Positions 1 through 55,737 of a stretch of DNA of 55,737 nucleotides are shown here, in pieces (the stretch's first letter is position 1; each line of letters opens with the position of its first letter). The stretch comes from Pseudomonadota bacterium (GTDB lineage Bacteria; Pseudomonadota; Gammaproteobacteria; Xanthomonadales; Xanthomonadaceae). Both the position numbers and the translations under genes were made by a program. The stretch lies in assembly GCA_018240435.1 (NCBI GenBank), contig JAFEFT010000031.1, forward strand, positions 1 through 55,737. The letters run 5' to 3'. The notes under the pieces were generated by a model. The model saw only the letters and a list, made by a program, of their open reading frames with translations, made no database searches and was not told the origin of the DNA.

Positions 1-22
1 ACAAGACTTGTTCAGACCTTCC
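1..22. mobile_element. Right end of an IS5-group-like MITE, cut by the window edge
   Basis: The first 22 bases match the right terminal part of the full element at 29127-29283 (ACAAGACTT then TTCAGACCTTCC, with one base different at position 10). It is followed by CTAG at 23-26, which is the same 4-bp target duplication that flanks the copy at 29127. The rsmE stop codon (TAG on the minus strand) lies inside this CTAG. Only one end is visible, so the assignment rests on comparison with the two complete copies in the window. Confidence 0.75.
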
Positions 23-772
23 CTAGCGAAAATCCCCCGCGATCGCCTGCAGCGCGGCAATCGCCGCCAGCCCGGCGGTCTCGGTGCGCAGGATGCGCGG
101 GCCGAGCCGCAAACCGCGAAAGCCGACGGCGCGCAGTTGCGCCAGGTCGCGATCCGACAGCCCGCCTTCCGGGCCCACCACGAAATGGATCGGTGCGTCG
201 AGCGGCGGGTCGGCGGTCGCCGACGCCAGCATGGCCGCAGGCTCGCCGTCCGGGTCGAGGGTCAGGCGCAAGGCGCGCGGCGTGATGCCCGCCAGATAGT
301 CGGCCAGCCGAACGGGCGTGGCGATCGTCGGCACGTCGGCGCGCCCGCACTGCTCGCAGGCGGCAATGGTGATCGCGCGCCAATGCGCCAGCCGCCGTTG
401 CGCGCGATCCTCATCGAGGCGAACCTCGGTGCGTTCCGTGATCACCGGCATGATCGCGCTGACGCCCAGTTCGGTGGCCTTCTGCACGATCCAGTCCATC
501 TTCTCGCCGCGCGCCAGTGCCTGCACCAACACGATTCGCAAAGGCGACTGCGTGGCGTTGACGGATTGCGCGAAGACCGTCGCCGTCGCGCCGCGTTTGC
601 CGATGTTTTCCAGACGCGCGCGGTAGTCGTTGCCGTCGCCGTTGCACAAGATCAACTCGGCGCCGGCGGACAACCGCAGCACGCGCAGCAGGTGCTCGCA
701 GGCAGACGCTGGCAGCGCCACCTCGCTGCCGATGGCCAGTGATGATTCGACGAAACAACGTGGAATCCTCAT
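23..772 (-). CDS. rsmE: 16S rRNA (uracil1498-N3)-methyltransferase RsmE
   Basis: This 249-residue cytoplasmic enzyme methylates N3 of U1498 in 16S rRNA using SAM. The length is normal for the family. The C-terminal SPOUT/trefoil-knot signature is intact: VGPEGGLSDRDL, then RLGPRILRTETA, with the ending AAIAALQ typical of RsmE. The N-terminal PUA-like part begins MRIPRCFV. It lies 31 bp downstream of bioA on the same strand, so the two are probably co-transcribed. The stop codon is formed by the CTAG target duplication of the MITE at the left edge, so the insertion sits directly behind the gene without changing the protein. Confidence 0.93.
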   Translation of the reverse strand: MRIPRCFVESSLAIGSEVALPASACEHLLRVLRLSAGAELILCNGDGNDYRARLENIGKRGATATVFAQSVNATQSPLRIVLVQALARGEKMDWIVQKATELGVSAIMPVITERTEVRLDEDRAQRRLAHWRAITIAACEQCGRADVPTIATPVRLADYLAGITPRALRLTLDPDGEPAAMLASATADPPLDAPIHFVVGPEGGLSDRDLAQLRAVGFRGLRLGPRILRTETAGLAAIAALQAIAGDFR

Positions 773-803
773 CGCGATCGATCTCCGTGTGGCGGCGTGC
801 GCG

Positions 804-2186
804 TCAGGCGCTGGCGGCGTCGATCGCCTCGGCGCTCACCTGCGCCAGCAAGTGCAGCTCATCTTCGTCGACGCAATACGGCGGCATCCAGTACAGCACA
901 TCGCCGAGCGGCCGCAGCAGCACGCCGCGCGCAAGCGCATGGCGATAGGCGCGCAGACCTCGTCGTTCCTGCGCGGGCCAGGGTGTGCGCGTGCGCGCAT
1001 CGGCGGCCATCTCGATGGCGAGGATCATGCCGGTCTGGCGCACCTGCGCGACGTGCGGATGTTCGGCCAGGGGCGCGGCGAGCCGGGCCATCGTGGCGCT
1101 GGTGACACGATTGCGCTCGATGATCGGCTCGCTGGCGAACGTGCGCAGCACTTCCCGCGCGACCGCGCAGGCCAGCGGATTGCCGGTGTAGCTATGCGAA
1201 TGCAGGAAGGCCTTGCTGGCCGCGTAATCAGCGTAGAAGGCATCGTAGATGCGTTGCGTCGTCAGTACCGCCGACAGCGGCAGCATGCCGCCGGTCAGGC
1301 CCTTGGACAGCAGCATCAGGTCGGGTGAAATGCCGGCCTGTTCGCAGGCAAACAGCGTGCCGGTGCGACCGAAACCGACCGCGATCTCGTCGCAGATCAG
1401 CAGCACGCCATGCGCATCGCACAGTTTGCGTGCTTCGGTCAGATAGGTCGGATGGTGCATGCGCATGCCGCCGGCGCATTGCACCAGCGGCTCGACGATC
1501 AGCGCGCAGACCTCATCGCCGTGACGTTCCAGCACCTCGCGCAACCCCTCGGCGACACGTCGCGCGCAATCCTGCGGCGACTGGCCGGCTTCGCCGAGAT
1601 ACGCATCGGGCGAGGGCGCGAGCAGCGGTTCGAGCAGCAGCGGTGCATAGGTCTTTCGATACAGCGGGATGTCGGTCATCGCCAGCGCGCCCAGCGTCTC
1701 GCCGTGGTAGCCACCGTGCAGCGCGATGAATTTCGTGCGTCGCCCATCACCTTGATTGCGATGGAAGTGGAAGGCCATCTTCAACGCGACTTCGACCGCT
1801 GCCGAGCCGTTGTCGGCATAAAACACTTTCGCCAGTCCCGGCGGTGCCACGCGCAGCAACGCTTCGGCCAGCTCGATCGCCGGCGCATGGCCGAAGCCGG
1901 CCAGCAGGACATGATCGAGTTCATGCAACTGCCGTTCCAGTGCCGCCACCAGACGTGGATCGCGGTGGCCGAACAGGCAGGTCCACCAGCTCGACACGGC
2001 GTCGAGATGGCGTTTGCCGTCCATGTCGGTCAGCCACGCACCCTGTGCTGAACGGATCGGCAGCAATGGAATGGCGTGGTTCGCGGCAACACCGTCGCCG
2101 TGGTCGTGCATCTGCGTGCATGGATGCCACAACACGGCCAGATCGCGGGCATTCCAGGCGGCATTGTCGGTGTGGGTCATCGGCAT
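804..2186 (-). CDS. bioA: Adenosylmethionine-8-amino-7-oxononanoate aminotransferase BioA
   Basis: BioA transfers the amino group of SAM to KAPA to make 7,8-diaminopelargonic acid, the antepenultimate step of biotin synthesis. It is a 460-residue class III PLP aminotransferase, slightly longer than typical BioA. Seen in the sequence: N-terminal LWHPCTQM, the WWTCLFGHRDPR region that carries substrate contacts, the YHGETLGAL motif, ICDEIAVGFGRTG, and the PLP lysine in LLSKGLTGG at residue 295. Other bio genes are not in the window. An alternative start two codons downstream (ATG at 2180) is possible. The gene is divergent from nudE across about 177 bp and is followed by rsmE. Confidence 0.93.
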   Translation of the reverse strand: MPMTHTDNAAWNARDLAVLWHPCTQMHDHGDGVAANHAIPLLPIRSAQGAWLTDMDGKRHLDAVSSWWTCLFGHRDPRLVAALERQLHELDHVLLAGFGHAPAIELAEALLRVAPPGLAKVFYADNGSAAVEVALKMAFHFHRNQGDGRRTKFIALHGGYHGETLGALAMTDIPLYRKTYAPLLLEPLLAPSPDAYLGEAGQSPQDCARRVAEGLREVLERHGDEVCALIVEPLVQCAGGMRMHHPTYLTEARKLCDAHGVLLICDEIAVGFGRTGTLFACEQAGISPDLMLLSKGLTGGMLPLSAVLTTQRIYDAFYADYAASKAFLHSHSYTGNPLACAVAREVLRTFASEPIIERNRVTSATMARLAAPLAEHPHVAQVRQTGMILAIEMAADARTRTPWPAQERRGLRAYRHALARGVLLRPLGDVLYWMPPYCVDEDELHLLAQVSAEAIDAASA

Positions 2187-2363
2187 GGCAGAGTGCGAGT
2201 CGTGCGCAGGCGGGCATCATCGGCCGCGCCCGCGGCGATGTCACGCACCGGTAGCGACGCGGCGACGCCAACGATGCGCGGCCGCGGCGGCCGGATGGCT
2301 TATCATGAGCGCCGGGCGCATCGCATCGCGCTCGTCGGTCTGGCCTTTCGGAAGCGCCTCGCG

Positions 2364-2951
2364 ATGTCGTCTCCCCGTTCGATTCCACCGGCTCGGCCGC
2401 TGCCGCGCGTACACGGCATCAGCGCCCGCGGCGAGGGCGATCGCATCGTCGAGGAAGTCGATCTGGAATTCGGCAACGGTGAGCGCCGGCGTTATCGCCG
2501 CGTCTGCGCGCGCGGGCCCGGTTCGGTGATGGTGGCGGCGATGGCCGATGCCGACACCATCCTGCTGGTGCGCGAATACGCCTGCGGCACCGGCCGTTAC
2601 GAAATCGGCCTGCCCAAGGGGCGGATGGACGATGGCGAGAGCCCCGAGCAGGCGGCCAACCGCGAGCTGAAGGAAGAAGCCGGGTTCGGCGCCCGTCGGC
2701 TCACGCGCTTGCGGTCATTGGCGTTGTCGCCGAGCTATATGGAATTCACCACCCACCTGGTCCTCGCCGAGGATCTGTACCCCGAACGCCTTGCCGGCGA
2801 CGAACCCGAGGAGATCGATGTGCTGCCGTGGAAGCTGGCCGATTTGCATGCGCTGATGCTGCGCGAGGATTGCTCGGAGGGGCGCTCGCTGGCAGCGCTG
2901 TTCATCGTGCGTGAACTGCTTGCCCGTCGAGCGGACGGAGAGATGGCATGA
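2364..2951 (+). CDS. nudE: ADP compounds hydrolase NudE (Nudix family)
   Basis: NudE is a 195-residue Nudix hydrolase that cleaves ADP-ribose, AP3A and NADH-type dinucleotides. A complete Nudix box begins at residue 86 (GRMDDGES, then RELKEEAGFG), with the metal-binding RELKEE core intact. The preceding ILLVREYACGTGRYEIGLPKG is typical of NudE. The frame is open upstream, with an in-frame ATG at 2295, but similarity only starts near MSSPRS, so ATG 2364 was chosen. It overlaps cysQ by 4 nt (ATGA), and cysQ overlaps mazG, making a compact nudE-cysQ-mazG operon of nucleotide clean-up enzymes. Confidence 0.87.
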   Translation: MSSPRSIPPARPLPRVHGISARGEGDRIVEEVDLEFGNGERRRYRRVCARGPGSVMVAAMADADTILLVREYACGTGRYEIGLPKGRMDDGESPEQAANRELKEEAGFGARRLTRLRSLALSPSYMEFTTHLVLAEDLYPERLAGDEPEEIDVLPWKLADLHALMLREDCSEGRSLAALFIVRELLARRADGEMA

Positions 2952-3739
2952 GCGAGTGGACGATCGACGATGTCATCGCCATCGCCCGCCGCGCCGGCGA
3001 TGCGATCATGCAGATCTACGTGCAGGATTTCGCGGTCGAGGCCAAGGCCGACGATTCGCCGCTGACCGCTGCCGACATGGCTTCCCATCGCATCATCTGC
3101 GACGGGCTGGCGGCGCTGACGCCGGAGCTGCCGATTCTTTCCGAAGAATCGAAAGCCATCGCCTGGGACGTGCGCCGCAACTGGCAGCGCTACTGGCTGG
3201 TCGATCCGCTCGACGGCACCCGCGAGTTCGTCAAGAAGAACGGCGAGTTCACCGTCAACATCGCCATGATCGAGGACGGTGTGCCGGTGCTCGGCGTCGT
3301 CCTGGCGCCCGCGCTGGATTACCTCGTGCACGGTGAACGCGGTGTCGGTGCCTGCCGCCGCGACGGCGAGCACGACATCGAGCTGCTGACGCGGCGCCCG
3401 GCGCCCACGCCGCTGCGGGTCGCCGCCAGCCGCTCGCATCTGGATGCACGCACCGCAGCGGCGCTGGAGAAGATGGGCTCGAGCGAACGCATCGGCATGG
3501 GGTCATCGCTGAAATTCTGCCGCATTGCGGAGGGCGGCATCGACGTCTATCCGCGTTTCGGCCCCACCTCGGAATGGGATACCGCGGCGGCGCAGTGCGT
3601 GCTCGAAGCCGCCGGCGGCGTCGTGCTCCGCCTCGATGGCCAGCCGCTGGCGTACAACGGCAAGGACAGTCTGCTCAATCCGGATTTCATCGCGCTCGGC
3701 GATGCCGACCTGCCGTGGCGGAGCTGGATCGATGGTTGA
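2948..3739 (+). CDS. cysQ: 3'(2'),5'-bisphosphate nucleotidase CysQ
   Basis: CysQ is a 263-residue member of the inositol monophosphatase fold family. It removes the 3'-phosphate from PAP, a by-product of sulfate assimilation, and so prevents PAP inhibition of sulfotransferases and RNases. Seen: the ILSEES acidic metal-site segment, the DPLDGTREF motif at residues 86-94, and the C-terminal WDTAAAQCVLEAAGG metal-binding motif. The start overlaps nudE by 4 nt and the stop lies inside mazG (8-nt overlap), which implies translational coupling. All metal-binding motifs are intact. Confidence 0.93.
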   Translation: MSEWTIDDVIAIARRAGDAIMQIYVQDFAVEAKADDSPLTAADMASHRIICDGLAALTPELPILSEESKAIAWDVRRNWQRYWLVDPLDGTREFVKKNGEFTVNIAMIEDGVPVLGVVLAPALDYLVHGERGVGACRRDGEHDIELLTRRPAPTPLRVAASRSHLDARTAAALEKMGSSERIGMGSSLKFCRIAEGGIDVYPRFGPTSEWDTAAAQCVLEAAGGVVLRLDGQPLAYNGKDSLLNPDFIALGDADLPWRSWIDG

Positions 3740-4613
3740 TGGCGCCGGTGGCGAAATCCAGCGCCTGCTCGCCATCATGGCGCAGTTGCGGGACCCGCAG
3801 CGCGGCTGCCCGTGGGACGTGCAGCAGACATTCGCGACCATCGCTCCGTACACCATCGAGGAAGCCTACGAGGTCGCCGACGCCATCGATCGCCAGGACA
3901 TGCACGACCTGCGCGATGAATTGGGCGATTTGTTGCTGCAAGTCGTCTTCCACTCACGCATGGCCGAGGAGGCAGGGCAGTTCGCTTTCGCCGACGTGGT
4001 CGCCGCCATTTGCGAAAAGATGGAGCGCAGGCATCCACACGTGTTTGCCGCACAGGCGGACGGCGAGGCCCAACCGGCCGATGCGCAGGCGCAGACGCAG
4101 CGTTGGGAGCAGATCAAGCGCGACGAACGCGTCGCGAAAGGTACCGCCGGCGATGCCAGCGCGCTGGCCGGAATCGCGCGCGGGCTGCCCGAGTGGCAAC
4201 GCGCGCTCAAACTGCAAAAACGCGCCGCCACGATCGGTTTCGACTGGCCCGATCATGTGCCGGTGATCGCCAAGCTGCATGAGGAAATCGACGAGGTGCG
4301 CGCCGAGTTCGCGGCGGTCGCGGCAGCGCCCGACGATGCCGCCGCGCGTGCGCGCCTGGCCGACGAGATCGGCGACGTGCTGTTCGTCTGCGCCAATCTC
4401 GCCCGCCATGCCAAGGTCGATCCGGGCAGCGCGCTGCGCCATGCCAATGCCAAGTTCGAGCGCCGGTTCCGGCTGATGGAAGCACTCGCCCGCGGCGATG
4501 GCACGCCATTGCCGACGCTGTCACTGGCAATGCAGGATCATTACTGGGATCGCGCCAAGGCCGCCGAGCGCGGAAGCGAAGCCGAGCAATTGCCTGCTGA
4601 TCGAATGGATTGA
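3732..4613 (+). CDS. mazG: Nucleoside triphosphate pyrophosphohydrolase MazG
   Basis: This 293-residue all-alpha NTP pyrophosphohydrolase hydrolyses (d)NTPs to monophosphates and limits ppGpp-linked stress and aberrant nucleotides. Two MazG domains are visible. The first begins RDPQRGCPWD and carries EEAYEVADAI and RDELGDLLLQVVFHSRMAEE. The second carries LHEEIDEVRAEF and DEIGDVLFVCANLARH. The ending HYWDRAKAAER is usual for proteobacterial MazG. The frame is open further upstream inside cysQ, but homology starts a few residues after ATG 3732, which overlaps the cysQ stop by 8 nt. It is the last gene of the nudE-cysQ-mazG operon. Confidence 0.93.
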   Translation: MVDGAGGEIQRLLAIMAQLRDPQRGCPWDVQQTFATIAPYTIEEAYEVADAIDRQDMHDLRDELGDLLLQVVFHSRMAEEAGQFAFADVVAAICEKMERRHPHVFAAQADGEAQPADAQAQTQRWEQIKRDERVAKGTAGDASALAGIARGLPEWQRALKLQKRAATIGFDWPDHVPVIAKLHEEIDEVRAEFAAVAAAPDDAAARARLADEIGDVLFVCANLARHAKVDPGSALRHANAKFERRFRLMEALARGDGTPLPTLSLAMQDHYWDRAKAAERGSEAEQLPADRMD

Positions 4614-4756
4614 AATTCGGTTGATTCCGTCCGTGCTGAATGGGTCGCGCTGCAAGCGGAGTCGATGGCAGGAATGATGCCGTTCGTGATGAGCCATGTG
4701 ACTTTGTTCAGGACAAGCCAGTCGAACCCGAACGAAGACGAGGGCAGCAAACGATA

Positions 4757-4789
4757 CCGTTCGTGGTGAGCCTGTCGAACCATGAACGG
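4757..4789. repeat. Palindromic dispersed repeat (GTTCGTGGT...ACC.TGAAC type)
   Basis: An 11-bp arm CCGTTCGTGGT (4757-4767) pairs with ACCATGAACGG (4779-4789) through one G-T wobble, around a GAGCCTGTCGA loop. This is the widespread 'TTCGTGGTGAGCCTGTCGAACCA' class of intergenic repeat. A decayed copy begins at about 4679 (CCGTTCGTGATGAGCC). The 238-bp gap between mazG and the next gene (4614-4851) holds these repeats and nothing else recognisable. The hairpin may also serve as the mazG 3' end. Confidence 0.7.
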
Positions 4790-4851
4790 CACCGCCGACA
4801 TCGCCGACATCGCCCCCGCACCCTTGGCCTTCGTTGCTGTCCGCGCGCCAT

Positions 4852-5202
4852 TCACTCCGCGAAAATCAGGAACGCGGCGCCGACGATCAGCACGAAACCG
4901 GCGATGTGGTTCCAGCGGATCGGCTCGCCCAGGTACCAGATCGAAAAAAACGCGAACACCACCAGGGTGATGATTTCCTGCATGCCCTTGAGCTGGGCGG
5001 CGCTGTAAACGGTGTGGCCGAGTCGGTTGGCCGGCACTTGCAGGCAGTATTCGAAGAAGGCGATGCCCCAGCTCATCAGCACCACCATCCACAATGGGCG
5101 GCTGGTGAATTTCAGATGCCCGTACCATGCGGCGGTCATGAAGATGTTGGAGCCGATCAGCAGGGCGATCGGCAACAGCCAGGGGCGCAGCGAGACAGGC
5201 AT
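4852..5202 (-). CDS. DMT-superfamily small membrane protein (DUF486)
   Basis: This 116-residue protein has four predicted membrane helices: about 8-24 (PIALLIGSNIFMTAAW), 38-54 (MVVLMSWGIAFFEYCL), 72-90 (MQEIITLVVFAFFSIWYL) and 98-115 (IAGFVLIVGAAFLIF). The motif QVPANRLGHTVYSAAQLKG between helices 2 and 3 is characteristic of the DUF486 family, whose fold resembles half of a drug/metabolite transporter. No substrate is known. It stands alone on the minus strand, convergent with mazG and divergent from the isoaspartyl peptidase. Confidence 0.85.
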   Translation of the reverse strand: MPVSLRPWLLPIALLIGSNIFMTAAWYGHLKFTSRPLWMVVLMSWGIAFFEYCLQVPANRLGHTVYSAAQLKGMQEIITLVVFAFFSIWYLGEPIRWNHIAGFVLIVGAAFLIFAE

Positions 5203-5360
5203 GGGCAGGGCCGGATGGGGAAAGCGCAGATGCTACCGGAGCGGCTGCCCGACCGCGTCGGCATCGCCGAGCATCCGCATGTCTCCGCCGGCTCCGGTAT
5301 CCTTGCGCGCTCGCCAGCGTGCATGCGCGTTGCTTGCCTGGCACCACCCGGAACCCCGCC

Positions 5361-6371
5361 ATGACGCATCCAGTCCACGCTGCCGTCGATCCATCCAACC
5401 CCGCTGCCGAGGCTGCCCGGCCGATCACCGCGCTGGTGATCCACGGTGGTGCCGGCACCATTGGCCGCGCCCAGCTCACCGCCGAGAAGGAGGCTTCGAT
5501 CCGCGCCGGACTGAACCGCGCGCTCGATGCCGGCCATGCCGTGTTGCACGCCGGCGGCAGCGCTCGCGAGGCGGTGGTCGCGGCGGTGGCGGTGCTCGAG
5601 GATGACCCCCACTTCAACGCCGGCCACGGCGCGGTGTTCAGCCACGACGGCGTCAACGAACTCGATGCCTCGATCATGGACGGCCACACGCTCGAAGCCG
5701 GTGCCGTGGCGGGCGTGCATCGGGTCAAGCATCCGATCGAACTGGCGCGCGCGGTGATGGAGCGTTCTTCGCATGTGATGTTGATCGGCGACGGTGCCGA
5801 GGCATTCGCCAGGACCGTTCCGGGCATCGCCTTCGTCGATCCCGGTTACTTTTTCACCGACGACCGCTGGCAACAGTTGCAGGATGCCAAGCGCGAAGAA
5901 GCCGCCGGTGCCGCCAAGGCGCCCAGCGCGCACTTCGGCACCGTCGGCGCGGTCGCGCTCGATGCGCGCGGCCACCTCGCCGCCGCCACGTCGACGGGCG
6001 GCATGACCAACAAGCGTTGGGGCAGGGTGGGCGATTCGCCAATCATCGGTGCCGGCACCTATGCGACCGCCGATTGCGCGGTGTCGGGTACCGGCTGGGG
6101 CGAGTTCTTCATCCGTCTGAACGTCGCCGCCGACATCTGCGCGCGCGTGAGCTATCGTGGCGACGACTTGCAGGCGGCCGCAGACGCCGTGGTGATGCAG
6201 CGCCTGGGATCGCTGACGTTGAACGGCGAGCACGGCGATGGCGGCGTGATCGCCATCGACGCACGCGGGCAGATCGCGATGCCGTTCAACACCGAGGGCA
6301 TGTATCGCGGCTGGATCCGGCTCGACGGCACGCGCGGGACGGCGATCTTCGCGGACGACGCGCGCCGCTGA
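5361..6371 (+). CDS. iaaA: Isoaspartyl peptidase / type III L-asparaginase (Ntn hydrolase)
   Basis: This 336-residue N-terminal nucleophile hydrolase is made as a precursor that cleaves itself. The new N-terminus would be Thr194 in HFGTVGAVALD, after a variable linker rich in Ala, Lys and Glu. Other family motifs are VIHGGAGTI, FNAGHGAVF, the substrate-binding STGGMTNKRWGRVGDSPIIGAG, and GTGWGEFF. It splits beta-aspartyl dipeptides and L-asparagine. No signal peptide is evident, which suggests a cytoplasmic enzyme. ATG 5361 is preferred over the in-frame ATG at 5319, whose extra 14 residues match nothing. An asparagine synthetase (asnB) lies elsewhere in the window, so both synthesis and breakdown of asparagine are represented. 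Confidence 0.92.
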   Translation: MTHPVHAAVDPSNPAAEAARPITALVIHGGAGTIGRAQLTAEKEASIRAGLNRALDAGHAVLHAGGSAREAVVAAVAVLEDDPHFNAGHGAVFSHDGVNELDASIMDGHTLEAGAVAGVHRVKHPIELARAVMERSSHVMLIGDGAEAFARTVPGIAFVDPGYFFTDDRWQQLQDAKREEAAGAAKAPSAHFGTVGAVALDARGHLAAATSTGGMTNKRWGRVGDSPIIGAGTYATADCAVSGTGWGEFFIRLNVAADICARVSYRGDDLQAAADAVVMQRLGSLTLNGEHGDGGVIAIDARGQIAMPFNTEGMYRGWIRLDGTRGTAIFADDARR

Positions 6372-6373
6372 CG

Positions 6374-6394
6374 CCCGGCGGCGCGCCCGCCGGG
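6374..6394 (+). terminator. GC-rich hairpin behind the isoaspartyl peptidase
   Basis: CCCGGCGG (6374-6381) is complementary to CCGCCGGG (6387-6394) across a 5-nt loop, three bases after the stop codon. There is no U-run, so termination is only a possibility. Confidence 0.35.
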
Positions 6395-6529
6395 TGGCTG
6401 CCCGCTGGCTTGACGGCACTTTCGAGCCTGCGCCGGCCGGAATGCGCCCGCACTTTCGCGTCGTGGACGATGCCAGAGGTTTCGCCCGCGTGATGGCGGT
6501 ATGCGAAACTCCGTGGCCAGACCGGACAG

Positions 6530-7108
6530 ATGTGGGAACAGGCCATGGCAGCGAGCCTCGGCGCCGAGGTCACCGTGTTGCTGGCTCGCGCCCGCGCTGG
6601 CGACAGTGCGGCGCTGGGCGCGGTCTATGGTGCCGTTTACGACGAACTCAAGCGTGCCGCCCGCCTGCAACTGCGACGCATGCACGACGACTTCCAGACC
6701 ACCGCGCTGGTCCACGAGGCCTACCTCAAGCTGGCCGGCGGCGCGCCGCTGGCCGCGGTCGACCGCAACCACCTGCTGGCGCTGTCGGCGCGGGCGATGC
6801 GGCAGGTGCTGGTCGACGACGCGCGCGCACGCAACGCGGACAAGCGCGGCGGCGGCCAGGCCGCGCTGACCTTGACGGCTTCCATCGGCAGTGGCGATGC
6901 CGCCGCCATCGAGGTGCTGGCGCTGGACGAGTTGCTGGCGTCCTTGCACAAGCTCGATGCGCGCGCCGCGCAGATCGTCGAACTGCGCTACTTCGGCGGT
7001 TACGAGGAAGCCGAGATCGCGGCGATGCTCGGCGTCACCGGCCGCACCGTGCGCCGCGACTGGCGCAAGGCGCGCGCGTTCCTGCTGGCGGCGATGGCGC
7101 ATGAATGA
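6530..7108 (+). CDS. ECF-type RNA polymerase sigma factor (sigma-70 X6/TIGR02999-like)
   Basis: This 192-residue extracytoplasmic-function sigma factor belongs to the group found beside serine/threonine kinases in Xanthomonadales. Region 2 is seen as YDELKRAARLQLRRM, TTALVHEAYLKL and LLALSARAMRQVLVDDARAR. Region 4 is seen as LDARAAQIVELRYFGGYEE, followed by the helix-turn-helix AEIAAMLGVTGRTVRRDWRKAR. It overlaps the start of the kinase gene by 8 nt. No anti-sigma gene is adjacent; the partner kinase may control it, which is inference from the gene pairing. A second in-frame ATG at 6545 could be the true start. Confidence 0.9.
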   Translation: MWEQAMAASLGAEVTVLLARARAGDSAALGAVYGAVYDELKRAARLQLRRMHDDFQTTALVHEAYLKLAGGAPLAAVDRNHLLALSARAMRQVLVDDARARNADKRGGGQAALTLTASIGSGDAAAIEVLALDELLASLHKLDARAAQIVELRYFGGYEEAEIAAMLGVTGRTVRRDWRKARAFLLAAMAHE

Positions 7109-9971
7109 CACCCTGCGCGGGCAGCGCGCGCTGGCGATCTTCGACGCCGTCGCCGATCTGGAAGGCCAGGCACGCGAGCTGCGGCTGCTGGAATTGTGTG
7201 AAGCCGATGCCGGCATGCTGGCGCATGTGCGCGCGCTGCTCGCCGCGGATGCCGAGGCGGCCGATCCGTTCGGCAACGCGCCGCACTGGGGAGAGGCGAT
7301 GGCAGCCGACGCGGTCGATGGCGATCGCCTGATCGGCCGCAGCATCGGCGCCTGGCACATCGTCGGCGTCATCGGCCGTGGCGGGATGGGCGCGGTATAC
7401 GCGGCCGAACGCAGCGACGGCGCCTACGCGCAGCGCGCCGCGCTCAAGCTGATCCGCGCCAGCGCCGATTCGCGAACCGCGCGCGAGCGCTTCCTGCGCG
7501 AACGGCAGATCCTCGCCCGGCTGCAGCACCCCAACATCGCCACCTTGCTCGATGGTGGCATCAGCGCCGAGGGCGAGCCGTATTTCGTGATGGAGCGCGT
7601 CGACGGCGAGCCCATCGACCGCTGGTGCGACGCGCACCGGCTCGGCCTGCGCGCGCGCATCGCGCTGTTCCTGCAGGTGCTCGACGCGGTGCGCTATGCC
7701 CATCGCAACCTGGTGGTGCACCGTGACCTCAAGCCATCCAACCTGCTGGTGGACGCCGATGAGCGGGTGAAGCTGCTCGACTTCGGCATCGCCAGACAAC
7801 TGCAGGACAGCGGTGCCACCGCCACCCACGACCGCGCCCTGACCTTCGAATACGCCAGCCCGGAGCAACTGCACGACGCGCCGATCACCACCGCTTCGGA
7901 CATCTGGCAGCTGGGCATCATCCTGCATGGATTGCTGACTGGCCTGCATCCCTTCGGCCTGACCCATGCCACTTCGCTTGCAAGCCGGTTGCAACGGCTG
8001 GAAGGCAATCCCGAGCCGCTCACGCGATCAGCGGCAAAGGCGAACATCGAACAGGCGCAACAACGTGGGGAGCCGACACCTGCGGCATTGGCGCGTGCCG
8101 TCCGCGGCAATCTCGCGCAGATCGTGCTGGCCTGCCTGCGCCGGGACCCGGAGGCGCGTTACGCGTCGGCCGATGCACTCGCGAACGATCTGCGTGCCTG
8201 GCTGGACGACCGGCCCATTGCCGCCGTGCGGCTGTCGGGCGCTGAGCGCGCCAGGCTCTGGCTGCGCCGCAACCGGGTGTTGGCGGCGTCGGGCTGTGCG
8301 ATCGCCATGGCCCTGCTGGCCGGCACCGCGGTGGCGTTGTGGCAGGCGCACGTCGCCCGCGAGCAGGCGCGCATCGCGCAGCGCGAGAGCGCCAGCGCCA
8401 CCGCGGCCATGCAGTTCATCACCAACACCTTCGCGTCCACTTCGCCCGAGCAATCGCTGCAATCGGACGTGAAGCTGCGGCAACTGGTCGAACGCGCCCA
8501 GGGCGAACTCGACAAGCAGGGCGCGGTCGACCCGCAGGTCCGGCAGCCGGTGCAGCGCATGCTGGGCCGGCTCTACTTTTCGCTGGACGACAAGAAGCGT
8601 GCGGCACAGATGCTGCAAGCCGGAACGCGTGGCGTGCAGCCCCGCAACCGCGCCGAAGCCCTCGCCCTGGCCGACGATCTGGTGGTCGAAGCGATCGCCC
8701 TGGACGCGCTGGAGCGCTACCCGGAAACCCTGGCCGCTTCCGACCGCGCGGTGGCGCTGCGCAAGCAGTTCGCGCCCGACGATCCCGAGCAACAACTGCG
8801 CGCGCTCGCCAACATCACCATGGCGCATGTGCACAAGTACGGGCTCGCCGCCAGCCGCAAGCAGGCCGAAGAAGCCCTGGCGCTGGCCAGGCGCTTGCCC
8901 GACCCGCCGACAGACGTGGTGCTGCATGTGTATTCGCTGATCGCGGCCGGCGCACGCATCGCCGGCGAACAAACCCGATTGCTGCAGGCCAGCAACGAAG
9001 GGCTTGCCTTCGCCGACCAGCAGGGCGTGGCGCCGGAATCCCCGCTGCGCAGCGAGCTGCTGCGCAACCGCGCCGAGGCGCAACTCATGCTCGGCCAGTA
9101 TTCGCAGGCCGAAGCCACGGTGCGCCATGCCATCGCCATCGCCGACCGAACTGGCAGCAGCGGCGACACCCGTATCGGCATCTTGTACGGCATCCTGGCC
9201 AAGTCCCTGTCCGGGCAGGGGCGCTATCGCGACGCGCTGGTCGCGCATGACGATGGTGTTCGCCTGATGCCCGCGCAGGATCTGGGGCCGCGCAACGGCG
9301 CCATCTCCCTCGCCAACGAGGCCATGCTGCAGTACGCGGTAGGCGACTACGCCAAGGGCCTGGCGACTGCCGACCGCGCCGTCGCGCAGTTGAACGATGC
9401 CCGCATCGCGCCCGGCGACGACTTCCGAACCCCGGTGGAAGTCAAGCATGCCCTGTTGCTGATCGCCAACGGCCGCACCGCGGAAGCCAAGGTGCTGCTG
9501 GATGCGCTGCTTCCGCGCGCACGCATCGCCGAAGACGAGAATTCAGAAAATTTGCCGCTGATTCTGGAAGCCATGGTCGAGGCCGCGCTGCGCCAGGGCG
9601 ATGCCGCGAACGGGCAGGCGCTGCTGGACGAAGCACGCGAACGCTACCTGAAGCGCGGCCTGCCGCCGACGCATGTCAAGTTCGCGCAATACCTGCGCGA
9701 GGACGCCGCTTTCGCGCGGATGCGTGGCGACCTGGCCGCGGCCGAACGCATCGAGCGCGAGGCGGTGGCGAAACTGCAAGTCGTCGGCAATCGCTTCGAC
9801 GTCGCCGCCGCCCGCGCCGAGCTGGCGGCGATCCGCTTCGAACGCGGCGACAAGACCGAGGCGCGCACCTTGCTCGTCCTCGCGCTGCCGGTCCTGCGCG
9901 ATTCGGTGCTGCCGCAGCAGCGGGATCGCGCCGCCGCTGAGGCATTGGCGAAGCCGCTCGGCCTGCGCTGA
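7101..9971 (+). CDS. Transmembrane serine/threonine protein kinase with TPR-like C-terminal region
   Basis: This 956-residue protein has a cytoplasmic Hanks-type kinase domain at roughly residues 84-350: P-loop GRGGMGAVY, ALKLI lysine, catalytic HRDLKPSN near residue 206, and DFG near residue 226. A single membrane helix follows at about 392-414 (VLAASGCAIAMALLAGTAVAL). The rest is a long helical, TPR-like region of about 540 residues, presumably periplasmic. The N-terminal 80 residues resemble the short region found before such kinases. ATG 7101 overlaps the sigma factor stop by 8 nt. The pair probably forms a signalling unit in which the kinase modulates the sigma factor; targets cannot be read from the sequence. 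Confidence 0.92.
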   Translation: MNDTLRGQRALAIFDAVADLEGQARELRLLELCEADAGMLAHVRALLAADAEAADPFGNAPHWGEAMAADAVDGDRLIGRSIGAWHIVGVIGRGGMGAVYAAERSDGAYAQRAALKLIRASADSRTARERFLRERQILARLQHPNIATLLDGGISAEGEPYFVMERVDGEPIDRWCDAHRLGLRARIALFLQVLDAVRYAHRNLVVHRDLKPSNLLVDADERVKLLDFGIARQLQDSGATATHDRALTFEYASPEQLHDAPITTASDIWQLGIILHGLLTGLHPFGLTHATSLASRLQRLEGNPEPLTRSAAKANIEQAQQRGEPTPAALARAVRGNLAQIVLACLRRDPEARYASADALANDLRAWLDDRPIAAVRLSGAERARLWLRRNRVLAASGCAIAMALLAGTAVALWQAHVAREQARIAQRESASATAAMQFITNTFASTSPEQSLQSDVKLRQLVERAQGELDKQGAVDPQVRQPVQRMLGRLYFSLDDKKRAAQMLQAGTRGVQPRNRAEALALADDLVVEAIALDALERYPETLAASDRAVALRKQFAPDDPEQQLRALANITMAHVHKYGLAASRKQAEEALALARRLPDPPTDVVLHVYSLIAAGARIAGEQTRLLQASNEGLAFADQQGVAPESPLRSELLRNRAEAQLMLGQYSQAEATVRHAIAIADRTGSSGDTRIGILYGILAKSLSGQGRYRDALVAHDDGVRLMPAQDLGPRNGAISLANEAMLQYAVGDYAKGLATADRAVAQLNDARIAPGDDFRTPVEVKHALLLIANGRTAEAKVLLDALLPRARIAEDENSENLPLILEAMVEAALRQGDAANGQALLDEARERYLKRGLPPTHVKFAQYLREDAAFARMRGDLAAAERIEREAVAKLQVVGNRFDVAAARAELAAIRFERGDKTEARTLLVLALPVLRDSVLPQQRDRAAAEALAKPLGLR

Positions 9972-9979
9972 CGCGGGCG

Positions 9980-10019
9980 CGGCAAAGGCTGTCGGTACCG
10001 GCACCGACCGCCTTTGCCG
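9980..10019. terminator. Long hairpin, probable bidirectional terminator
   Basis: CGGCAAAGGC (9980-9989) pairs with GCCTTTGCCG (10010-10019), a perfect 10-bp stem. An inner TCGGT/ACCGA stem stacks inside it. It lies between the kinase (plus strand, ends 9971) and the convergent small gene ending at 10052, where a two-way terminator is expected. There is no long U-run on either strand. Confidence 0.6.
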
Positions 10020-10051
10020 AGCGCTGGCTGCAGAGGCAATGGGCTGCGATG

Positions 10052-10318
10052 TCACTTCTTCCCGCTCGCCGGCTCCTTGTTTCCCTTCGCCATTTCCTTG
10101 CCGATCTTCACGCATTCCTGCTGCGCCTGCTTCCCGCCCGCGCCATCGAGCATGTCCGCGCAACAGGACGCGATCTGCTTGTCGCTGCGGGCGTGCTGGA
10201 ATTTGACGCACTGTTCGGCAGCGCCCTTGCCGCCGTTGACCGAATCGGCGTGGGCGGTTGGCGCCAGGGCGGCGCAGGCGACGATGATGGGCAAGGTGAT
10301 CGTGCAAATCCGATTCAT
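10052..10318 (-). CDS. Small secreted cysteine-containing protein, unknown function
   Basis: An 88-residue protein with a clear Sec signal peptide (MNRICTITLPIIVACAALAPTAHA, cut before DS). The mature part of about 64 residues has four cysteines (EQCVKF, ASCCAD, QECVKI) and a basic tail ending PASGKK. The spacing suggests two disulfides, hence a periplasmic or secreted protein. The frame is open further upstream (10354), but the signal peptide fixes the start at ATG 10318. It is the most distal of four minus-strand genes for small exported proteins. I do not recognise the family. Confidence 0.65.
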   Translation of the reverse strand: MNRICTITLPIIVACAALAPTAHADSVNGGKGAAEQCVKFQHARSDKQIASCCADMLDGAGGKQAQQECVKIGKEMAKGNKEPASGKK

Positions 10319-10446
10319 GATGTGCTCTCCAGGTGAGGTAGTCCGGCGTTTCATGCCCGCTCGGCGCGCGCCGGGGTTCGCGTCGAGCGGTTGATCTGGC
10401 GTCTGGGTCGGCTAGAACAGCTTCGCCATGGCGTTCGGCGTGATCC

Positions 10447-11364
10447 TTATCCAGAGGTCCTGGCGCAGCGGAAGTCGCCCGCGCGGATGCCATCGCCTGC
10501 CTGCGGGTTCGAGTGATCGTTCTTGCGGAACACGATGGCACCGTTGAGCCGCGCACCTTTCCAACCGTCATAGGCGCCGCCGCGGAATGCCACGACGTCC
10601 GGCGAGACGGCGACCGTGCCGCCGCCAGCGTTGGCCGAGTAGGTATCGCCAGCGATGGCGAACCCCATGCCGGTCGGTTGATATTGGGTCGAGAACGATG
10701 CGCCAACGGTCATCGACAGAATCAGGCAGTCGTAATGTCCATCGGGCAGGCGATTGCCACTTGCAGCGCCGGTGCCTGCCGTTGGCGCAAGGGATGCGGT
10801 GGGGACAGCTGGCGACAGCATCGCCAGCAACGCCGGCGGCTCGGAATGCAGAATCTTGCGGCTGTACTCGGCGGCCAGCGTGCGCGCCTGCTCGATCTCC
10901 GCCGCGTTGCCCTTCTGTTTGCCGTCGATGTACAGCAACACCGGCAGACTGGCACTGGCGATCAGGGTGTCGTACAGCGCGGCTTTCTCCTTGTTGCTCA
11001 TAGTCGCCATGGCCGGTGCCAGCTTGGTGCTGAAGTCGGCGAACACCCGATCCTCCACGGCGGTCGATGGCGCTTCTCCACTCAGCACCGTGGCAAGGCC
11101 GACGACGAAGCCCGCATAGGCACCGGCAACATTGTTCTTCCATCCCCTCGGCCCGTAGGGCTGCTCGAACAACTCCTGCTTGGCCTTGGTGATGGCTTCC
11201 AGCAGTTCCCGGCGTTGCTGCGGGTTGTCTCCCAGCTGGTCAGTGAAATTGCGCAAGGTGTCATCGCCGGCCACGGGCGTGAAGGTCAGCGCCGAGGATT
11301 GGGCAAATGCGGTTCCGCCGGCCAGCAGCAGGGTGAAGGCGATCACGATGGTGTGAAGCTTCAT
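10447..11364 (-). CDS. Secreted protein of unknown function, paralog of its upstream neighbour
   Basis: A 305-residue protein with signal peptide MKLHTIVIAFTLLLAGGTAFAQ. Residues about 27-185 are clearly related to the gene just upstream (11361-12110). Shared landmarks are FTPVAGDD, the LG.NP..R segment, W.N..AGA, EDR/EER.F, K.ALY..L and YIDGKQ/YVDGKQ. About 110 extra C-terminal residues (GRLPDGHYDCLILSM onward), rich in Gly, Thr and Val, look like an added beta domain. It overlaps its neighbour by 4 nt (ATGA), so the two are translationally coupled. I believe this is an uncharacterised DUF family, possibly DUF6683, but that name is not certain. Confidence 0.75.
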   Translation of the reverse strand: MKLHTIVIAFTLLLAGGTAFAQSSALTFTPVAGDDTLRNFTDQLGDNPQQRRELLEAITKAKQELFEQPYGPRGWKNNVAGAYAGFVVGLATVLSGEAPSTAVEDRVFADFSTKLAPAMATMSNKEKAALYDTLIASASLPVLLYIDGKQKGNAAEIEQARTLAAEYSRKILHSEPPALLAMLSPAVPTASLAPTAGTGAASGNRLPDGHYDCLILSMTVGASFSTQYQPTGMGFAIAGDTYSANAGGGTVAVSPDVVAFRGGAYDGWKGARLNGAIVFRKNDHSNPQAGDGIRAGDFRCARTSG

Positions 11365-12110
11365 GGCGTCTCCCCTTCGCCCAGCATCCTGCTCATTGCC
11401 TGCAAATCCATCTTGAGGAACTTCTGGCCAAAGCCGGCGGCCATTGTCTTCGCCTGGTTGATCTGTGCGGTGTTGTTGTTCTGCTTTCCGTCCACATAGA
11501 ACACCAGCGGCAGGCCAGCACCGGCCAGCAGCACGTTGTACAGGGCCGTCTTCTCCGCGTTGGAGGCGCTCAAGATGTCCGATTGCGCCATCGTGGCGTT
11601 GACCGCGGAGAACAGCCGCTCCTCGGCTTCCATGCTCGGTTCGCGGTCGTTGCCCACGGTGCAGACGGAGGCGATGAAGAAGGTCATCGCGCCGGCAAGC
11701 GTGTTGTTCCACTTGCCCTTGTACTTCTTCGTGAAAATCTCCGGACCTGCGGCGGCCAGCTGCAGGATCTGCTGCCGTTCCTCCGGGTTGCTGCCCAGAC
11801 TGTCGGCCAGTTTCTTCACCGCATCATCGCCGGCTACCGGGGTGAAGCGGGTCGCGGTGGGCGAGATCGATGCCTGCGCCGAGGGTGAGGGCGCGGTGCC
11901 CTGTACTTTCGGCGTGCCGGTGTACTGCGGGTAATCCGCACATGCCGCAGGCAGTTTCTCGTGCTTCTTCAGTGCGTCCTCGCAAGCGTTCCGGATGACG
12001 TTGTCGGTCACCATGTGGTTCATGATCCTCTGGCTCCAGAAGTCCTGCGCCTCTACGGCGAATGGAGCAAGCAACAAGGCACAGGCGATGAAGGCGCTTC
12101 GTGTACGCAT
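11361..12110 (-). CDS. Secreted protein of unknown function, first of a tandem paralog pair
   Basis: A 249-residue protein with signal peptide MRTRSAFIACALLLAPFAVEA, followed by a mature start QDFWSQRIMNHM. Residues 22-75 (one cysteine pair, NACED and AACADY) have no counterpart in the paralog. From about residue 88 (FTPVAGDD) to the end it aligns with the downstream protein. A hydrophobic stretch GAMTFFIASVCTV near residue 140 could be a membrane helix or a buried core helix. It is probably exported and works together with the paralog. Nothing in the sequence points to an enzymatic activity. Confidence 0.75.
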   Translation of the reverse strand: MRTRSAFIACALLLAPFAVEAQDFWSQRIMNHMVTDNVIRNACEDALKKHEKLPAACADYPQYTGTPKVQGTAPSPSAQASISPTATRFTPVAGDDAVKKLADSLGSNPEERQQILQLAAAGPEIFTKKYKGKWNNTLAGAMTFFIASVCTVGNDREPSMEAEERLFSAVNATMAQSDILSASNAEKTALYNVLLAGAGLPLVFYVDGKQNNNTAQINQAKTMAAGFGQKFLKMDLQAMSRMLGEGETP

Positions 12111-12263
12111 GGATGATTCCTCGGGTGATTGTGGCCTGGACGCGTCGGATCCCGGTCAGCGGGGTTGTCCGTCACTGCCACTTGAACGCGCCGGTCAGGG
12201 CGGCGGCAAGGAGGGAGGTACGGAGGTTCATGCCGGTTCCGATTCGTGATGGAAACGAGAGGT

Positions 12264-12818
12264 TCATTTGCATGCCGCCACCGGCGTCAGGGTGAAATGC
12301 TCAGCGCCACTGGTGGTGCGCGACTGGCTGCCGGCGGTGGTGGTGCCGCCGCCTTCGGTGGTCAACGTTCCGCGCTTGCTTGCGCCGTCGGGGAATTCGA
12401 TGTGATAGCGCCCGCCGGCAGTCCAGCGCAGGCCTGGAACGTTCGGCGTGCGCACGAACTTGTAGGTGCCGTCGACACCGCCGCTGAATTCCACGCCGAA
12501 CAGCCTGCCGTTGAGCACGAAGGACTGATTGATGTCGCAGACGGTTTGATCCACCGGGTCGCCGCTGCCGCCGACGACGTGGTAGGCGCGCGGCGCGCTG
12601 GCGGCGCCCATGCTGCCGCAGCGCGGGCGCTTGTCGCGTTCGTCGGTGCGCGGTTCGTTGGTGCATTTTTTTTCCTTCGGCGAATCGGCGATGGCGGTCG
12701 GGCCGGAGTGTTGACTGGCGGCTGCGCGAGCGCCTGCCGCGGTCGCGGTCGCGGTCGCGGAACTGGCGGCGACAGCCAGCAAGGCAAGGCACAGGCAGGA
12801 GGCGGATGGAACGCGCAT
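12264..12818 (-). CDS. Secreted hypothetical protein
   Basis: A 184-residue protein with signal peptide MRVPSASCLCLALLAVAASSATATA. A low-complexity Ala-rich stretch follows, then a charged KEKKCTNEPRTDERDKRPRC segment, and then a beta-rich C-terminal half (SFVLNGRLFGVEF, GRYHIEFPDGAS). There are five cysteines after the signal. The frame is open upstream to 13034, but the signal peptide supports ATG 12818. The GC-rich repetitive codons at residues 19-30 (alternating Ala/Thr) resemble slippage-prone sequence. It is divergent from the MarR gene at 13023. The family is not recognised. Confidence 0.6.
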   Translation of the reverse strand: MRVPSASCLCLALLAVAASSATATATAAGARAAASQHSGPTAIADSPKEKKCTNEPRTDERDKRPRCGSMGAASAPRAYHVVGGSGDPVDQTVCDINQSFVLNGRLFGVEFSGGVDGTYKFVRTPNVPGLRWTAGGRYHIEFPDGASKRGTLTTEGGGTTTAGSQSRTTSGAEHFTLTPVAACK

Positions 12819-12986
12819 GGCAGGTGTCCGTCGACGTGGTTGTCCTGCTAGCGGAAATCCGCGCGCAAAGGGGACATCGCAGCGACCGGGATCGCTGGCG
12901 TCGTCGGCGAACATGGTGAACATCGCGCGATCGCGATCGGCGTGCGGGTGGGTTGCGGCGCCGTTCGAGTCAAATAGTAAAAAACA

Positions 12987-13015
12987 TTGACAGTAAATAT
13001 ATGTTGACGTAATGT
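12987..13015 (+). promoter_or_regulatory. Sigma-70 promoter for marR, with possible operator
   Basis: A perfect -35 TTGACA (12987-12992) is followed by exactly 17 bp and TAATGT (13010-13015) as -10. The predicted transcription start is about 13022, one base before ATG 13023, so the mRNA may be leaderless. An inverted repeat AACAT (12983-12987) / ATGTT (13001-13005) overlaps the promoter and could bind the MarR protein encoded directly downstream. The stretch is strikingly AT-rich against its surroundings. Confidence 0.6.
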
Positions 13016-13022
13016 GACGGCC

Positions 13023-13508
13023 ATGAAACGTCACGACGATGAAGCACGCCCCTCACTGCCCGCGCTGCTGCGCGCCGGCCGTCGCGTTTTCGGTCATGCG
13101 ATGCGCAAGGGGTTGATGGATGCCGGTCACGACGACATCCCCGGCAACGGCCTGTTCGTGATTGGCGCCTTGGCGCGTTCGCCGGCGCCGCTGAGCCAGA
13201 TCATCGCGCACCTTGGCGTTTCCAAGCAGGCCGCCGGCCAGCTCATCGACACGCTGGAGCGCCGTGGCTATCTGCAACGGTCGGTCGATGCCGACGATCG
13301 CCGTCGCCTTCGTGTCGAGCTGAGCGCGCGCGGCCGCGCCGCCGCGCAGATCATCCATGCCACCGCCGAACGCATCGAAGCCGAACTGGTGCAACGGGTC
13401 GGATCCGCGGCCGTGGTGCAGGCCCGCACGACCTTGCTGGAACTCATCGCCATCGGCGCTGCCGATGCCGACTCGCAAGCGCCCGCCACCGACCACGACA
13501 GGAGTTGA
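13023..13508 (+). CDS. MarR-family transcriptional regulator
   Basis: A winged helix-turn-helix regulator of 161 residues. The HTH is LSQIIAHLGVSKQAAGQLIDTLERRGYL, and the wing is VDADDRRRLRVELSARG. The SKQAAGQLIDTLERRGYL recognition helix is typical of MarR. A GTG at 13014 would add three residues, but it lies within the predicted -10 element, so ATG 13023 is preferred and translation may start from a leaderless mRNA. Two VOC-fold genes follow within 10 bp and are likely in the same transcript and under its control. The inducing ligand cannot be read. Confidence 0.88.
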   Translation: MKRHDDEARPSLPALLRAGRRVFGHAMRKGLMDAGHDDIPGNGLFVIGALARSPAPLSQIIAHLGVSKQAAGQLIDTLERRGYLQRSVDADDRRRLRVELSARGRAAAQIIHATAERIEAELVQRVGSAAVVQARTTLLELIAIGAADADSQAPATDHDRS

Positions 13509-13517
13509 TCGCAAGCC

Positions 13518-13973
13518 ATGATCGCCCACACGCAGACTCGAACCACGCCCGGTGCCATCGACGCCGGTGCGGTGATCTACGCCAGGGATCTCGCCCGCCT
13601 GGCCGCGTTTTACGCCGCCGTCGCCGGGCTCGACGAAGGCGGCCGCGAGCACGATCACGTCGTGCTGCAACGCGGGCGGTTCGAACTCGTCATCGTCGCC
13701 GTGCCGGAAAAAATCGCCGCTTCCATCCATATCACCGAGCCGCCGCAGCGGCGCGAAAACGTCGCCATCAAACCGGTGTTTTTCGTCCAATCGCTGGACA
13801 CGGCCCGGCGCATCGTCAGCGAATGGGGTGGCGCGATGAACCCATCGGATCGGCAGTGGCGGTTCGGACACTGGCAGGTATGCGACGGCCACGACCCGGA
13901 GGGCAACGTATTCCAGTTGCGCCAACCGGAGGCTGCAACCCTGCGATCAACCCACGAGGAGACCTCCGCATGA
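13518..13973 (+). CDS. VOC family protein (glyoxalase/dioxygenase fold)
   Basis: A 151-residue vicinal-oxygen-chelate fold protein. The first beta-alpha-beta unit is AVIYARDLARLAAFYAAVAGL, and the second is KPVFFVQSLDTARRIVSEWGG, ending CDGHDPEGNVFQLRQP. The His/Glu pattern (EHDHVVL near the first half, DPEGNVFQL near the end) matches metal ligands of the fold. Likely roles are detoxification or antibiotic binding, but no specific substrate can be assigned. It begins 9 bp after marR and overlaps the next VOC gene by 4 nt (ATGA). Confidence 0.82.
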   Translation: MIAHTQTRTTPGAIDAGAVIYARDLARLAAFYAAVAGLDEGGREHDHVVLQRGRFELVIVAVPEKIAASIHITEPPQRRENVAIKPVFFVQSLDTARRIVSEWGGAMNPSDRQWRFGHWQVCDGHDPEGNVFQLRQPEAATLRSTHEETSA

Positions 13974-14359
13974 GCATCGCGTCGATCGGCAATGAACGCA
14001 TGCGCGCCTTCCTGCCGACGCAGGATATGGCGCGATCGCGCGGTTTCTACGCAGCCTTGGGCTTTCGCAAGGTGCTCGATGGCGAGGTAGTGATCTTCGA
14101 CACCGGTTCCGGCGGCATCATCCTGCAAGATCGCTACCAGCAGGACTGGGCGGAAAATTGCATGCTCCAGTTGCTGGTCGACGATCTCGATGCATGGTGG
14201 GCGCACATCGTCAGCCTCGACCTGGCCGGCCGCTTCGGCGTGCAGCCGCCGCGTGAACCTGCGATGCAGCCGTGGGGTCTGCGCGTCGCCTATCTGTTCG
14301 ACCCGGCCGGCGTGCTCTGGCACGTCGCGCAGCGGCGTCCCGGGGACGGGCAAGCTTGA
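13970..14359 (+). CDS. VOC family protein, bleomycin-resistance-like
   Basis: A 129-residue second VOC-fold protein. It shows the start of the fold (MRAFLPTQDMARSRGFYAALGFRKV), an FDTGSGGIILQD strand, WWAHIVSL, and the terminal YLFDPAGVLWHVAQRR typical of bleomycin-resistance-type proteins. It is coupled to the preceding VOC gene by an ATGA overlap. Together with marR it forms a small detoxification-type operon. Whether the two VOC proteins act as a heterodimer or separately is unknown. Confidence 0.82.
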   Translation: MSIASIGNERMRAFLPTQDMARSRGFYAALGFRKVLDGEVVIFDTGSGGIILQDRYQQDWAENCMLQLLVDDLDAWWAHIVSLDLAGRFGVQPPREPAMQPWGLRVAYLFDPAGVLWHVAQRRPGDGQA

Positions 14360-14426
14360 CGGCGGCATCGACCTCGCCCGTACGTGGCTGCCAATCCCGC
14401 TCGCGATGGCGGATAATTCGCGGCCT

Positions 14427-15203
14427 ATGCCCGTCACCATCAAATCCCCCGACGAAATCGTCAAGATGCGCGTCGCCGGCCGCCTTGCGGCCGAGGTGCT
14501 GCAAGTGGTCGCCCCGCACGTCAAGGCCGGCGTGAGCACGGCCGAGCTCGATCGCATCTGCCACGACCACATCGTCCATGTGCAGCAGGCGATCCCGGCC
14601 AACGTCGGCTACCGCGGCTTTCCGGCCACCGTGTGCACCTCGGTCAACAACGTGATCTGCCACGGCATCCCGAGCGCAGCGAAGATTCTCAAGGACGGCG
14701 ACATCGTCAACATCGATGTCACCGTCATCAAGGATGGCCTGCACGGCGACACCAGCCGGATGTATCTGGTCGGCGAGGTGCCGGTGCTCGCACGGCGACT
14801 GGTGGATGTCACCCGCGAGGCGATGTTCCGCGGCATCCGCATGGTGAAGCCGGGGGCGACGCTGGGCGACATCGGTCACGCCATCCAGAGCCACGTCGAG
14901 GCGGCGCGGTTTTCGGTGGTGCGCGAGTATTGCGGTCACGGCATCGGCCGCATCTATCACGAAGACCCGCAGGTGCTGCATTACGGCCGCGCCGGCGAAG
15001 GGCTGGTGCTGCAAAAAAACATGACCTTCACCATCGAGCCGATGGTCAATGCCGGCGCGCGTCATACGCGCTTGCTGCCCGATGGCTGGACGGTGGTCAC
15101 CAAGGATCGCTCGCTGTCGGCGCAGTGGGAACACACCGTGTTGGTCACCGACGACGGCGTCGAGGTGCTCACCCGCGTGCCCGGCGACGACAACGATCTC
15201 TGA
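14427..15203 (+). CDS. map: Type I methionine aminopeptidase
   Basis: A 258-residue cytoplasmic metallopeptidase that removes the N-terminal Met from nascent proteins. Visible ligands and motifs: VCTSVNNVICHGIP, the metal-binding DIVNIDVTVIKDGLHGDTSRMY, YCGHGIGRIYHEDPQV, FTIEPMVNAG and the last Glu in QWEHTVLVT. All five metal ligands (two Asp, one His, two Glu) are present. An in-frame ATG lies at 14406, but ATG 14427 (MPVTIKSPDEI) matches the usual family start. The gene is followed by glnD after 23 bp, an order common in gammaproteobacteria. Confidence 0.95.
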   Translation: MPVTIKSPDEIVKMRVAGRLAAEVLQVVAPHVKAGVSTAELDRICHDHIVHVQQAIPANVGYRGFPATVCTSVNNVICHGIPSAAKILKDGDIVNIDVTVIKDGLHGDTSRMYLVGEVPVLARRLVDVTREAMFRGIRMVKPGATLGDIGHAIQSHVEAARFSVVREYCGHGIGRIYHEDPQVLHYGRAGEGLVLQKNMTFTIEPMVNAGARHTRLLPDGWTVVTKDRSLSAQWEHTVLVTDDGVEVLTRVPGDDNDL

Positions 15204-15226
15204 TCGGCCCGCGCGCCGGTGGCCTC

Positions 15227-17836
15227 GTGACGACTTCCGCGCCGACTTCCACCCTGACTGCGGCAGCCGACGACGCGGCATGGGCGCAGCAGGCGCGGGA
15301 GCGACTGGCGGCGGGGCAGGCCGAGCGGGCAGCGCGGTTCGATCGCGGTGATGCGGTTGCGACGTTGCTGGCCGCGCGCGCGCGTGAGGTCGATGCGATC
15401 GTGGTCGAGGCGTGGCAGCGTGCCGGTGGCAGCCGGCCCGACTTGCACCTGCTCGCCACTGGCGGCTACGGCCGCAGCGAGCTGTTCCCGCATTCGGACA
15501 TCGACCTGCTGGTGCTCGCCGAGTGCGCGCCCGATGCGTTGGCGCAGGCGGCGCTGTCGCGCTTCTTTGCCCTGCTGTGGGATGCGCGGCTGAAGGCCGG
15601 ACACGCGGTGCGCACCGCCGATGAATGCACGCAGGCCGCTGCGGCCGACATCACCGTGGTCACGGCGATGATGGATGCGCGCCTGCTGGACGGCGATCCG
15701 GCGGCGCTGGCCACCCTGCGCGCCGCGACCGCGCCGCCGAACGTCTGGCCACCGCAGGCCTATTTCATCGGCAAACGTGATGAACAGCGCCAGCGCCACG
15801 CTCGTTTCAACGATACCGCCAACAACCTCGAACCCAACCTCAAGGATGGCCCGGGCGGCTTGCGCGACGTGCAGACGCTGCGCTGGCTGGCAATGCGGGT
15901 GCTGGGCGTGGATCTGGCCGGGCTGGTGGCATTGGGACAGATCGGCGCCGACACGCTGGCGGCGCTGCAGCGCGAATGGCAGGCACATGCGCGCATCCGC
16001 TTCGCCCTGCATCTGGTCGCCGGCCGTGCCGAGGAACGCCTGCTGTTCGACCATCAACGCACCGTGGCAGCGCGGCTGGGTTACGTCGACGAGCGTCGCG
16101 ACAACCTCGCCGTCGAACAACTGATGCAGGGATTTTTCCGCAGCGCGGCGCTGGTGTTGCGCATCAACGAGCGATTGTTGCAGCGTTTCGAAGAGCAGTT
16201 CGAAGGCCAGGCCGAACCGATCGCGCTGGACGGTGCGCCCGGATTCGTGTCGCGGCGCGGTTATCTGGCGTTTGCCGGCGTCGGCTTGCCGACGCCCGAG
16301 CAGGCGCTGGAGTTGTTCGCGGTGTGGGCGGCGCGTCCGCAATTGCGCGGGCTGCACTCGGAATCGGCACGACGCCTGGCCGAATCGTTGCCGGGTTTCC
16401 CGGATTACACCGCCGCCAGCCCGGCCATGCGCACGACGTTCATGGCGCTGATCCGTCATCCTGACGCGGTCGCGACACTGGCGCGGATGGCGCGACTGGG
16501 CGTGCTCGCACGCTATCTGCCGGGGTTCGGCCACGTGTCCGGGCGGATGCAATACGACTTGTTCCATGTCTTCACCGTCGATCAGCACACGCTGACGGTG
16601 CTGCGCCACATGGATGGTTTCGCGCGGGCATCCGAACGCGATCGCTTCACGCTGGCGCACGAGGTCTGGCCGCGGCTGCGCAAGCCCGAGCTGCTGTTGC
16701 TGGCCGGGCTGTTTCACGACATCGCCAAGGGCCGTGGCGGCGATCATGCGCAGCTGGGTGCGGTCGACGCCCGCGAATTCTGCCATGCGCACGGCTTGCC
16801 CGAGGCCGACACCGATCTGGTCGCGTGGCTGGTGCGCGAGCACCTGACGATGTCGGTGACCGGGCAGAAACAGGACATCGCCGACCCCGAGGTGATCAAC
16901 CGTTTCGCCTTGCGCGTGGCCGATCGCGAGCGTCTGGATTATCTGTATCTGCTTACCTGCGCCGACATCGCCGGCACCAGCCCGAAGCTGTGGAATGCAT
17001 GGAAGGATCGTCTGCTGGCCGACCTTTACGCCGCGACGCGCTTTGCGCTGCGGCGCGGCCTTGAGCATCCGATGCATGCCGCCGAACGCATCGCCGAGAC
17101 GCGCTCGCAGGCGTTGGTGCTGCTGTGCGAGCAGGGCGTCGACGATGCCGCGATCGAGCGTGTCTGGCAGGCTTTGCCCGACGAGGTGTTCTTGCGTTAT
17201 CGCGCATCCGATGTCGCATGGCAGACGGCAGCGATCGTCGGAAACGTCGGGCAGGGCGGCAATCTGGTCGCGGTGCGTGCGCGCGGCGACGGCGGTTTGC
17301 TGGAAGTCTTCGTGCATGCCGAGGATTGCGACGGCTTGTTCGCGGCGGCGGTGGCAACTCTGGATCGCCTCGGCCTTGGCGTCGTGCAGGCGCGCGCATT
17401 GGCAACCCGTGATGGCCGCGTGTTCGACAGCTTCCAATTGCTGCCGGTGCATCCCGAGCGCGTGCCGACGTTCGATCACATCGGTCAGGCGATGCGCGCG
17501 GCATTGCAACGGCCCGAACAGGTGCGGCCGACCCGGCGCGCCGCGCCGCGCACGCTGCGCCATTTCGCGATTGCGCCGAACGTGGAGTTCGTCGATGCCG
17601 GCGGTTTGACCCGCATGACGGTGGTGGCCGCGGATCGGCCCGGCCTGCTGGCCGCGATCGCGCAGGTGCTGCGCGATGCCCGTCTGCGCGTGCATGATGC
17701 GCGCATCGCCACCTTCGGCGAGCGCGCCGAGGACTTCTTCGTGATCAGCGATGCCGGCGATCACGCGCTCGACCCACCCACCCGGCAATCCCTGCGCGAG
17801 GCATTGATCGCGCGTTTCGACGGAGACGAGGCTTGA
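15227..17836 (+). CDS. glnD: Bifunctional PII uridylyltransferase/uridylyl-removing enzyme GlnD
   Basis: GlnD senses glutamine and adds or removes UMP on PII proteins, so it controls glutamine synthetase and Ntr regulation. The product has 869 residues, a normal length. Domains in order: nucleotidyltransferase with [17 protein letters not shown] near residue 80; the GlnD helical linker ([21 protein letters not shown]); the HD phosphohydrolase with [21 protein letters not shown] near residue 490; and two C-terminal ACT domains (around [20 protein letters not shown] and [21 protein letters not shown]). The only suitable start is GTG 15227; the open frame continues upstream inside map in a shadow reading. 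Its stop overlaps dapD by 4 nt. Confidence 0.94.
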
Positions 17837-18660
17837 GCACATCGCTGCAACTCATCATCGACGACGCCTGGGAGCGTCGGGCATCGTTCACCGAATCCGA
17901 TGCCGATGCGCTGCGCCCGCATGTCGAGCAGGTCGTCGCCGCGCTCGAGGCGGGCACATTGCGGGTGGCCGAACCGGACGCCGGCGGCTGGCGCGTCAAC
18001 CAATGGCTCAAGAAAGCGGTGCTTTTGTATTTTCGCGTGAGCGCCAACGTCGTCCAGGACGCCGCGCCGGCGCCGTTCTGGGACAAGGTGCCGCAGCGTT
18101 TCGCCGGCTTCGACGAAGCGGCGTTCCGCGCACTGGGCGCGCGCGTGGTGCCGGGCGCGGTCGTGCGCCGTGGCGCGCATATCGGTCGCGATGTCGTGCT
18201 GATGCCGAGTTTCGTCAACATCGGCGCGCATGTCGGTGCCGGCACGATGGTCGATACCTGGGCGACGGTCGGTTCGTGCGCGCAAATCGGCGCGCGCTGT
18301 CACCTGTCCGGCGGTGCCGGCATCGGCGGCGTGCTCGAACCCTTGCAGACGGCGCCGACGATCATCGAGGACGATTGCTTCATCGGCGCACGCAGCGAAG
18401 TGGTCGAGGGCGTGATCGTCGAGCGCGGCAGCGTGATCGGCATGGGCGTATTTCTCGGCCAGAGCACGCGCATCTACGACCGTGCGACGAAGACCGTCAG
18501 CTATGGCCGCATCCCGGCCGGCAGCGTGGTGGTGTCCGGCTCGCTGCCGGCGAGCGATGGCTCGCACTCGTTGTACTGCGCGGTGATCGTCAAGCAGGTC
18601 GATGAGAAGACACGTTCGAAAACCTCGGTCAACGAACTGCTGCGCGGGGCGGCGGAATGA
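17833..18660 (+). CDS. dapD: Tetrahydrodipicolinate N-succinyltransferase DapD
   Basis: DapD makes N-succinyl-2-amino-6-ketopimelate from THDPA and succinyl-CoA, in lysine and meso-diaminopimelate synthesis. The 275-residue protein has the left-handed parallel beta-helix hexapeptide repeats ([20 protein letters not shown], then [20 protein letters not shown]) and the conserved [17 protein letters not shown]-like segment, here [17 protein letters not shown]. The start codon is TTG 17833, overlapping the glnD stop as TTGA; no ATG in frame fits the family N-terminus ([15 protein letters not shown]). DapE, the later succinyl-dependent enzyme, is encoded two genes downstream. Confidence 0.94.
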
Positions 18661-18760
18661 AGACGATTTCGACATCGACATTCATGGCGAGACTCTTCGC
18701 CCGCTACCCGATAGCCGAAGACCTCATCGTGCGCGTCGATCCGGCGCGCAGGAATTGCCC

Positions 18761-19120
18761 ATGACCACGCTCTACGGACTCGACAATTGCGACACCTGCA
18801 AGAAGGCGCGCAACTGGCTGACGCGATTTGCCATCGCGCATGTCTTCATCGACTACCGTGCGCAACGACAGGGCGCGGCCACGCTGGCCGGATGGGCGAA
18901 GCAGGCCGGCGGCTTCGACGCATTGATCAACAAGGCGTCGACGACGTGGCGGCAGTTGCCGGCGAATCGCAAGACACCCGGGTCGGACCCGGAGTGGCAA
19001 TTGCTGCTCAAGGAATATCCGCAATTGATTCGTCGCCCGGTCGTGGTCGCCGATGACGGCACGATGACGCAGGGATTTTCCGACAACGGCTTCAAGGCGC
19101 GATTCGGGATCGGCAAATGA
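18761..19120 (+). CDS. ArsC/Spx-family thioredoxin-fold protein (YffB-like)
   Basis: A 119-residue thioredoxin-fold protein of the arsenate-reductase-like family. It has the redox motif CDTCKKA at residues 10-16, the family signature [11 protein letters not shown], and a C-terminal [10 protein letters not shown]-type cis-Pro segment ([18 protein letters not shown]). In Xanthomonadales and enterobacteria such genes habitually sit directly before dapE, as here (ATGA overlap), which argues against arsenic resistance as its main job. The reduced partner is unknown. The 100-bp gap after dapD holds no other gene that I can support. Confidence 0.88.
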
Positions 19121-20292
19121 GCGACGTTGTCGCACTCACGGAAGAACTCATCCGCCGCCGCTCGCTCACGCCGGATGATGCTGGCTGCCAGGAGTTGATC
19201 TCGCGGCGATTGACGCAGGCCGGCTTCCATTGCGAACAGCTCGACTTCGGCGAGGTGAAGAACCTCTGGGCGACGCACGGCCCGCTCGATGCGACGCGCA
19301 GCGCGCCGGTGCTGTGTTTCCTCGGCCACACCGACGTGGTGCCGCCGGGGCCACGCGAAAATTGGGCCAGCGATCCTTTCGTGCCAGAGGTTCGCGACGG
19401 CAAGCTGTACGGGCGCGGCGCGGCCGACATGAAGTGCGGCGTCGCGGCGATGGTGTGCGCTCTTGAAGCATTCGTCGCCGCGCATCCCGATCATGCGGGT
19501 ACGGTCGCGCTGTTGCTCACCTCCGATGAAGAAGGCGATGCCATCGACGGCGTGCGCCGCGTCGCCGAGCACTTTCGTGCGCGTGGCCAACGCATCGACT
19601 TCTGCGTGACCGGCGAGCCGTCGTCGATGCAAAAACTCGGCGATCTGATCCGCGTCGGTCGGCGCGGCACGCTGTCCGGCACGCTCACCGTGCGCGGCGT
19701 GCAGGGCCATGTCGCCTATCCCGAACGCGCGCGCAACCCGATCCATCAGGCGCTGCCGGCGCTGGCCGAATTGGCGGCGCGACGCTGGGACGATGGCTAT
19801 CGGCTCGACCCGGCGCAGCCCGTTGCCGACGGCGATTTCCCGCCGAGCAGCATGCAGATCTCCAACATCCACGCCGGCACCGGCGCCAACAACGTCATCC
19901 CCGGTAGCTGCGAGGTGGTGTTCAATTTCCGCTTCAATCCGCACTGGCGCGCCGAGCAGCTCGAACGCGAAACCCGTGCCATCCTCGACCGCCACGGCCT
20001 CGAATACGATCTGCGCTGGCATCGCGGCGGCGAACCCTTCCTGACCGCCGATGGCCGTTTGCGTGAAGTGATGCGCGAGGTGCTGCGCGAACACTGCGGC
20101 GTGGTGCCCGTCGAGAGCACCGGCGGCGGCACTTCGGACGCGCGCTTCATCGCGCCGCTGGGCGCGCAGGTGATCGAGTTCGGGCCGGTCAACGCCAGCA
20201 TCCACAAGATCGACGAGCATGTCTGCCTCGAAGACCTGCGGCGACTGCCGAAGATCTTCGCGGCGATCATCGTCGCCGTGCTGGCCGTTTGA
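19117..20292 (+). CDS. dapE: Succinyl-diaminopimelate desuccinylase DapE
   Basis: DapE removes succinate from N-succinyl-LL-diaminopimelate, giving LL-DAP for lysine and peptidoglycan. It is a dizinc M20 peptidase-family enzyme. Zinc ligand motifs are all present: [38 protein letters not shown], and the C-terminal [11 protein letters not shown]. The dimerisation domain segment [17 protein letters not shown] is intact. At 391 residues it is about 15 longer than usual because of a hydrophobic C-terminal tail ([12 protein letters not shown]), which looks like an extension. It completes the map-glnD-dapD-arsC-like-dapE run and converges on the sialidase-like gene. Confidence 0.94.
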
Positions 20293-20309
20293 CGCCGACG
20301 CGGACGTGG

Positions 20310-21968
20310 TCAGGGGTGGAACACCGGCGGCGGGCTCGCATCGCCCGACCGTGGCACCGCCTCACGCCGTTGCCGCAGACGAGCCAGATTGGCCGCCACC
20401 CTGGCTTGCAGCGTGGACGAGATCGGCAGCAGCGGTGCGGCGGCGGAATGCACCATCGGCGCGCGTGTCATCAGGTTGAGCATCGTGGTGACGATCGCCT
20501 GCGGTGCGGAAAACACGTCGGTGCGGTTGCTGGTGCTGTTGTTGGTCATCACGAAAAACGGCTCGCTGATGCTGCCCATGCTGGTCAGGCCCTGATAGTC
20601 GCCGAGGAACAAGCCGCGCGCGTACGGCGCGTAGTCGAGGTCGAACGGGCCGGCCACTGCCGATTCCTGCCAGTTCACCGCATCGGTCGAGCGGGTCAGC
20701 CACAGGATGGTCGGCAGGGTGTTCGGGTCGGCCGTGTCGTTGCGAAAATCGTAGTAGCTGACGGTGATGGTGCCGTCGGCGCGGACATGGATGTTCGGCT
20801 CGAAGGCTTCGGCGTGGTCGGCCGGGTTGATCGCCACCGGTGCGCTCCAGGTCGCGCCGCCATCGCTGGAGCGTGACAGCGCGATGGAGTCGTACTGGCC
20901 ATTGGAGAAGCGGGCGTCGGCCCAGGTCACATACACGCTGCCGTTGGCGGCGACGGCGATCTGCGCCAGATCGGAGCCGTCGCGTACCGGCTTCCCTGTT
21001 TCCGGATCGGTGGCACCAATCGGCAACATGTCGGCGACCTTGATTGGCGCCGACCACGTCAAGCCCTTGTCGGTCGAGCCGATGACCATCGCCGCGGCCG
21101 TTTGCGGGCCGCTGGCGGGGTAGTCGATTTGCGTGAACAGGTCGAGCAGGTTGCCGTTGGGCAACACCACGATCTCGTTGCCCAGCGTCTGCGCGCTGCT
21201 GCCCGGATCATAGATCGTGCGCGCCGACTCCCAGCTCGCGCCGGCATTGGTGCTGCGCGCGAAGGTGGCCGGCGCGGCATTGGAGTTCGTCGGGCCACGA
21301 TCCCAGACCGCGTAGACGAGGTTCGGGTTGCCCGGATCGGCGGTGATCGATTCCTTGTCGTTGGCGTAATTGGGCCCGTCGAGGATCAGCGTCGATGGCG
21401 ATGCCCAGGTGCGGCCGCCATCGAGCGATCGTGTTGCGAGGATGGCGGTGTCGTTGGCGTCGAACGACAGCGAGATGGCATGGACGATGCCGCTCGGGCC
21501 GATGCTGACCCACGGATCGGAGGCGAAGGAATAGGCGTTGGCGGCGGTGCCGCCGCCGCAGGCGGTGACGGGCAGCGGCGTGCGCGTCCAGCTCTTGCCG
21601 CCGTCGAAACTGGCCGCGCTCAGCAGACCGCGTGCGCCGCCAGCAGACCAGCGATCCTGTTGCCAGACGCCGACCAGGTGGTTGGCATTGGTCGGATCGA
21701 CGGCGACGTAGGGCTCGACCTCGGCATTGACATACAGCGTGCCATTGCTGGCGCTGCCCGAGCAGCCGGCGGCAAACGGCGAGGGCGCCGATACCAGATA
21801 CAGGGGGTTGGCGATCGGTGGTGGTGGCGGCGGTGTGACGGGCGGTGGTTGCGAACCGCCGACGCCGACCCAGATGCCTCCGCCGCCGCCGCATCCGGCC
21901 AGGGTGGCGATGGCGGCGGCGAGGGCGCCAAGGAGCAAGCTTCGTGGCGACGTGCTGATCGTGTGCAT
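20310..21968 (-). CDS. BNR/Asp-box (sialidase-fold) lipoprotein
   Basis: A 552-residue exported protein. The N-terminus is a lipoprotein signal (MHTISTSPRSLLLGALAAAI, then lipobox TLAGC), followed by a Gly-rich and Pro-rich spacer (VTPPPPPP). At least five Asp-box motifs mark a six-bladed beta-propeller: SFDGGKSWTR, SLDGGRTWAS, STNAGASWES, STDKGLTWSA and SSDGGATWSA. It resembles exo-alpha-sialidase-type propellers, but I cannot see the full sialidase catalytic set (Arg triad, Tyr/Glu), so enzymatic activity is unproven. It is likely anchored in the outer membrane. The gene is isolated and converges on dapE. Confidence 0.8.
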   Translation of the reverse strand: MHTISTSPRSLLLGALAAAIATLAGCGGGGGIWVGVGGSQPPPVTPPPPPPIANPLYLVSAPSPFAAGCSGSASNGTLYVNAEVEPYVAVDPTNANHLVGVWQQDRWSAGGARGLLSAASFDGGKSWTRTPLPVTACGGGTAANAYSFASDPWVSIGPSGIVHAISLSFDANDTAILATRSLDGGRTWASPSTLILDGPNYANDKESITADPGNPNLVYAVWDRGPTNSNAAPATFARSTNAGASWESARTIYDPGSSAQTLGNEIVVLPNGNLLDLFTQIDYPASGPQTAAAMVIGSTDKGLTWSAPIKVADMLPIGATDPETGKPVRDGSDLAQIAVAANGSVYVTWADARFSNGQYDSIALSRSSDGGATWSAPVAINPADHAEAFEPNIHVRADGTITVSYYDFRNDTADPNTLPTILWLTRSTDAVNWQESAVAGPFDLDYAPYARGLFLGDYQGLTSMGSISEPFFVMTNNSTSNRTDVFSAPQAIVTTMLNLMTRAPMVHSAAAPLLPISSTLQARVAANLARLRQRREAVPRSGDASPPPVFHP

Positions 21969-22039
21969 GGAGGTGACTCCCCCAAGATTGAATCGATGGC
22001 AAGTATCGGCACGCGATTGTTACGCACGGCTTTTCGGCG

Positions 22040-22280
22040 ATCCAGTACGATGTACTTCACCGTCGCCGTCGCGCCATCGACCACGCCGACGGGCAGGTCG
22101 TCCATCCAGATGTATTCGCTCACGATGGCGCTGGCGGCATTGAAGTCGCCGAGGCGGTGGCCGGCTTCGTCGTAGACGGTGCGCAGCGTCTGGCTGTTGT
22201 CGCTGGGCGTGCTTTTCATCACCCGCTGGCCCAGCGCGTTGGTCAGGTATTGCTGGGTCAAACGCAACGATCGCGCGAAG
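22040..22280 (-). pseudogene. Remnant of an Rhs-repeat protein
   Basis: In one minus-strand frame about 80 residues match the C-terminal core of Rhs/YD-repeat proteins: RLTQQYLTNALGQRV, TVYDEAGHRLGDFN, SEYIWMDDLPVGVV and ATVKYIVLD. In intact Rhs proteins the last piece leads into a 'TDHLGTPR'-like motif; here it breaks off into unrelated residues. There is no start codon, no upstream repeats and no toxin tip. It is a decayed fragment left between the propeller lipoprotein and the MITE at 22389. The rest of the 750-bp gap (21969-22718) holds repeats and nothing coding that I can support. Confidence 0.65.
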
Positions 22281-22388
22281 CGCAGACATGATCGTCTCCC
22301 CGGACGATGGCCACCACGCACGACAAGCGCGTTCTCAGTGCAGTCTTCCTGCGACTGTCCGAGCTTTTTTGCGTGATGAACGTGCCAA

Positions 22389-22545
22389 GGAAGGTCTGAA
22401 TAAGTCTTGTCATCCCTGCGAAGGCAGGGATCCAGTGACCCTATGTTGTTGAAATAAACGACACTGGATTCCCGCTTTCGCGGAAGCGCTTTACAACGGC
22501 GAAGCCGGTCAATGACGATCAAAAACAAAGTTGTTCAGACCTTCC
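22389..22545. mobile_element. 157-bp MITE with IS5-group-like ends (copy A)
   Basis: The element starts GGAAGGTCTGAATAAG and ends TTGTTCAGACCTTCC, a 12-bp perfect terminal inverted repeat (GGAAGGTCTGAA). It is the reverse-orientation twin of 29127-29283, identical in length with only a few differences. Flanks are CCAA (22385-22388) and CTAA (22546-22549), consistent with a YTAR-type 4-bp duplication with one change. Two internal hairpins (CCCTGC/GCAGGG and CCGC/GCGG types) and complementary ATCCAGTG/CACTGGAT blocks fold the centre. It encodes no protein. The end sequence and target resemble the IS5 group, so an IS5-type transposase elsewhere probably mobilised it. Confidence 0.85.
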
Positions 22546-22612
22546 CTAAGCGACTGGCCCGTAGCGCCATCGGTCGTTCGCTTCATCGCGATGTTCAACA
22601 TTTCGGGGCGCG

Positions 22613-22647
22613 GGATTGCCACGGCGCTTCGCGCCAGGCAATGACGG
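22613..22647. repeat. Palindromic intergenic repeat (ATTGCC...GGCAATGAC type)
   Basis: GGATTGCC at the left and GGCAATGACGG at the right flank a GGCGCTTCGCGCC hairpin. This matches the very common 'CGTCATTGC...GCAATCC' dispersed bacterial repeat class. It lies about 70 bp beyond the 3' end of the penicillin acylase gene. Confidence 0.6.
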
Positions 22648-22718
22648 CTTTTTCTTGTCATGGGATGGGGAACAGGGCACGGTGAGGATGGTTGCGCTTG
22701 CGATGGTGTGGAAGTGCG

Positions 22719-25187
22719 TCAGCGCGCCGCCGGCAGCAGGCGAAGCGTGTGCGTGGTTTGTCCCGGCAAAAATGGTGTCGCCTCGCCGCGCACCCACGCC
22801 TCGTGGCCGGCACCCCAGAACGGCGAGAGCGGGTTGCCGCTCTGCCCGCCGGGCATTTCGATGATGCCGTCGGCTTCATGGCCGGGCGACACCACCATGC
22901 GTTCGGATGCGCCGAAGGCCGGTGCCGCCACTCGCGGCATGTTGGCATCGCCGGGCAGTTCGTCGGGTGGCATGCACAGCCAACGTCTGAAAAAGCCTGG
23001 CAACGCCTGCGCCAGTGGATGGCAGATCGCGGCGGTGTTGCGCTCGCCCCAGCGTCGTTGCGCCAGTGGCCCGTGCTTGGACAGTTCGTCGCGAACGGTG
23101 ATCGCGGCATCCTCGAACAGCGCATCCCAGCCGGTCGCGCCGTGGCATGGATCGGTGTTGGCGTTCGCCGATGACGAGCATTGCGCGAATCGCCGCGGCA
23201 GCAGGTTGTCGGGACGCTGCGTCACCAGTGGCCAGGCGACGCCTTCGAGTTGCGGCAAGCTGGGCATGATGAAGTCGTTGCCGAGTGCGGCTTCGGCCGG
23301 GGCCAGCAAACCGTCGCGAATGCGTGACAGCACTTCCAGGCGCCACGCGCGCACGAGGCGATAGCTCACCGACGACGGATCGGCGCGGCCGTCCCAATGC
23401 GCGGCGGCAGTGGCCAGCTCGCGCAGCGCCGGCGCCTTCGTGCGAGTCGTTTCGTCCTGCAGCAGCTTCCACCAGCGTTGCAGGAACACGGCGCGATCAT
23501 CGAGCTGGATGGCGAGCAAATCCTTTTCGGTGAATTGGTTTTTCGTGAACAGGTCGTCGCGGATCTGCTGCGCGCGAGTACCCAATGCGTAGCCGCCGTC
23601 GCCGAGAACGACGAGATCGGTGCCATCGGCAACGCGGTTATTGGCGGTCCAGAGGCGCGACGACGAAGGATCGAGAATGGTCGGCGCGATGCTGCCATCG
23701 ACACGCCACGGCGGGCACCGTGCGTTCGCGCCTTGCATGTCCGTCGCAGGTGGCTTGCGGGTTTGCAGTTGCGCGCCATTGGGCGCATCGGCCACGGCGC
23801 TGTCGTTTGCGCGACAGCCTTCGCCCAGATCGGGCAGCGGGCCGGTGACACGCCAGCCGATATGGCCGCTCGCATCGCCGACCAGCAGGTTTTGCGCCGG
23901 GATGGCGATGGCCTTGCTGCGCGCAAGTGCTTGCCCGCTGCTCGCGATCGCCGGCAGGTCGACCAGGCCCAGGTTGAGCGAGCCGCTGACCTGCGCGACC
24001 CAACGCAACGCAAGTCCGTCGCCGTTGCCGAGCGTGCGCATGATCGGGCCCCAGTCGGTTTCCTCGAAATCGAATGGCTTCGGCTTGCCATGTGCGACTT
24101 CGATGATTTCGTGTCGCGCCGTTCGGCCGCAGGCTGCGGGCGTGCGCGTGCAACGCGGAATCTGCCGCCATTGCGCGTTCATCGCGTAGCTGTTGGTGAA
24201 CCCCCATGCCACATGCGTATTGCTGCCCACGATCACGCCGGGGATTCCGGGCAGGGTGAAGCCGCTGATGTCGACCTTGCCATCGACCGCGCGCTGGTCC
24301 GGATACTGCAATCGCGCACGGAACCAGATGTCGGGTACGCGCAGGCCCAGGTGCATGTCGTCGGCGACGATGGCGCGGCCATCCTTCGTCAGCGCGCCGG
24401 CGACAGCGAAGTTGCCGCTGCCGGGCGTCATCGGCTCGGCGAGCCTTTTCGCGCTAACCGCATCCGGCATCGGCAGCGTGCGCAGGTCGAGCGTGGCCGT
24501 ATCGGGCAGCGCGGCATCACCGCGTGGCTGGCCTTCCAGCGGCGCGTCCCAGCGCGTGCCGTCGCGCGAAATCAACGCCCACAACGTAGGCGGCACATGC
24601 TGCTTGATCCGCCACAACGCCAATTCACGCTCACCATCACCGCCTTGCAAGTCGAAATACATCGCGTAGCCGACCAGCGGGGTGTCGGCAAGCTGCCACG
24701 GCTGCGGCTTTTCGCGTAACAACAGGTAAGGCCATGGCCGCACTTTCAGATCGTTCAAGCCGGCGTTGACACCCTCGGTGTATGCCTGCAATTGCGGCAG
24801 CTTGTCGCCGGCAATGGCGTCGAGGTTGTCCAGCACGCGCGTGCGCAGGCGATGGATGCGATGTTTCTTGTCGAGCTCGATCGTCGCCGGCCCAATCAAC
24901 GCCGACAGCTCGCCAGCCGCCGAGCGACGCATCAAATCCATCTCGAAAAAGCGTTCTTGCCCGTGCACATATCCAATCGCGCGCATCGCATCGAGTTCAT
25001 TGGCGGCGTGAATGGTGACCACGCCCAGCGCGTCGCGCTCGATCGTCACCGGTGCCGATAAGCCGGGCAGACGAAGCTGGCCATCGAGCGTCGCCAGACT
25101 GCCGCGCAGCAACCACCAGCCGGCACAAAAGCCGATCAGGACAAGGATGAGCAGCGCCAACACGCCACGTTTGAGCCAACGGATCAT
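22719..25187 (-). CDS. Penicillin acylase family protein (Ntn hydrolase)
   Basis: An 822-residue periplasmic or membrane-anchored Ntn hydrolase. An N-terminal hydrophobic helix (residues 9-28, VLALLILVLIGFCAGWWLL) follows a basic start and may remain as an anchor. The alpha-chain part carries IGYVHGQERFFEMDLMRR. The beta-chain would begin at Ser257 in PGSGNFAVAG, after autocleavage, with VGSNTHVAWGFTN as the Asn-containing motif. The family includes penicillin acylases and acyl-homoserine-lactone acylases (quorum quenching); the sequence alone does not separate them. ATG 25187 fits the signal-anchor; the frame upstream is open but has no similarity. It diverges from the ClC gene. Confidence 0.9.
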   Translation of the reverse strand: MIRWLKRGVLALLILVLIGFCAGWWLLRGSLATLDGQLRLPGLSAPVTIERDALGVVTIHAANELDAMRAIGYVHGQERFFEMDLMRRSAAGELSALIGPATIELDKKHRIHRLRTRVLDNLDAIAGDKLPQLQAYTEGVNAGLNDLKVRPWPYLLLREKPQPWQLADTPLVGYAMYFDLQGGDGERELALWRIKQHVPPTLWALISRDGTRWDAPLEGQPRGDAALPDTATLDLRTLPMPDAVSAKRLAEPMTPGSGNFAVAGALTKDGRAIVADDMHLGLRVPDIWFRARLQYPDQRAVDGKVDISGFTLPGIPGVIVGSNTHVAWGFTNSYAMNAQWRQIPRCTRTPAACGRTARHEIIEVAHGKPKPFDFEETDWGPIMRTLGNGDGLALRWVAQVSGSLNLGLVDLPAIASSGQALARSKAIAIPAQNLLVGDASGHIGWRVTGPLPDLGEGCRANDSAVADAPNGAQLQTRKPPATDMQGANARCPPWRVDGSIAPTILDPSSSRLWTANNRVADGTDLVVLGDGGYALGTRAQQIRDDLFTKNQFTEKDLLAIQLDDRAVFLQRWWKLLQDETTRTKAPALRELATAAAHWDGRADPSSVSYRLVRAWRLEVLSRIRDGLLAPAEAALGNDFIMPSLPQLEGVAWPLVTQRPDNLLPRRFAQCSSSANANTDPCHGATGWDALFEDAAITVRDELSKHGPLAQRRWGERNTAAICHPLAQALPGFFRRWLCMPPDELPGDANMPRVAAPAFGASERMVVSPGHEADGIIEMPGGQSGNPLSPFWGAGHEAWVRGEATPFLPGQTTHTLRLLPAAR

Positions 25188-25374
25188 GCATCGTCCTCGG
25201 AGAATGGCGCGAGAATTACGCACGAAAAGGATTTCGCGGCTGGCCGTACAGGGGAAGCGAGCCGACCCGCTGCCACGTTGCAAGATGGTAACGGACAGCG
25301 AGTGGCGTGATAAGCCACAATTCGCGCGCCGCGTTGCGCGAGGTGCGTGCCGTACGATGACGAATGGAGACGTG

Positions 25375-27096
25375 ATGGAGAAGCGTGATTTTTCCGGCAA
25401 CGAGCGATTGCTGCTGCTTTCCGTGTTTGCCGTCGTCATCGGCGCGATCAGCACCCTCGGTGCATGGGTGTTGTTGAAGTTGATTCGCTTCTTCACCAAT
25501 CTGTTTTTCTTCCAGACGCTGTCGGTGGCGCAGACGTCGCCGGCAAACCATCACCTGGGCGCGTGGGTGATCGCGGTGCCGGCGATCGGCGGCCTGCTGG
25601 TCGGGTTGATGGCACGTTATGGCACCGACAAGATTCGCGGCCACGGCATTCCCGAAGCACTCGAAGCGATCCTGTTCGGCAAGAGCCGCATGTCCGCCAA
25701 GGTCGCCATTTACAAGCCGATTTCTTCCGGCATCGTGATCGGCAGTGGTGGCCCGTTCGGTGCCGAAGGTCCGATCATCATGACCGGCGGCGCTGCCGCA
25801 TCCTTGCTGGCGCAGGCCTTCCATCTGACCTCGGTCGAGCGCAAGGCACTGTTCGTCGCCGGCGCCTGCGCCGGCATGACTGCCGTGTTCGGCACGCCGG
25901 TGGCGGCGGTGCTGCTGGCGGTCGAACTGCTGTTGTTCGAACTGCGGCCGCGCAGCTTGCTGCCGGTGGCGCTGGCCTGCGCAGTGGCCGGCTTTCTGCG
26001 CCCGCTGTGGGCCGATTCCTGGCCGTTGTTTCCGCTCGATGTGGCGGCGACTTCGCCGTGGGCGATGGCCTCGTGCGTGGTCGCCGGCCTGGCGGCTGGT
26101 TTCCTGTCGCTGGCGATGACCTATGCCGTGTACGGCGTCGAAGATACGTTCGCGAAGCTGCCGCTGCACTGGATGTGGTGGCCGGCGCTCGGCGGCGTGC
26201 TGGTCGGTATCGGCGGCTATTTCGAACCGCGCGCATTCGGCGTCGGCTATGACGTGATCGGCGATCTGCTGCATCAGCATCTGGCGTTGTCGGTAGTGGT
26301 GGCGTTGCTGCTGGTGAAAGCGGCGATCTGGGTGATCGCGCTGGGCTCGGGCACCTCCGGCGGCATCCTCGCGCCGTTGTTGATGATCGGTGCCGGGCTG
26401 GGCTGCGCGCTGGGTATCTGGCTGCCGGGCGGCAGCGCCGGGCTGTGGGCGCTGGTGTGCATGGCCGCCACGCTCGGCGGCACCATGCGGGCACCGTTGA
26501 CGGCAGTGGTGTTTGCCTTCGGCCTGACTCACGACGCCAACGCCGTGCTGCCGGTGCTGCTCGGCAGCACGGTGGCCTACGGCTTGACGGTGGTGGCGCT
26601 GCCGCGCTCGATCCTCACCGAAAAAATCGCCCGCCGTGGTCATCACATCCTGCGCGAGTACGGGCTCGATCCGCTCGAACGGCAGTTCGTGTCCGAGGTG
26701 ATGACGCAGAACGTGAAGACCGTCGATGCCGCGCTGAGCGTGCGCCAGGTGCGCGACGAGCATTTCGGCGAAGGCCAGACGCAGCGGGCGTATCCAGTGG
26801 TCGCGCACGGGCGTTTGCTGGGCATGGTCGATCGCGCTCGACTGAACGCCTGTCCGCCCGATCGAATCGACCGCGGCATCGCCGATCTGTTCATTGCCGA
26901 AACCGTCGCACATGCCTTGCCGACCGAGACCTGCCGCGCCGTCGCCTCGCGCCTGGCGGCGTTCGGGTTGGAGCGCATGCCGGTGGTGGAGTCGCCCGAT
27001 TCGCTGCGCCTGATCGGCATCGTCAGCCGCAGCGACCTGCTGCGCCCGACCAGCCAGCTCTACGAGGAAGAAACGCAGCGCGAGAAGTTCATCTGA
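25375..27096 (+). CDS. ClC-family chloride channel/exchanger with two CBS domains
   Basis: A 573-residue membrane protein. Residues about 15-450 form the ClC fold. The first chloride-binding loop is GHGIPE (residues 89-94), where the E. coli exchanger has GSGIPE, so the central Ser is His90 here. The external gate glutamate is Glu131 in FGAEGPI, and the internal proton glutamate matches Glu189 in LFELRPRS. Both support H+/Cl- exchange rather than a pure channel. The C-terminal 130 residues form a CBS pair (EVMTQNVKTVD and RMPVVESPDSLRLIGIVSRSDLL). ATG 25375 was chosen because GGAGA lies just upstream; ATG 25357 is an alternative. asnB follows after a long leader. Confidence 0.92.
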   Translation: MEKRDFSGNERLLLLSVFAVVIGAISTLGAWVLLKLIRFFTNLFFFQTLSVAQTSPANHHLGAWVIAVPAIGGLLVGLMARYGTDKIRGHGIPEALEAILFGKSRMSAKVAIYKPISSGIVIGSGGPFGAEGPIIMTGGAAASLLAQAFHLTSVERKALFVAGACAGMTAVFGTPVAAVLLAVELLLFELRPRSLLPVALACAVAGFLRPLWADSWPLFPLDVAATSPWAMASCVVAGLAAGFLSLAMTYAVYGVEDTFAKLPLHWMWWPALGGVLVGIGGYFEPRAFGVGYDVIGDLLHQHLALSVVVALLLVKAAIWVIALGSGTSGGILAPLLMIGAGLGCALGIWLPGGSAGLWALVCMAATLGGTMRAPLTAVVFAFGLTHDANAVLPVLLGSTVAYGLTVVALPRSILTEKIARRGHHILREYGLDPLERQFVSEVMTQNVKTVDAALSVRQVRDEHFGEGQTQRAYPVVAHGRLLGMVDRARLNACPPDRIDRGIADLFIAETVAHALPTETCRAVASRLAAFGLERMPVVESPDSLRLIGIVSRSDLLRPTSQLYEEETQREKFI

Positions 27097-27181
27097 AATC
27101 TTGAAACTTCGCCGGTCGCCGCTTGCGCCCCCTCGCGTAATCAGTCACGATCAACGCATGCCATCGCCGCCCACTCTCGCC

Positions 27182-27277
27182 ATGAATGCTCTCGCCCTCA
27201 GCGGCGATGGCGTGCGCGCGTTCGTCGCCAAATTCAATCGCAACAATAATCCCCGCCCACCGCAGGCCGGCGATTAG
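27182..27277 (+). CDS. Asn-rich leader peptide upstream of asnB
   Basis: A 31-codon ORF starts at ATG 27182 and stops at TAG 27275-27277. Five of its residues are Asn, four of them clustered as AAT-CGC-AAC-AAT-AAT (27236-27250, residues Asn-Arg-Asn-Asn-Asn). It lies between clc and asnB, 28 bp before a textbook intrinsic terminator. An in-frame ATG at 27158 would extend it to 39 residues. No strong Shine-Dalgarno is seen. The layout (control codons of the amino acid made by the downstream enzyme, stop, terminator, structural gene) is that of his/trp/leu attenuation leaders. The coding and regulatory role is inference. Confidence 0.7.
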   Translation: MNALALSGDGVRAFVAKFNRNNNPRPPQAGD

Positions 27278-27313
27278 CGCGCGATTTCTCACCGCTCCGA
27301 TCCCGAAACCTGC
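27262..27313 (+). promoter_or_regulatory. Candidate antiterminator pairing (GCAGG with CCTGC)
   Basis: GCAGG (27262-27266) lies 12 nt after the last Asn codon and is complementary to CCTGC (27309-27313) in the left arm of the terminator. A ribosome stalled on the Asn codons would leave GCAGG free. A ribosome at the stop codon (27275) would cover it. So the geometry suits ribosome-controlled antitermination. Only five base pairs are certain by eye; neighbouring CGG/CCG complementarity may extend it. Confidence 0.5.
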
Positions 27314-27341
27314 ACCCGCAAAGTGCAGGTTTTTTGTTTTT
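27306..27341 (+). terminator. Intrinsic terminator/attenuator before asnB
   Basis: A perfect 10-bp stem AAACCTGCAC (27306-27315) / GTGCAGGTTT (27323-27332) with loop CCGCAAA runs directly into TTTTTTGTTTTT (27330-27341). This is the cleanest rho-independent terminator in the window. It ends only about 18 nt before the asnB start codon, and the asnB Shine-Dalgarno (AAGGA, 27348-27352) follows it. Any full-length asnB message from the upstream promoter must read through it. Confidence 0.88.
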
Positions 27342-27359
27342 CAGCCCAAGGAAAACTCC

Positions 27360-29051
27360 ATGTGTTCGATTCTCGGTGTATTCGATTTGCGCAGCGGCAT
27401 CGACCTGTCGCCGCTGCGCCCGCTGGCGCTCTCGCTTTCGGCAAAGCAGCGCCATCGCGGGCCCGACTGGAGCGGCGTGCATGCCGATGCCCACGCGATC
27501 CTCGTCCATGAGCGACTGGCCATCGTCGATCCGGCCGGCGGTTCGCAGCCGTTGCGTTCGGCCGATGGTCGCCTCGTGCTGGCAGTGAACGGCGAGATCT
27601 ACAACCATCGCGAACTCGAAGCCGGCCTGCGCGCACCGTATGCGTTTCAGAGTGGATCCGACTGCGAAGTCATCAACGCCTTGTTCGCGCAGCGCAACGA
27701 CGTGAGGACGTGGCTGGGCGAGATCAACGGCATCTTCGCGTTCGCGCTGTGGGATGCCGTGGCGCAACGCGTGCTGATCGCGCGTGATCCGATCGGCGTG
27801 TGCCCGCTGTACTGGGGTCACGACCACGACGGTCGGCTCTGGGTCGCCTCCGAGATGAAGGCGATCGCGCGCCTGTGCGAGGACGTTGCCGCGTTTCCGC
27901 CCGGCCACTGGTACGACAGCGCGACCGGCGTCTGCGCGCGCTATTACACGAGGACATGGCGCAACTACGACGCCGTCGCCGGCGTGAGCGTGTCGGCGCA
28001 GGATTTGCGCGAAGCGTTCGAAGCGGCCGTGCATCGGCAGATGATGAGCGACGTGCCTTACGGCGTGCTGCTCTCCGGCGGGCTGGATTCTTCACTGGTC
28101 GCCGCCTGCGCTGCCCGTTTCGCGCGCAAGCGCATCGAAGAGGACGACCGCAGCGAGGCGTGGTGGCCGCGCCTGCATTCGTTCGCCATCGGCCTGGAAG
28201 GCTCGCCCGATCTGGCCGCCGCGCAAGTCGCGGCCGACGCGTTGGGCACCGTCCACCACGGCTTCAAGTACACATTCGAAGAAGGCCTCGACGCGCTGCC
28301 CGACGTGATCGCCCACATCGAAACCTGCGATGTCACCACCATCCGCGCCTCGACGCCGATGTATCTGCTGGCGCGGCGGATCAAGGCGATGGGCGTGAAG
28401 ATGGTGCTCTCCGGCGAGGGCAGCGACGAGATTTTCGGCGGCTATCTGTACTTCCACAAGGCGCCGAACGCGCGCGAGTTCCACGATGAACTGGTGCGCA
28501 AACTCGACGCCCTGCACAGCTACGACTGCCTGCGCGCCAACAAGTCGATGATGGCGTGGGGCGTCGAGCCGCGCGTGCCGTTCCTCGATGTCGAGTTTCT
28601 CGACGTGGCGATGGGCATGGATGCCGCGCACAAGATGGTGCGGCCCGGGCCCGATGGTCGTCGCGGTATCGAGAAGGCCGTGCTGCGCGAAGCCTTCGTC
28701 GGATATCTTCCCGATGAAATCCTGTGGCGACAGAAGGAACAATTCAGCGATGGCGTCGGCTACGGCTGGATCGACGGCCTGAAAGCGCACGCGCAGGCGC
28801 AGGTGAGCGATCGCGAATTCGCCGCCGCCGCCGGCCGCTTCCCGATCAACACACCGCAGACGAAGGAGGCGTACTTCTACCGCGCGATCTTCGATCGCTT
28901 GTTCCCCGGCGATGCCTGCGCCCGCACCGTGCCCGGCGGCAAGTCGATCGCCTGCTCGTCGCCGGCAGCGATCGCCTGGGACGCAACCTTCGCCAGCGCC
29001 GCCGACCCCTCGGGGCGGGCGGTGGCGGGGGTGCATGAGGCTGCAGGGTGA
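27360..29051 (+). CDS. asnB: Asparagine synthase (glutamine-hydrolysing) AsnB
   Basis: AsnB converts aspartate to asparagine with glutamine and ATP. The 563-residue protein starts MCSILGVFD, so Cys2 becomes the N-terminal nucleophile of the glutaminase domain; RHRGPDWSG, the Arg-containing RLAIVDP and NGEIYNH motifs follow. The synthetase domain has the pyrophosphate loop SGGLDSS at residues 239-245, then STPMYLLAR, LSGEGSDEIFGGY and the C-terminal EPRVPFLD. The length matches E. coli AsnB. AAGGA stands 7 nt before ATG 27360. Expression is probably attenuated by the Asn-rich leader and terminator upstream. The end of the gene is followed by 75 bp and then the MITE copy B. Confidence 0.95.
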   Translation: MCSILGVFDLRSGIDLSPLRPLALSLSAKQRHRGPDWSGVHADAHAILVHERLAIVDPAGGSQPLRSADGRLVLAVNGEIYNHRELEAGLRAPYAFQSGSDCEVINALFAQRNDVRTWLGEINGIFAFALWDAVAQRVLIARDPIGVCPLYWGHDHDGRLWVASEMKAIARLCEDVAAFPPGHWYDSATGVCARYYTRTWRNYDAVAGVSVSAQDLREAFEAAVHRQMMSDVPYGVLLSGGLDSSLVAACAARFARKRIEEDDRSEAWWPRLHSFAIGLEGSPDLAAAQVAADALGTVHHGFKYTFEEGLDALPDVIAHIETCDVTTIRASTPMYLLARRIKAMGVKMVLSGEGSDEIFGGYLYFHKAPNAREFHDELVRKLDALHSYDCLRANKSMMAWGVEPRVPFLDVEFLDVAMGMDAAHKMVRPGPDGRRGIEKAVLREAFVGYLPDEILWRQKEQFSDGVGYGWIDGLKAHAQAQVSDREFAAAAGRFPINTPQTKEAYFYRAIFDRLFPGDACARTVPGGKSIACSSPAAIAWDATFASAADPSGRAVAGVHEAAG

Positions 29052-29126
29052 TCGCCGGATCGCATCCCGATCAGCGAACTCGCGCGACCTGAACGGGAGG
29101 GTGCCGACAGCGACCGCCGCCGCTAG

Positions 29127-29283
29127 GGAAGGTCTGAACAACTTTGTTTTTGATCGTCATTGACCGGCTTCGCCGTTGTAAAGCGCTTCCGCGAAAGCGG
29201 GAATCCAGTGTCTTTTATTTCAACAACATAGAGTCACTGGATCCCTGCCTTCGCAGGGATGACAAGACTTATTCAGACCTTCT
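29127..29283. mobile_element. 157-bp MITE with IS5-group-like ends (copy B), CTAG duplication
   Basis: The element begins GGAAGGTCTGAACAAC and ends TTATTCAGACCTTCT (inverted repeat with one mismatch at the last base). A perfect CTAG target duplication flanks it (29123-29126 and 29284-29287). The sequence is the reverse complement of copy A at 22389-22545, with only about five differences. The right-hand CTAG supplies the TAG stop codon of the HD-GYP gene on the minus strand. It has no coding capacity. The gap 29052-29283 between asnB and the HD-GYP gene contains nothing else. Confidence 0.88.
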
Positions 29284-30453
<1,170 letters not shown>

Positions 30454-30631
30454 GGGACATCCTCCCTGTAACGTCAGCATCCAAATTGCTGTCGGCGAGC
30501 ATACGGCAAAATCCACAGGTGCAGCACGCGGTTTCAGGCTCAGGTGGCGCTCGCCAGTGGGTGCCTGCGATTTTCAACTTCCCCCGAAACCATCGACGTC
30601 GCGTCCGCCGCAGGCCCGGACGCGCCTCGCT

Positions 30632-30657
30632 GGATCAATCACCTGCGTGATCGATCC
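30632..30657. other. Imperfect hairpin in the kinase/HD-GYP intergenic gap
   Basis: GGATCAATCAC (30632-30642) pairs with GTGATCGATCC (30647-30657) with one mismatch, loop CTGC. It is in the 254-bp gap (30454-30707) between the hybrid kinase and the HD-GYP gene and is otherwise unexplained. There is no U-run. It could be a transcript-processing or partial termination site, or a protein-binding palindrome. Confidence 0.3.
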
Positions 30658-30707
30658 GGTGTCGGCCATCCGTGGCCGGTCTTCACGGTTGAAAAACGCA
30701 CAGCCTC

Positions 30708-33700
30708 TCAGTGATCCGGCGGCATGGCTGCGTCCAGGGCGTGCAACGCCGCTTCGAAGTCGAAGGCGGAGATTTTGCTGGCGATCCGATGCCAGGCGTC
30801 GTCGCGCTGCCCGCTGCCGATCGCCGCCAACAGATCGGCGAGCACGTCGATGGCTTCGATGTCGCCGCCGGCGAGCAGCGTCCGCAGTTTTTGCGACAGC
30901 ACGGCCACCTGTTGCGGGTCGGCGCGGGGCGCCGGCTCGCGACGTTGTTCGCCGGGGCCATCCAGTTCGGTCAATGTCGCCAGCACGTCGTCGAGCTCGC
31001 CGGCTGCCGTCCCCTCGATCGCGTCGATGCGCTCGTGTTCGACGCCCTGCTGGCAGGCGGCTTCGAGCTCGGCGGCGGCGCGGCTGAGCGCGGTCGCGCC
31101 GATCGTCGCGGCGACGCCCTTGAGGGTGTGCGCGGCGCGGATCGCGCCCGGCAGGTCGCCCTGCGGGAACGCTTGCCGGAAGCGATCGTGGAAGTCGCGC
31201 TGGTTGTCGCCGAACATGCGCAACAGGCGCAGGTAGAGGGTGCGACTGCCGCCGGCCGCTGCCAGCCCGGCCCGGGTGTCGATGCCGTTCAGCGAGGGAA
31301 GCAAGCCGGTATCGGCGCCACCGCCCGCATTCGCCGATGGCGTCGCGGCAATGGCCGGGCGGATCCAGCGGGCCATCGTCTCGAACAGCGCGTCGACCCT
31401 CAGTGGTTTGGCGATATGGTCGACCATGCCGGCGGCGAGCGCCTTCTCGCGATCGCCGGTCATCACGTTGGCGGTCATCGCGATGATCGGCAGATCGGCC
31501 CATTCCGGCCGTGCGAGGATGGCCCGGGTGGCGTCATAGCCGTCCATTTCGGGCATCTGGCAGTCCATCAGGATGCCGTCGAACTGGCAGTCGTGGGCGA
31601 GCATTTCCAGCGCTTCGCGGCCGTTGCCGACGATCACCACTTCGATACCGGCCTGGCCCAGCAATTCGGCTGCCAACTCCTGGTTGAGCGTGTTGTCCTC
31701 GGCCAGCAGGACGCGGACGCCTTGCAGTTGCCGCAGTGCCTTGTCGGCGCGCGGGCTGCGCGATCGCTGCCGCCTGCTCATCGGCGTGGCGCGATCGAAG
31801 GCTTCGCAGATGGCATCGAGCAGGCTCGATGCGGTCACTGGCTTGGCCAGCAGGCGCAGGCGCCGGATTCCGGCCTGCTCGGCGGCGCGGTCGACGGCAT
31901 CGACGGCGCCGACGGGCGCCATCAACAGCACCGGGATGCGTTGCGACAGCGACTGCTCGTCGAGCTTGCCGATCAGTTGCACGCCGTTCACATCGGGCAT
32001 ATCCCAGTCGATCAGCAACAATTCGTAAGGATGCCCGCCCAGATCGGCCTGTTTGAGCATCAGGCCGGCGCGCTGGCCATCGGCGGCAGTATCGACGACG
32101 AAGCCAAGCTGACGGGCCATGGCCGCGATCACGTCGCGGGCGGTGGTGTTGTCGTCGACGATCAACAGGCGCCGGCCGCGTAGTTCGTCGGCTGGCGCCG
32201 GAGGCGGCAGGGCCACCGTTTGCGGCAGTTCGAAGCGCGCCCGGAAATGAAAGGTCGAGCCGCGGCCGGGTTCGCTGTCCGCCCAGATCCGGCCGTGCAT
32301 CAGCCCGACCAGGCGACGGGAAATCGCCAGGCCCAGGCCGGTACCTCCGTACTTGCGGGTGGTCGAAGTGTCGGCCTGGCTGAACGGCTGGAACAGGCGG
32401 GCGACCTGTTCGGCGCTCATGCCAATGCCGGTGTCGCGCACGAAGAAATGGAGATCGGCCTTGTCGCCGCTTACCACCAGCTTTTCGACGCCGATCACGA
32501 TTTCGCCGCGTTCGGTGAACTTGGCGGCATTGCTGCCGAGATTGAGCAAGATCTGACCAAGACGGTGCGGATCGCCGATCAGCGTGCTCGGGATGTCGGC
32601 GGCAATCGAATAAACCAGTTCGATGCCGCGCTCGGCGGCCTTCAGCCCGACGATGTCGACCAGCTTGTCCAGCACATCGCGAAGCTCGAATTCGACCGTT
32701 TCCATGGTCAGCCTGCCGGCCTCGATCTTCGAGAAATCGAGAATGTCGTTGATGATGTCCAGCAGTGATTCGGCGGCCTGATGCGTCTTTTCGACGTAGT
32801 TGCGCTGGCGCGGGTCGAGGTTGGTCTTCAACGCCAGGTGCGACATGCCGATCACGGCATTGAGCGGGGTGCGAATCTCGTGGCTCATGTTGGCCAGGAA
32901 GTCGCTCTTGGCGCGGGTGGATTCTTCGGCCGCTTCCTTGGCGTGGGTCAGGGCCTCCTGCGCCTGCTTCCAGTCGGTGATGTCCTCGAACCAGGCGACG
33001 ACGCCGTCGGCGTCCTGGATGTGGATCGGCAGAAACGCGCTGCGCATCAAGCCGGTGCTGCCATCGGCGCGCCGCATCCGCAATTCGCGGTCGTCGATGC
33101 TGCGCCCTGCACGCAGATCGCGCAGGAGCGCGTTGCGATCGTTCAGGTCGTGATACATGCGGCGCACGTCGTCGCCCACCGCCAGGCCGAAGGTCTGGGT
33201 GAACTTCGGGTTGGCAAAACGCAATATTCCATCGACGGCGATGCTGGCGCAGATCGGGGAGGTGTCGAGGATGTCCTGCAATTGCTGGCGCTGGCGGGCC
33301 AGCGTCTGGCGGGCCAGTTCGTGTTCGGTCACGTCCTGGGTCATGCCCTGGAGGGTGGCCGGTTGCGATGGGTCGCCGGCGAGGACGTTGGCGATGGTGC
33401 GCGTCCAGATGATCTGGCCGTCGCGCGGGCGGCGCCATGGATAGGTTGCCTCGCAGTGGGTGATGGTGCCGGCGCGCATGCCGGCGAGCGTGTCGGCGAT
33501 GCGCTGGCCCGCGGCTGCGTCGGCGGCCTGCACGCAGCCGATCCATTCATCGCGGAAGCCATAGCGGTGATCCGCGCGCTCGGGGTTGCCGAGGATCTGC
33601 GCCAGCCGCTCCGATGCGGTGTAGATCTCGGCATCGTCCAGCACCATGTGCCAGTAACCGGCGCGGGCCAGCAGCAGCGCCTGGTCGTTCAGGGTCTGCA

Positions 33701-35669
33701 TGTGCGTCAGCCGCGACTGGCTGGCGATGCGCTCGCGGATGTCGCGAAATACCAGCACCACGCCGCTGACGCGGTCGTCGGTGAGGATGGCCGTGGTTTC
33801 GTACTCCACCGGCAAGGCGCTGCCGTCCTTGCACCAGAACACTTCGTCGGTGACCGTGCGCGACCGTCCATCTTGCAAGGTCAGGTTGACCGGGCACAGC
33901 GCGTATGGGTAGGGGCGGCCGTCGGGATAGCTGTGGTGGATGCGCTCGTGGCCGAGTTCGTCGAACAACTCCTCGTCCGGGTAGCCCAGCATCCGGCGCG
34001 CCGAATCGTTGATGAAGGTCACCATGCCGTCGACATCCATGCCGATGATGCCTTCGCTGATCGAGCCCAGGATCAAGCGGCTGTGTTGCTCGAGCAGGGC
34101 GAGATGGCGTGCGGTGGCCAGCCGTTCGGTGATGTCCACCACCGATGCCGTAAAGCAGTCGTGGCGTTGCCCGAACGTCGGCAGGCGGGTGAACAAGGCC
34201 TCCAGCGGGAAGGTGGTGCCGTCCTTGCGCAGCCCCAGCGCCGGCTGCTCGCCTTCGCCCTTGTACCAGACCGAACCGGCCGCCATGAACTGGCCGAACA
34301 GTGCGGCGAATCGTTCGCGGGCGGGCGGCGGGATGAGGCGATCGACGGCCTGACCGACCAGTTCGCCGCGGGAATAGCCGAACATTTCCTCGAACGGCTT
34401 GTTGGCGAGGATGACGTTTCCTTTTGCATCGGCCACCACGCGGCCATCCCTGGCCGACTCGACGATCTGCTGGTACCACTGCTCGGTTGCGCGCAGTTCG
34501 GACTGCCTGGCGTCGGCCAGGCGGACGACCATCGTATTGACCGAGCGGGCCAGGTCGCCCAGTTCGTCGTCGCGCAGCGCCGGCAGGCGCTCGTTCACGT
34601 TGCCATCGGCGATCCGCTGGACGCCATCGACGACACGCGACAGCGGGCGCACTACCAGTCGCGTCCCGGTCAGCAGCAGCAGCAGCGCCATCAGCGTCCA
34701 ACTGCCGGCGATCAGCCCCAGGATCAGGATGTAGTTGCCGCCGAAGGTGTCGTGCGGTGAGTCAAACGCGGCGAGAGTGTATTCGTATGCCGGGCGGATG
34801 TGCCCCACCGCGACGATGCGGCGAACGCCGTCGATGGTCAGCGGCACCGATGTCACCACATCGCGAAAACTGGAGGTGTCGCGCAGCGCTGCCCGCAGGG
34901 CGTTGCGGTCGGCGTCGCTGGCCAGCAGGGGCCAGATCGTGGTCGGTTGCGGCGTCGATGTGTTGCGGGAACCGTCCAGTGCGGCGGCTGATGCAGAGGC
35001 GTCACGAATGTGGCCATCGGCATCGATGTGCCAATCCAGCACAGTGCCGGTGCGCATGCTGAATCCATCGATGAGCCGCTTGAGATCGATTTCAGCATGA
35101 AGGGCGCCAACGATCTTGTGCGCATCCCGGATCGTGACGGTGATCTGCAACGTCGCCATGCCGTCCGTGGATCCGCGAGTCGTTTCGACCACGGTGGCAT
35201 TGCTCGCCGCCAGCGCAGACCAGTACCAGGCGTCGGCAGGCTGCTCGCGCCGCAACGGGAGAGCGGATGCCGACAATGCCTCGCGGCTGCTCAGCGGCGC
35301 GCCGGCGGCAAGCGGCCAGACGGTCGCGGTCGTCGCCGACGCGATCTTGACGCCGCGAATGGCGTCGATGCCGCGGGCCATGCGCAGCGACGGCAGCGCG
35401 TGCGTGGCGGCGGACGCGTCGGCGGGCTGGGCGACCCATGCCACTACTTCCGGATCCTCGGCGAGCAGGCAGAGCCGCGCGGTGACGTCCCGAATGCGAT
35501 CGCGTGCGCGCTCGTCGTGCAGAACGACCAGCGAACGGATGGCCTGATCGGCTTGATCGGAGTCGATTCGTTGCAGGATCGAGTGCGCCAGCCACAGCGC
35601 GATTGCCGTCAAAATCAACCCGGCGGTCAGCAGGACCGCGATGAACTTCGCCCGCAGTCCAATACGCAT
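30708..35669 (-). CDS. Hybrid sensor histidine kinase (HAMP-PAS-HisKA-HATPase-REC-REC-Hpt)
   Basis: A 1653-residue membrane sensor. Order: membrane helix at about 9-30; a periplasmic sensing domain to about 307; second helix at about 308-331 (YILILGLIAGSWTLMALLLLL); HAMP at about 330-385; four PAS-like segments between about 395 and 900; HisKA with FLANMSHEIRTPLNAV (phospho-His near 929); HATPase (GSNAAKFTERGEI, GIGMSAEQV, GGTGLGLAI); receiver 1 (LLIVDDNTTARD, Asp in LLIDWDMPDVNG); receiver 2 (VLLAEDNTLNQE, Asp in ILMDCQMPEMDG); and Hpt with HTLKG (His1514). The architecture allows a full phosphorelay to an external regulator, most likely the HD-GYP protein encoded next. GGGGGAG precedes ATG 35669. 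Confidence 0.93.
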   Translation of the reverse strand: MRIGLRAKFIAVLLTAGLILTAIALWLAHSILQRIDSDQADQAIRSLVVLHDERARDRIRDVTARLCLLAEDPEVVAWVAQPADASAATHALPSLRMARGIDAIRGVKIASATTATVWPLAAGAPLSSREALSASALPLRREQPADAWYWSALAASNATVVETTRGSTDGMATLQITVTIRDAHKIVGALHAEIDLKRLIDGFSMRTGTVLDWHIDADGHIRDASASAAALDGSRNTSTPQPTTIWPLLASDADRNALRAALRDTSSFRDVVTSVPLTIDGVRRIVAVGHIRPAYEYTLAAFDSPHDTFGGNYILILGLIAGSWTLMALLLLLTGTRLVVRPLSRVVDGVQRIADGNVNERLPALRDDELGDLARSVNTMVVRLADARQSELRATEQWYQQIVESARDGRVVADAKGNVILANKPFEEMFGYSRGELVGQAVDRLIPPPARERFAALFGQFMAAGSVWYKGEGEQPALGLRKDGTTFPLEALFTRLPTFGQRHDCFTASVVDITERLATARHLALLEQHSRLILGSISEGIIGMDVDGMVTFINDSARRMLGYPDEELFDELGHERIHHSYPDGRPYPYALCPVNLTLQDGRSRTVTDEVFWCKDGSALPVEYETTAILTDDRVSGVVLVFRDIRERIASQSRLTHMQTLNDQALLLARAGYWHMVLDDAEIYTASERLAQILGNPERADHRYGFRDEWIGCVQAADAAAGQRIADTLAGMRAGTITHCEATYPWRRPRDGQIIWTRTIANVLAGDPSQPATLQGMTQDVTEHELARQTLARQRQQLQDILDTSPICASIAVDGILRFANPKFTQTFGLAVGDDVRRMYHDLNDRNALLRDLRAGRSIDDRELRMRRADGSTGLMRSAFLPIHIQDADGVVAWFEDITDWKQAQEALTHAKEAAEESTRAKSDFLANMSHEIRTPLNAVIGMSHLALKTNLDPRQRNYVEKTHQAAESLLDIINDILDFSKIEAGRLTMETVEFELRDVLDKLVDIVGLKAAERGIELVYSIAADIPSTLIGDPHRLGQILLNLGSNAAKFTERGEIVIGVEKLVVSGDKADLHFFVRDTGIGMSAEQVARLFQPFSQADTSTTRKYGGTGLGLAISRRLVGLMHGRIWADSEPGRGSTFHFRARFELPQTVALPPPAPADELRGRRLLIVDDNTTARDVIAAMARQLGFVVDTAADGQRAGLMLKQADLGGHPYELLLIDWDMPDVNGVQLIGKLDEQSLSQRIPVLLMAPVGAVDAVDRAAEQAGIRRLRLLAKPVTASSLLDAICEAFDRATPMSRRQRSRSPRADKALRQLQGVRVLLAEDNTLNQELAAELLGQAGIEVVIVGNGREALEMLAHDCQFDGILMDCQMPEMDGYDATRAILARPEWADLPIIAMTANVMTGDREKALAAGMVDHIAKPLRVDALFETMARWIRPAIAATPSANAGGGADTGLLPSLNGIDTRAGLAAAGGSRTLYLRLLRMFGDNQRDFHDRFRQAFPQGDLPGAIRAAHTLKGVAATIGATALSRAAAELEAACQQGVEHERIDAIEGTAAGELDDVLATLTELDGPGEQRREPAPRADPQQVAVLSQKLRTLLAGGDIEAIDVLADLLAAIGSGQRDDAWHRIASKISAFDFEAALHALDAAMPPDH

Positions 35670-35872
35670 GCTTGGACTCCCCCGCCGTCGGCTGGCCGAG
35701 TATGGCGCGCGTCGCGTGAGCGGATGTTGAACGCGATCACATCCGCGCCCCGTTGGCAGCACCTGTGCGTTGCAGCCACCCCCTGCGCTGGCCGGCATCG
35801 GGCCCGGACGCGCCCGCATCGGTGCACCGCCGCGCCCGTGCTAGCATCCGGCCAACCATCGAGGTATCGCCC

Positions 35873-38371
35873 ATGAGCACACGCGGCAAGCCGTTTGCCC
35901 TGTTCGTCGTCTGCGCCGTCGTCGCGTTGGCTGCGGCCGCGGCCGACGTGGGTTACCAGCAACCGCCCGAGCCATTGCTGAGCGTGCTGCGGGCGCCGCT
36001 CAATCCGGCGTTGCGGCTCGATCCCACCGGCAAGACGCTGCTGTTGATGGCGCGCACGCAGTACCCGCCGATCGCGCGGGTCGCCGAGCCGTATCTGAAG
36101 CTGGCCGGCGTGCGCGTCGAGCCGCGCACGCACAATCGCCACGATCGTGCCAATGGCTATGGCATCCGCACCTGTCTGGATGGCCTGAGCCTGCTCGACA
36201 TCGCCAGCGGCAAGCAGACGGCGATCGCGTTGCCGGCTGGCGCCTGCCCGGCGGCGCCGTTGTTTTCGCCCGATGGTCGCCATTTCGCGTTTGCCAATAC
36301 CGTCGCCGAGCACGTCGAGCTGTGGCTGGGCGACGTCGACAGCGGCAAGGCGCGGGCCATCCCCGGCGTGCAGCTCAACCCGGTGCTGGGCGGGGAAATC
36401 CAGTGGCTGGGTGCGCGCCCGACGTTGCTGGTGAAGGCGGTGCCGCAGGACATCGGCCCGGCGCCGCAGCGCTCGGCGGTGCCGTCCGGCCCGGAGGTTG
36501 CCGAGAGCCTGGGCGGCAAGGGCGAGAGCAGCACCTACGAGGCGCGCGACACCCTCAAGAGCGCCGAGGACGAAGCGTTGTTCGACTATTACGCCAGTTC
36601 GCAACTGGCCACGATCGACGTCGATTCGGGCACGGTCGTCAGGGTCGGCAAGGCCGCCGTCTTCACCGACGTCGACGCCGCCCCGGATGGCCGCCACGTA
36701 CGGGTGGAAACCCTCACCCGCCCGTATTCGCGTGTCACCACCTATCAGCGTTTCGCCCACGACGTGGCGGTGCTGGATCTCGCCGATGGCAGTCTGCGTC
36801 CGCTGGCGCACTTGCCGGTGGCCGACCGGGTGCCGGTGCATGGCGTGCCGACCGGCCCGCGCGACTACGCGTGGCGTGCCAACCAGCCGGTGACCCTGAT
36901 CTGGGCCGAGGCGCTCGACGGCGGCGACTGGAAAGCCAAGGTTCCCGCACGCGACCGGCTGTGGTCGCTGGCGGCGCCGTTCACCGCCAAGCCGGTGCCG
37001 ATCGGCACGGTGACGCAGCGTTTCGCCGGGCTGTCGTGGTTCGCCGATGGCGGCCGCGCGCTGCTGGACGAATACGACGAGAACCGCCATTGGCGCCGCA
37101 CCAGCCTGATCGATGTCGATCATCCGCAGGCGGCGCGGCGCGTGTTGTGGGACTTGTCGACCGACGATCGCTATGCCGATCCCGGCTCGCCGGACACGCG
37201 CTCGTTGGCCAATGGCGCCTGGGTGCTGCGCGAGGATGCCGGTGCGCTGTTCCTGAGCGGGCAGGGCGCGACGCCGCAGGGCGATCGCCCGTTCCTGGAT
37301 CGCTACGACCTCGCCAGCGGCAAGAGCCAGCGATTGTTCCGCAGCGGCGCGAGCGTCGACGAGCGGTTCGTCGGCTTCGCCGGCGACGACGTCTCGCGCC
37401 TGCTGACCTGGCACCAGTCGCCGAGCGAGCCGCCGAACCTGTACGTGCGCACGCTCGGCGCGGCCTTGCCTGCGGCGGCGGCGGGCGAAGCCGCATATGC
37501 CTCGACGCCGGCGGCGGTGACGCATTTCCCCGATCCGACGCCGCTGGTGCGGCAGATCCACAAGCAACTGGTCACCTACAAGCGCAAGGATGGCGTCGAG
37601 TTGTCGTTCACCCTGTACACGCCGCCGGGTTACCAGCCGGGCACGCGCATTCCGGCGGTGCTGTACGCCTATCCGCTCGATTATGCCGATCCGTCGATGG
37701 CCGGGCAGATCAGCGGCGCCGCCGACCGCGAGTTCACCCGCCTGCGCTATTACCAGACACTGTTGCTGGCCGGCTACGCGATCATCGACGACGCCGCCTT
37801 CCCGATCGTCGGCGATCCGAAGAACGCCTACGACACCTACATCCCGCAATTGATCGACGACGCCCAGGCGGCGGTGGACAAGGCGGTGGCGATGGGCGTG
37901 GTCGACCGCGACCGCATCGGCATCACCGGCCACAGTCACGGCGCGCTGATGGTCGCCAACCTGCTGGCGCACACCGACCTGTTCCGCGCCGGCGTGGCGA
38001 CCAGCGGCAGCTACAACAAGACCCTCACCCCGTTCGGCTTCCAGAATGAGCGGCGCTCGTTCTGGGCGGCGCCGAAGGTGTACGCCGACGCCTCGGCGTT
38101 TTTCCATGCCGACACCATCGACGAGCCTCTGCTGATCGTGCATGGCATGGACGATGCCAATCCCGGCACCGAGCCGATCCAGGCGCCGAAATTGTTCCAG
38201 GCGATCCGTGGCCTGGGCGGTACCGCGCGGCTGGTGATGCTGCCCTACGAGCCGCATTGGTACACCGCGCGCGAATCCAACGAAGATCTCGTCGCCGAGA
38301 TGCTGCACTGGTTCGACCGTTACGTGAAGAACGCGCCGCCGCGTCCACCCAAGCCGGCCAACGCCAACTGA
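35873..38371 (+). CDS. S9-family prolyl oligopeptidase-type serine peptidase, exported
   Basis: An 832-residue protein with an N-terminal signal sequence (FALFVVCAVVALAAAAADV). Residues about 30-570 form a beta-propeller-like region; residues about 590-825 form an alpha/beta hydrolase domain. Catalytic residues: Ser688 in ITGHSHGALM (GHSHG), Asp near 760-761 in HGMDDANPG, and His795 in YEPHWYTARES. This is the glutamyl/dipeptidyl endopeptidase-like branch of S9 common in Xanthomonadales, acting on peptides in the periplasm. The frame is open upstream of 35873 but contains no signal peptide. It is divergent from the hybrid kinase. Confidence 0.9.
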   Translation: MSTRGKPFALFVVCAVVALAAAAADVGYQQPPEPLLSVLRAPLNPALRLDPTGKTLLLMARTQYPPIARVAEPYLKLAGVRVEPRTHNRHDRANGYGIRTCLDGLSLLDIASGKQTAIALPAGACPAAPLFSPDGRHFAFANTVAEHVELWLGDVDSGKARAIPGVQLNPVLGGEIQWLGARPTLLVKAVPQDIGPAPQRSAVPSGPEVAESLGGKGESSTYEARDTLKSAEDEALFDYYASSQLATIDVDSGTVVRVGKAAVFTDVDAAPDGRHVRVETLTRPYSRVTTYQRFAHDVAVLDLADGSLRPLAHLPVADRVPVHGVPTGPRDYAWRANQPVTLIWAEALDGGDWKAKVPARDRLWSLAAPFTAKPVPIGTVTQRFAGLSWFADGGRALLDEYDENRHWRRTSLIDVDHPQAARRVLWDLSTDDRYADPGSPDTRSLANGAWVLREDAGALFLSGQGATPQGDRPFLDRYDLASGKSQRLFRSGASVDERFVGFAGDDVSRLLTWHQSPSEPPNLYVRTLGAALPAAAAGEAAYASTPAAVTHFPDPTPLVRQIHKQLVTYKRKDGVELSFTLYTPPGYQPGTRIPAVLYAYPLDYADPSMAGQISGAADREFTRLRYYQTLLLAGYAIIDDAAFPIVGDPKNAYDTYIPQLIDDAQAAVDKAVAMGVVDRDRIGITGHSHGALMVANLLAHTDLFRAGVATSGSYNKTLTPFGFQNERRSFWAAPKVYADASAFFHADTIDEPLLIVHGMDDANPGTEPIQAPKLFQAIRGLGGTARLVMLPYEPHWYTARESNEDLVAEMLHWFDRYVKNAPPRPPKPANAN

Positions 38372-38696
38372 GGGCGGGATCCGGCGGGCGATGACGATGT
38401 GATGGTGCATCGCAGCATTTGCGTGTACCATGCAGCGGTTCGTGCGCCGTGGCTCGTTTTCCCACGCGGCCTTCCGACATCCGCTGAGCCCGTGGCGCTG
38501 CCATCCAGGCAGTCGCTGCGGTCACGATGTCCGGCCGTCACCTTCAGCCCGCCGCGCCAACTCGCAGACCGCATTGCGCGGCTGCGCATCGATTATCACT
38601 CGTCGCGCGGTTCAACGGGAACGCTTCGAGCAGGAAAGCCGCACTCCACCCATCGCGGGTGGCCGGCCCGATCCTGACTTACACGGAGCGATACCC
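38372..38696. other. 325-bp intergenic region upstream of rhlE; nothing specific seen
   Basis: This gap between the S9 peptidase and rhlE contains no coding sequence I can support, no inverted repeat longer than a few bases and no clear -35/-10 pair. Long 5' untranslated regions are common for DEAD-box helicase genes that regulate their own mRNA, so part of it may be transcribed leader. A weak ribosome site (GGAG, 38684-38687) precedes the rhlE ATG. Confidence 0.5.
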
Positions 38697-40049
38697 ATGT
38701 CATTTGAAACCCTCGGCCTGTCGGCCTCGTTGTTGCGTGCGCTGACCGATCTGGGCTACGCCACACCCACGCCGATCCAGTCACAAGCCATCCCGGTGGT
38801 GCTCAGCGGGCGCGATCTGCTCGCCACCGCGCAGACCGGCACCGGCAAGACGGCCGCGTTCGCGTTGCCGATCCTGCAGCGCCAGTTCGTCAATGCCGCC
38901 AGCGACGGCGAGCCCGCGCGCGGCCCGCGCAAGGTGCGCGTGCTGGTGCTCACGCCCACCCGCGAGCTGGCCGCGCAGGTGCACGAATCCTTCCGCGACT
39001 ACGGCCGCCATGTGCGGGGTGTCGTCACCACCACGATTTACGGTGGCGTCGGCATGGGCCCGCAGCTCGACGCGCTGCGGCGCGGCGTCGATGTGCTCGT
39101 CGCCACGCCAGGTCGCCTGATCGACCACATCCAGCGCCGCAGCGTCGACTTGTCGAAGGTCGAGGTGCTGGTGCTCGACGAAGGCGATCGCATGCTCGAC
39201 ATGGGCTTTTTGCCGGCGATCCGCACGATCCTCGAAAAGCTGCCGAAGTCGCGCCAGACGCTGCTGTTCTCGGCGACCTTCGACGACCCGATTCGCGCCC
39301 TGGCCGCGCAGTTCATGCGCGATCCGGGCGAGGTGGATTGCGCGCCGCGCAACACGGTCGCCAATACCGTCACCCATCGCGTGCACCCGGTCGATTCCGA
39401 TCGCAAGCGCGACCTGCTGCTGGAAATCCTCGCCGTCGACAGCCGTCGGCAGACGCTGGTGTTCGGCCGCACCAAGCACGGCTGCGATCGTCTGGCCAAG
39501 CAGCTCGAAGCCGCCGGCCACCGCTGCGCCGCGATCCACGGCAACAAGAGTCAGAACGCGCGCCTGAAAGCACTGCGCGACTTCAAGGACGGCCGCATCA
39601 CGATTCTGGTGGCCACCGACATCGCCGCGCGTGGCCTCGATATCGAAGCGCTGCCGTGCGTGATCAACCACGACCTGCCGATGGTCGCCGAGGACTACGT
39701 TCACCGCATCGGCCGCACCGGCCGCGCCGGTTCGACGGGCTTGGCGCTGTCGCTGGTGTCGCCGGACGAGGGCGGCCTGCTGCGGCAGATCCAGCGCCTG
39801 CTCAAACAGGAACTGGAAATGGTGCCGATCGCCGGCTTTGCGCCGTCGCGCCCGATTCGCATGGGCAACGATGCACCGATGCCGCAGCGCGGTCGCGCTG
39901 GCGCCGGCCAGCAGCCGCCGCGCAAGCATGCCCGTCGCCCGCACCCGGCGCCGTCGCGGCATGCGCACGCCGGCGGCAAAGGCGAGCACGACACCGGGCG
40001 CTGCAACGGCACCCAGCGCACGCCGGGGAGCGCCCGCAGCGGTCGTTGA
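38697..40049 (+). CDS. rhlE: ATP-dependent RNA helicase RhlE
   Basis: A 450-residue DEAD-box helicase of the RhlE type, acting on structured RNA and in ribosome assembly. Motifs in order: Q-motif region (PTPIQSQAIP), motif I AQTGTGKT, PTRELAAQ, GG, TPGRL, motif II DEGD, SAT, then ARGLDIE and HRIGRTGRAG. Motif II reads DEGD instead of the usual DEAD (VLVLDEGDRMLDMGF); the metal-coordinating Asp and Glu are kept. The C-terminal 60-70 residues are basic and rich in Arg, His and Pro, as in RNA-binding tails. A pair of hairpins lies behind the gene. Confidence 0.93.
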   Translation: MSFETLGLSASLLRALTDLGYATPTPIQSQAIPVVLSGRDLLATAQTGTGKTAAFALPILQRQFVNAASDGEPARGPRKVRVLVLTPTRELAAQVHESFRDYGRHVRGVVTTTIYGGVGMGPQLDALRRGVDVLVATPGRLIDHIQRRSVDLSKVEVLVLDEGDRMLDMGFLPAIRTILEKLPKSRQTLLFSATFDDPIRALAAQFMRDPGEVDCAPRNTVANTVTHRVHPVDSDRKRDLLLEILAVDSRRQTLVFGRTKHGCDRLAKQLEAAGHRCAAIHGNKSQNARLKALRDFKDGRITILVATDIAARGLDIEALPCVINHDLPMVAEDYVHRIGRTGRAGSTGLALSLVSPDEGGLLRQIQRLLKQELEMVPIAGFAPSRPIRMGNDAPMPQRGRAGAGQQPPRKHARRPHPAPSRHAHAGGKGEHDTGRCNGTQRTPGSARSGR

Positions 40050-40059
40050 GGATCGCAGG

Positions 40060-40125
40060 ATGGGTTGCGTGCAACGCAACCCATCGGCCGATGATCGCTG
40101 GTGATCGGTTGCGCGCTGCGCAACC
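40060..40125. repeat. Two adjacent perfect hairpins (ATGGGTTGCGT and GGTTGCGC types)
   Basis: Hairpin 1 is ATGGGTTGCGT (40060-40070) / ACGCAACCCAT (40074-40084), 11 bp with a 3-nt loop. Hairpin 2 is GGTTGCGC (40107-40114) / GCGCAACC (40118-40125), 8 bp with a 3-nt loop. They share the GGTTGCG core, so they look like a duplicated palindromic repeat of the 'GGGTTGCGC..GCGCAACCC' class. They stand directly behind rhlE and may protect or terminate its mRNA. Confidence 0.7.
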
Positions 40126-40175
40126 CATGCTGCGGACAGTTCCTGATCCTCAGCCACGTCATCCCGCGTCAGCCA

Positions 40176-40284
40176 CGTCATCCCCGCGAAGGCGGGGATC
40201 CACGGTCTTCTGGAAAGTCCATCACGACGTGGACGACCAGCCATCGGCTGTCGAGAAGCGCGTCCCGCCTTTGCGGGGATGACG
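40176..40284. repeat. 109-bp element with 12-bp perfect inverted ends (CGTCATCCCCGC)
   Basis: CGTCATCCCCGC (40176-40187) and GCGGGGATGACG (40273-40284) are perfect inverted repeats. Each end also forms its own hairpin (CCCCGC-GAAG-GCGGGG at the left, CCCGCC-TTT-GCGGGG at the right). A truncated extra left end (ACGTCATCCCGC) stands just before it at about 40156. It is a REP/BIME-like or MITE-like palindromic unit, different in sequence from the 157-bp MITE but sharing the 'TCATCCC.GCGAAGGC.GGGATCCA' core. The gap 40050-40386 is filled by this and the two hairpins. Confidence 0.7.
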
Positions 40285-40386
40285 AGCTTGAGCCGTACGG
40301 CACAGCGTTGTGACCATCGTGCCTGGCTGAGAGTCAGGGCTAATCAGGTCGGCCGATCATTTCCCGCAATCGGCGACGCCACCAGG

Positions 40387-41322
40387 CTATTCGGCCTTGG
40401 TGATCGTCGTCATCAGTTCGCCGAGCACGCGGTCGGCATCCTCGTTGGCAACCTGGCAGGTGCCGGCGGCGTGGTGACCGCCGCCGCCGTACTTCAGGCA
40501 CAGGGCGCCGACGTCGATCTTGCTGGAGCGGTCGATGATCGACTTGCCGATGGCGAAGGCGGTGTTCTGCCTTTCCTTGCCCCAGATGGCGTGGATCGAG
40601 ATATTGGTCTGCGGGTAGAGCGCGTACAGGGTGAAACGGTTGGTGGCGTAGATCACGTCCTCGTCGCGCAGGTCGAGGAACACCAGCTTGCCGTACACCT
40701 CGGCGAGACGGCGCAACTGGGCGCGGGCCATGTCGTGATGGGCGGCGTACAATTCGGCGCGCTCGGCGACGTCGGGCAGGGCGAGAATCTGCTCGATGCT
40801 GTGATCGCGGCAGTAGTCGATCAGTTGCATCATCAATTGGTAGTTGGAGACGCGAAACTCGCGAAAACGCCCCAGGCCAGTGCGCGCGTCCATCAGGAAA
40901 CTCAGCAGTACCCAGCCTTTCGGATGCAGGATCTCGTCGAGGCTGAACTGCGCCGAATCGGCCTTGTCGACCGCGTCCATCATCTCCTTCGATACTTTCG
41001 GGAAGGCCGCTGCGCCGCCGTAGTAGTCGTAGACCACGCGCGCGGCCGAGGCGGCGTTGGGGTCGATGATGTGATTGTCCGGATGCCCCTCCACGCGCGT
41101 CATTTCGCTGGCGTGATGGTCGAAGGCGAGCCGGCAGCCGGGGACGTAGGGCAGGTTGGTGCTGATGTCGTCCGGGCCCATCGGAATCTTGCCGTCCTGC
41201 ATGTCCTTGGGGTGCACGAAATCGATGCGGTCGATCAGGCCGCGCTCCTTGAGCAGCACCGCGCACACCAGGCCATCGAAATCGCTGCGTGTCACCAGAC
41301 GGCACTTTGGGGTATCGGTCAT
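40387..41322 (-). CDS. DHH-family phosphoesterase
   Basis: A 311-residue cytoplasmic phosphoesterase of the DHH superfamily (relatives: NrnA nanoRNases, RecJ, exopolyphosphatase). Seen: SDFDGLVCAVLL near the start, the DHH triad in LAFDHHASEM, YDYYGG, and the C-terminal DHHA1-like motif KYGGGGHHAAGTCQV. These residues coordinate Mn2+ ions. Substrate could be short oligonucleotides, c-di-nucleotide products or polyphosphate; the sequence does not decide. The start ATG 41322 has GGAGAAG just upstream; longer in-frame extensions overlap the neighbouring methyltransferase and are not real. It is a separate unit 158 bp after the methyltransferase gene. Confidence 0.85.
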   Translation of the reverse strand: MTDTPKCRLVTRSDFDGLVCAVLLKERGLIDRIDFVHPKDMQDGKIPMGPDDISTNLPYVPGCRLAFDHHASEMTRVEGHPDNHIIDPNAASAARVVYDYYGGAAAFPKVSKEMMDAVDKADSAQFSLDEILHPKGWVLLSFLMDARTGLGRFREFRVSNYQLMMQLIDYCRDHSIEQILALPDVAERAELYAAHHDMARAQLRRLAEVYGKLVFLDLRDEDVIYATNRFTLYALYPQTNISIHAIWGKERQNTAFAIGKSIIDRSSKIDVGALCLKYGGGGHHAAGTCQVANEDADRVLGELMTTITKAE

Positions 41323-41480
41323 GGTCGGCTTCTCCGGATCGGTGCGGATGGGTGGCGGGAAAGGCTCCAGTCTAGATCGAACCGGGGCCGCTGTGCGCGC
41401 TGCGCATGTGCCCGCCGCCGAATCTTTCGGTGGTCGATGAGCCGGGCGGGGCCGCGACGAGCGCATTCGCCGCATCGGGG

Positions 41481-42365
41481 TCAGCTTCGCGTCGCCAGCA
41501 CACCATCCAGTGCCGGCTCGGCACGGAATCCAGCCTGATGCAGACGCCGGGCCACCTCGCGCGGCAGGTCGCGGCCGCGGCTGACCTGGTTCGGCGTGCC
41601 GGTGTAGTGGAACATGCGCCCGCCGCGACGCAGCACGCGGGCGAGCTGACGGTAGAAATCCAGCGCATACAACTCGCCGGCGATGGAAAAGCGCGGCGGA
41701 TCGTGGGCGATCGCATCGAAGCTGGCATCGGCCAGCCCCGGCAAGGCCCGGGCGATGTCGGCGTGCTGCAGTTGCAAGCGGCCTGCCGTCGCCTGCGGAT
41801 CGGGCGACCACGGGTTGAGCGTGCGCAGCCACAGCACGTCGGGATTCTTTTCGAACGAATCGACGCGCGCCACGCCGGCATCCAGCGCGCAAGCGGCGAA
41901 GTAACCCAGGCCGCCGCAGGTGTCGAGCAGGCGCTTGCCCGCCGGCGCGAGCAGGGCGATCTTGTGCCGGGCATCGTCCAGCGGCGATGCCTTCGCGGTC
42001 GGCAGCATCTTGATGCCGTCGATCTCGAAGGTGGGCACGCCCCAGGCGGTCGGCACCAGCTTGATCAGTGCGCCGGAGTAGCGCGCCGCGGGCGCGAAGG
42101 TCTCGCCGTCCCAGTAGTGGATGGCGCGTTCCTTCAGCGTTGGCGGGTACGAAAAAGGGTGCTCGCGCCATACCCAGCTATCGCGGGCGATGCCGACGTG
42201 CTCCTGGCTGCGGCCGAGGTCGAACGAGCCGGTCCAGTGCGCTGCGCCTTCATCGCGGGCGCGGCACAGTTCGATGGCGTGCGTGTGCAGCAGCAGCGGG
42301 CCGTGGTAGCGGGACGATGGTTCGCTCATGCGCACTGGGCGCCCGATGGGCGCCGATTCAGGCAT
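41481..42365 (-). CDS. Class I SAM-dependent methyltransferase, spermine-synthase-like
   Basis: A 294-residue protein with a Rossmann-fold methyltransferase core. The SAM-binding motif I is KRLLDTCGGLGYFAACAL, with the acidic residue of motif II in VDSFEKNPDVL and a catalytic-type DPPRFSIAGELY motif. The latter resembles predicted archaeal/bacterial spermidine-synthase-fold methyltransferases; the target (RNA, protein or small molecule) is unknown. The start at 42365 overlaps the tpm stop by 8 nt, suggesting coupling; ATG 42329 (MSEPSSRYHG) is an equally plausible start. It is third in a parC-tpm-methyltransferase run. Confidence 0.78.
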   Translation of the reverse strand: MPESAPIGRPVRMSEPSSRYHGPLLLHTHAIELCRARDEGAAHWTGSFDLGRSQEHVGIARDSWVWREHPFSYPPTLKERAIHYWDGETFAPAARYSGALIKLVPTAWGVPTFEIDGIKMLPTAKASPLDDARHKIALLAPAGKRLLDTCGGLGYFAACALDAGVARVDSFEKNPDVLWLRTLNPWSPDPQATAGRLQLQHADIARALPGLADASFDAIAHDPPRFSIAGELYALDFYRQLARVLRRGGRMFHYTGTPNQVSRGRDLPREVARRLHQAGFRAEPALDGVLATRS

Positions 42366-43020
42366 CCAGCCGCAGCAAGCGCCACGCCGAAGTGGTCAGC
42401 GCGGTCACGCCATCGGCCTGGAAGCCGGGCTGGTCGGCGAGGATGTCCTTGCATTCGAGCAGGTCGCGACCCCATTGGCCCCCGAACAGCTGCGCCACCT
42501 CGCCGGCATCGACGCTGAACGGTGGCCCGGCCTTCTCGTGCTCCGGGTAAGCCAGGGTGATCAGCAGGCCGCGACAGCCGGGTCGCAGGCCCGCGTACAC
42601 GGTGGCGAGGTAGCGCCGGCGCAGATCGGCCGGCAACGCGATCAGCGCGGCGCGGTCGTAGATGAGGTCACATTCGGCGAGCAGGGCATCGCTCAGGGCA
42701 AAGGCATCGCCCTGGATGAGATCGATCGAGCCGGCGCGATGGTGGATGCCGTCGGAATCGTCGTGCACCTCCGGCGCGATGCCGCGCTCGGCGAAGAATT
42801 GCTGCACCGCCAGCGGCGACAGCTCGACGCCGATGACGCGATGGCCACGCGCCGCCAGCCAATCCAGATCGTGGCTCTTGCCGGCCAGCGGCACCAGCAC
42901 CGTGCTGCCGGCGCGGGCGCCGATGCGGTCCCAATATCGCTCCAGCAGTGGCGTCGGATGCGGTTGATGAAAGCCGGTGCGGCCTTCCTGCCAACGTTGC
43001 AACCAGAATTCGGCGTCCAT
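42358..43020 (-). CDS. tpm: Thiopurine S-methyltransferase Tpm
   Basis: A 220-residue SAM-dependent enzyme that methylates thiols and, in bacteria, selenium and tellurium compounds. Family hallmarks: [19 protein letters not shown] at the start, VLVPLAGKSHDLDWLA as motif I, GVELSPLAVQQFF, CDLIYDRAALIALP, and the C-terminal GRDLLECKDI region. The length is right for bacterial Tpm. Its ATG overlaps the parC stop by one base (TGATG), so translation is coupled to parC. Its own stop overlaps the next methyltransferase. Confidence 0.92.
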   Translation of the reverse strand: MDAEFWLQRWQEGRTGFHQPHPTPLLERYWDRIGARAGSTVLVPLAGKSHDLDWLAARGHRVIGVELSPLAVQQFFAERGIAPEVHDDSDGIHHRAGSIDLIQGDAFALSDALLAECDLIYDRAALIALPADLRRRYLATVYAGLRPGCRGLLITLAYPEHEKAGPPFSVDAGEVAQLFGGQWGRDLLECKDILADQPGFQADGVTALTTSAWRLLRLDA

Positions 43021-45266
43021 CACTCCACTCCCAGTCCGTCGATCTTCTGCCAGCCGCGCGGCAGCAGGCTGCCTCGGGTGGCGCGGGCCGCCGCATAGGC
43101 ATCGAGTTCTTTCCATGACAGGCGCATCGGCGAGCGCTGGCCGCTGTAAACGAGCAGCGCGCCATCGGCGGGGATCGCGGCGATCGCCGCCACCCGTTCG
43201 GTGCCGAGCTTGGCGCGCGGGATCTCGATCATCTTGTTGCCCTTGCCCTTGTCCAGTTCGGGCAATTCGGCGACGGGGAATACCAGCAGGTGGCCGGCGC
43301 TGGTGATGATCGCGAGGCGATCGCTGGCGGCATCGCGCACCAGTGCCGGCGCGAGCACGCGCGCGCCGTCGGGCAGCGACAGCATCGCTTTGCCGGCTTT
43401 CTGCCGATTGACCAGATTCTCGAAGCGGGTGAGGAAGCCATAGCCGGCATTGGACGCAAGCACGAGGCGGGTGTCGGCTTCGCCGCTGACCAGCGCCTGG
43501 AACTGCGTGCCCGGTGCCGGGGTGAAGCGGCCCGTCAGCGGCTCGCCGTTGCCGCGCGCCGAGGGCAGGGTGTGCGCGAGCGCCGAATAGCTGCGTCCTT
43601 CCGAATCGAGGAAAGCCACCTGCTGCGTGCTGCGCGAATGGATGGCTTGCAACAGGCGGTCGCCGTCGCGATAACCCAGTTCGGCGGCGTTGATCTCATG
43701 GCCTTTGGCCGAGCGCACCCAGCCTTTTTCCGACAGCACCACGGTGACCGGTTCGCTGGCCACCAGCTCGGTTTCGGAAATGGCCTGCGCGGCGGCGCGG
43801 GCGACGATCGGCGAGCGCCGGGCATCGCCGAACTTCTTCGCGTCGGCGAGCAGTTCGTCCTTGATGAGTTTTTTCAGCCGCGCCTTGCTGCCGAGCGTGT
43901 TCTGGATGTCGGTGCGCTCTTTCGCCAGCGCGTCCTGCTCGCCGCGGATCTTCATCTCTTCCAGCCGCGCGAGCTGCTTCAACTTCGTCTCGAGGATGTA
44001 TTCGGCCTGTTCGTCGTCGAGCATGAAACGCTGCATCAGCACCGGCTTGGGCTCGTCCTCGCTGCGGATGATGCGGATCACTTCATCCAGATTCAGAAAG
44101 GCGATCAGCAGACCTGCGAGCAGGTGCAGCCGGCGTTCGACCTTGCCCAGCCGGTGTTCGAGGCGGCGGCGCACGGTGCTGGTGCGAAACTCCAGCCATT
44201 CGGCGAGTACCGACTTGAGATTCTTGACCTGCGGACGACCGTCGCGGCCGATCACGTTGAGGTTGACGCGGTAACTGCGCTCCAGATCGGTGGTGGCGAA
44301 CAGATGGCCCATCAGGCCGTCGAAATCCACCCGGTTGGAACGCGGCACCAGCACGATGCGGGTGGGGTTGGCGTGATCGGATTCGTCGCGGATGTCTTCC
44401 AGCCACGGCAATTTTTTCGCCCGCATCTGCTGCGCGATCTGCTCGATCACCTTGCCCGGCGACACCTGCCACGGCAGCGCGGTGACCACGAGGTTCGCGC
44501 CCTCGCGCGCGAACACGGCGCGCGCGCGCACGCTGCCGGTGCCGCTCTCGTAAATCGCGCGCAGGTCGGCGCGCGGGGTGATGATCTCGGCGGTGGTCGG
44601 GTAATCCGGGCCGAGCACGTGCTCGCACAGATCGCGCACGCTGGCGTCGGGATCGTCGAGCAAGCGCACGCAGGCGCTGACGATTTCGTTGAGGTTGTGC
44701 GGCGGTACGTCGGTGGCCATGCCCACGGCGATGCCGGTGGTGCCATTGAGCAGCAGATGTGGCAGCCGCGCCGGTAGCCAGGTCGGTTCTTGCAGGGTGC
44801 CGTCGAAGTTGGGTGCCCAATCGACGGTGCCATGCGCCAGTTCGCCCAGCAGCACCTCGGCGATCGGGGTGAGTTTGCATTCGGTGTAGCGCATCGCCGC
44901 GAACGACTTGGGATCGTCGGTCGAACCGAAATTGCCTTGCCCGTCGATCAATGGATAGCGATACGAAAACGGCTGCGCCATCAGCACCAGCGCCTCGTAG
45001 CACGCGCTGTCGCCATGCGGGTGGTATTTGCCGATGACATCGCCGACGGTGCGCGCCGACTTCTTCGGCTTGGCGCCGGCGTTCAGGCCCAGCTCGCTCA
45101 TCGCGTAAACGATGCGCCGCTGCACCGGTTTCAGGCCGTCGCCGAGGAAGGGCAGGGCGCGATCGAGGATCACGTACATCGAGTAATCGAGGTAGGCGCG
45201 TTCGGCGTATTCGCGCAAAGGCACTTGTTCGAAACCGTGGAACCTGGCGCGTGCGGATGAATTCAT
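43020..45266 (-). CDS. parC: DNA topoisomerase IV subunit A ParC
   Basis: ParC, with ParE, decatenates daughter chromosomes. The product has 748 residues. The breakage-reunion domain starts [17 protein letters not shown]; the active-site tyrosine is Tyr127 in AAMRYTEC. The quinolone-resistance-determining region reads [12 protein letters not shown], with Ser87 and Glu91 unmutated (E. coli Ser80 and Glu84). The C-terminal beta-pinwheel is shorter and more degenerate than in GyrA, as expected. ATG 45266 was chosen over an in-frame TTG at 45272. No parE is in the window. tpm follows with a one-base overlap. Confidence 0.95.
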
Positions 45267-45491
45267 GGGCAAGGATCGGCTGGATCAGGGCGTGATGATA
45301 CGAGGATGCGGACCGTCAGAGGGTGCGCCGAGGTGGCGAGGTGCGGTCGCGGATCGTGTCCGGGCCGTCGCCGAGAACAGTCGCGTGCGGATCGTTGTCT
45401 TGTTCACCTGCCGCCAGACCAGGAGTCGAGCATTTCCCGGGGCTTCGTGAAAGTGCAGTGCGCGGCAATGTCTGCCGACAATTCATTTGCC

Positions 45492-45519
45492 TTGACAAAT
45501 ATTTTTGTGGCAGTAGACT
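45492..45519 (+). promoter_or_regulatory. Promoter and probable operator of the MarR-efflux operon
   Basis: TTGACA (45492-45497), 16 bp, then TAGACT (45514-45519). The predicted start of transcription is at about 45526, practically at ATG 45528. A palindrome ACAAA-TATT-TTTGT (45495-45508) overlaps the -35 and the spacer and is a natural site for autorepression by the MarR protein. As at the marR promoter near 13 kb, the region is AT-rich in GC-rich surroundings. Confidence 0.65.
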
Positions 45520-45527
45520 GCGCGGCG

Positions 45528-45995
45528 ATGAATCGCGCCGCCACATCCCCAGCCGTCGCTGCGCCGCTTGCCGGCACTACCACCACCCACATTTGCCTGC
45601 TGTTCCGACAGGTGCGCGACGGCTTGGCGCGCTGGATCGAGCAGGATCTGGCCAGCCACGGCCACGAACTCAACCTCAGCCAGTTCCTGGTATTGCGCAA
45701 GCTCGATGCGCTCGGGCCGATGACCGCGATCGAGCTGTCGCGGGCGATCGATCACAACCCCGGCGCGATGACGCGCCTGCTCGACCAGCTCGAACAACGC
45801 GGCCACCTGCGGCGGGTGCCGGTACGTGGCGACCGACGGGCGTTGCGGATCGAATTGACGGTGTCCGGCGCGGAGTTGTCGCGGCAGTTGCGCGCGCACG
45901 CCGATCGCGCCGCCGAACATGCGCTGCGCACCTTGAGCGCTGCCGAACGCAAGCAATTTCTCGCGCTGTTGGAGCGCGTTCACGCCTCCTTGTGA
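45528..45995 (+). CDS. MarR-family repressor of the efflux operon
   Basis: A 155-residue winged-helix regulator. The DNA-binding part is LSQFLVLRKLDALGPMTAIELSRAI, then DHNPGAMTRLLDQLEQRGHLRRVP and the wing RGDRRALRIELTVSG. EmrR/MprA-type repressors of EmrAB pumps have the same organisation. It is the first gene of marR-nodT-emrA-emrB and its promoter carries a palindrome. The inducer is probably a toxic hydrophobic compound exported by the pump (inference). ATG 45528 was chosen; upstream in-frame residues have no similarity and would lie over the promoter. Confidence 0.9.
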   Translation: MNRAATSPAVAAPLAGTTTTHICLLFRQVRDGLARWIEQDLASHGHELNLSQFLVLRKLDALGPMTAIELSRAIDHNPGAMTRLLDQLEQRGHLRRVPVRGDRRALRIELTVSGAELSRQLRAHADRAAEHALRTLSAAERKQFLALLERVHASL

Positions 45996-46000
45996 CTGCG

Positions 46001-47548
46001 ATGACCATGGCTCTCGATCACGCTGCTTCGATGGATCGCACCGCACCGCGGCCGGCGTCGCGCGCGCGCCGCACGTTCTTCATCGCGCTCGCCAGCGTGG
46101 CGTTGAGCGGTTGCGTGAGCATGCAAGGCCTGCAACCGCAGGCGACACTGGCGGATCCGTCGCACCTGCAAACCCGCAACAGCCTCGCGGGCGTCACCCT
46201 CACGCCGGCGGCGTGGCCGCGCGCGGACTGGTGGAAGGCGCTGGGCGATCGTCAGCTCGATGCGCTGATCGACGAAGCGCTGGCCGGCAATCCGTCGATC
46301 GCCGCCGTCGATGCGCGGGTGCGCGTCGCATTGGCGCAGGCCGGCGCGCAGGATGCCGAGCGCAAGCCGATGGTTGGCGGCAAGGCCGCTTACAACGGCA
46401 TCGAGGTTCCCTCCACGCTGGCGCCGCCGCCGTTCGGCGGGCACTACCTCGCGGCGAACATCTGGACGGTCGGCGGCAGCTATTCGCCCGATCTGTGGGG
46501 CGGCCATCGCGCCGCCTGGGAAGCGGCGGTCGATGGCGTCCATGCCGCGCAGGTCGACGCGCGCGCCGCGCGCCTGTCGCTGGCGGCCGGGATCGTGCAG
46601 ACGTACGCGGAACTGGCCCATGCGCAGGCGCTGGCCGCTATCGCCCAACGCGAGATCGATCGCGCTGCCGGCATTCGCAGCCTGACCGTGCAGCGCGTCA
46701 AGGCGGGGCTGGACGGCGATTTCCAGTTGCGCCAAGCCGATGTCGCGGTGGCGGCGGCGCAGCGCATGCTCGATGCGGCACGCGCGCAGCAGGCGCAGGT
46801 GCGCGTGCAACTGGCGGCGCTGGCCGGGCAGGGGCCTGATCGCGGTTTGCAGCTGACCGCGCCGGCGTCGTTTCCGGCGACGGCGCTGGCGTTGCCGTCG
46901 AATCTGCCCAGCGACCTGTTGGCGCGACGTCCCGATGTGCTCGCGGCGCGCTGGCGGGTGGAAGCGGCCGCGCGCGGCATCGCCGCGATGAAGGCGCAGT
47001 TCTACCCGAGCATCAATCTGGGTCTCACCGCCGGGCTGGCCTCGGCGCATCTGGGCACGCTGTTCGAAGCGCCGTCGCACTATGCGCAGATCGGCCCGTC
47101 GCTGTCGTTGCCGATCTTCGATGGCGGTCGGCTTCGTGCCGGCCTGGCGGGTCGCGATGCGGCGTTCGATGCCGCCGTGGCGCAGTACGACCAGACCCTC
47201 GTCGATGCCGTGCACGAGGTCGCCGAACAGGTGATCGCGCGGCGCGCCATCGATGCCCAGATCGCCAGCCAGCAGCAGGCGCTGGCGGCCGCCAAGGCGG
47301 CGTATGCGCTGGCGGATGCGCGCTGGCGCGGCGGGCTAGCGAGCCGGCTCGATGCCTATGCGGTCGAACAGGGTGTCCTGCGCGCCGAGCAGCAATTGGC
47401 CGATCTGCAGGCGCAGCGCGACGTGCTGGCGGTGCAACTGGTGCGCGCGCTCGGCGGCGGTTTCATGGCCGATGGCGCACTGCTGCCACCCACGGCGGCA
47501 CCTGATACCCGCCTGCCGCGAACCCCGAGTCCGGGTGCGCGCCGTTGA
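46001..47548 (+). CDS. Outer-membrane efflux lipoprotein, NodT/OprM family
   Basis: A 515-residue outer-membrane factor. After a basic N-terminus comes a lipoprotein signal (TFFIALASVALSGC, Cys as lipid site). The mature protein shows the family start PAAWPRADWWKALGDRQLDALIDEAL, two repeats of the helical barrel with LLARRPDVLAARWRVEAA near the middle, and FEAPSHYAQIGPSLSLPIFDGGRL. It forms the trimeric exit duct for the EmrAB-type pump encoded next. ATG 46001 is used; ATG 46007 and 46031 are in frame. It follows the MarR gene by 5 bp. Confidence 0.92.
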   Translation: MTMALDHAASMDRTAPRPASRARRTFFIALASVALSGCVSMQGLQPQATLADPSHLQTRNSLAGVTLTPAAWPRADWWKALGDRQLDALIDEALAGNPSIAAVDARVRVALAQAGAQDAERKPMVGGKAAYNGIEVPSTLAPPPFGGHYLAANIWTVGGSYSPDLWGGHRAAWEAAVDGVHAAQVDARAARLSLAAGIVQTYAELAHAQALAAIAQREIDRAAGIRSLTVQRVKAGLDGDFQLRQADVAVAAAQRMLDAARAQQAQVRVQLAALAGQGPDRGLQLTAPASFPATALALPSNLPSDLLARRPDVLAARWRVEAAARGIAAMKAQFYPSINLGLTAGLASAHLGTLFEAPSHYAQIGPSLSLPIFDGGRLRAGLAGRDAAFDAAVAQYDQTLVDAVHEVAEQVIARRAIDAQIASQQQALAAAKAAYALADARWRGGLASRLDAYAVEQGVLRAEQQLADLQAQRDVLAVQLVRALGGGFMADGALLPPTAAPDTRLPRTPSPGARR

Positions 47549-47617
47549 GCCCCGTCGTGATGCCACGCGTCGCCTGACCCTTGCACCCGTCTCACATTCG
47601 AACTGCCGAGCCCTGCC

Positions 47618-48880
47618 ATGAGCGCTGCCGCCACCGATACTGCCAAACCCGTCGCTCGCCATGCCGCGCTGCGCATCCTGATGATCGTGCTGGTACTGGT
47701 CGGCATCGGCTGGGCGGCGTGGTATTTCCTGATCGGTCGCTGGCACGAATACACCGACGATGCTTACGTCGGCGGCAACATCGTGCAGATCACGCCGCTG
47801 GTGCCGGGCACGGTGACGCGCATCGGTGCCGACGACGGCGACCGGGTGCAGGCCGGGCAATTGCTGGTGCAGCTCGATTCCAGCGATGCGCAAGCGGCGC
47901 TGGCGCAGGCCGAGGCGACGCTGGCGCGCAGCGTGCGCCAGGTACGCGGCATCTATCGCGGCATCGACGGATCGCAGGCGATGCTCGCCACCCGCAAGGC
48001 CGACCTCGATCGCGCTCGCGCCGATGTCGCGCGGCGACAGGCGTTGGCCGGCAGCGGCGCGGTGTCGGCCGAAGAACTGGCACATGCGCGCGACGCGCTC
48101 GCCGCGGCTCAGGCGGCCTTCGATGCGGCGGATCAGAAACTCGCCAGCGATCGCGTCCTCGTCGACGATGCCGGCGTCGCGGCGCAGCCCGACGTGCAAG
48201 CGGCAGCGGCGGCGGTGCGGCTGGCCTACATCAATCACGCGCGCACCGCGATCGTCGCGCCGGTGAGCGGCTACGTTGCCCGTCGCGCCGTGCAACTCGG
48301 TCAGCGCGTGCAGCCGGGTGCGCCGCTGATGGCGGTGGTGCCGCTGGATCAGGTGTGGGTGGACGCCAATTTCAAGGAAACGCAATTGCGCGACATGCGC
48401 ATCGGCCAGCCGGTGTCGCTGGTGTCGGATCTGTACGGCGATGACGTGAAATACAGCGGCCGCGTGCTCAGCCTCGGCATCGGCACCGGCAGCGCGTTCT
48501 CTCTGCTGCCGGCGCAGAACGCCACCGGCAACTGGATCAAGATCGTGCAGCGCCTGGCGGTACGCGTGGCACTCGATCCCGCGCAGGTGCGCAAGCATCC
48601 GCTGCGCATCGGCATGTCGATGGCGGCCGATGTCGACCTGCACCACGGCGGCGCGCTGTTGCCGACGCAGCAGCCGGCGCAACCGATCCTCAGCACCGAC
48701 GTATATGCCGGCAGCGTGCGCGAAGCCGATGCATTGATCGCCCGGATCATCCATGAAAACCTGCCGCCGGCGCAGGCGGCAGCGACGCGAAACCCACGCC
48801 TGCCAGCCGCGAAGGACGCGAATGCAGGGGCGACGGCCATTCGCCCGCACGGCACGCACGTCGTCGTCGCCAGTCGCTGA
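47618..48880 (+). CDS. emrA: EmrA-type membrane fusion protein (HlyD family)
   Basis: A 420-residue periplasmic adaptor. It has one N-terminal membrane helix at about 19-38 (LMIVLVLVGIGWAAWYFLI), then the beta-barrel/lipoyl part (YTDDAYVGGNIVQITPLVPGTV, GDRVQAGQLLVQLD), a long coiled-coil hairpin at about 90-190, the second lipoyl half (TAIVAPVSGYVARRAVQLGQRV) and a beta-barrel (VWVDANFKETQLRDMRIGQPV). This matches EmrA linking an MFS pump to an outer-membrane channel. The C-terminal 50 residues are low in similarity and may be an extension. It lies 24 bp before emrB. Confidence 0.92.
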   Translation: MSAAATDTAKPVARHAALRILMIVLVLVGIGWAAWYFLIGRWHEYTDDAYVGGNIVQITPLVPGTVTRIGADDGDRVQAGQLLVQLDSSDAQAALAQAEATLARSVRQVRGIYRGIDGSQAMLATRKADLDRARADVARRQALAGSGAVSAEELAHARDALAAAQAAFDAADQKLASDRVLVDDAGVAAQPDVQAAAAAVRLAYINHARTAIVAPVSGYVARRAVQLGQRVQPGAPLMAVVPLDQVWVDANFKETQLRDMRIGQPVSLVSDLYGDDVKYSGRVLSLGIGTGSAFSLLPAQNATGNWIKIVQRLAVRVALDPAQVRKHPLRIGMSMAADVDLHHGGALLPTQQPAQPILSTDVYAGSVREADALIARIIHENLPPAQAAATRNPRLPAAKDANAGATAIRPHGTHVVVASR

Positions 48881-48903
48881 CCGCGCCGGATCGACGAGAC
48901 CTC

Positions 48904-50457
48904 ATGGCCGCCGTTGCCGCCGCCGCGCCCGCCGACACCTTTCGCCCGCCCAGTCTCGCGCTGGCGACGATCGGACTGTCGCTGGCGACGTTCATGCAGG
49001 TGCTCGACACCACCATCGCCAACGTCTCGTTGCCGACCATCGCCGGCAATCTCGGCGCCAGCGTCTCGCAATCGACCTGGGTGATCACCTCGTTCGCGGT
49101 CAGCAACGCGATCGCCTTGCCGCTGACCGGCTGGCTGAGCAAGCGCTTCGGCGAAGTGCGCATGTTCGTGCTGGCGACGATGCTGTTTTCGCTGGCGTCG
49201 TTCCTGTGCGGCATCGCGCGCAGCATGGAGATGCTGGTCGCCTGCCGCGCCCTGCAAGGCTTCGTCGCCGGGCCGATGTACCCGCTGACGCAGAGCCTGC
49301 TGGTGTCGATCTACCCGCGTGAAAAGCGCGGCATGGCGCTGGCGTTGCTGGCGATGGTCACCGTGGTCGCACCGATCGCCGGACCGATTCTTGGCGGCTG
49401 GATCACCGACAACTACAGCTGGCCGTGGATCTTCTTCATCAACATCCCGATCGGCATCTTCGCCAGCACCGTGGTCAAGGATCAGCTCGCGCAGCGACCC
49501 GACCCCACCGTGCGCTTGCCGATCGACTACGTCGGCCTGATCACCTTGGTGATCGGCGTCGGCTGCCTGCAAGTGCTGCTGGATCTTGGCAACGACGACG
49601 ACTGGTTCCACTCCACCCGCATCGTCGTGCTGGCGATCGTCGCGGCGATTTCGCTGGCGGTGTTCCTGATCTGGGAGTTGACCGAAAAACATCCGCTGGT
49701 CGAACTGAACCTGCTGCGCCATCGCAACTTCCGTGTCGGCACCATCGCGATGGTGATTTCCTACGCGGCGTTCTTCTCGGTGGGCCTGCTGATGCCGTTG
49801 TGGTTGCAGCGCGATCTGGGCTACACCGCGATCTGGGCGGGCCTGGCCACCGCGCCGATCGGCGTGCTGCCGGTGTTCCTGGCGCCGGTGGTGGGCAAGC
49901 ACGCGACGAAGTTCGATCTGCGCATGGTGGCGACGATCGCCTTCATCGCGATGGCGATCACCAGCTTCATGCGCGCCGATTTCAACCTGCAGGTGCCATT
50001 TTCCGTTGTCGCCGGCATCCAGTTGTTCATGGGCGTGGGCGTGGCGTTCTTCTTCATGCCGGTGCTGACCATCCTGCTGTCGGATCTGGAAGGCATGGAG
50101 GTCGCGTCGGGTTCAGGGCTGGCGACGTTCCTGCGCACGCTCGGCGGCAGCTTTGCCGCGTCGATCACCATCTTCATGTGGAACGAGCGCACCGACGTCC
50201 ATCACGCCCAACTCACCGAGCACATCAACGTGTACGACCCCGCGGCGATGCACAGCGTGCAGGCGTTGGGGCAGGGCGACCTGCAACGCGGCGCGGCGAT
50301 GATGGATTACATGATCACCCGGCAGGCATCGCAGATCGGCTTCAACGAGATCTTCTGGGCGCTGGGCTGGATGTTTCTTGGCATCATCGTGCTGATCTGG
50401 TTCGCCAAGCCGCCGTTTGGCGCCGGGCCGGGTGCGGCGGGCGGGGGCGGGCACTGA
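48904..50457 (+). CDS. emrB: EmrB/QacA-type MFS multidrug transporter (DHA2)
   Basis: A 517-residue proton-driven exporter with about 14 membrane helices. DHA2 motifs include LATFMQVLDTTIANVSLPTIAG (helix 1, motif D1), WVITSFAVSNAIALPLTGWLSKRFG (motif A region), RALQGFVAGPMYPLTQS (motif B) and PIAGPILGGWITDNYSWPWIFFINIPIG (motif C). Together with EmrA and the NodT lipoprotein it would span both membranes and export hydrophobic toxins. The C-terminus is Gly-rich and probably cytoplasmic. Expression should follow the MarR repressor at the head of the operon. Confidence 0.93.
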   Translation: MAAVAAAAPADTFRPPSLALATIGLSLATFMQVLDTTIANVSLPTIAGNLGASVSQSTWVITSFAVSNAIALPLTGWLSKRFGEVRMFVLATMLFSLASFLCGIARSMEMLVACRALQGFVAGPMYPLTQSLLVSIYPREKRGMALALLAMVTVVAPIAGPILGGWITDNYSWPWIFFINIPIGIFASTVVKDQLAQRPDPTVRLPIDYVGLITLVIGVGCLQVLLDLGNDDDWFHSTRIVVLAIVAAISLAVFLIWELTEKHPLVELNLLRHRNFRVGTIAMVISYAAFFSVGLLMPLWLQRDLGYTAIWAGLATAPIGVLPVFLAPVVGKHATKFDLRMVATIAFIAMAITSFMRADFNLQVPFSVVAGIQLFMGVGVAFFFMPVLTILLSDLEGMEVASGSGLATFLRTLGGSFAASITIFMWNERTDVHHAQLTEHINVYDPAAMHSVQALGQGDLQRGAAMMDYMITRQASQIGFNEIFWALGWMFLGIIVLIWFAKPPFGAGPGAAGGGGH

Positions 50458-50511
50458 TTTCCAACGCCGCGGCGACACCATCCGCATCGACTTCATCGGG
50501 AGGACACGCAA

Positions 50512-52398
50512 ATGCCGAAAAACAAAATCGCTGCGACCGCGATGGCGCTGGCCGTTGCCAGCGTGCAGGCGCAGGTTGTGCCGCCGGTGGATGCACCCTA
50601 CGCGCCGGGCGCCATCTCGATTCATGTCGATGCGACGGATCTGGGCCAGCGCATTTTCCGGGTGAAGGAAAGCATCCCGGTGCAACCTGGTTCGTTGACT
50701 CTGCTGTTCCCGAAATGGTTGCCCGGCAATCACTCGCCACGCGGTCCGATCGACAAGATCGCCGGCATCGTCGTCAGCGCCGGCGCGCAGCGCCTGACGT
50801 GGAAGCGCGACACCCTGGACGTGTATGCCTTCCACATCGACATACCACAGGGCGTGACGCGCATCGACGTGCAATACCAGTACCTGACGCCCACCGACGG
50901 CGGCCAGGGCCGGGTGGTGATGACGCCGGTGATGCTCAACCTGCAATGGAACGCGGTGGTGCTCTATCCGGCGGGGCATTACGCCAGCCGCATCGACTAC
51001 GACGCCAGCGTCACCTATCCGCCGCAGTGGCAGGCGTTCACCGCGCTCGACGTGGATCGCCGTGACGGCGATAGCGTGCATTACAAGACGGTGCCGCTCG
51101 ACATCCTCGTCGATTCCCCGGTGTATGCCGGCCGGTATGCGAAGCAGTACGAACTCGCGCCCGGCGCGAAGATTCCGGTGCGGCTGGACGTGATCGCCGA
51201 CGCGCCCAAGTATCTGGACGCCAAGCCCGAGCACCTGGCGCAGCATCGCGAACTGGTCAAGCAGGCACTGGCGTTGTTCGGTTCGCAGCATTACGACCAT
51301 TACGATTTCTTGTTTTCGCTGTCCGACCAGATGGGCGGCAACGGCCTGGAGCACCAGCGTTCCAGCGAGGACGGCGAGGGCGTGGATTATTTCAGCGACT
51401 GGGACGCCAAGATCGGCAGTTCCGATCTGCTCGGCCATGAATACACGCACTCGTGGAATGGCAAGTTCCGCCGCCCGGCCGACCTGTGGACGCCCAACTA
51501 CAACGTGCCGATGCAGGACAGCCTGCTGTGGGTCTACGAAGGCCAGACGCAATACTGGGGCAACGTGCTCACCGCGCGCTCAGGGCTACGCCCCGCCGAA
51601 GCCTCGCGCGATGCGCTGGCGTCGGTGGTGGCGACGTACCGCGACGGCCGGCCCGGCCTGTCGTGGCGCAACATCCAGGACACCACCAACGACCCGATCG
51701 TCGCCCAGCGCCGGCCCAAGCCCTACACCAACTGGCAGTTGCGCGAGGATTACTACAGTGGCGGGCAGATGATCTGGCTGGAAGCCGACGCGCGCATCCG
51801 CACGCTCAGCGGTGGTCGCAAGTCGCTGGACGATTTCGCGCGCGCCTTCTTCGGCGTCCACGATGGCCAATGGAAACAGCAGGACACCTACACCTTTGAT
51901 GATGTCGTGGCCGCGCTCGACCGCGTCCAGCACGCCGATTGGGCGAGCTTCCTGCGCGATCGTCTCGACGGCAAAGTCGGCTTGACCAGTGGCATTGAGG
52001 CTGCCGGCTGGAAGCTCGTCTATACCGACCAGCAAGGCGCGCTGGCGAAGGCGCGCGCAAGCAAGTCGGGGATGCAGGATTTCTTCTACTCGCTGGGTTT
52101 CTACCTCGACAAGAACGGCAAGGTCGAGGAAGTGCGCTGGGACAGCCCGGCCTTCAACGCCGGACTTGGCACCGGCATGACGGTGATGGCAGTGAACGAT
52201 CTGGCGCTGGCCAAGGACACGCTGGCCGACGCGGTCAAGGCCGCGCAGTCCGACAAGGCACCGATCCGGTTGCTGGTGAAGGATTTCAACCGCTTCCGCA
52301 CGATCAGCATCGATTACCACGATGGCCTGCGCTACCCGCATCTGCAGCGCATCGCCGGCAAGCCCGATTTGCTGACGAAGATTCTGGCACCGAAGTAG
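50512..52398 (+). CDS. M61-family glycyl aminopeptidase, exported, with C-terminal PDZ
   Basis: A 628-residue zinc aminopeptidase. An N-terminal signal-like sequence (ATAMALAVASVQAQ) implies periplasmic location. An Ig-like N-domain is followed by the zinc motif HEYTH at residues 309-313 in LGHEYTHSWNGKFRRP, with ligand Glu in SLLWVYEGQTQYWG. The M61 family prefers N-terminal Gly or Ala. The last 130 residues form a PDZ-like domain (GFYLDKNGKVEEVRW, AGLGTGMTVMAVN). GGGAGGA precedes ATG 50512. It lies 54 bp behind emrB on the same strand but is probably functionally separate from the pump. Confidence 0.9.
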   Translation: MPKNKIAATAMALAVASVQAQVVPPVDAPYAPGAISIHVDATDLGQRIFRVKESIPVQPGSLTLLFPKWLPGNHSPRGPIDKIAGIVVSAGAQRLTWKRDTLDVYAFHIDIPQGVTRIDVQYQYLTPTDGGQGRVVMTPVMLNLQWNAVVLYPAGHYASRIDYDASVTYPPQWQAFTALDVDRRDGDSVHYKTVPLDILVDSPVYAGRYAKQYELAPGAKIPVRLDVIADAPKYLDAKPEHLAQHRELVKQALALFGSQHYDHYDFLFSLSDQMGGNGLEHQRSSEDGEGVDYFSDWDAKIGSSDLLGHEYTHSWNGKFRRPADLWTPNYNVPMQDSLLWVYEGQTQYWGNVLTARSGLRPAEASRDALASVVATYRDGRPGLSWRNIQDTTNDPIVAQRRPKPYTNWQLREDYYSGGQMIWLEADARIRTLSGGRKSLDDFARAFFGVHDGQWKQQDTYTFDDVVAALDRVQHADWASFLRDRLDGKVGLTSGIEAAGWKLVYTDQQGALAKARASKSGMQDFFYSLGFYLDKNGKVEEVRWDSPAFNAGLGTGMTVMAVNDLALAKDTLADAVKAAQSDKAPIRLLVKDFNRFRTISIDYHDGLRYPHLQRIAGKPDLLTKILAPK

Positions 52399-52463
52399 CG
52401 GGGCGTTGGATAGGAAAGACTACCCGGAACTCCTGATCTCCCCAAGGCGCGAAGCAACACCTT

Positions 52464-52736
52464 TCAGCACGACGCGGAGTGGATGTCCGTGAACCGAACG
52501 GTGGTGTAGCCGAGCCCGGCGCGCTTTGCCTCGATCACCGCCAGCTTGCGGCCGCGGTAGCTCAGCACGTAGTCCGCCGCCAGCGGCGTGCCGCGCTGGC
52601 CGCCGGCAAGGATGCGGCCCGGGCAAATCAGTTCGCGATGGATCCGCGAACCCTCCACCACGCCCCAGCCGGCTTCGCGCAGCACCGGGTCGATGCGGTT
52701 GGCGCGGGTATCGGCTTCGGTCTCGGTCATGTTCAT
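52464..52736 (-). pseudogene. Truncated HsdR-like type I restriction N-terminal fragment
   Basis: About 90 residues match the start of type I restriction R subunits of the EcoEI-like class: TETEADTRANRIDPVLREAG, GSRIHRELICPGRIL, then the PD-(D/E)xK nuclease core ADYVLSYRGRKLAVIEAKRAG. In intact proteins, residues after 'GLGYT' lead into a helicase of about 700 residues; here the frame runs into unrelated residues and stops at 52464. There are no hsdM or hsdS genes. The first 49 bp of the gene (minus strand) are duplicated at 53779-53827. A restriction function is not expected; the nuclease core alone is unlikely to act. Confidence 0.75.
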
Positions 52737-52868
52737 GAATGTAATCGCCCACAAAGATTCCATCCAGACTGTGCCCGCCGCGGCTCACTTGCATTGCTCG
52801 GCAATCGGGCCCCATACTTGCCCCAAGTGGGTTGGGAGATCCCGGCCGGCGTCATGGCCTCGGTGCGT

Positions 52869-53753
52869 TCACCGGGGCCTTTCGCTTTCTGGTTCCGGGT
52901 GAATCTTCAGCCCCCACCCATCAAACCCCTCCCCGACGTTCCTGCGCCCACCGATGCAGAAGAACTTGCGCTTCAACACCTCGAACGCACGGTTGTCCTG
53001 CGCCGGTCTGACCACCGACAGGCCTATGGGACGGGCCACCAGGTCCGCCAGTTGCAAGCCGCTTGAATTGGTCTTCTTGTCGGCAAACACGACCTCGAAG
53101 GGCAGCGGCGTGCCGAACCGATTCTCGCCTGCGCATACGCGACGGAACTCCAGTTCCAGTTCTGCATCCTCTTTCTTCCCGCGGCACTCGACCACCACAT
53201 GAGTCGGCAAATCGTCCTGATGCTTTTCCTGCATGAGTTCGTGCAGGGTCTCCAGGCAAAACCCGAGGGCAAGGTGGTACGGATTTTCACTGCGATCCCG
53301 AAGTCTTGCCTTGTCGATGACGCTGGCGATCAGGATGAAGTTGTTGGCTTCGATGATGCCGGTCAGTTCATCGAGAAAGGCTTCCTTGTGGGGTCGGCTG
53401 GAGAACCGGAAGCTGCCGCGCTCCTTCCGAATATCGGTTTCGTGCAGCACCACCACGTCGTGCCCGAAGTGCTTGAACTTGAAGCTTTCCAGCGCGGGTA
53501 CAACATGCGTGGCGTAGTAGCGCTTGTTAAACACGCAGAACGCCAGCACAAACACCGGGTACTGCGGATCGATGCTCTCGAGGCTGTGGTCGCCACTCTC
53601 GTCCACGTAGACCACGTACTGGCTGAACTGCTTGTCCGGCACCATCGGACTTGCCTCGCCGACATGCTGGGGCACGTGGTTGCCGAACAGCGGAATCTGC
53701 GCGCTCGCACCCGGTGACGCCACTTTGTCGCTCGACGGCTTCGGTTTCGTCAT
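52869..53753 (-). CDS. DUF3800 domain-containing protein
   Basis: A 294-residue protein with the DUF3800 signature: YVVYVDESGDHSLE at the first strand (Asp-Glu-Ser-Gly), then HDVVVLHETDIRK, and the late FADKKTNSSGLQLADLVARPIG with the conserved QLADL. The fold is RNase H-like and acidic residues are suited to metal binding; the biological role is not established. Such genes are frequent in mobile or defence regions. Its ATG overlaps the stop of a 27-codon HsdR remnant as ATGA, so translation may be coupled. It sits between the two HsdR remnants, as if inserted there. Confidence 0.85.
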   Translation of the reverse strand: MTKPKPSSDKVASPGASAQIPLFGNHVPQHVGEASPMVPDKQFSQYVVYVDESGDHSLESIDPQYPVFVLAFCVFNKRYYATHVVPALESFKFKHFGHDVVVLHETDIRKERGSFRFSSRPHKEAFLDELTGIIEANNFILIASVIDKARLRDRSENPYHLALGFCLETLHELMQEKHQDDLPTHVVVECRGKKEDAELELEFRRVCAGENRFGTPLPFEVVFADKKTNSSGLQLADLVARPIGLSVVRPAQDNRAFEVLKRKFFCIGGRRNVGEGFDGWGLKIHPEPESERPR

Positions 53754-53833
53754 TGATCGTCCAAATCCAGGGAGACCACGCGCAGCACCGGGTCGATGCG
53801 GTTGGCGCGGGTATCGGCTTCCGTCTCATTCAT
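53750..53833 (-). pseudogene. 27-codon HsdR 5' remnant, overlapping toxin and DUF3800 genes
   Basis: The ORF begins MNETEADTRANRIDPVLR, identical to the N-terminus of the HsdR fragment at 52464-52736, then continues with nine unrelated residues to a TGA that overlaps the DUF3800 ATG (ATGA). Its own ATG overlaps the end of the RelE toxin gene. So it connects the toxin gene to the DUF3800 gene in a translationally coupled chain. The 49-bp duplicated DNA is 53779-53827, with one mismatch to 52676-52724. Confidence 0.65.
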
Positions 53834-54125
53834 CGCGTGCATAGCCTCCCTCGCGCTGGGCGCGGATCGCCAGCACCACCACGGTGTCGGCAATTGCGGC
53901 ATAACGATACAAGGCCAGGTATCCACGCGACCCGCGGCCAATCACCAACTCGCGTTTGTCTTGATGAACGGGACGACCGATCAATGGATTGGCTGCGAGT
54001 ATGTCCAGCGCACTGACGATCTCGTCGGCTCTGGTCTCCGCATTCTCGACCTCGTGGTACCGCAACCAAGCGGCAATCCTGTCGAGATCTTCCATCACAC
54101 CATCGCTCAGGCGGATGCGCGTCAC
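53826..54125 (-). CDS. RelE/ParE-family toxin
   Basis: A 99-residue type II toxin. It shows the family pattern: basic start TRIRLSDGVMEDLDRIAAWLRYHEVENAETRADEIV, then ILAANPLIGRPV, RELVIGRGSRGYLALYRY, and the closing VVVLAIRAQREGGY. RelE/ParE proteins cleave mRNA on the ribosome or inhibit gyrase; the sequence does not decide which. The start is GTG 54125, one base after the antitoxin stop. It is encoded downstream of its antitoxin in the usual order, and its 3' end overlaps the HsdR remnant. Confidence 0.88.
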   Translation of the reverse strand: MTRIRLSDGVMEDLDRIAAWLRYHEVENAETRADEIVSALDILAANPLIGRPVHQDKRELVIGRGSRGYLALYRYAAIADTVVVLAIRAQREGGYARDE

Positions 54126-54126
54126 C

Positions 54127-54411
54127 TCACGGTTCCAGCTTGCGCGCCACCGGCCGTTTGGCATCCTTGCCTGCGACTCGGGCCTTGAAATAGCCGCGAG
54201 CCTCTTCCCAGGGAATGCTCTCGCCGGTTTCCAGGAATTCGGCCCAGCGGCGCTCGGCCACAGCAAAGAAATCGGCGCGCCGTTCGGCCTGTTCGGCTTT
54301 CTCGGCAATCGCTTCGAGGATGAAGTTATGCGCGCTGGTGCCGGCCGCTTCCGCCGCCTTGGCGACGCGGGCCTTGAGTTCCTCGGGCAGGCGGATGGTG
54401 GTGGTGCTCAT
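54127..54411 (-). CDS. Ribbon-helix-helix antitoxin
   Basis: A 94-residue protein with an N-terminal ribbon-helix-helix DNA-binding domain (TTTIRLPEELKARVAKAAEAAGTSAHNFILEAIAEKA), as in CopG/ParD-type antitoxins. The C-terminal half (RRWAEFLETGESIPWEEARGYFKARVAG) would wrap the toxin. It lies immediately upstream of the RelE/ParE toxin and probably represses the pair's own promoter. ATG 54411 fits the domain start. Confidence 0.88.
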   Translation of the reverse strand: MSTTTIRLPEELKARVAKAAEAAGTSAHNFILEAIAEKAEQAERRADFFAVAERRWAEFLETGESIPWEEARGYFKARVAGKDAKRPVARKLEP

Positions 54412-54499
54412 GCGCGGCTCCCGGCCGTGGGGCTGAAGGCAATGTAGCACAGGTGTGGTACACCGCTGCTCGAAGCGCGCCATCCAAGGCGGTGCAGCT

Positions 54500-54680
54500 G
54501 TTCCTTGCGTGATCGGCTACCAGCACCTTCTCAACAGCGGCGTACCGATGCGGCTGTCGTCCATTGCGGCGTCCGAGTTTGCGATCAAGCAGCCGTTCAC
54601 TGAACTTGCGCTCAACAACTTCCGTCCCCTCGATTTCAACCTCATCCATGCGCATGAAGCCGCACGACTGTGGAATGCCG
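54500..54680 (+). pseudogene. Remnant of a VapC-like PIN-domain toxin
   Basis: About 60 residues in one plus frame resemble the middle of VapC-type PIN proteins: VIGYQHLLNSGVPMRLSSIAASEFAIKQPF, then LNNFRPLDFNLIHAHEAARLWNAG. The N-terminal first acidic residue and the C-terminal acidic residues are missing, and no start codon fits. It lies in the 374-bp gap (54412-54785) between the antitoxin and the LRR gene. The assignment is by pattern only. Confidence 0.5.
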
Positions 54681-54785
54681 GGATTCCCTGGGTGCTTCAC
54701 CGTGGCAAACTGACCACCGCGGGCCAAACCCGCCCACGCGCCATCGAGCCGGAATTTGCACCACGAGCCAGGACACGAGCCGGAC

Positions 54786-55737
54786 ATGACTGACAAGGAA
54801 GACGATCAACCCAAATCCTTGGTGATCCGGCCTGGAGCACTGACCGTGCCCGGCCGTAAAAGCGCGGAGATCGTCTCGCGCATGGTTGATGGGGCACTGG
54901 TGATTGCCCGCCGCAAGGATCTCGATGCGCCGCGGATGCATCGGGTCGGGGACTTCGAGCTGTGCGCGCCGGATTACCGGCAGATCTCCCGTTGGGCCGA
55001 AGAACTTGGCCAGTCTCCCGAGCGTGTGCTTGAAGTGCTTGCCAGCGGGGAGTGGGAGCCACCATTTCCAAGCAATGAAGAAGTGGCGCACTTCCGTGTC
55101 GAGAATGGCCGGATCAAGCAGTTGGTTTTCGACGGCAATCTGCTGCCGATCAAGCAGTTCCAGTGGGAGCCTGGGCTTGCCATCGAGACGTTGGTGGTGA
55201 GTTGGTGCCTGCCGACATGGCCTGCGGATGCGGCATTGCCGACCCTCCGGGAGTTTGGCGTTCACCGCGTCACTGCAAAGAGTCTGGACCTGGCGCCGGT
55301 ACCTCAGATCAACGTGCTTTGGTGTGACGACAACCAGCTGACGGAACTGGACCTGTCGCCCGTGCCCGGGCTGACGAAGCTGGTGTGTGGCAGCAACCAG
55401 CTTACGGAACTGGACCTGTCGCCCGTGCCCGGGCTGACGGAGCTGCGGTGTAACGGCAACCACCTGACGGAACTGGACCTGTCGCCCGTGCCCGGGCTGA
55501 CGGAGCTGTGGTGTAACAGCAACGAGCTGACGGAACTGGACCTGTCGCCCGTGCCCGGGCTGACGGAGCTGTGGTGTGGCAGCAACGAGCTGACGGAACT
55601 GGACCTGTCGCCCGTGCCCGGGCTGACGGAGCTGTCGTGTATGCGCGACCAGCTGACGGAACTGGATCTGTCGCCCGTGCCCGGGCTGACGAAGCTGTCG
55701 TGTTTTTGCAACAAGCTGACGGAACTGGACCTGTCGC
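54786..55737 (+). CDS. Leucine-rich-repeat protein with cysteine-ladder repeats, cut by window end
   Basis: An open frame starts at ATG 54786 (MTDKEDDQPKSLVIRPG) and runs past the window without a stop (317 codons visible). Residues 1-180 are a non-repetitive domain with no signal peptide and no family I recognise (parts read WAEELGQSPERVLEVL and FRVENGRIKQLVFDGN). From residue 175 it becomes 21-residue LRRs: LTELDLSPVPG followed by LTxLxCxxNx. The regular Cys in the LxCxxN strand resembles the internalin-J-type cysteine ladder. The protein is probably cytoplasmic or exported by a non-Sec route. A role in binding another protein is inference. It lies in an accessory region next to a toxin-antitoxin pair. 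Confidence 0.8.
   Translation, partial: MTDKEDDQPKSLVIRPGALTVPGRKSAEIVSRMVDGALVIARRKDLDAPRMHRVGDFELCAPDYRQISRWAEELGQSPERVLEVLASGEWEPPFPSNEEVAHFRVENGRIKQLVFDGNLLPIKQFQWEPGLAIETLVVSWCLPTWPADAALPTLREFGVHRVTAKSLDLAPVPQINVLWCDDNQLTELDLSPVPGLTKLVCGSNQLTELDLSPVPGLTELRCNGNHLTELDLSPVPGLTELWCNSNELTELDLSPVPGLTELWCGSNELTELDLSPVPGLTELSCMRDQLTELDLSPVPGLTKLSCFCNKLTELDLS
55338..55737 (+). repeat. 63-bp tandem repeats encoding LRRs (six full units plus part of a seventh)
   Basis: Units start at 55338, 55401, 55464, 55527, 55590, 55653 and 55716, exactly 63 bp apart and in frame. The first 39 bases of each unit (through ACGGAACTGG...GGGCTGAC) are almost identical; I see one CTT for CTG and one GAT for GAC. 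The last 24 bases vary: the six residues after GLT(K/E)L read VCGSNQ, RCNGNH, WCNSNE, WCGSNE, SCMRDQ and SCFCNK. The array runs off the window. Confidence 0.95.

Follow-up and report, generated by a model that had tools for sequence, protein, structure and literature searches.

The window, as we call the whole stretch of DNA analysed here (55,737 nucleotides of contig JAFEFT010000031.1 from a member of the Xanthomonadaceae), contains a clc gene that ends at position 27096 and an asnB gene that starts at 27360, with 263 bases in between. The clc product is a CLC chloride channel with CBS domains, and asnB is identified as asparagine synthase B by the equivalog model NF006949 (832.6 bits against a cut-off of 499). 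The bases between the two genes hold a short ORF with clustered Asn codons and a terminator hairpin (Table 1), which an earlier note on this DNA had read as an asparagine attenuator placed in front of asnB. On re-reading the sequence, we found the Asn codons, the GCAGG segment, the TAG stop codon, the terminator, the U-rich tail and the asnB ribosome site exactly where that note had located them. A terminator scan recovered the same hairpin, which has a perfect 10-bp stem (27306-27315/27323-27332, loop 27316-27322) and a G-U pair (27305-27333) as its 11th pair, and it detected no second terminator-like site on the + strand between clc and asnB. The leader peptide matched no Pfam family.

Table 1. 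Observed and predicted features of the asnB leader region, in positions of the window.
Feature	Position	Strand	Basis or remark
Predicted -35 box TTGCGC	27123..27128	+	Window's best scoring promoter pair, spacer 17
Predicted -10 box CACGAT	27146..27151	+	6 nt upstream of ATG 27158
Leader peptide ORF MPSPPTLAMNALALSGDGVRAFVAKFNRNNNPRPPQAGD, most likely 39 codons	27158..27277	+	Probably leaderless transcript; ATG 27182 internal
Control codons AAT CGC AAC AAT AAT (Asn-Arg-Asn-Asn-Asn)	27236..27250	+	Read from sequence
Putative antiterminator 5' arm GCAGG	27262..27266	+	Fold, covariation
Predicted inner antiterminator helices, 5' sides	27268-27279	+	Over stop codon, after GCAGG in fold
Leader stop codon TAG	27275-27277	+	Read from sequence
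Putative antiterminator 3' arm CCTGC	27309..27313	+	Common to terminator's 5' arm
Intrinsic terminator hairpin, 11 pairs, 7-nt loop	27305..27333	+	Terminator scan, alignment, fold
U-rich terminator tail	27330..27341	+	Read from sequence
SD-like AAGGAA of asnB	27348..27353	+	Read from sequence
asnB, glutamine-hydrolysing asparagine synthase B, proposed regulated gene	27360..29051	+	NF006949

We used AsnB relatives from whole genomes to compare this region across the family (133 of 149 genomes with AsnB) and the order (71 of 121), the two sets of genomes partly overlapping. The resulting set comprised 188 asnB upstream regions; G023, where asnB lies at a contig end, was left out. A detector that requires an ATG-initiated ORF with at least three Asn codons in eight and a stop codon close to a terminator was positive in 131 of the 188 regions versus none of 940 dinucleotide shuffles. 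The leader layout is present in 48 genera. By family, the detector was positive in 113 of 135 regions of f1, 14 of 15 of f12, 3 of 3 of f2, 1 of 18 of f7 and 0 of 14 of f9, as well as in 0 of 1 each of f4, f5 and f10. Positives among the named loci L002-L044 (36 of 43) include Lysobacter, Xanthomonas, Stenotrophomonas, Pseudoxanthomonas, Luteimonas, Thermomonas, Arenimonas, Rhodanobacter and Dyella.

The leader was detected in 130 of the 137 regions belonging to an AsnB at least 70% identical to that of the window, versus 1 of the 51 regions below 70%. Six of the seven close relatives missed by the detector show the leader by eye, in versions that start with GTG, stop later or have a weak U tail. 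At the same places these six score 53-70 bits with covariance model R1, the alignment of which excludes them. In the seventh, G003 (AsnB 77% identical), inspection of the upstream region by eye found the leader to be absent. The earlier note had expected support from related Xanthomonadales and had named relatives without the Asn codons or the terminator as evidence against its reading. The comparison bears this expectation out, in that the Asn codons, the stop codon, a GCRGG-like segment and the terminator are conserved and the segment shows compensatory changes with the 5' arm of the terminator, and close relatives that have the leader are the rule.

The order contains a second AsnB group (59-69% identity) with the leader in only 1 of 51 regions. 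In three relatives from the window's genus (L214, L215 and L216, from G025, G068 and G095) the leader and terminator are kept, and about 150-365 bases, partly repeat-like by eye, separate the terminator from asnB. Three loci labelled Rhodococcus, Deltaproteobacteria and Holophagales (L038, L039 and L011) encode an AsnB 72-81% identical to that of the window with no leader detected, and represent either mislabelled bins or transfer.

The start of the leader ORF differs from that first described. The earlier note had reported 31 codons (27182-27277), of which the frame and the stop stand and the start does not: an in-frame ATG lies upstream at 27158, and in relatives of the same genus an in-frame ATG lies about as far from the stop codon. 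Because the start position in relatives and the promoter spacing both agree with ATG 27158, the leader most likely consists of the 39 codons from 27158 to 27277. Across the 131 leaders the peptide is 20 to 67 codons long (median 33), and its N-terminal part is highly variable by eye. A promoter-like pair stands before the leader ORF, with a -35 element beginning TTGC in at least 118 of 131 leaders, a spacer of 17 or 18 in 129, a score above the control's 95% level in 127 and a -10 element whose end is 6 or 7 nt away from the leader ATG in 122, all counts that are biased towards good promoters because leader starts were picked by promoter score. The distance allowed between -10 and ATG was 4-9 nt, and across this range random places showed no preferred distance. 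Upstream of the leader ATG, an SD-like motif occurs in 30 of 131 cases and in 0 of 131 after masking of the -10 box and one base on each side; before asnB, such a motif occurs in 122 of 131. The regular spacing between -10 and ATG and the absence of an SD before the leader ATG point to a leaderless transcript as the probable template of the leader peptide.

We assessed the position of the control codons in an alignment (A1) of 92 sequences, made from at most three representatives per genus that were at most 88% alike within the genus (93 sequences, with L256 from G220 left out). Counted upstream from the start of the leader arm, which contains the GCRGG segment, the share of Asn is 0% at 0-5 nt and 4-9% at 6-11 nt, 45% at 12-14 nt, 85% at 15-17 nt and 76% at 18-20 nt, and then 33-63% further up to 35 nt (n=92). 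The last Asn codon lies 14 or 17 nt from the arm in 73 of the 92 sequences, and the stop codon begins 13 nt past the arm start, likewise in 73 of 92. A ribosome covers approximately 12-15 nt downstream of its A-site. Because this footprint fits the spacing of both the Asn codons and the stop codon, a stall at the Asn codons would keep the arm accessible, and a ribosome that has reached the stop codon would cover it. In 12 of 92 sequences the last Asn codon lies at 8 or 11 nt, which is nearer than the footprint argument likes.

The codon AAT makes up 380 of the 790 leader Asn codons (48%; 131 genomes) versus 34 of 350 (9.7%) in 42 asnB genes; the leader therefore keeps the amino acid yet uses a codon that is rare in asnB. 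As asnS is found above cut-off in 143 of 148 genomes of the family, including the window's own, Asn-tRNA can report free asparagine.

The leader arm (GCRGG and its neighbours) and the 5' arm of the terminator vary jointly between lineages, the pairs being GCAGGCC/GGCCTGC, GCGGGCC/GGCCCGC, GCCGATGCGGGT/ACCCGCATCGGC and GGCGGGCC/GGCCCGCC. Within a genome, the two arms share a longest complementary run of 7.44 nt on average (131 genomes), as against 5.71 nt when arms are swapped between genera, 4.63 nt with shuffled leaders and 4.81 nt when a segment further upstream is used (130 genomes). In A1, 94.0% of the terminator cells are paired and 8 of its 12 pairs have changed on both sides, and the antiterminator, the columns of which were chosen from the sequences themselves, is paired in 74.5% versus 30-40% when slid. 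For both helices, two of five covariation measures fall within the shuffles: pairs changed on both sides (antiterminator, 6 versus 5.4; terminator, 8 versus 6.9) and pair types (12 versus 14.6 and 19 versus 17.6, respectively). The outer antiterminator pairs are lineage-specific, and the window's arm has only 5 contiguous pairs.

The central antiterminator column pair, 52-125, is GC in 80 sequences, AU in 12 and unpaired in 0 (n=92). In the 12 AU sequences, the base shared with the terminator forms a U-G wobble with its terminator partner in 8 and a U-A pair in 4. Thus, the shared base follows the leader more strictly than it follows its terminator partner, with 0 of 92 pairs broken with the leader and 8 of 12 only U-G in the terminator. 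We mapped the AU state on a tree of 42 AsnB proteins, from the leader genomes with a whole asnB, labelling the state by motif match and counting four rows with a one-sided match as without it. Four changes are needed, at least three of which are forced by supported branches; the AU state is therefore not one inherited accident. The pairing of GCAGG with CCTGC that had been proposed for the window thus covaries in relatives, both in the runs between the arms and at this column pair, and the predicted antiterminator, which would be exclusive with the terminator, has the backing of this covariation.

We folded the stretch of RNA that a ribosome stalled at the Asn codons would leave free, ending in the middle of the terminator. 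In 129 of 131 such RNAs, pairing with the leader takes up 5 nt or more of the terminator arm; the mean z is -1.96, and z is below -1 in 92 of 131. The free RNA of the window is predicted to form GCAGG/CCTGC and, across the stop codon, inner helices (-21.6 kcal/mol, z -2.27), and the full region is predicted to fold into the terminator instead (-29.8). The folding that the earlier note had called for therefore returns an antiterminator for the free RNA and the terminator for the full region, and the predicted antiterminator is larger than the GCAGG/CCTGC pairing originally put forward. In many of 29 genomes inspected, an inner helix forms between the region of the stop codon and the spacer that precedes the terminator, and several folds from family f12 have a small hairpin directly after the Asn codons, a possible protector or pause hairpin.

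The sequence therefore holds the features of an attenuator: an ORF with Asn codons, a terminator, a predicted exclusive antiterminator, a matching codon and stop geometry, and agreement between the product of the gene and the tRNA that would be sensed. On the observed anatomy, conservation, geometry and covariation, the leader is very probably a ribosome-mediated transcription attenuator that is specific for asparagine and controls asnB. The codons, stop position, segment, terminator and compensatory changes of the relatives all argue for the attenuator reading first proposed from the window.

Translation of the leader, its leaderless start, ribosome stalling, the response to asparagine and termination in the cell would combine as follows. 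RNA polymerase would start at or beside the A of the leader ATG at 27158, and a ribosome would load on the leaderless RNA end and follow the polymerase. With Asn-tRNA well charged, this ribosome would reach the stop codon at 27275 and cover GCAGG (27262-27266), such that the terminator (27305-27333) forms and transcription stops before asnB. When Asn-tRNA is short, the ribosome would stall at the Asn codons (27236-27250) and GCAGG would stay free to pair with CCTGC in the 5' arm of the terminator, in which case no terminator would form and asnB would be made.

The same switch could also respond to a signal other than Asn-tRNA charging, namely the general translation rate, the interspersed Arg codons or a protein. 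Arg codons are indeed frequent among the Asn codons, and leaders that serve as general translation sensors exist. However, it is Asn that is concentrated at the footprint distance, the downstream gene makes asparagine, and just 1 of 51 regions from the distant AsnB group carries the leader, all of which make a different signal improbable. We consider it less probable again that the main action of the leader peptide or of the terminated leader RNA is in trans, as with peTrpL and rnTrpL of Sinorhizobium meliloti. An attenuator RNA that is leaderless and also functions in trans is on record (PMC7298713), and the terminated RNA would here be approximately 180 nt long, but a peptide of 20 to 67 codons (median 33) with a widely different N-terminal part argues against a trans role, and the conserved features fit an RNA switch acting in cis. 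Least probable of all is that the hairpin is an ordinary terminator of clc, which ends upstream on the same strand at 27096 with no other + strand terminator-like site before asnB, and that the small Asn-codon ORF is coincidental, given that hairpin and ORF occur together in 48 genera, that the leader segment covaries with the terminator arm and that a promoter-like pair above the 95% control level precedes the ORF in 127 of 131 cases (a count biased upward by choosing the start by score).

We extended the search for the asparagine attenuator beyond the order. The detector found no Asn leader, once five weak matches had been rejected, at 62 asnB loci whose labels do not place them in this order. 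These loci were 36 of L045-L081 (where L070 is Lysobacterales and L071 and L076 name no order) and 26 from other orders, with a 27th row, L329, excluded as being in the order. The five positives (2 + 3 of 62) were rejected and taken to be the C-terminal end of an upstream gene followed by a terminator, because each peptide resembles the C-terminus of a protein seen repeatedly at other loci; in three of them the stop codon is more than 200 nt before asnB. A search of 369 genomes with R1, a weak test in which 10 candidates were scored for each genome and few genomes were of the order, gave nothing above 36 bits outside the family. Rfam returned nothing at gathering score in the window region and no T-box among 5 matches up to E 5. 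T-box, riboswitch and plain clc terminator were considered as identities for the element and rejected.

R1 is driven by the terminator, with plain terminators reaching approximately 43 bits and ilv-type leaders approximately 47. The R1 match present in 145 of 148 genomes was for this reason not taken as a count of leaders. Among the matches listed, all those of at least 52 bits sit at asnB starts, and some asnB leaders reach only 39-45 bits. We inspected 19 R1 matches from those listed, which comprised 2 asnB starts (G030, at a contig end, and G023, on a contig other than that of its AsnB match), 10 ilv-type leaders and 7 other terminators. None of the 17 inspected places away from asnB, again from the matches listed, has an Asn leader.

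The ilv-type leaders, from the same family, precede ilvC (L309, L312, L324, L311, L313, L316 and L318), ilvD (L320) or a threonine dehydratase gene and ilvD (L308); 6 of the 10 downstream genes were named by NCBIfam and the others by a similar start, with L311, L313, L316 and L318 assigned by eye. These leaders have a similar layout and terminator (R1 35-47 bits) and carry, by eye, Leu/Val/Ile or Thr/Ile codons where the asnB leader has Asn. Because 10 of the 17 non-asnB matches are ilv-type leaders of similar build, the order seems to use one attenuator layout for several amino acids.

In its organization, the asnB leader resembles the classical proteobacterial attenuators (trp, his, leu, thr, ilv and pheA), with the same leader ORF containing codons for the end product, the same stop codon over the antiterminator arm, the same mutually exclusive antiterminator and intrinsic terminator, and a biosynthetic gene downstream. 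It differs from them in that the control amino acid is asparagine and the leader mRNA is apparently leaderless. For trpL of S. meliloti, a leader RNA whose first bases are the ATG of the ORF has been described (PMC7298713), and the asnB leader would be alike in this respect; trpL is a Trp leader, whereas for asnB we infer the leaderless start from promoter spacing only. The Rfam model Thr_leader (RF00506) matches the window's terminator weakly through its 3' hairpin, at 18.3 bits against a gathering score of 55, and covers the hairpin only.

We found no earlier description of an Asn leader in the literature, as judged on titles and abstract beginnings of the best-ranked matches. The accessible sections of PMC2965389, PMC8632094, PMC10219788, PMC1262725, PMC4833913 and PMC1183508 contain no mention of asparagine, and those of the first four contain none of asnB. 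The attenuated operons of E. coli and Salmonella given in the part of PMC1183508 at hand do not include one for asparagine, and that source mentions many other organisms without listing them. In PMC5009743, the phrase 'asparagine codons' occurs once. The suggestion of a possible new class thus holds in so far as an Asn leader is undescribed in the literature searched; as to mechanism, the leader is a new specificity of known attenuators. Provisionally, we regard the asnB leader as a new amino-acid specificity among ribosome-mediated attenuators.

If this reading is correct, asparagine would join the few amino acids that leader-peptide attenuation senses, an addition backed by comparison across 48 genera. 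The reading would also provide a concrete mechanism for the control of asnB in Xanthomonas, Stenotrophomonas, Lysobacter, Rhodanobacter and their relatives. The regular spacing between -10 and ATG would make these leaders a good system for studying the coupling of leaderless translation to transcription. More tentatively, and with somewhat less than even confidence, we propose an order-wide class of Asn-specific attenuator whose transcript begins exactly with the leader start codon, allowing the first ribosome to load on the emerging RNA without delay and to keep step with the polymerase. The ilvC, ilvD and threonine dehydratase genes of the order would have leaders built on the same template, different in their control codons alone.

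The first bases of the window's leader, including the ATG, are paired by a strong inverted repeat at 27158-27213 (z -2.61 versus shuffles). The best Rfam match (E 0.062) places a viral hairpin model on this repeat (27159-27212) and was judged to be chance. The start codon is paired in 30 of 123 folded leaders. The 5' hairpin of the window may hinder a leaderless start or limit translation of the leader, or may be a chance feature. In relatives of the same genus, the start codon is paired in G025 with a z of 0.46, no better than shuffles, partly paired in G095 and unpaired in G068.
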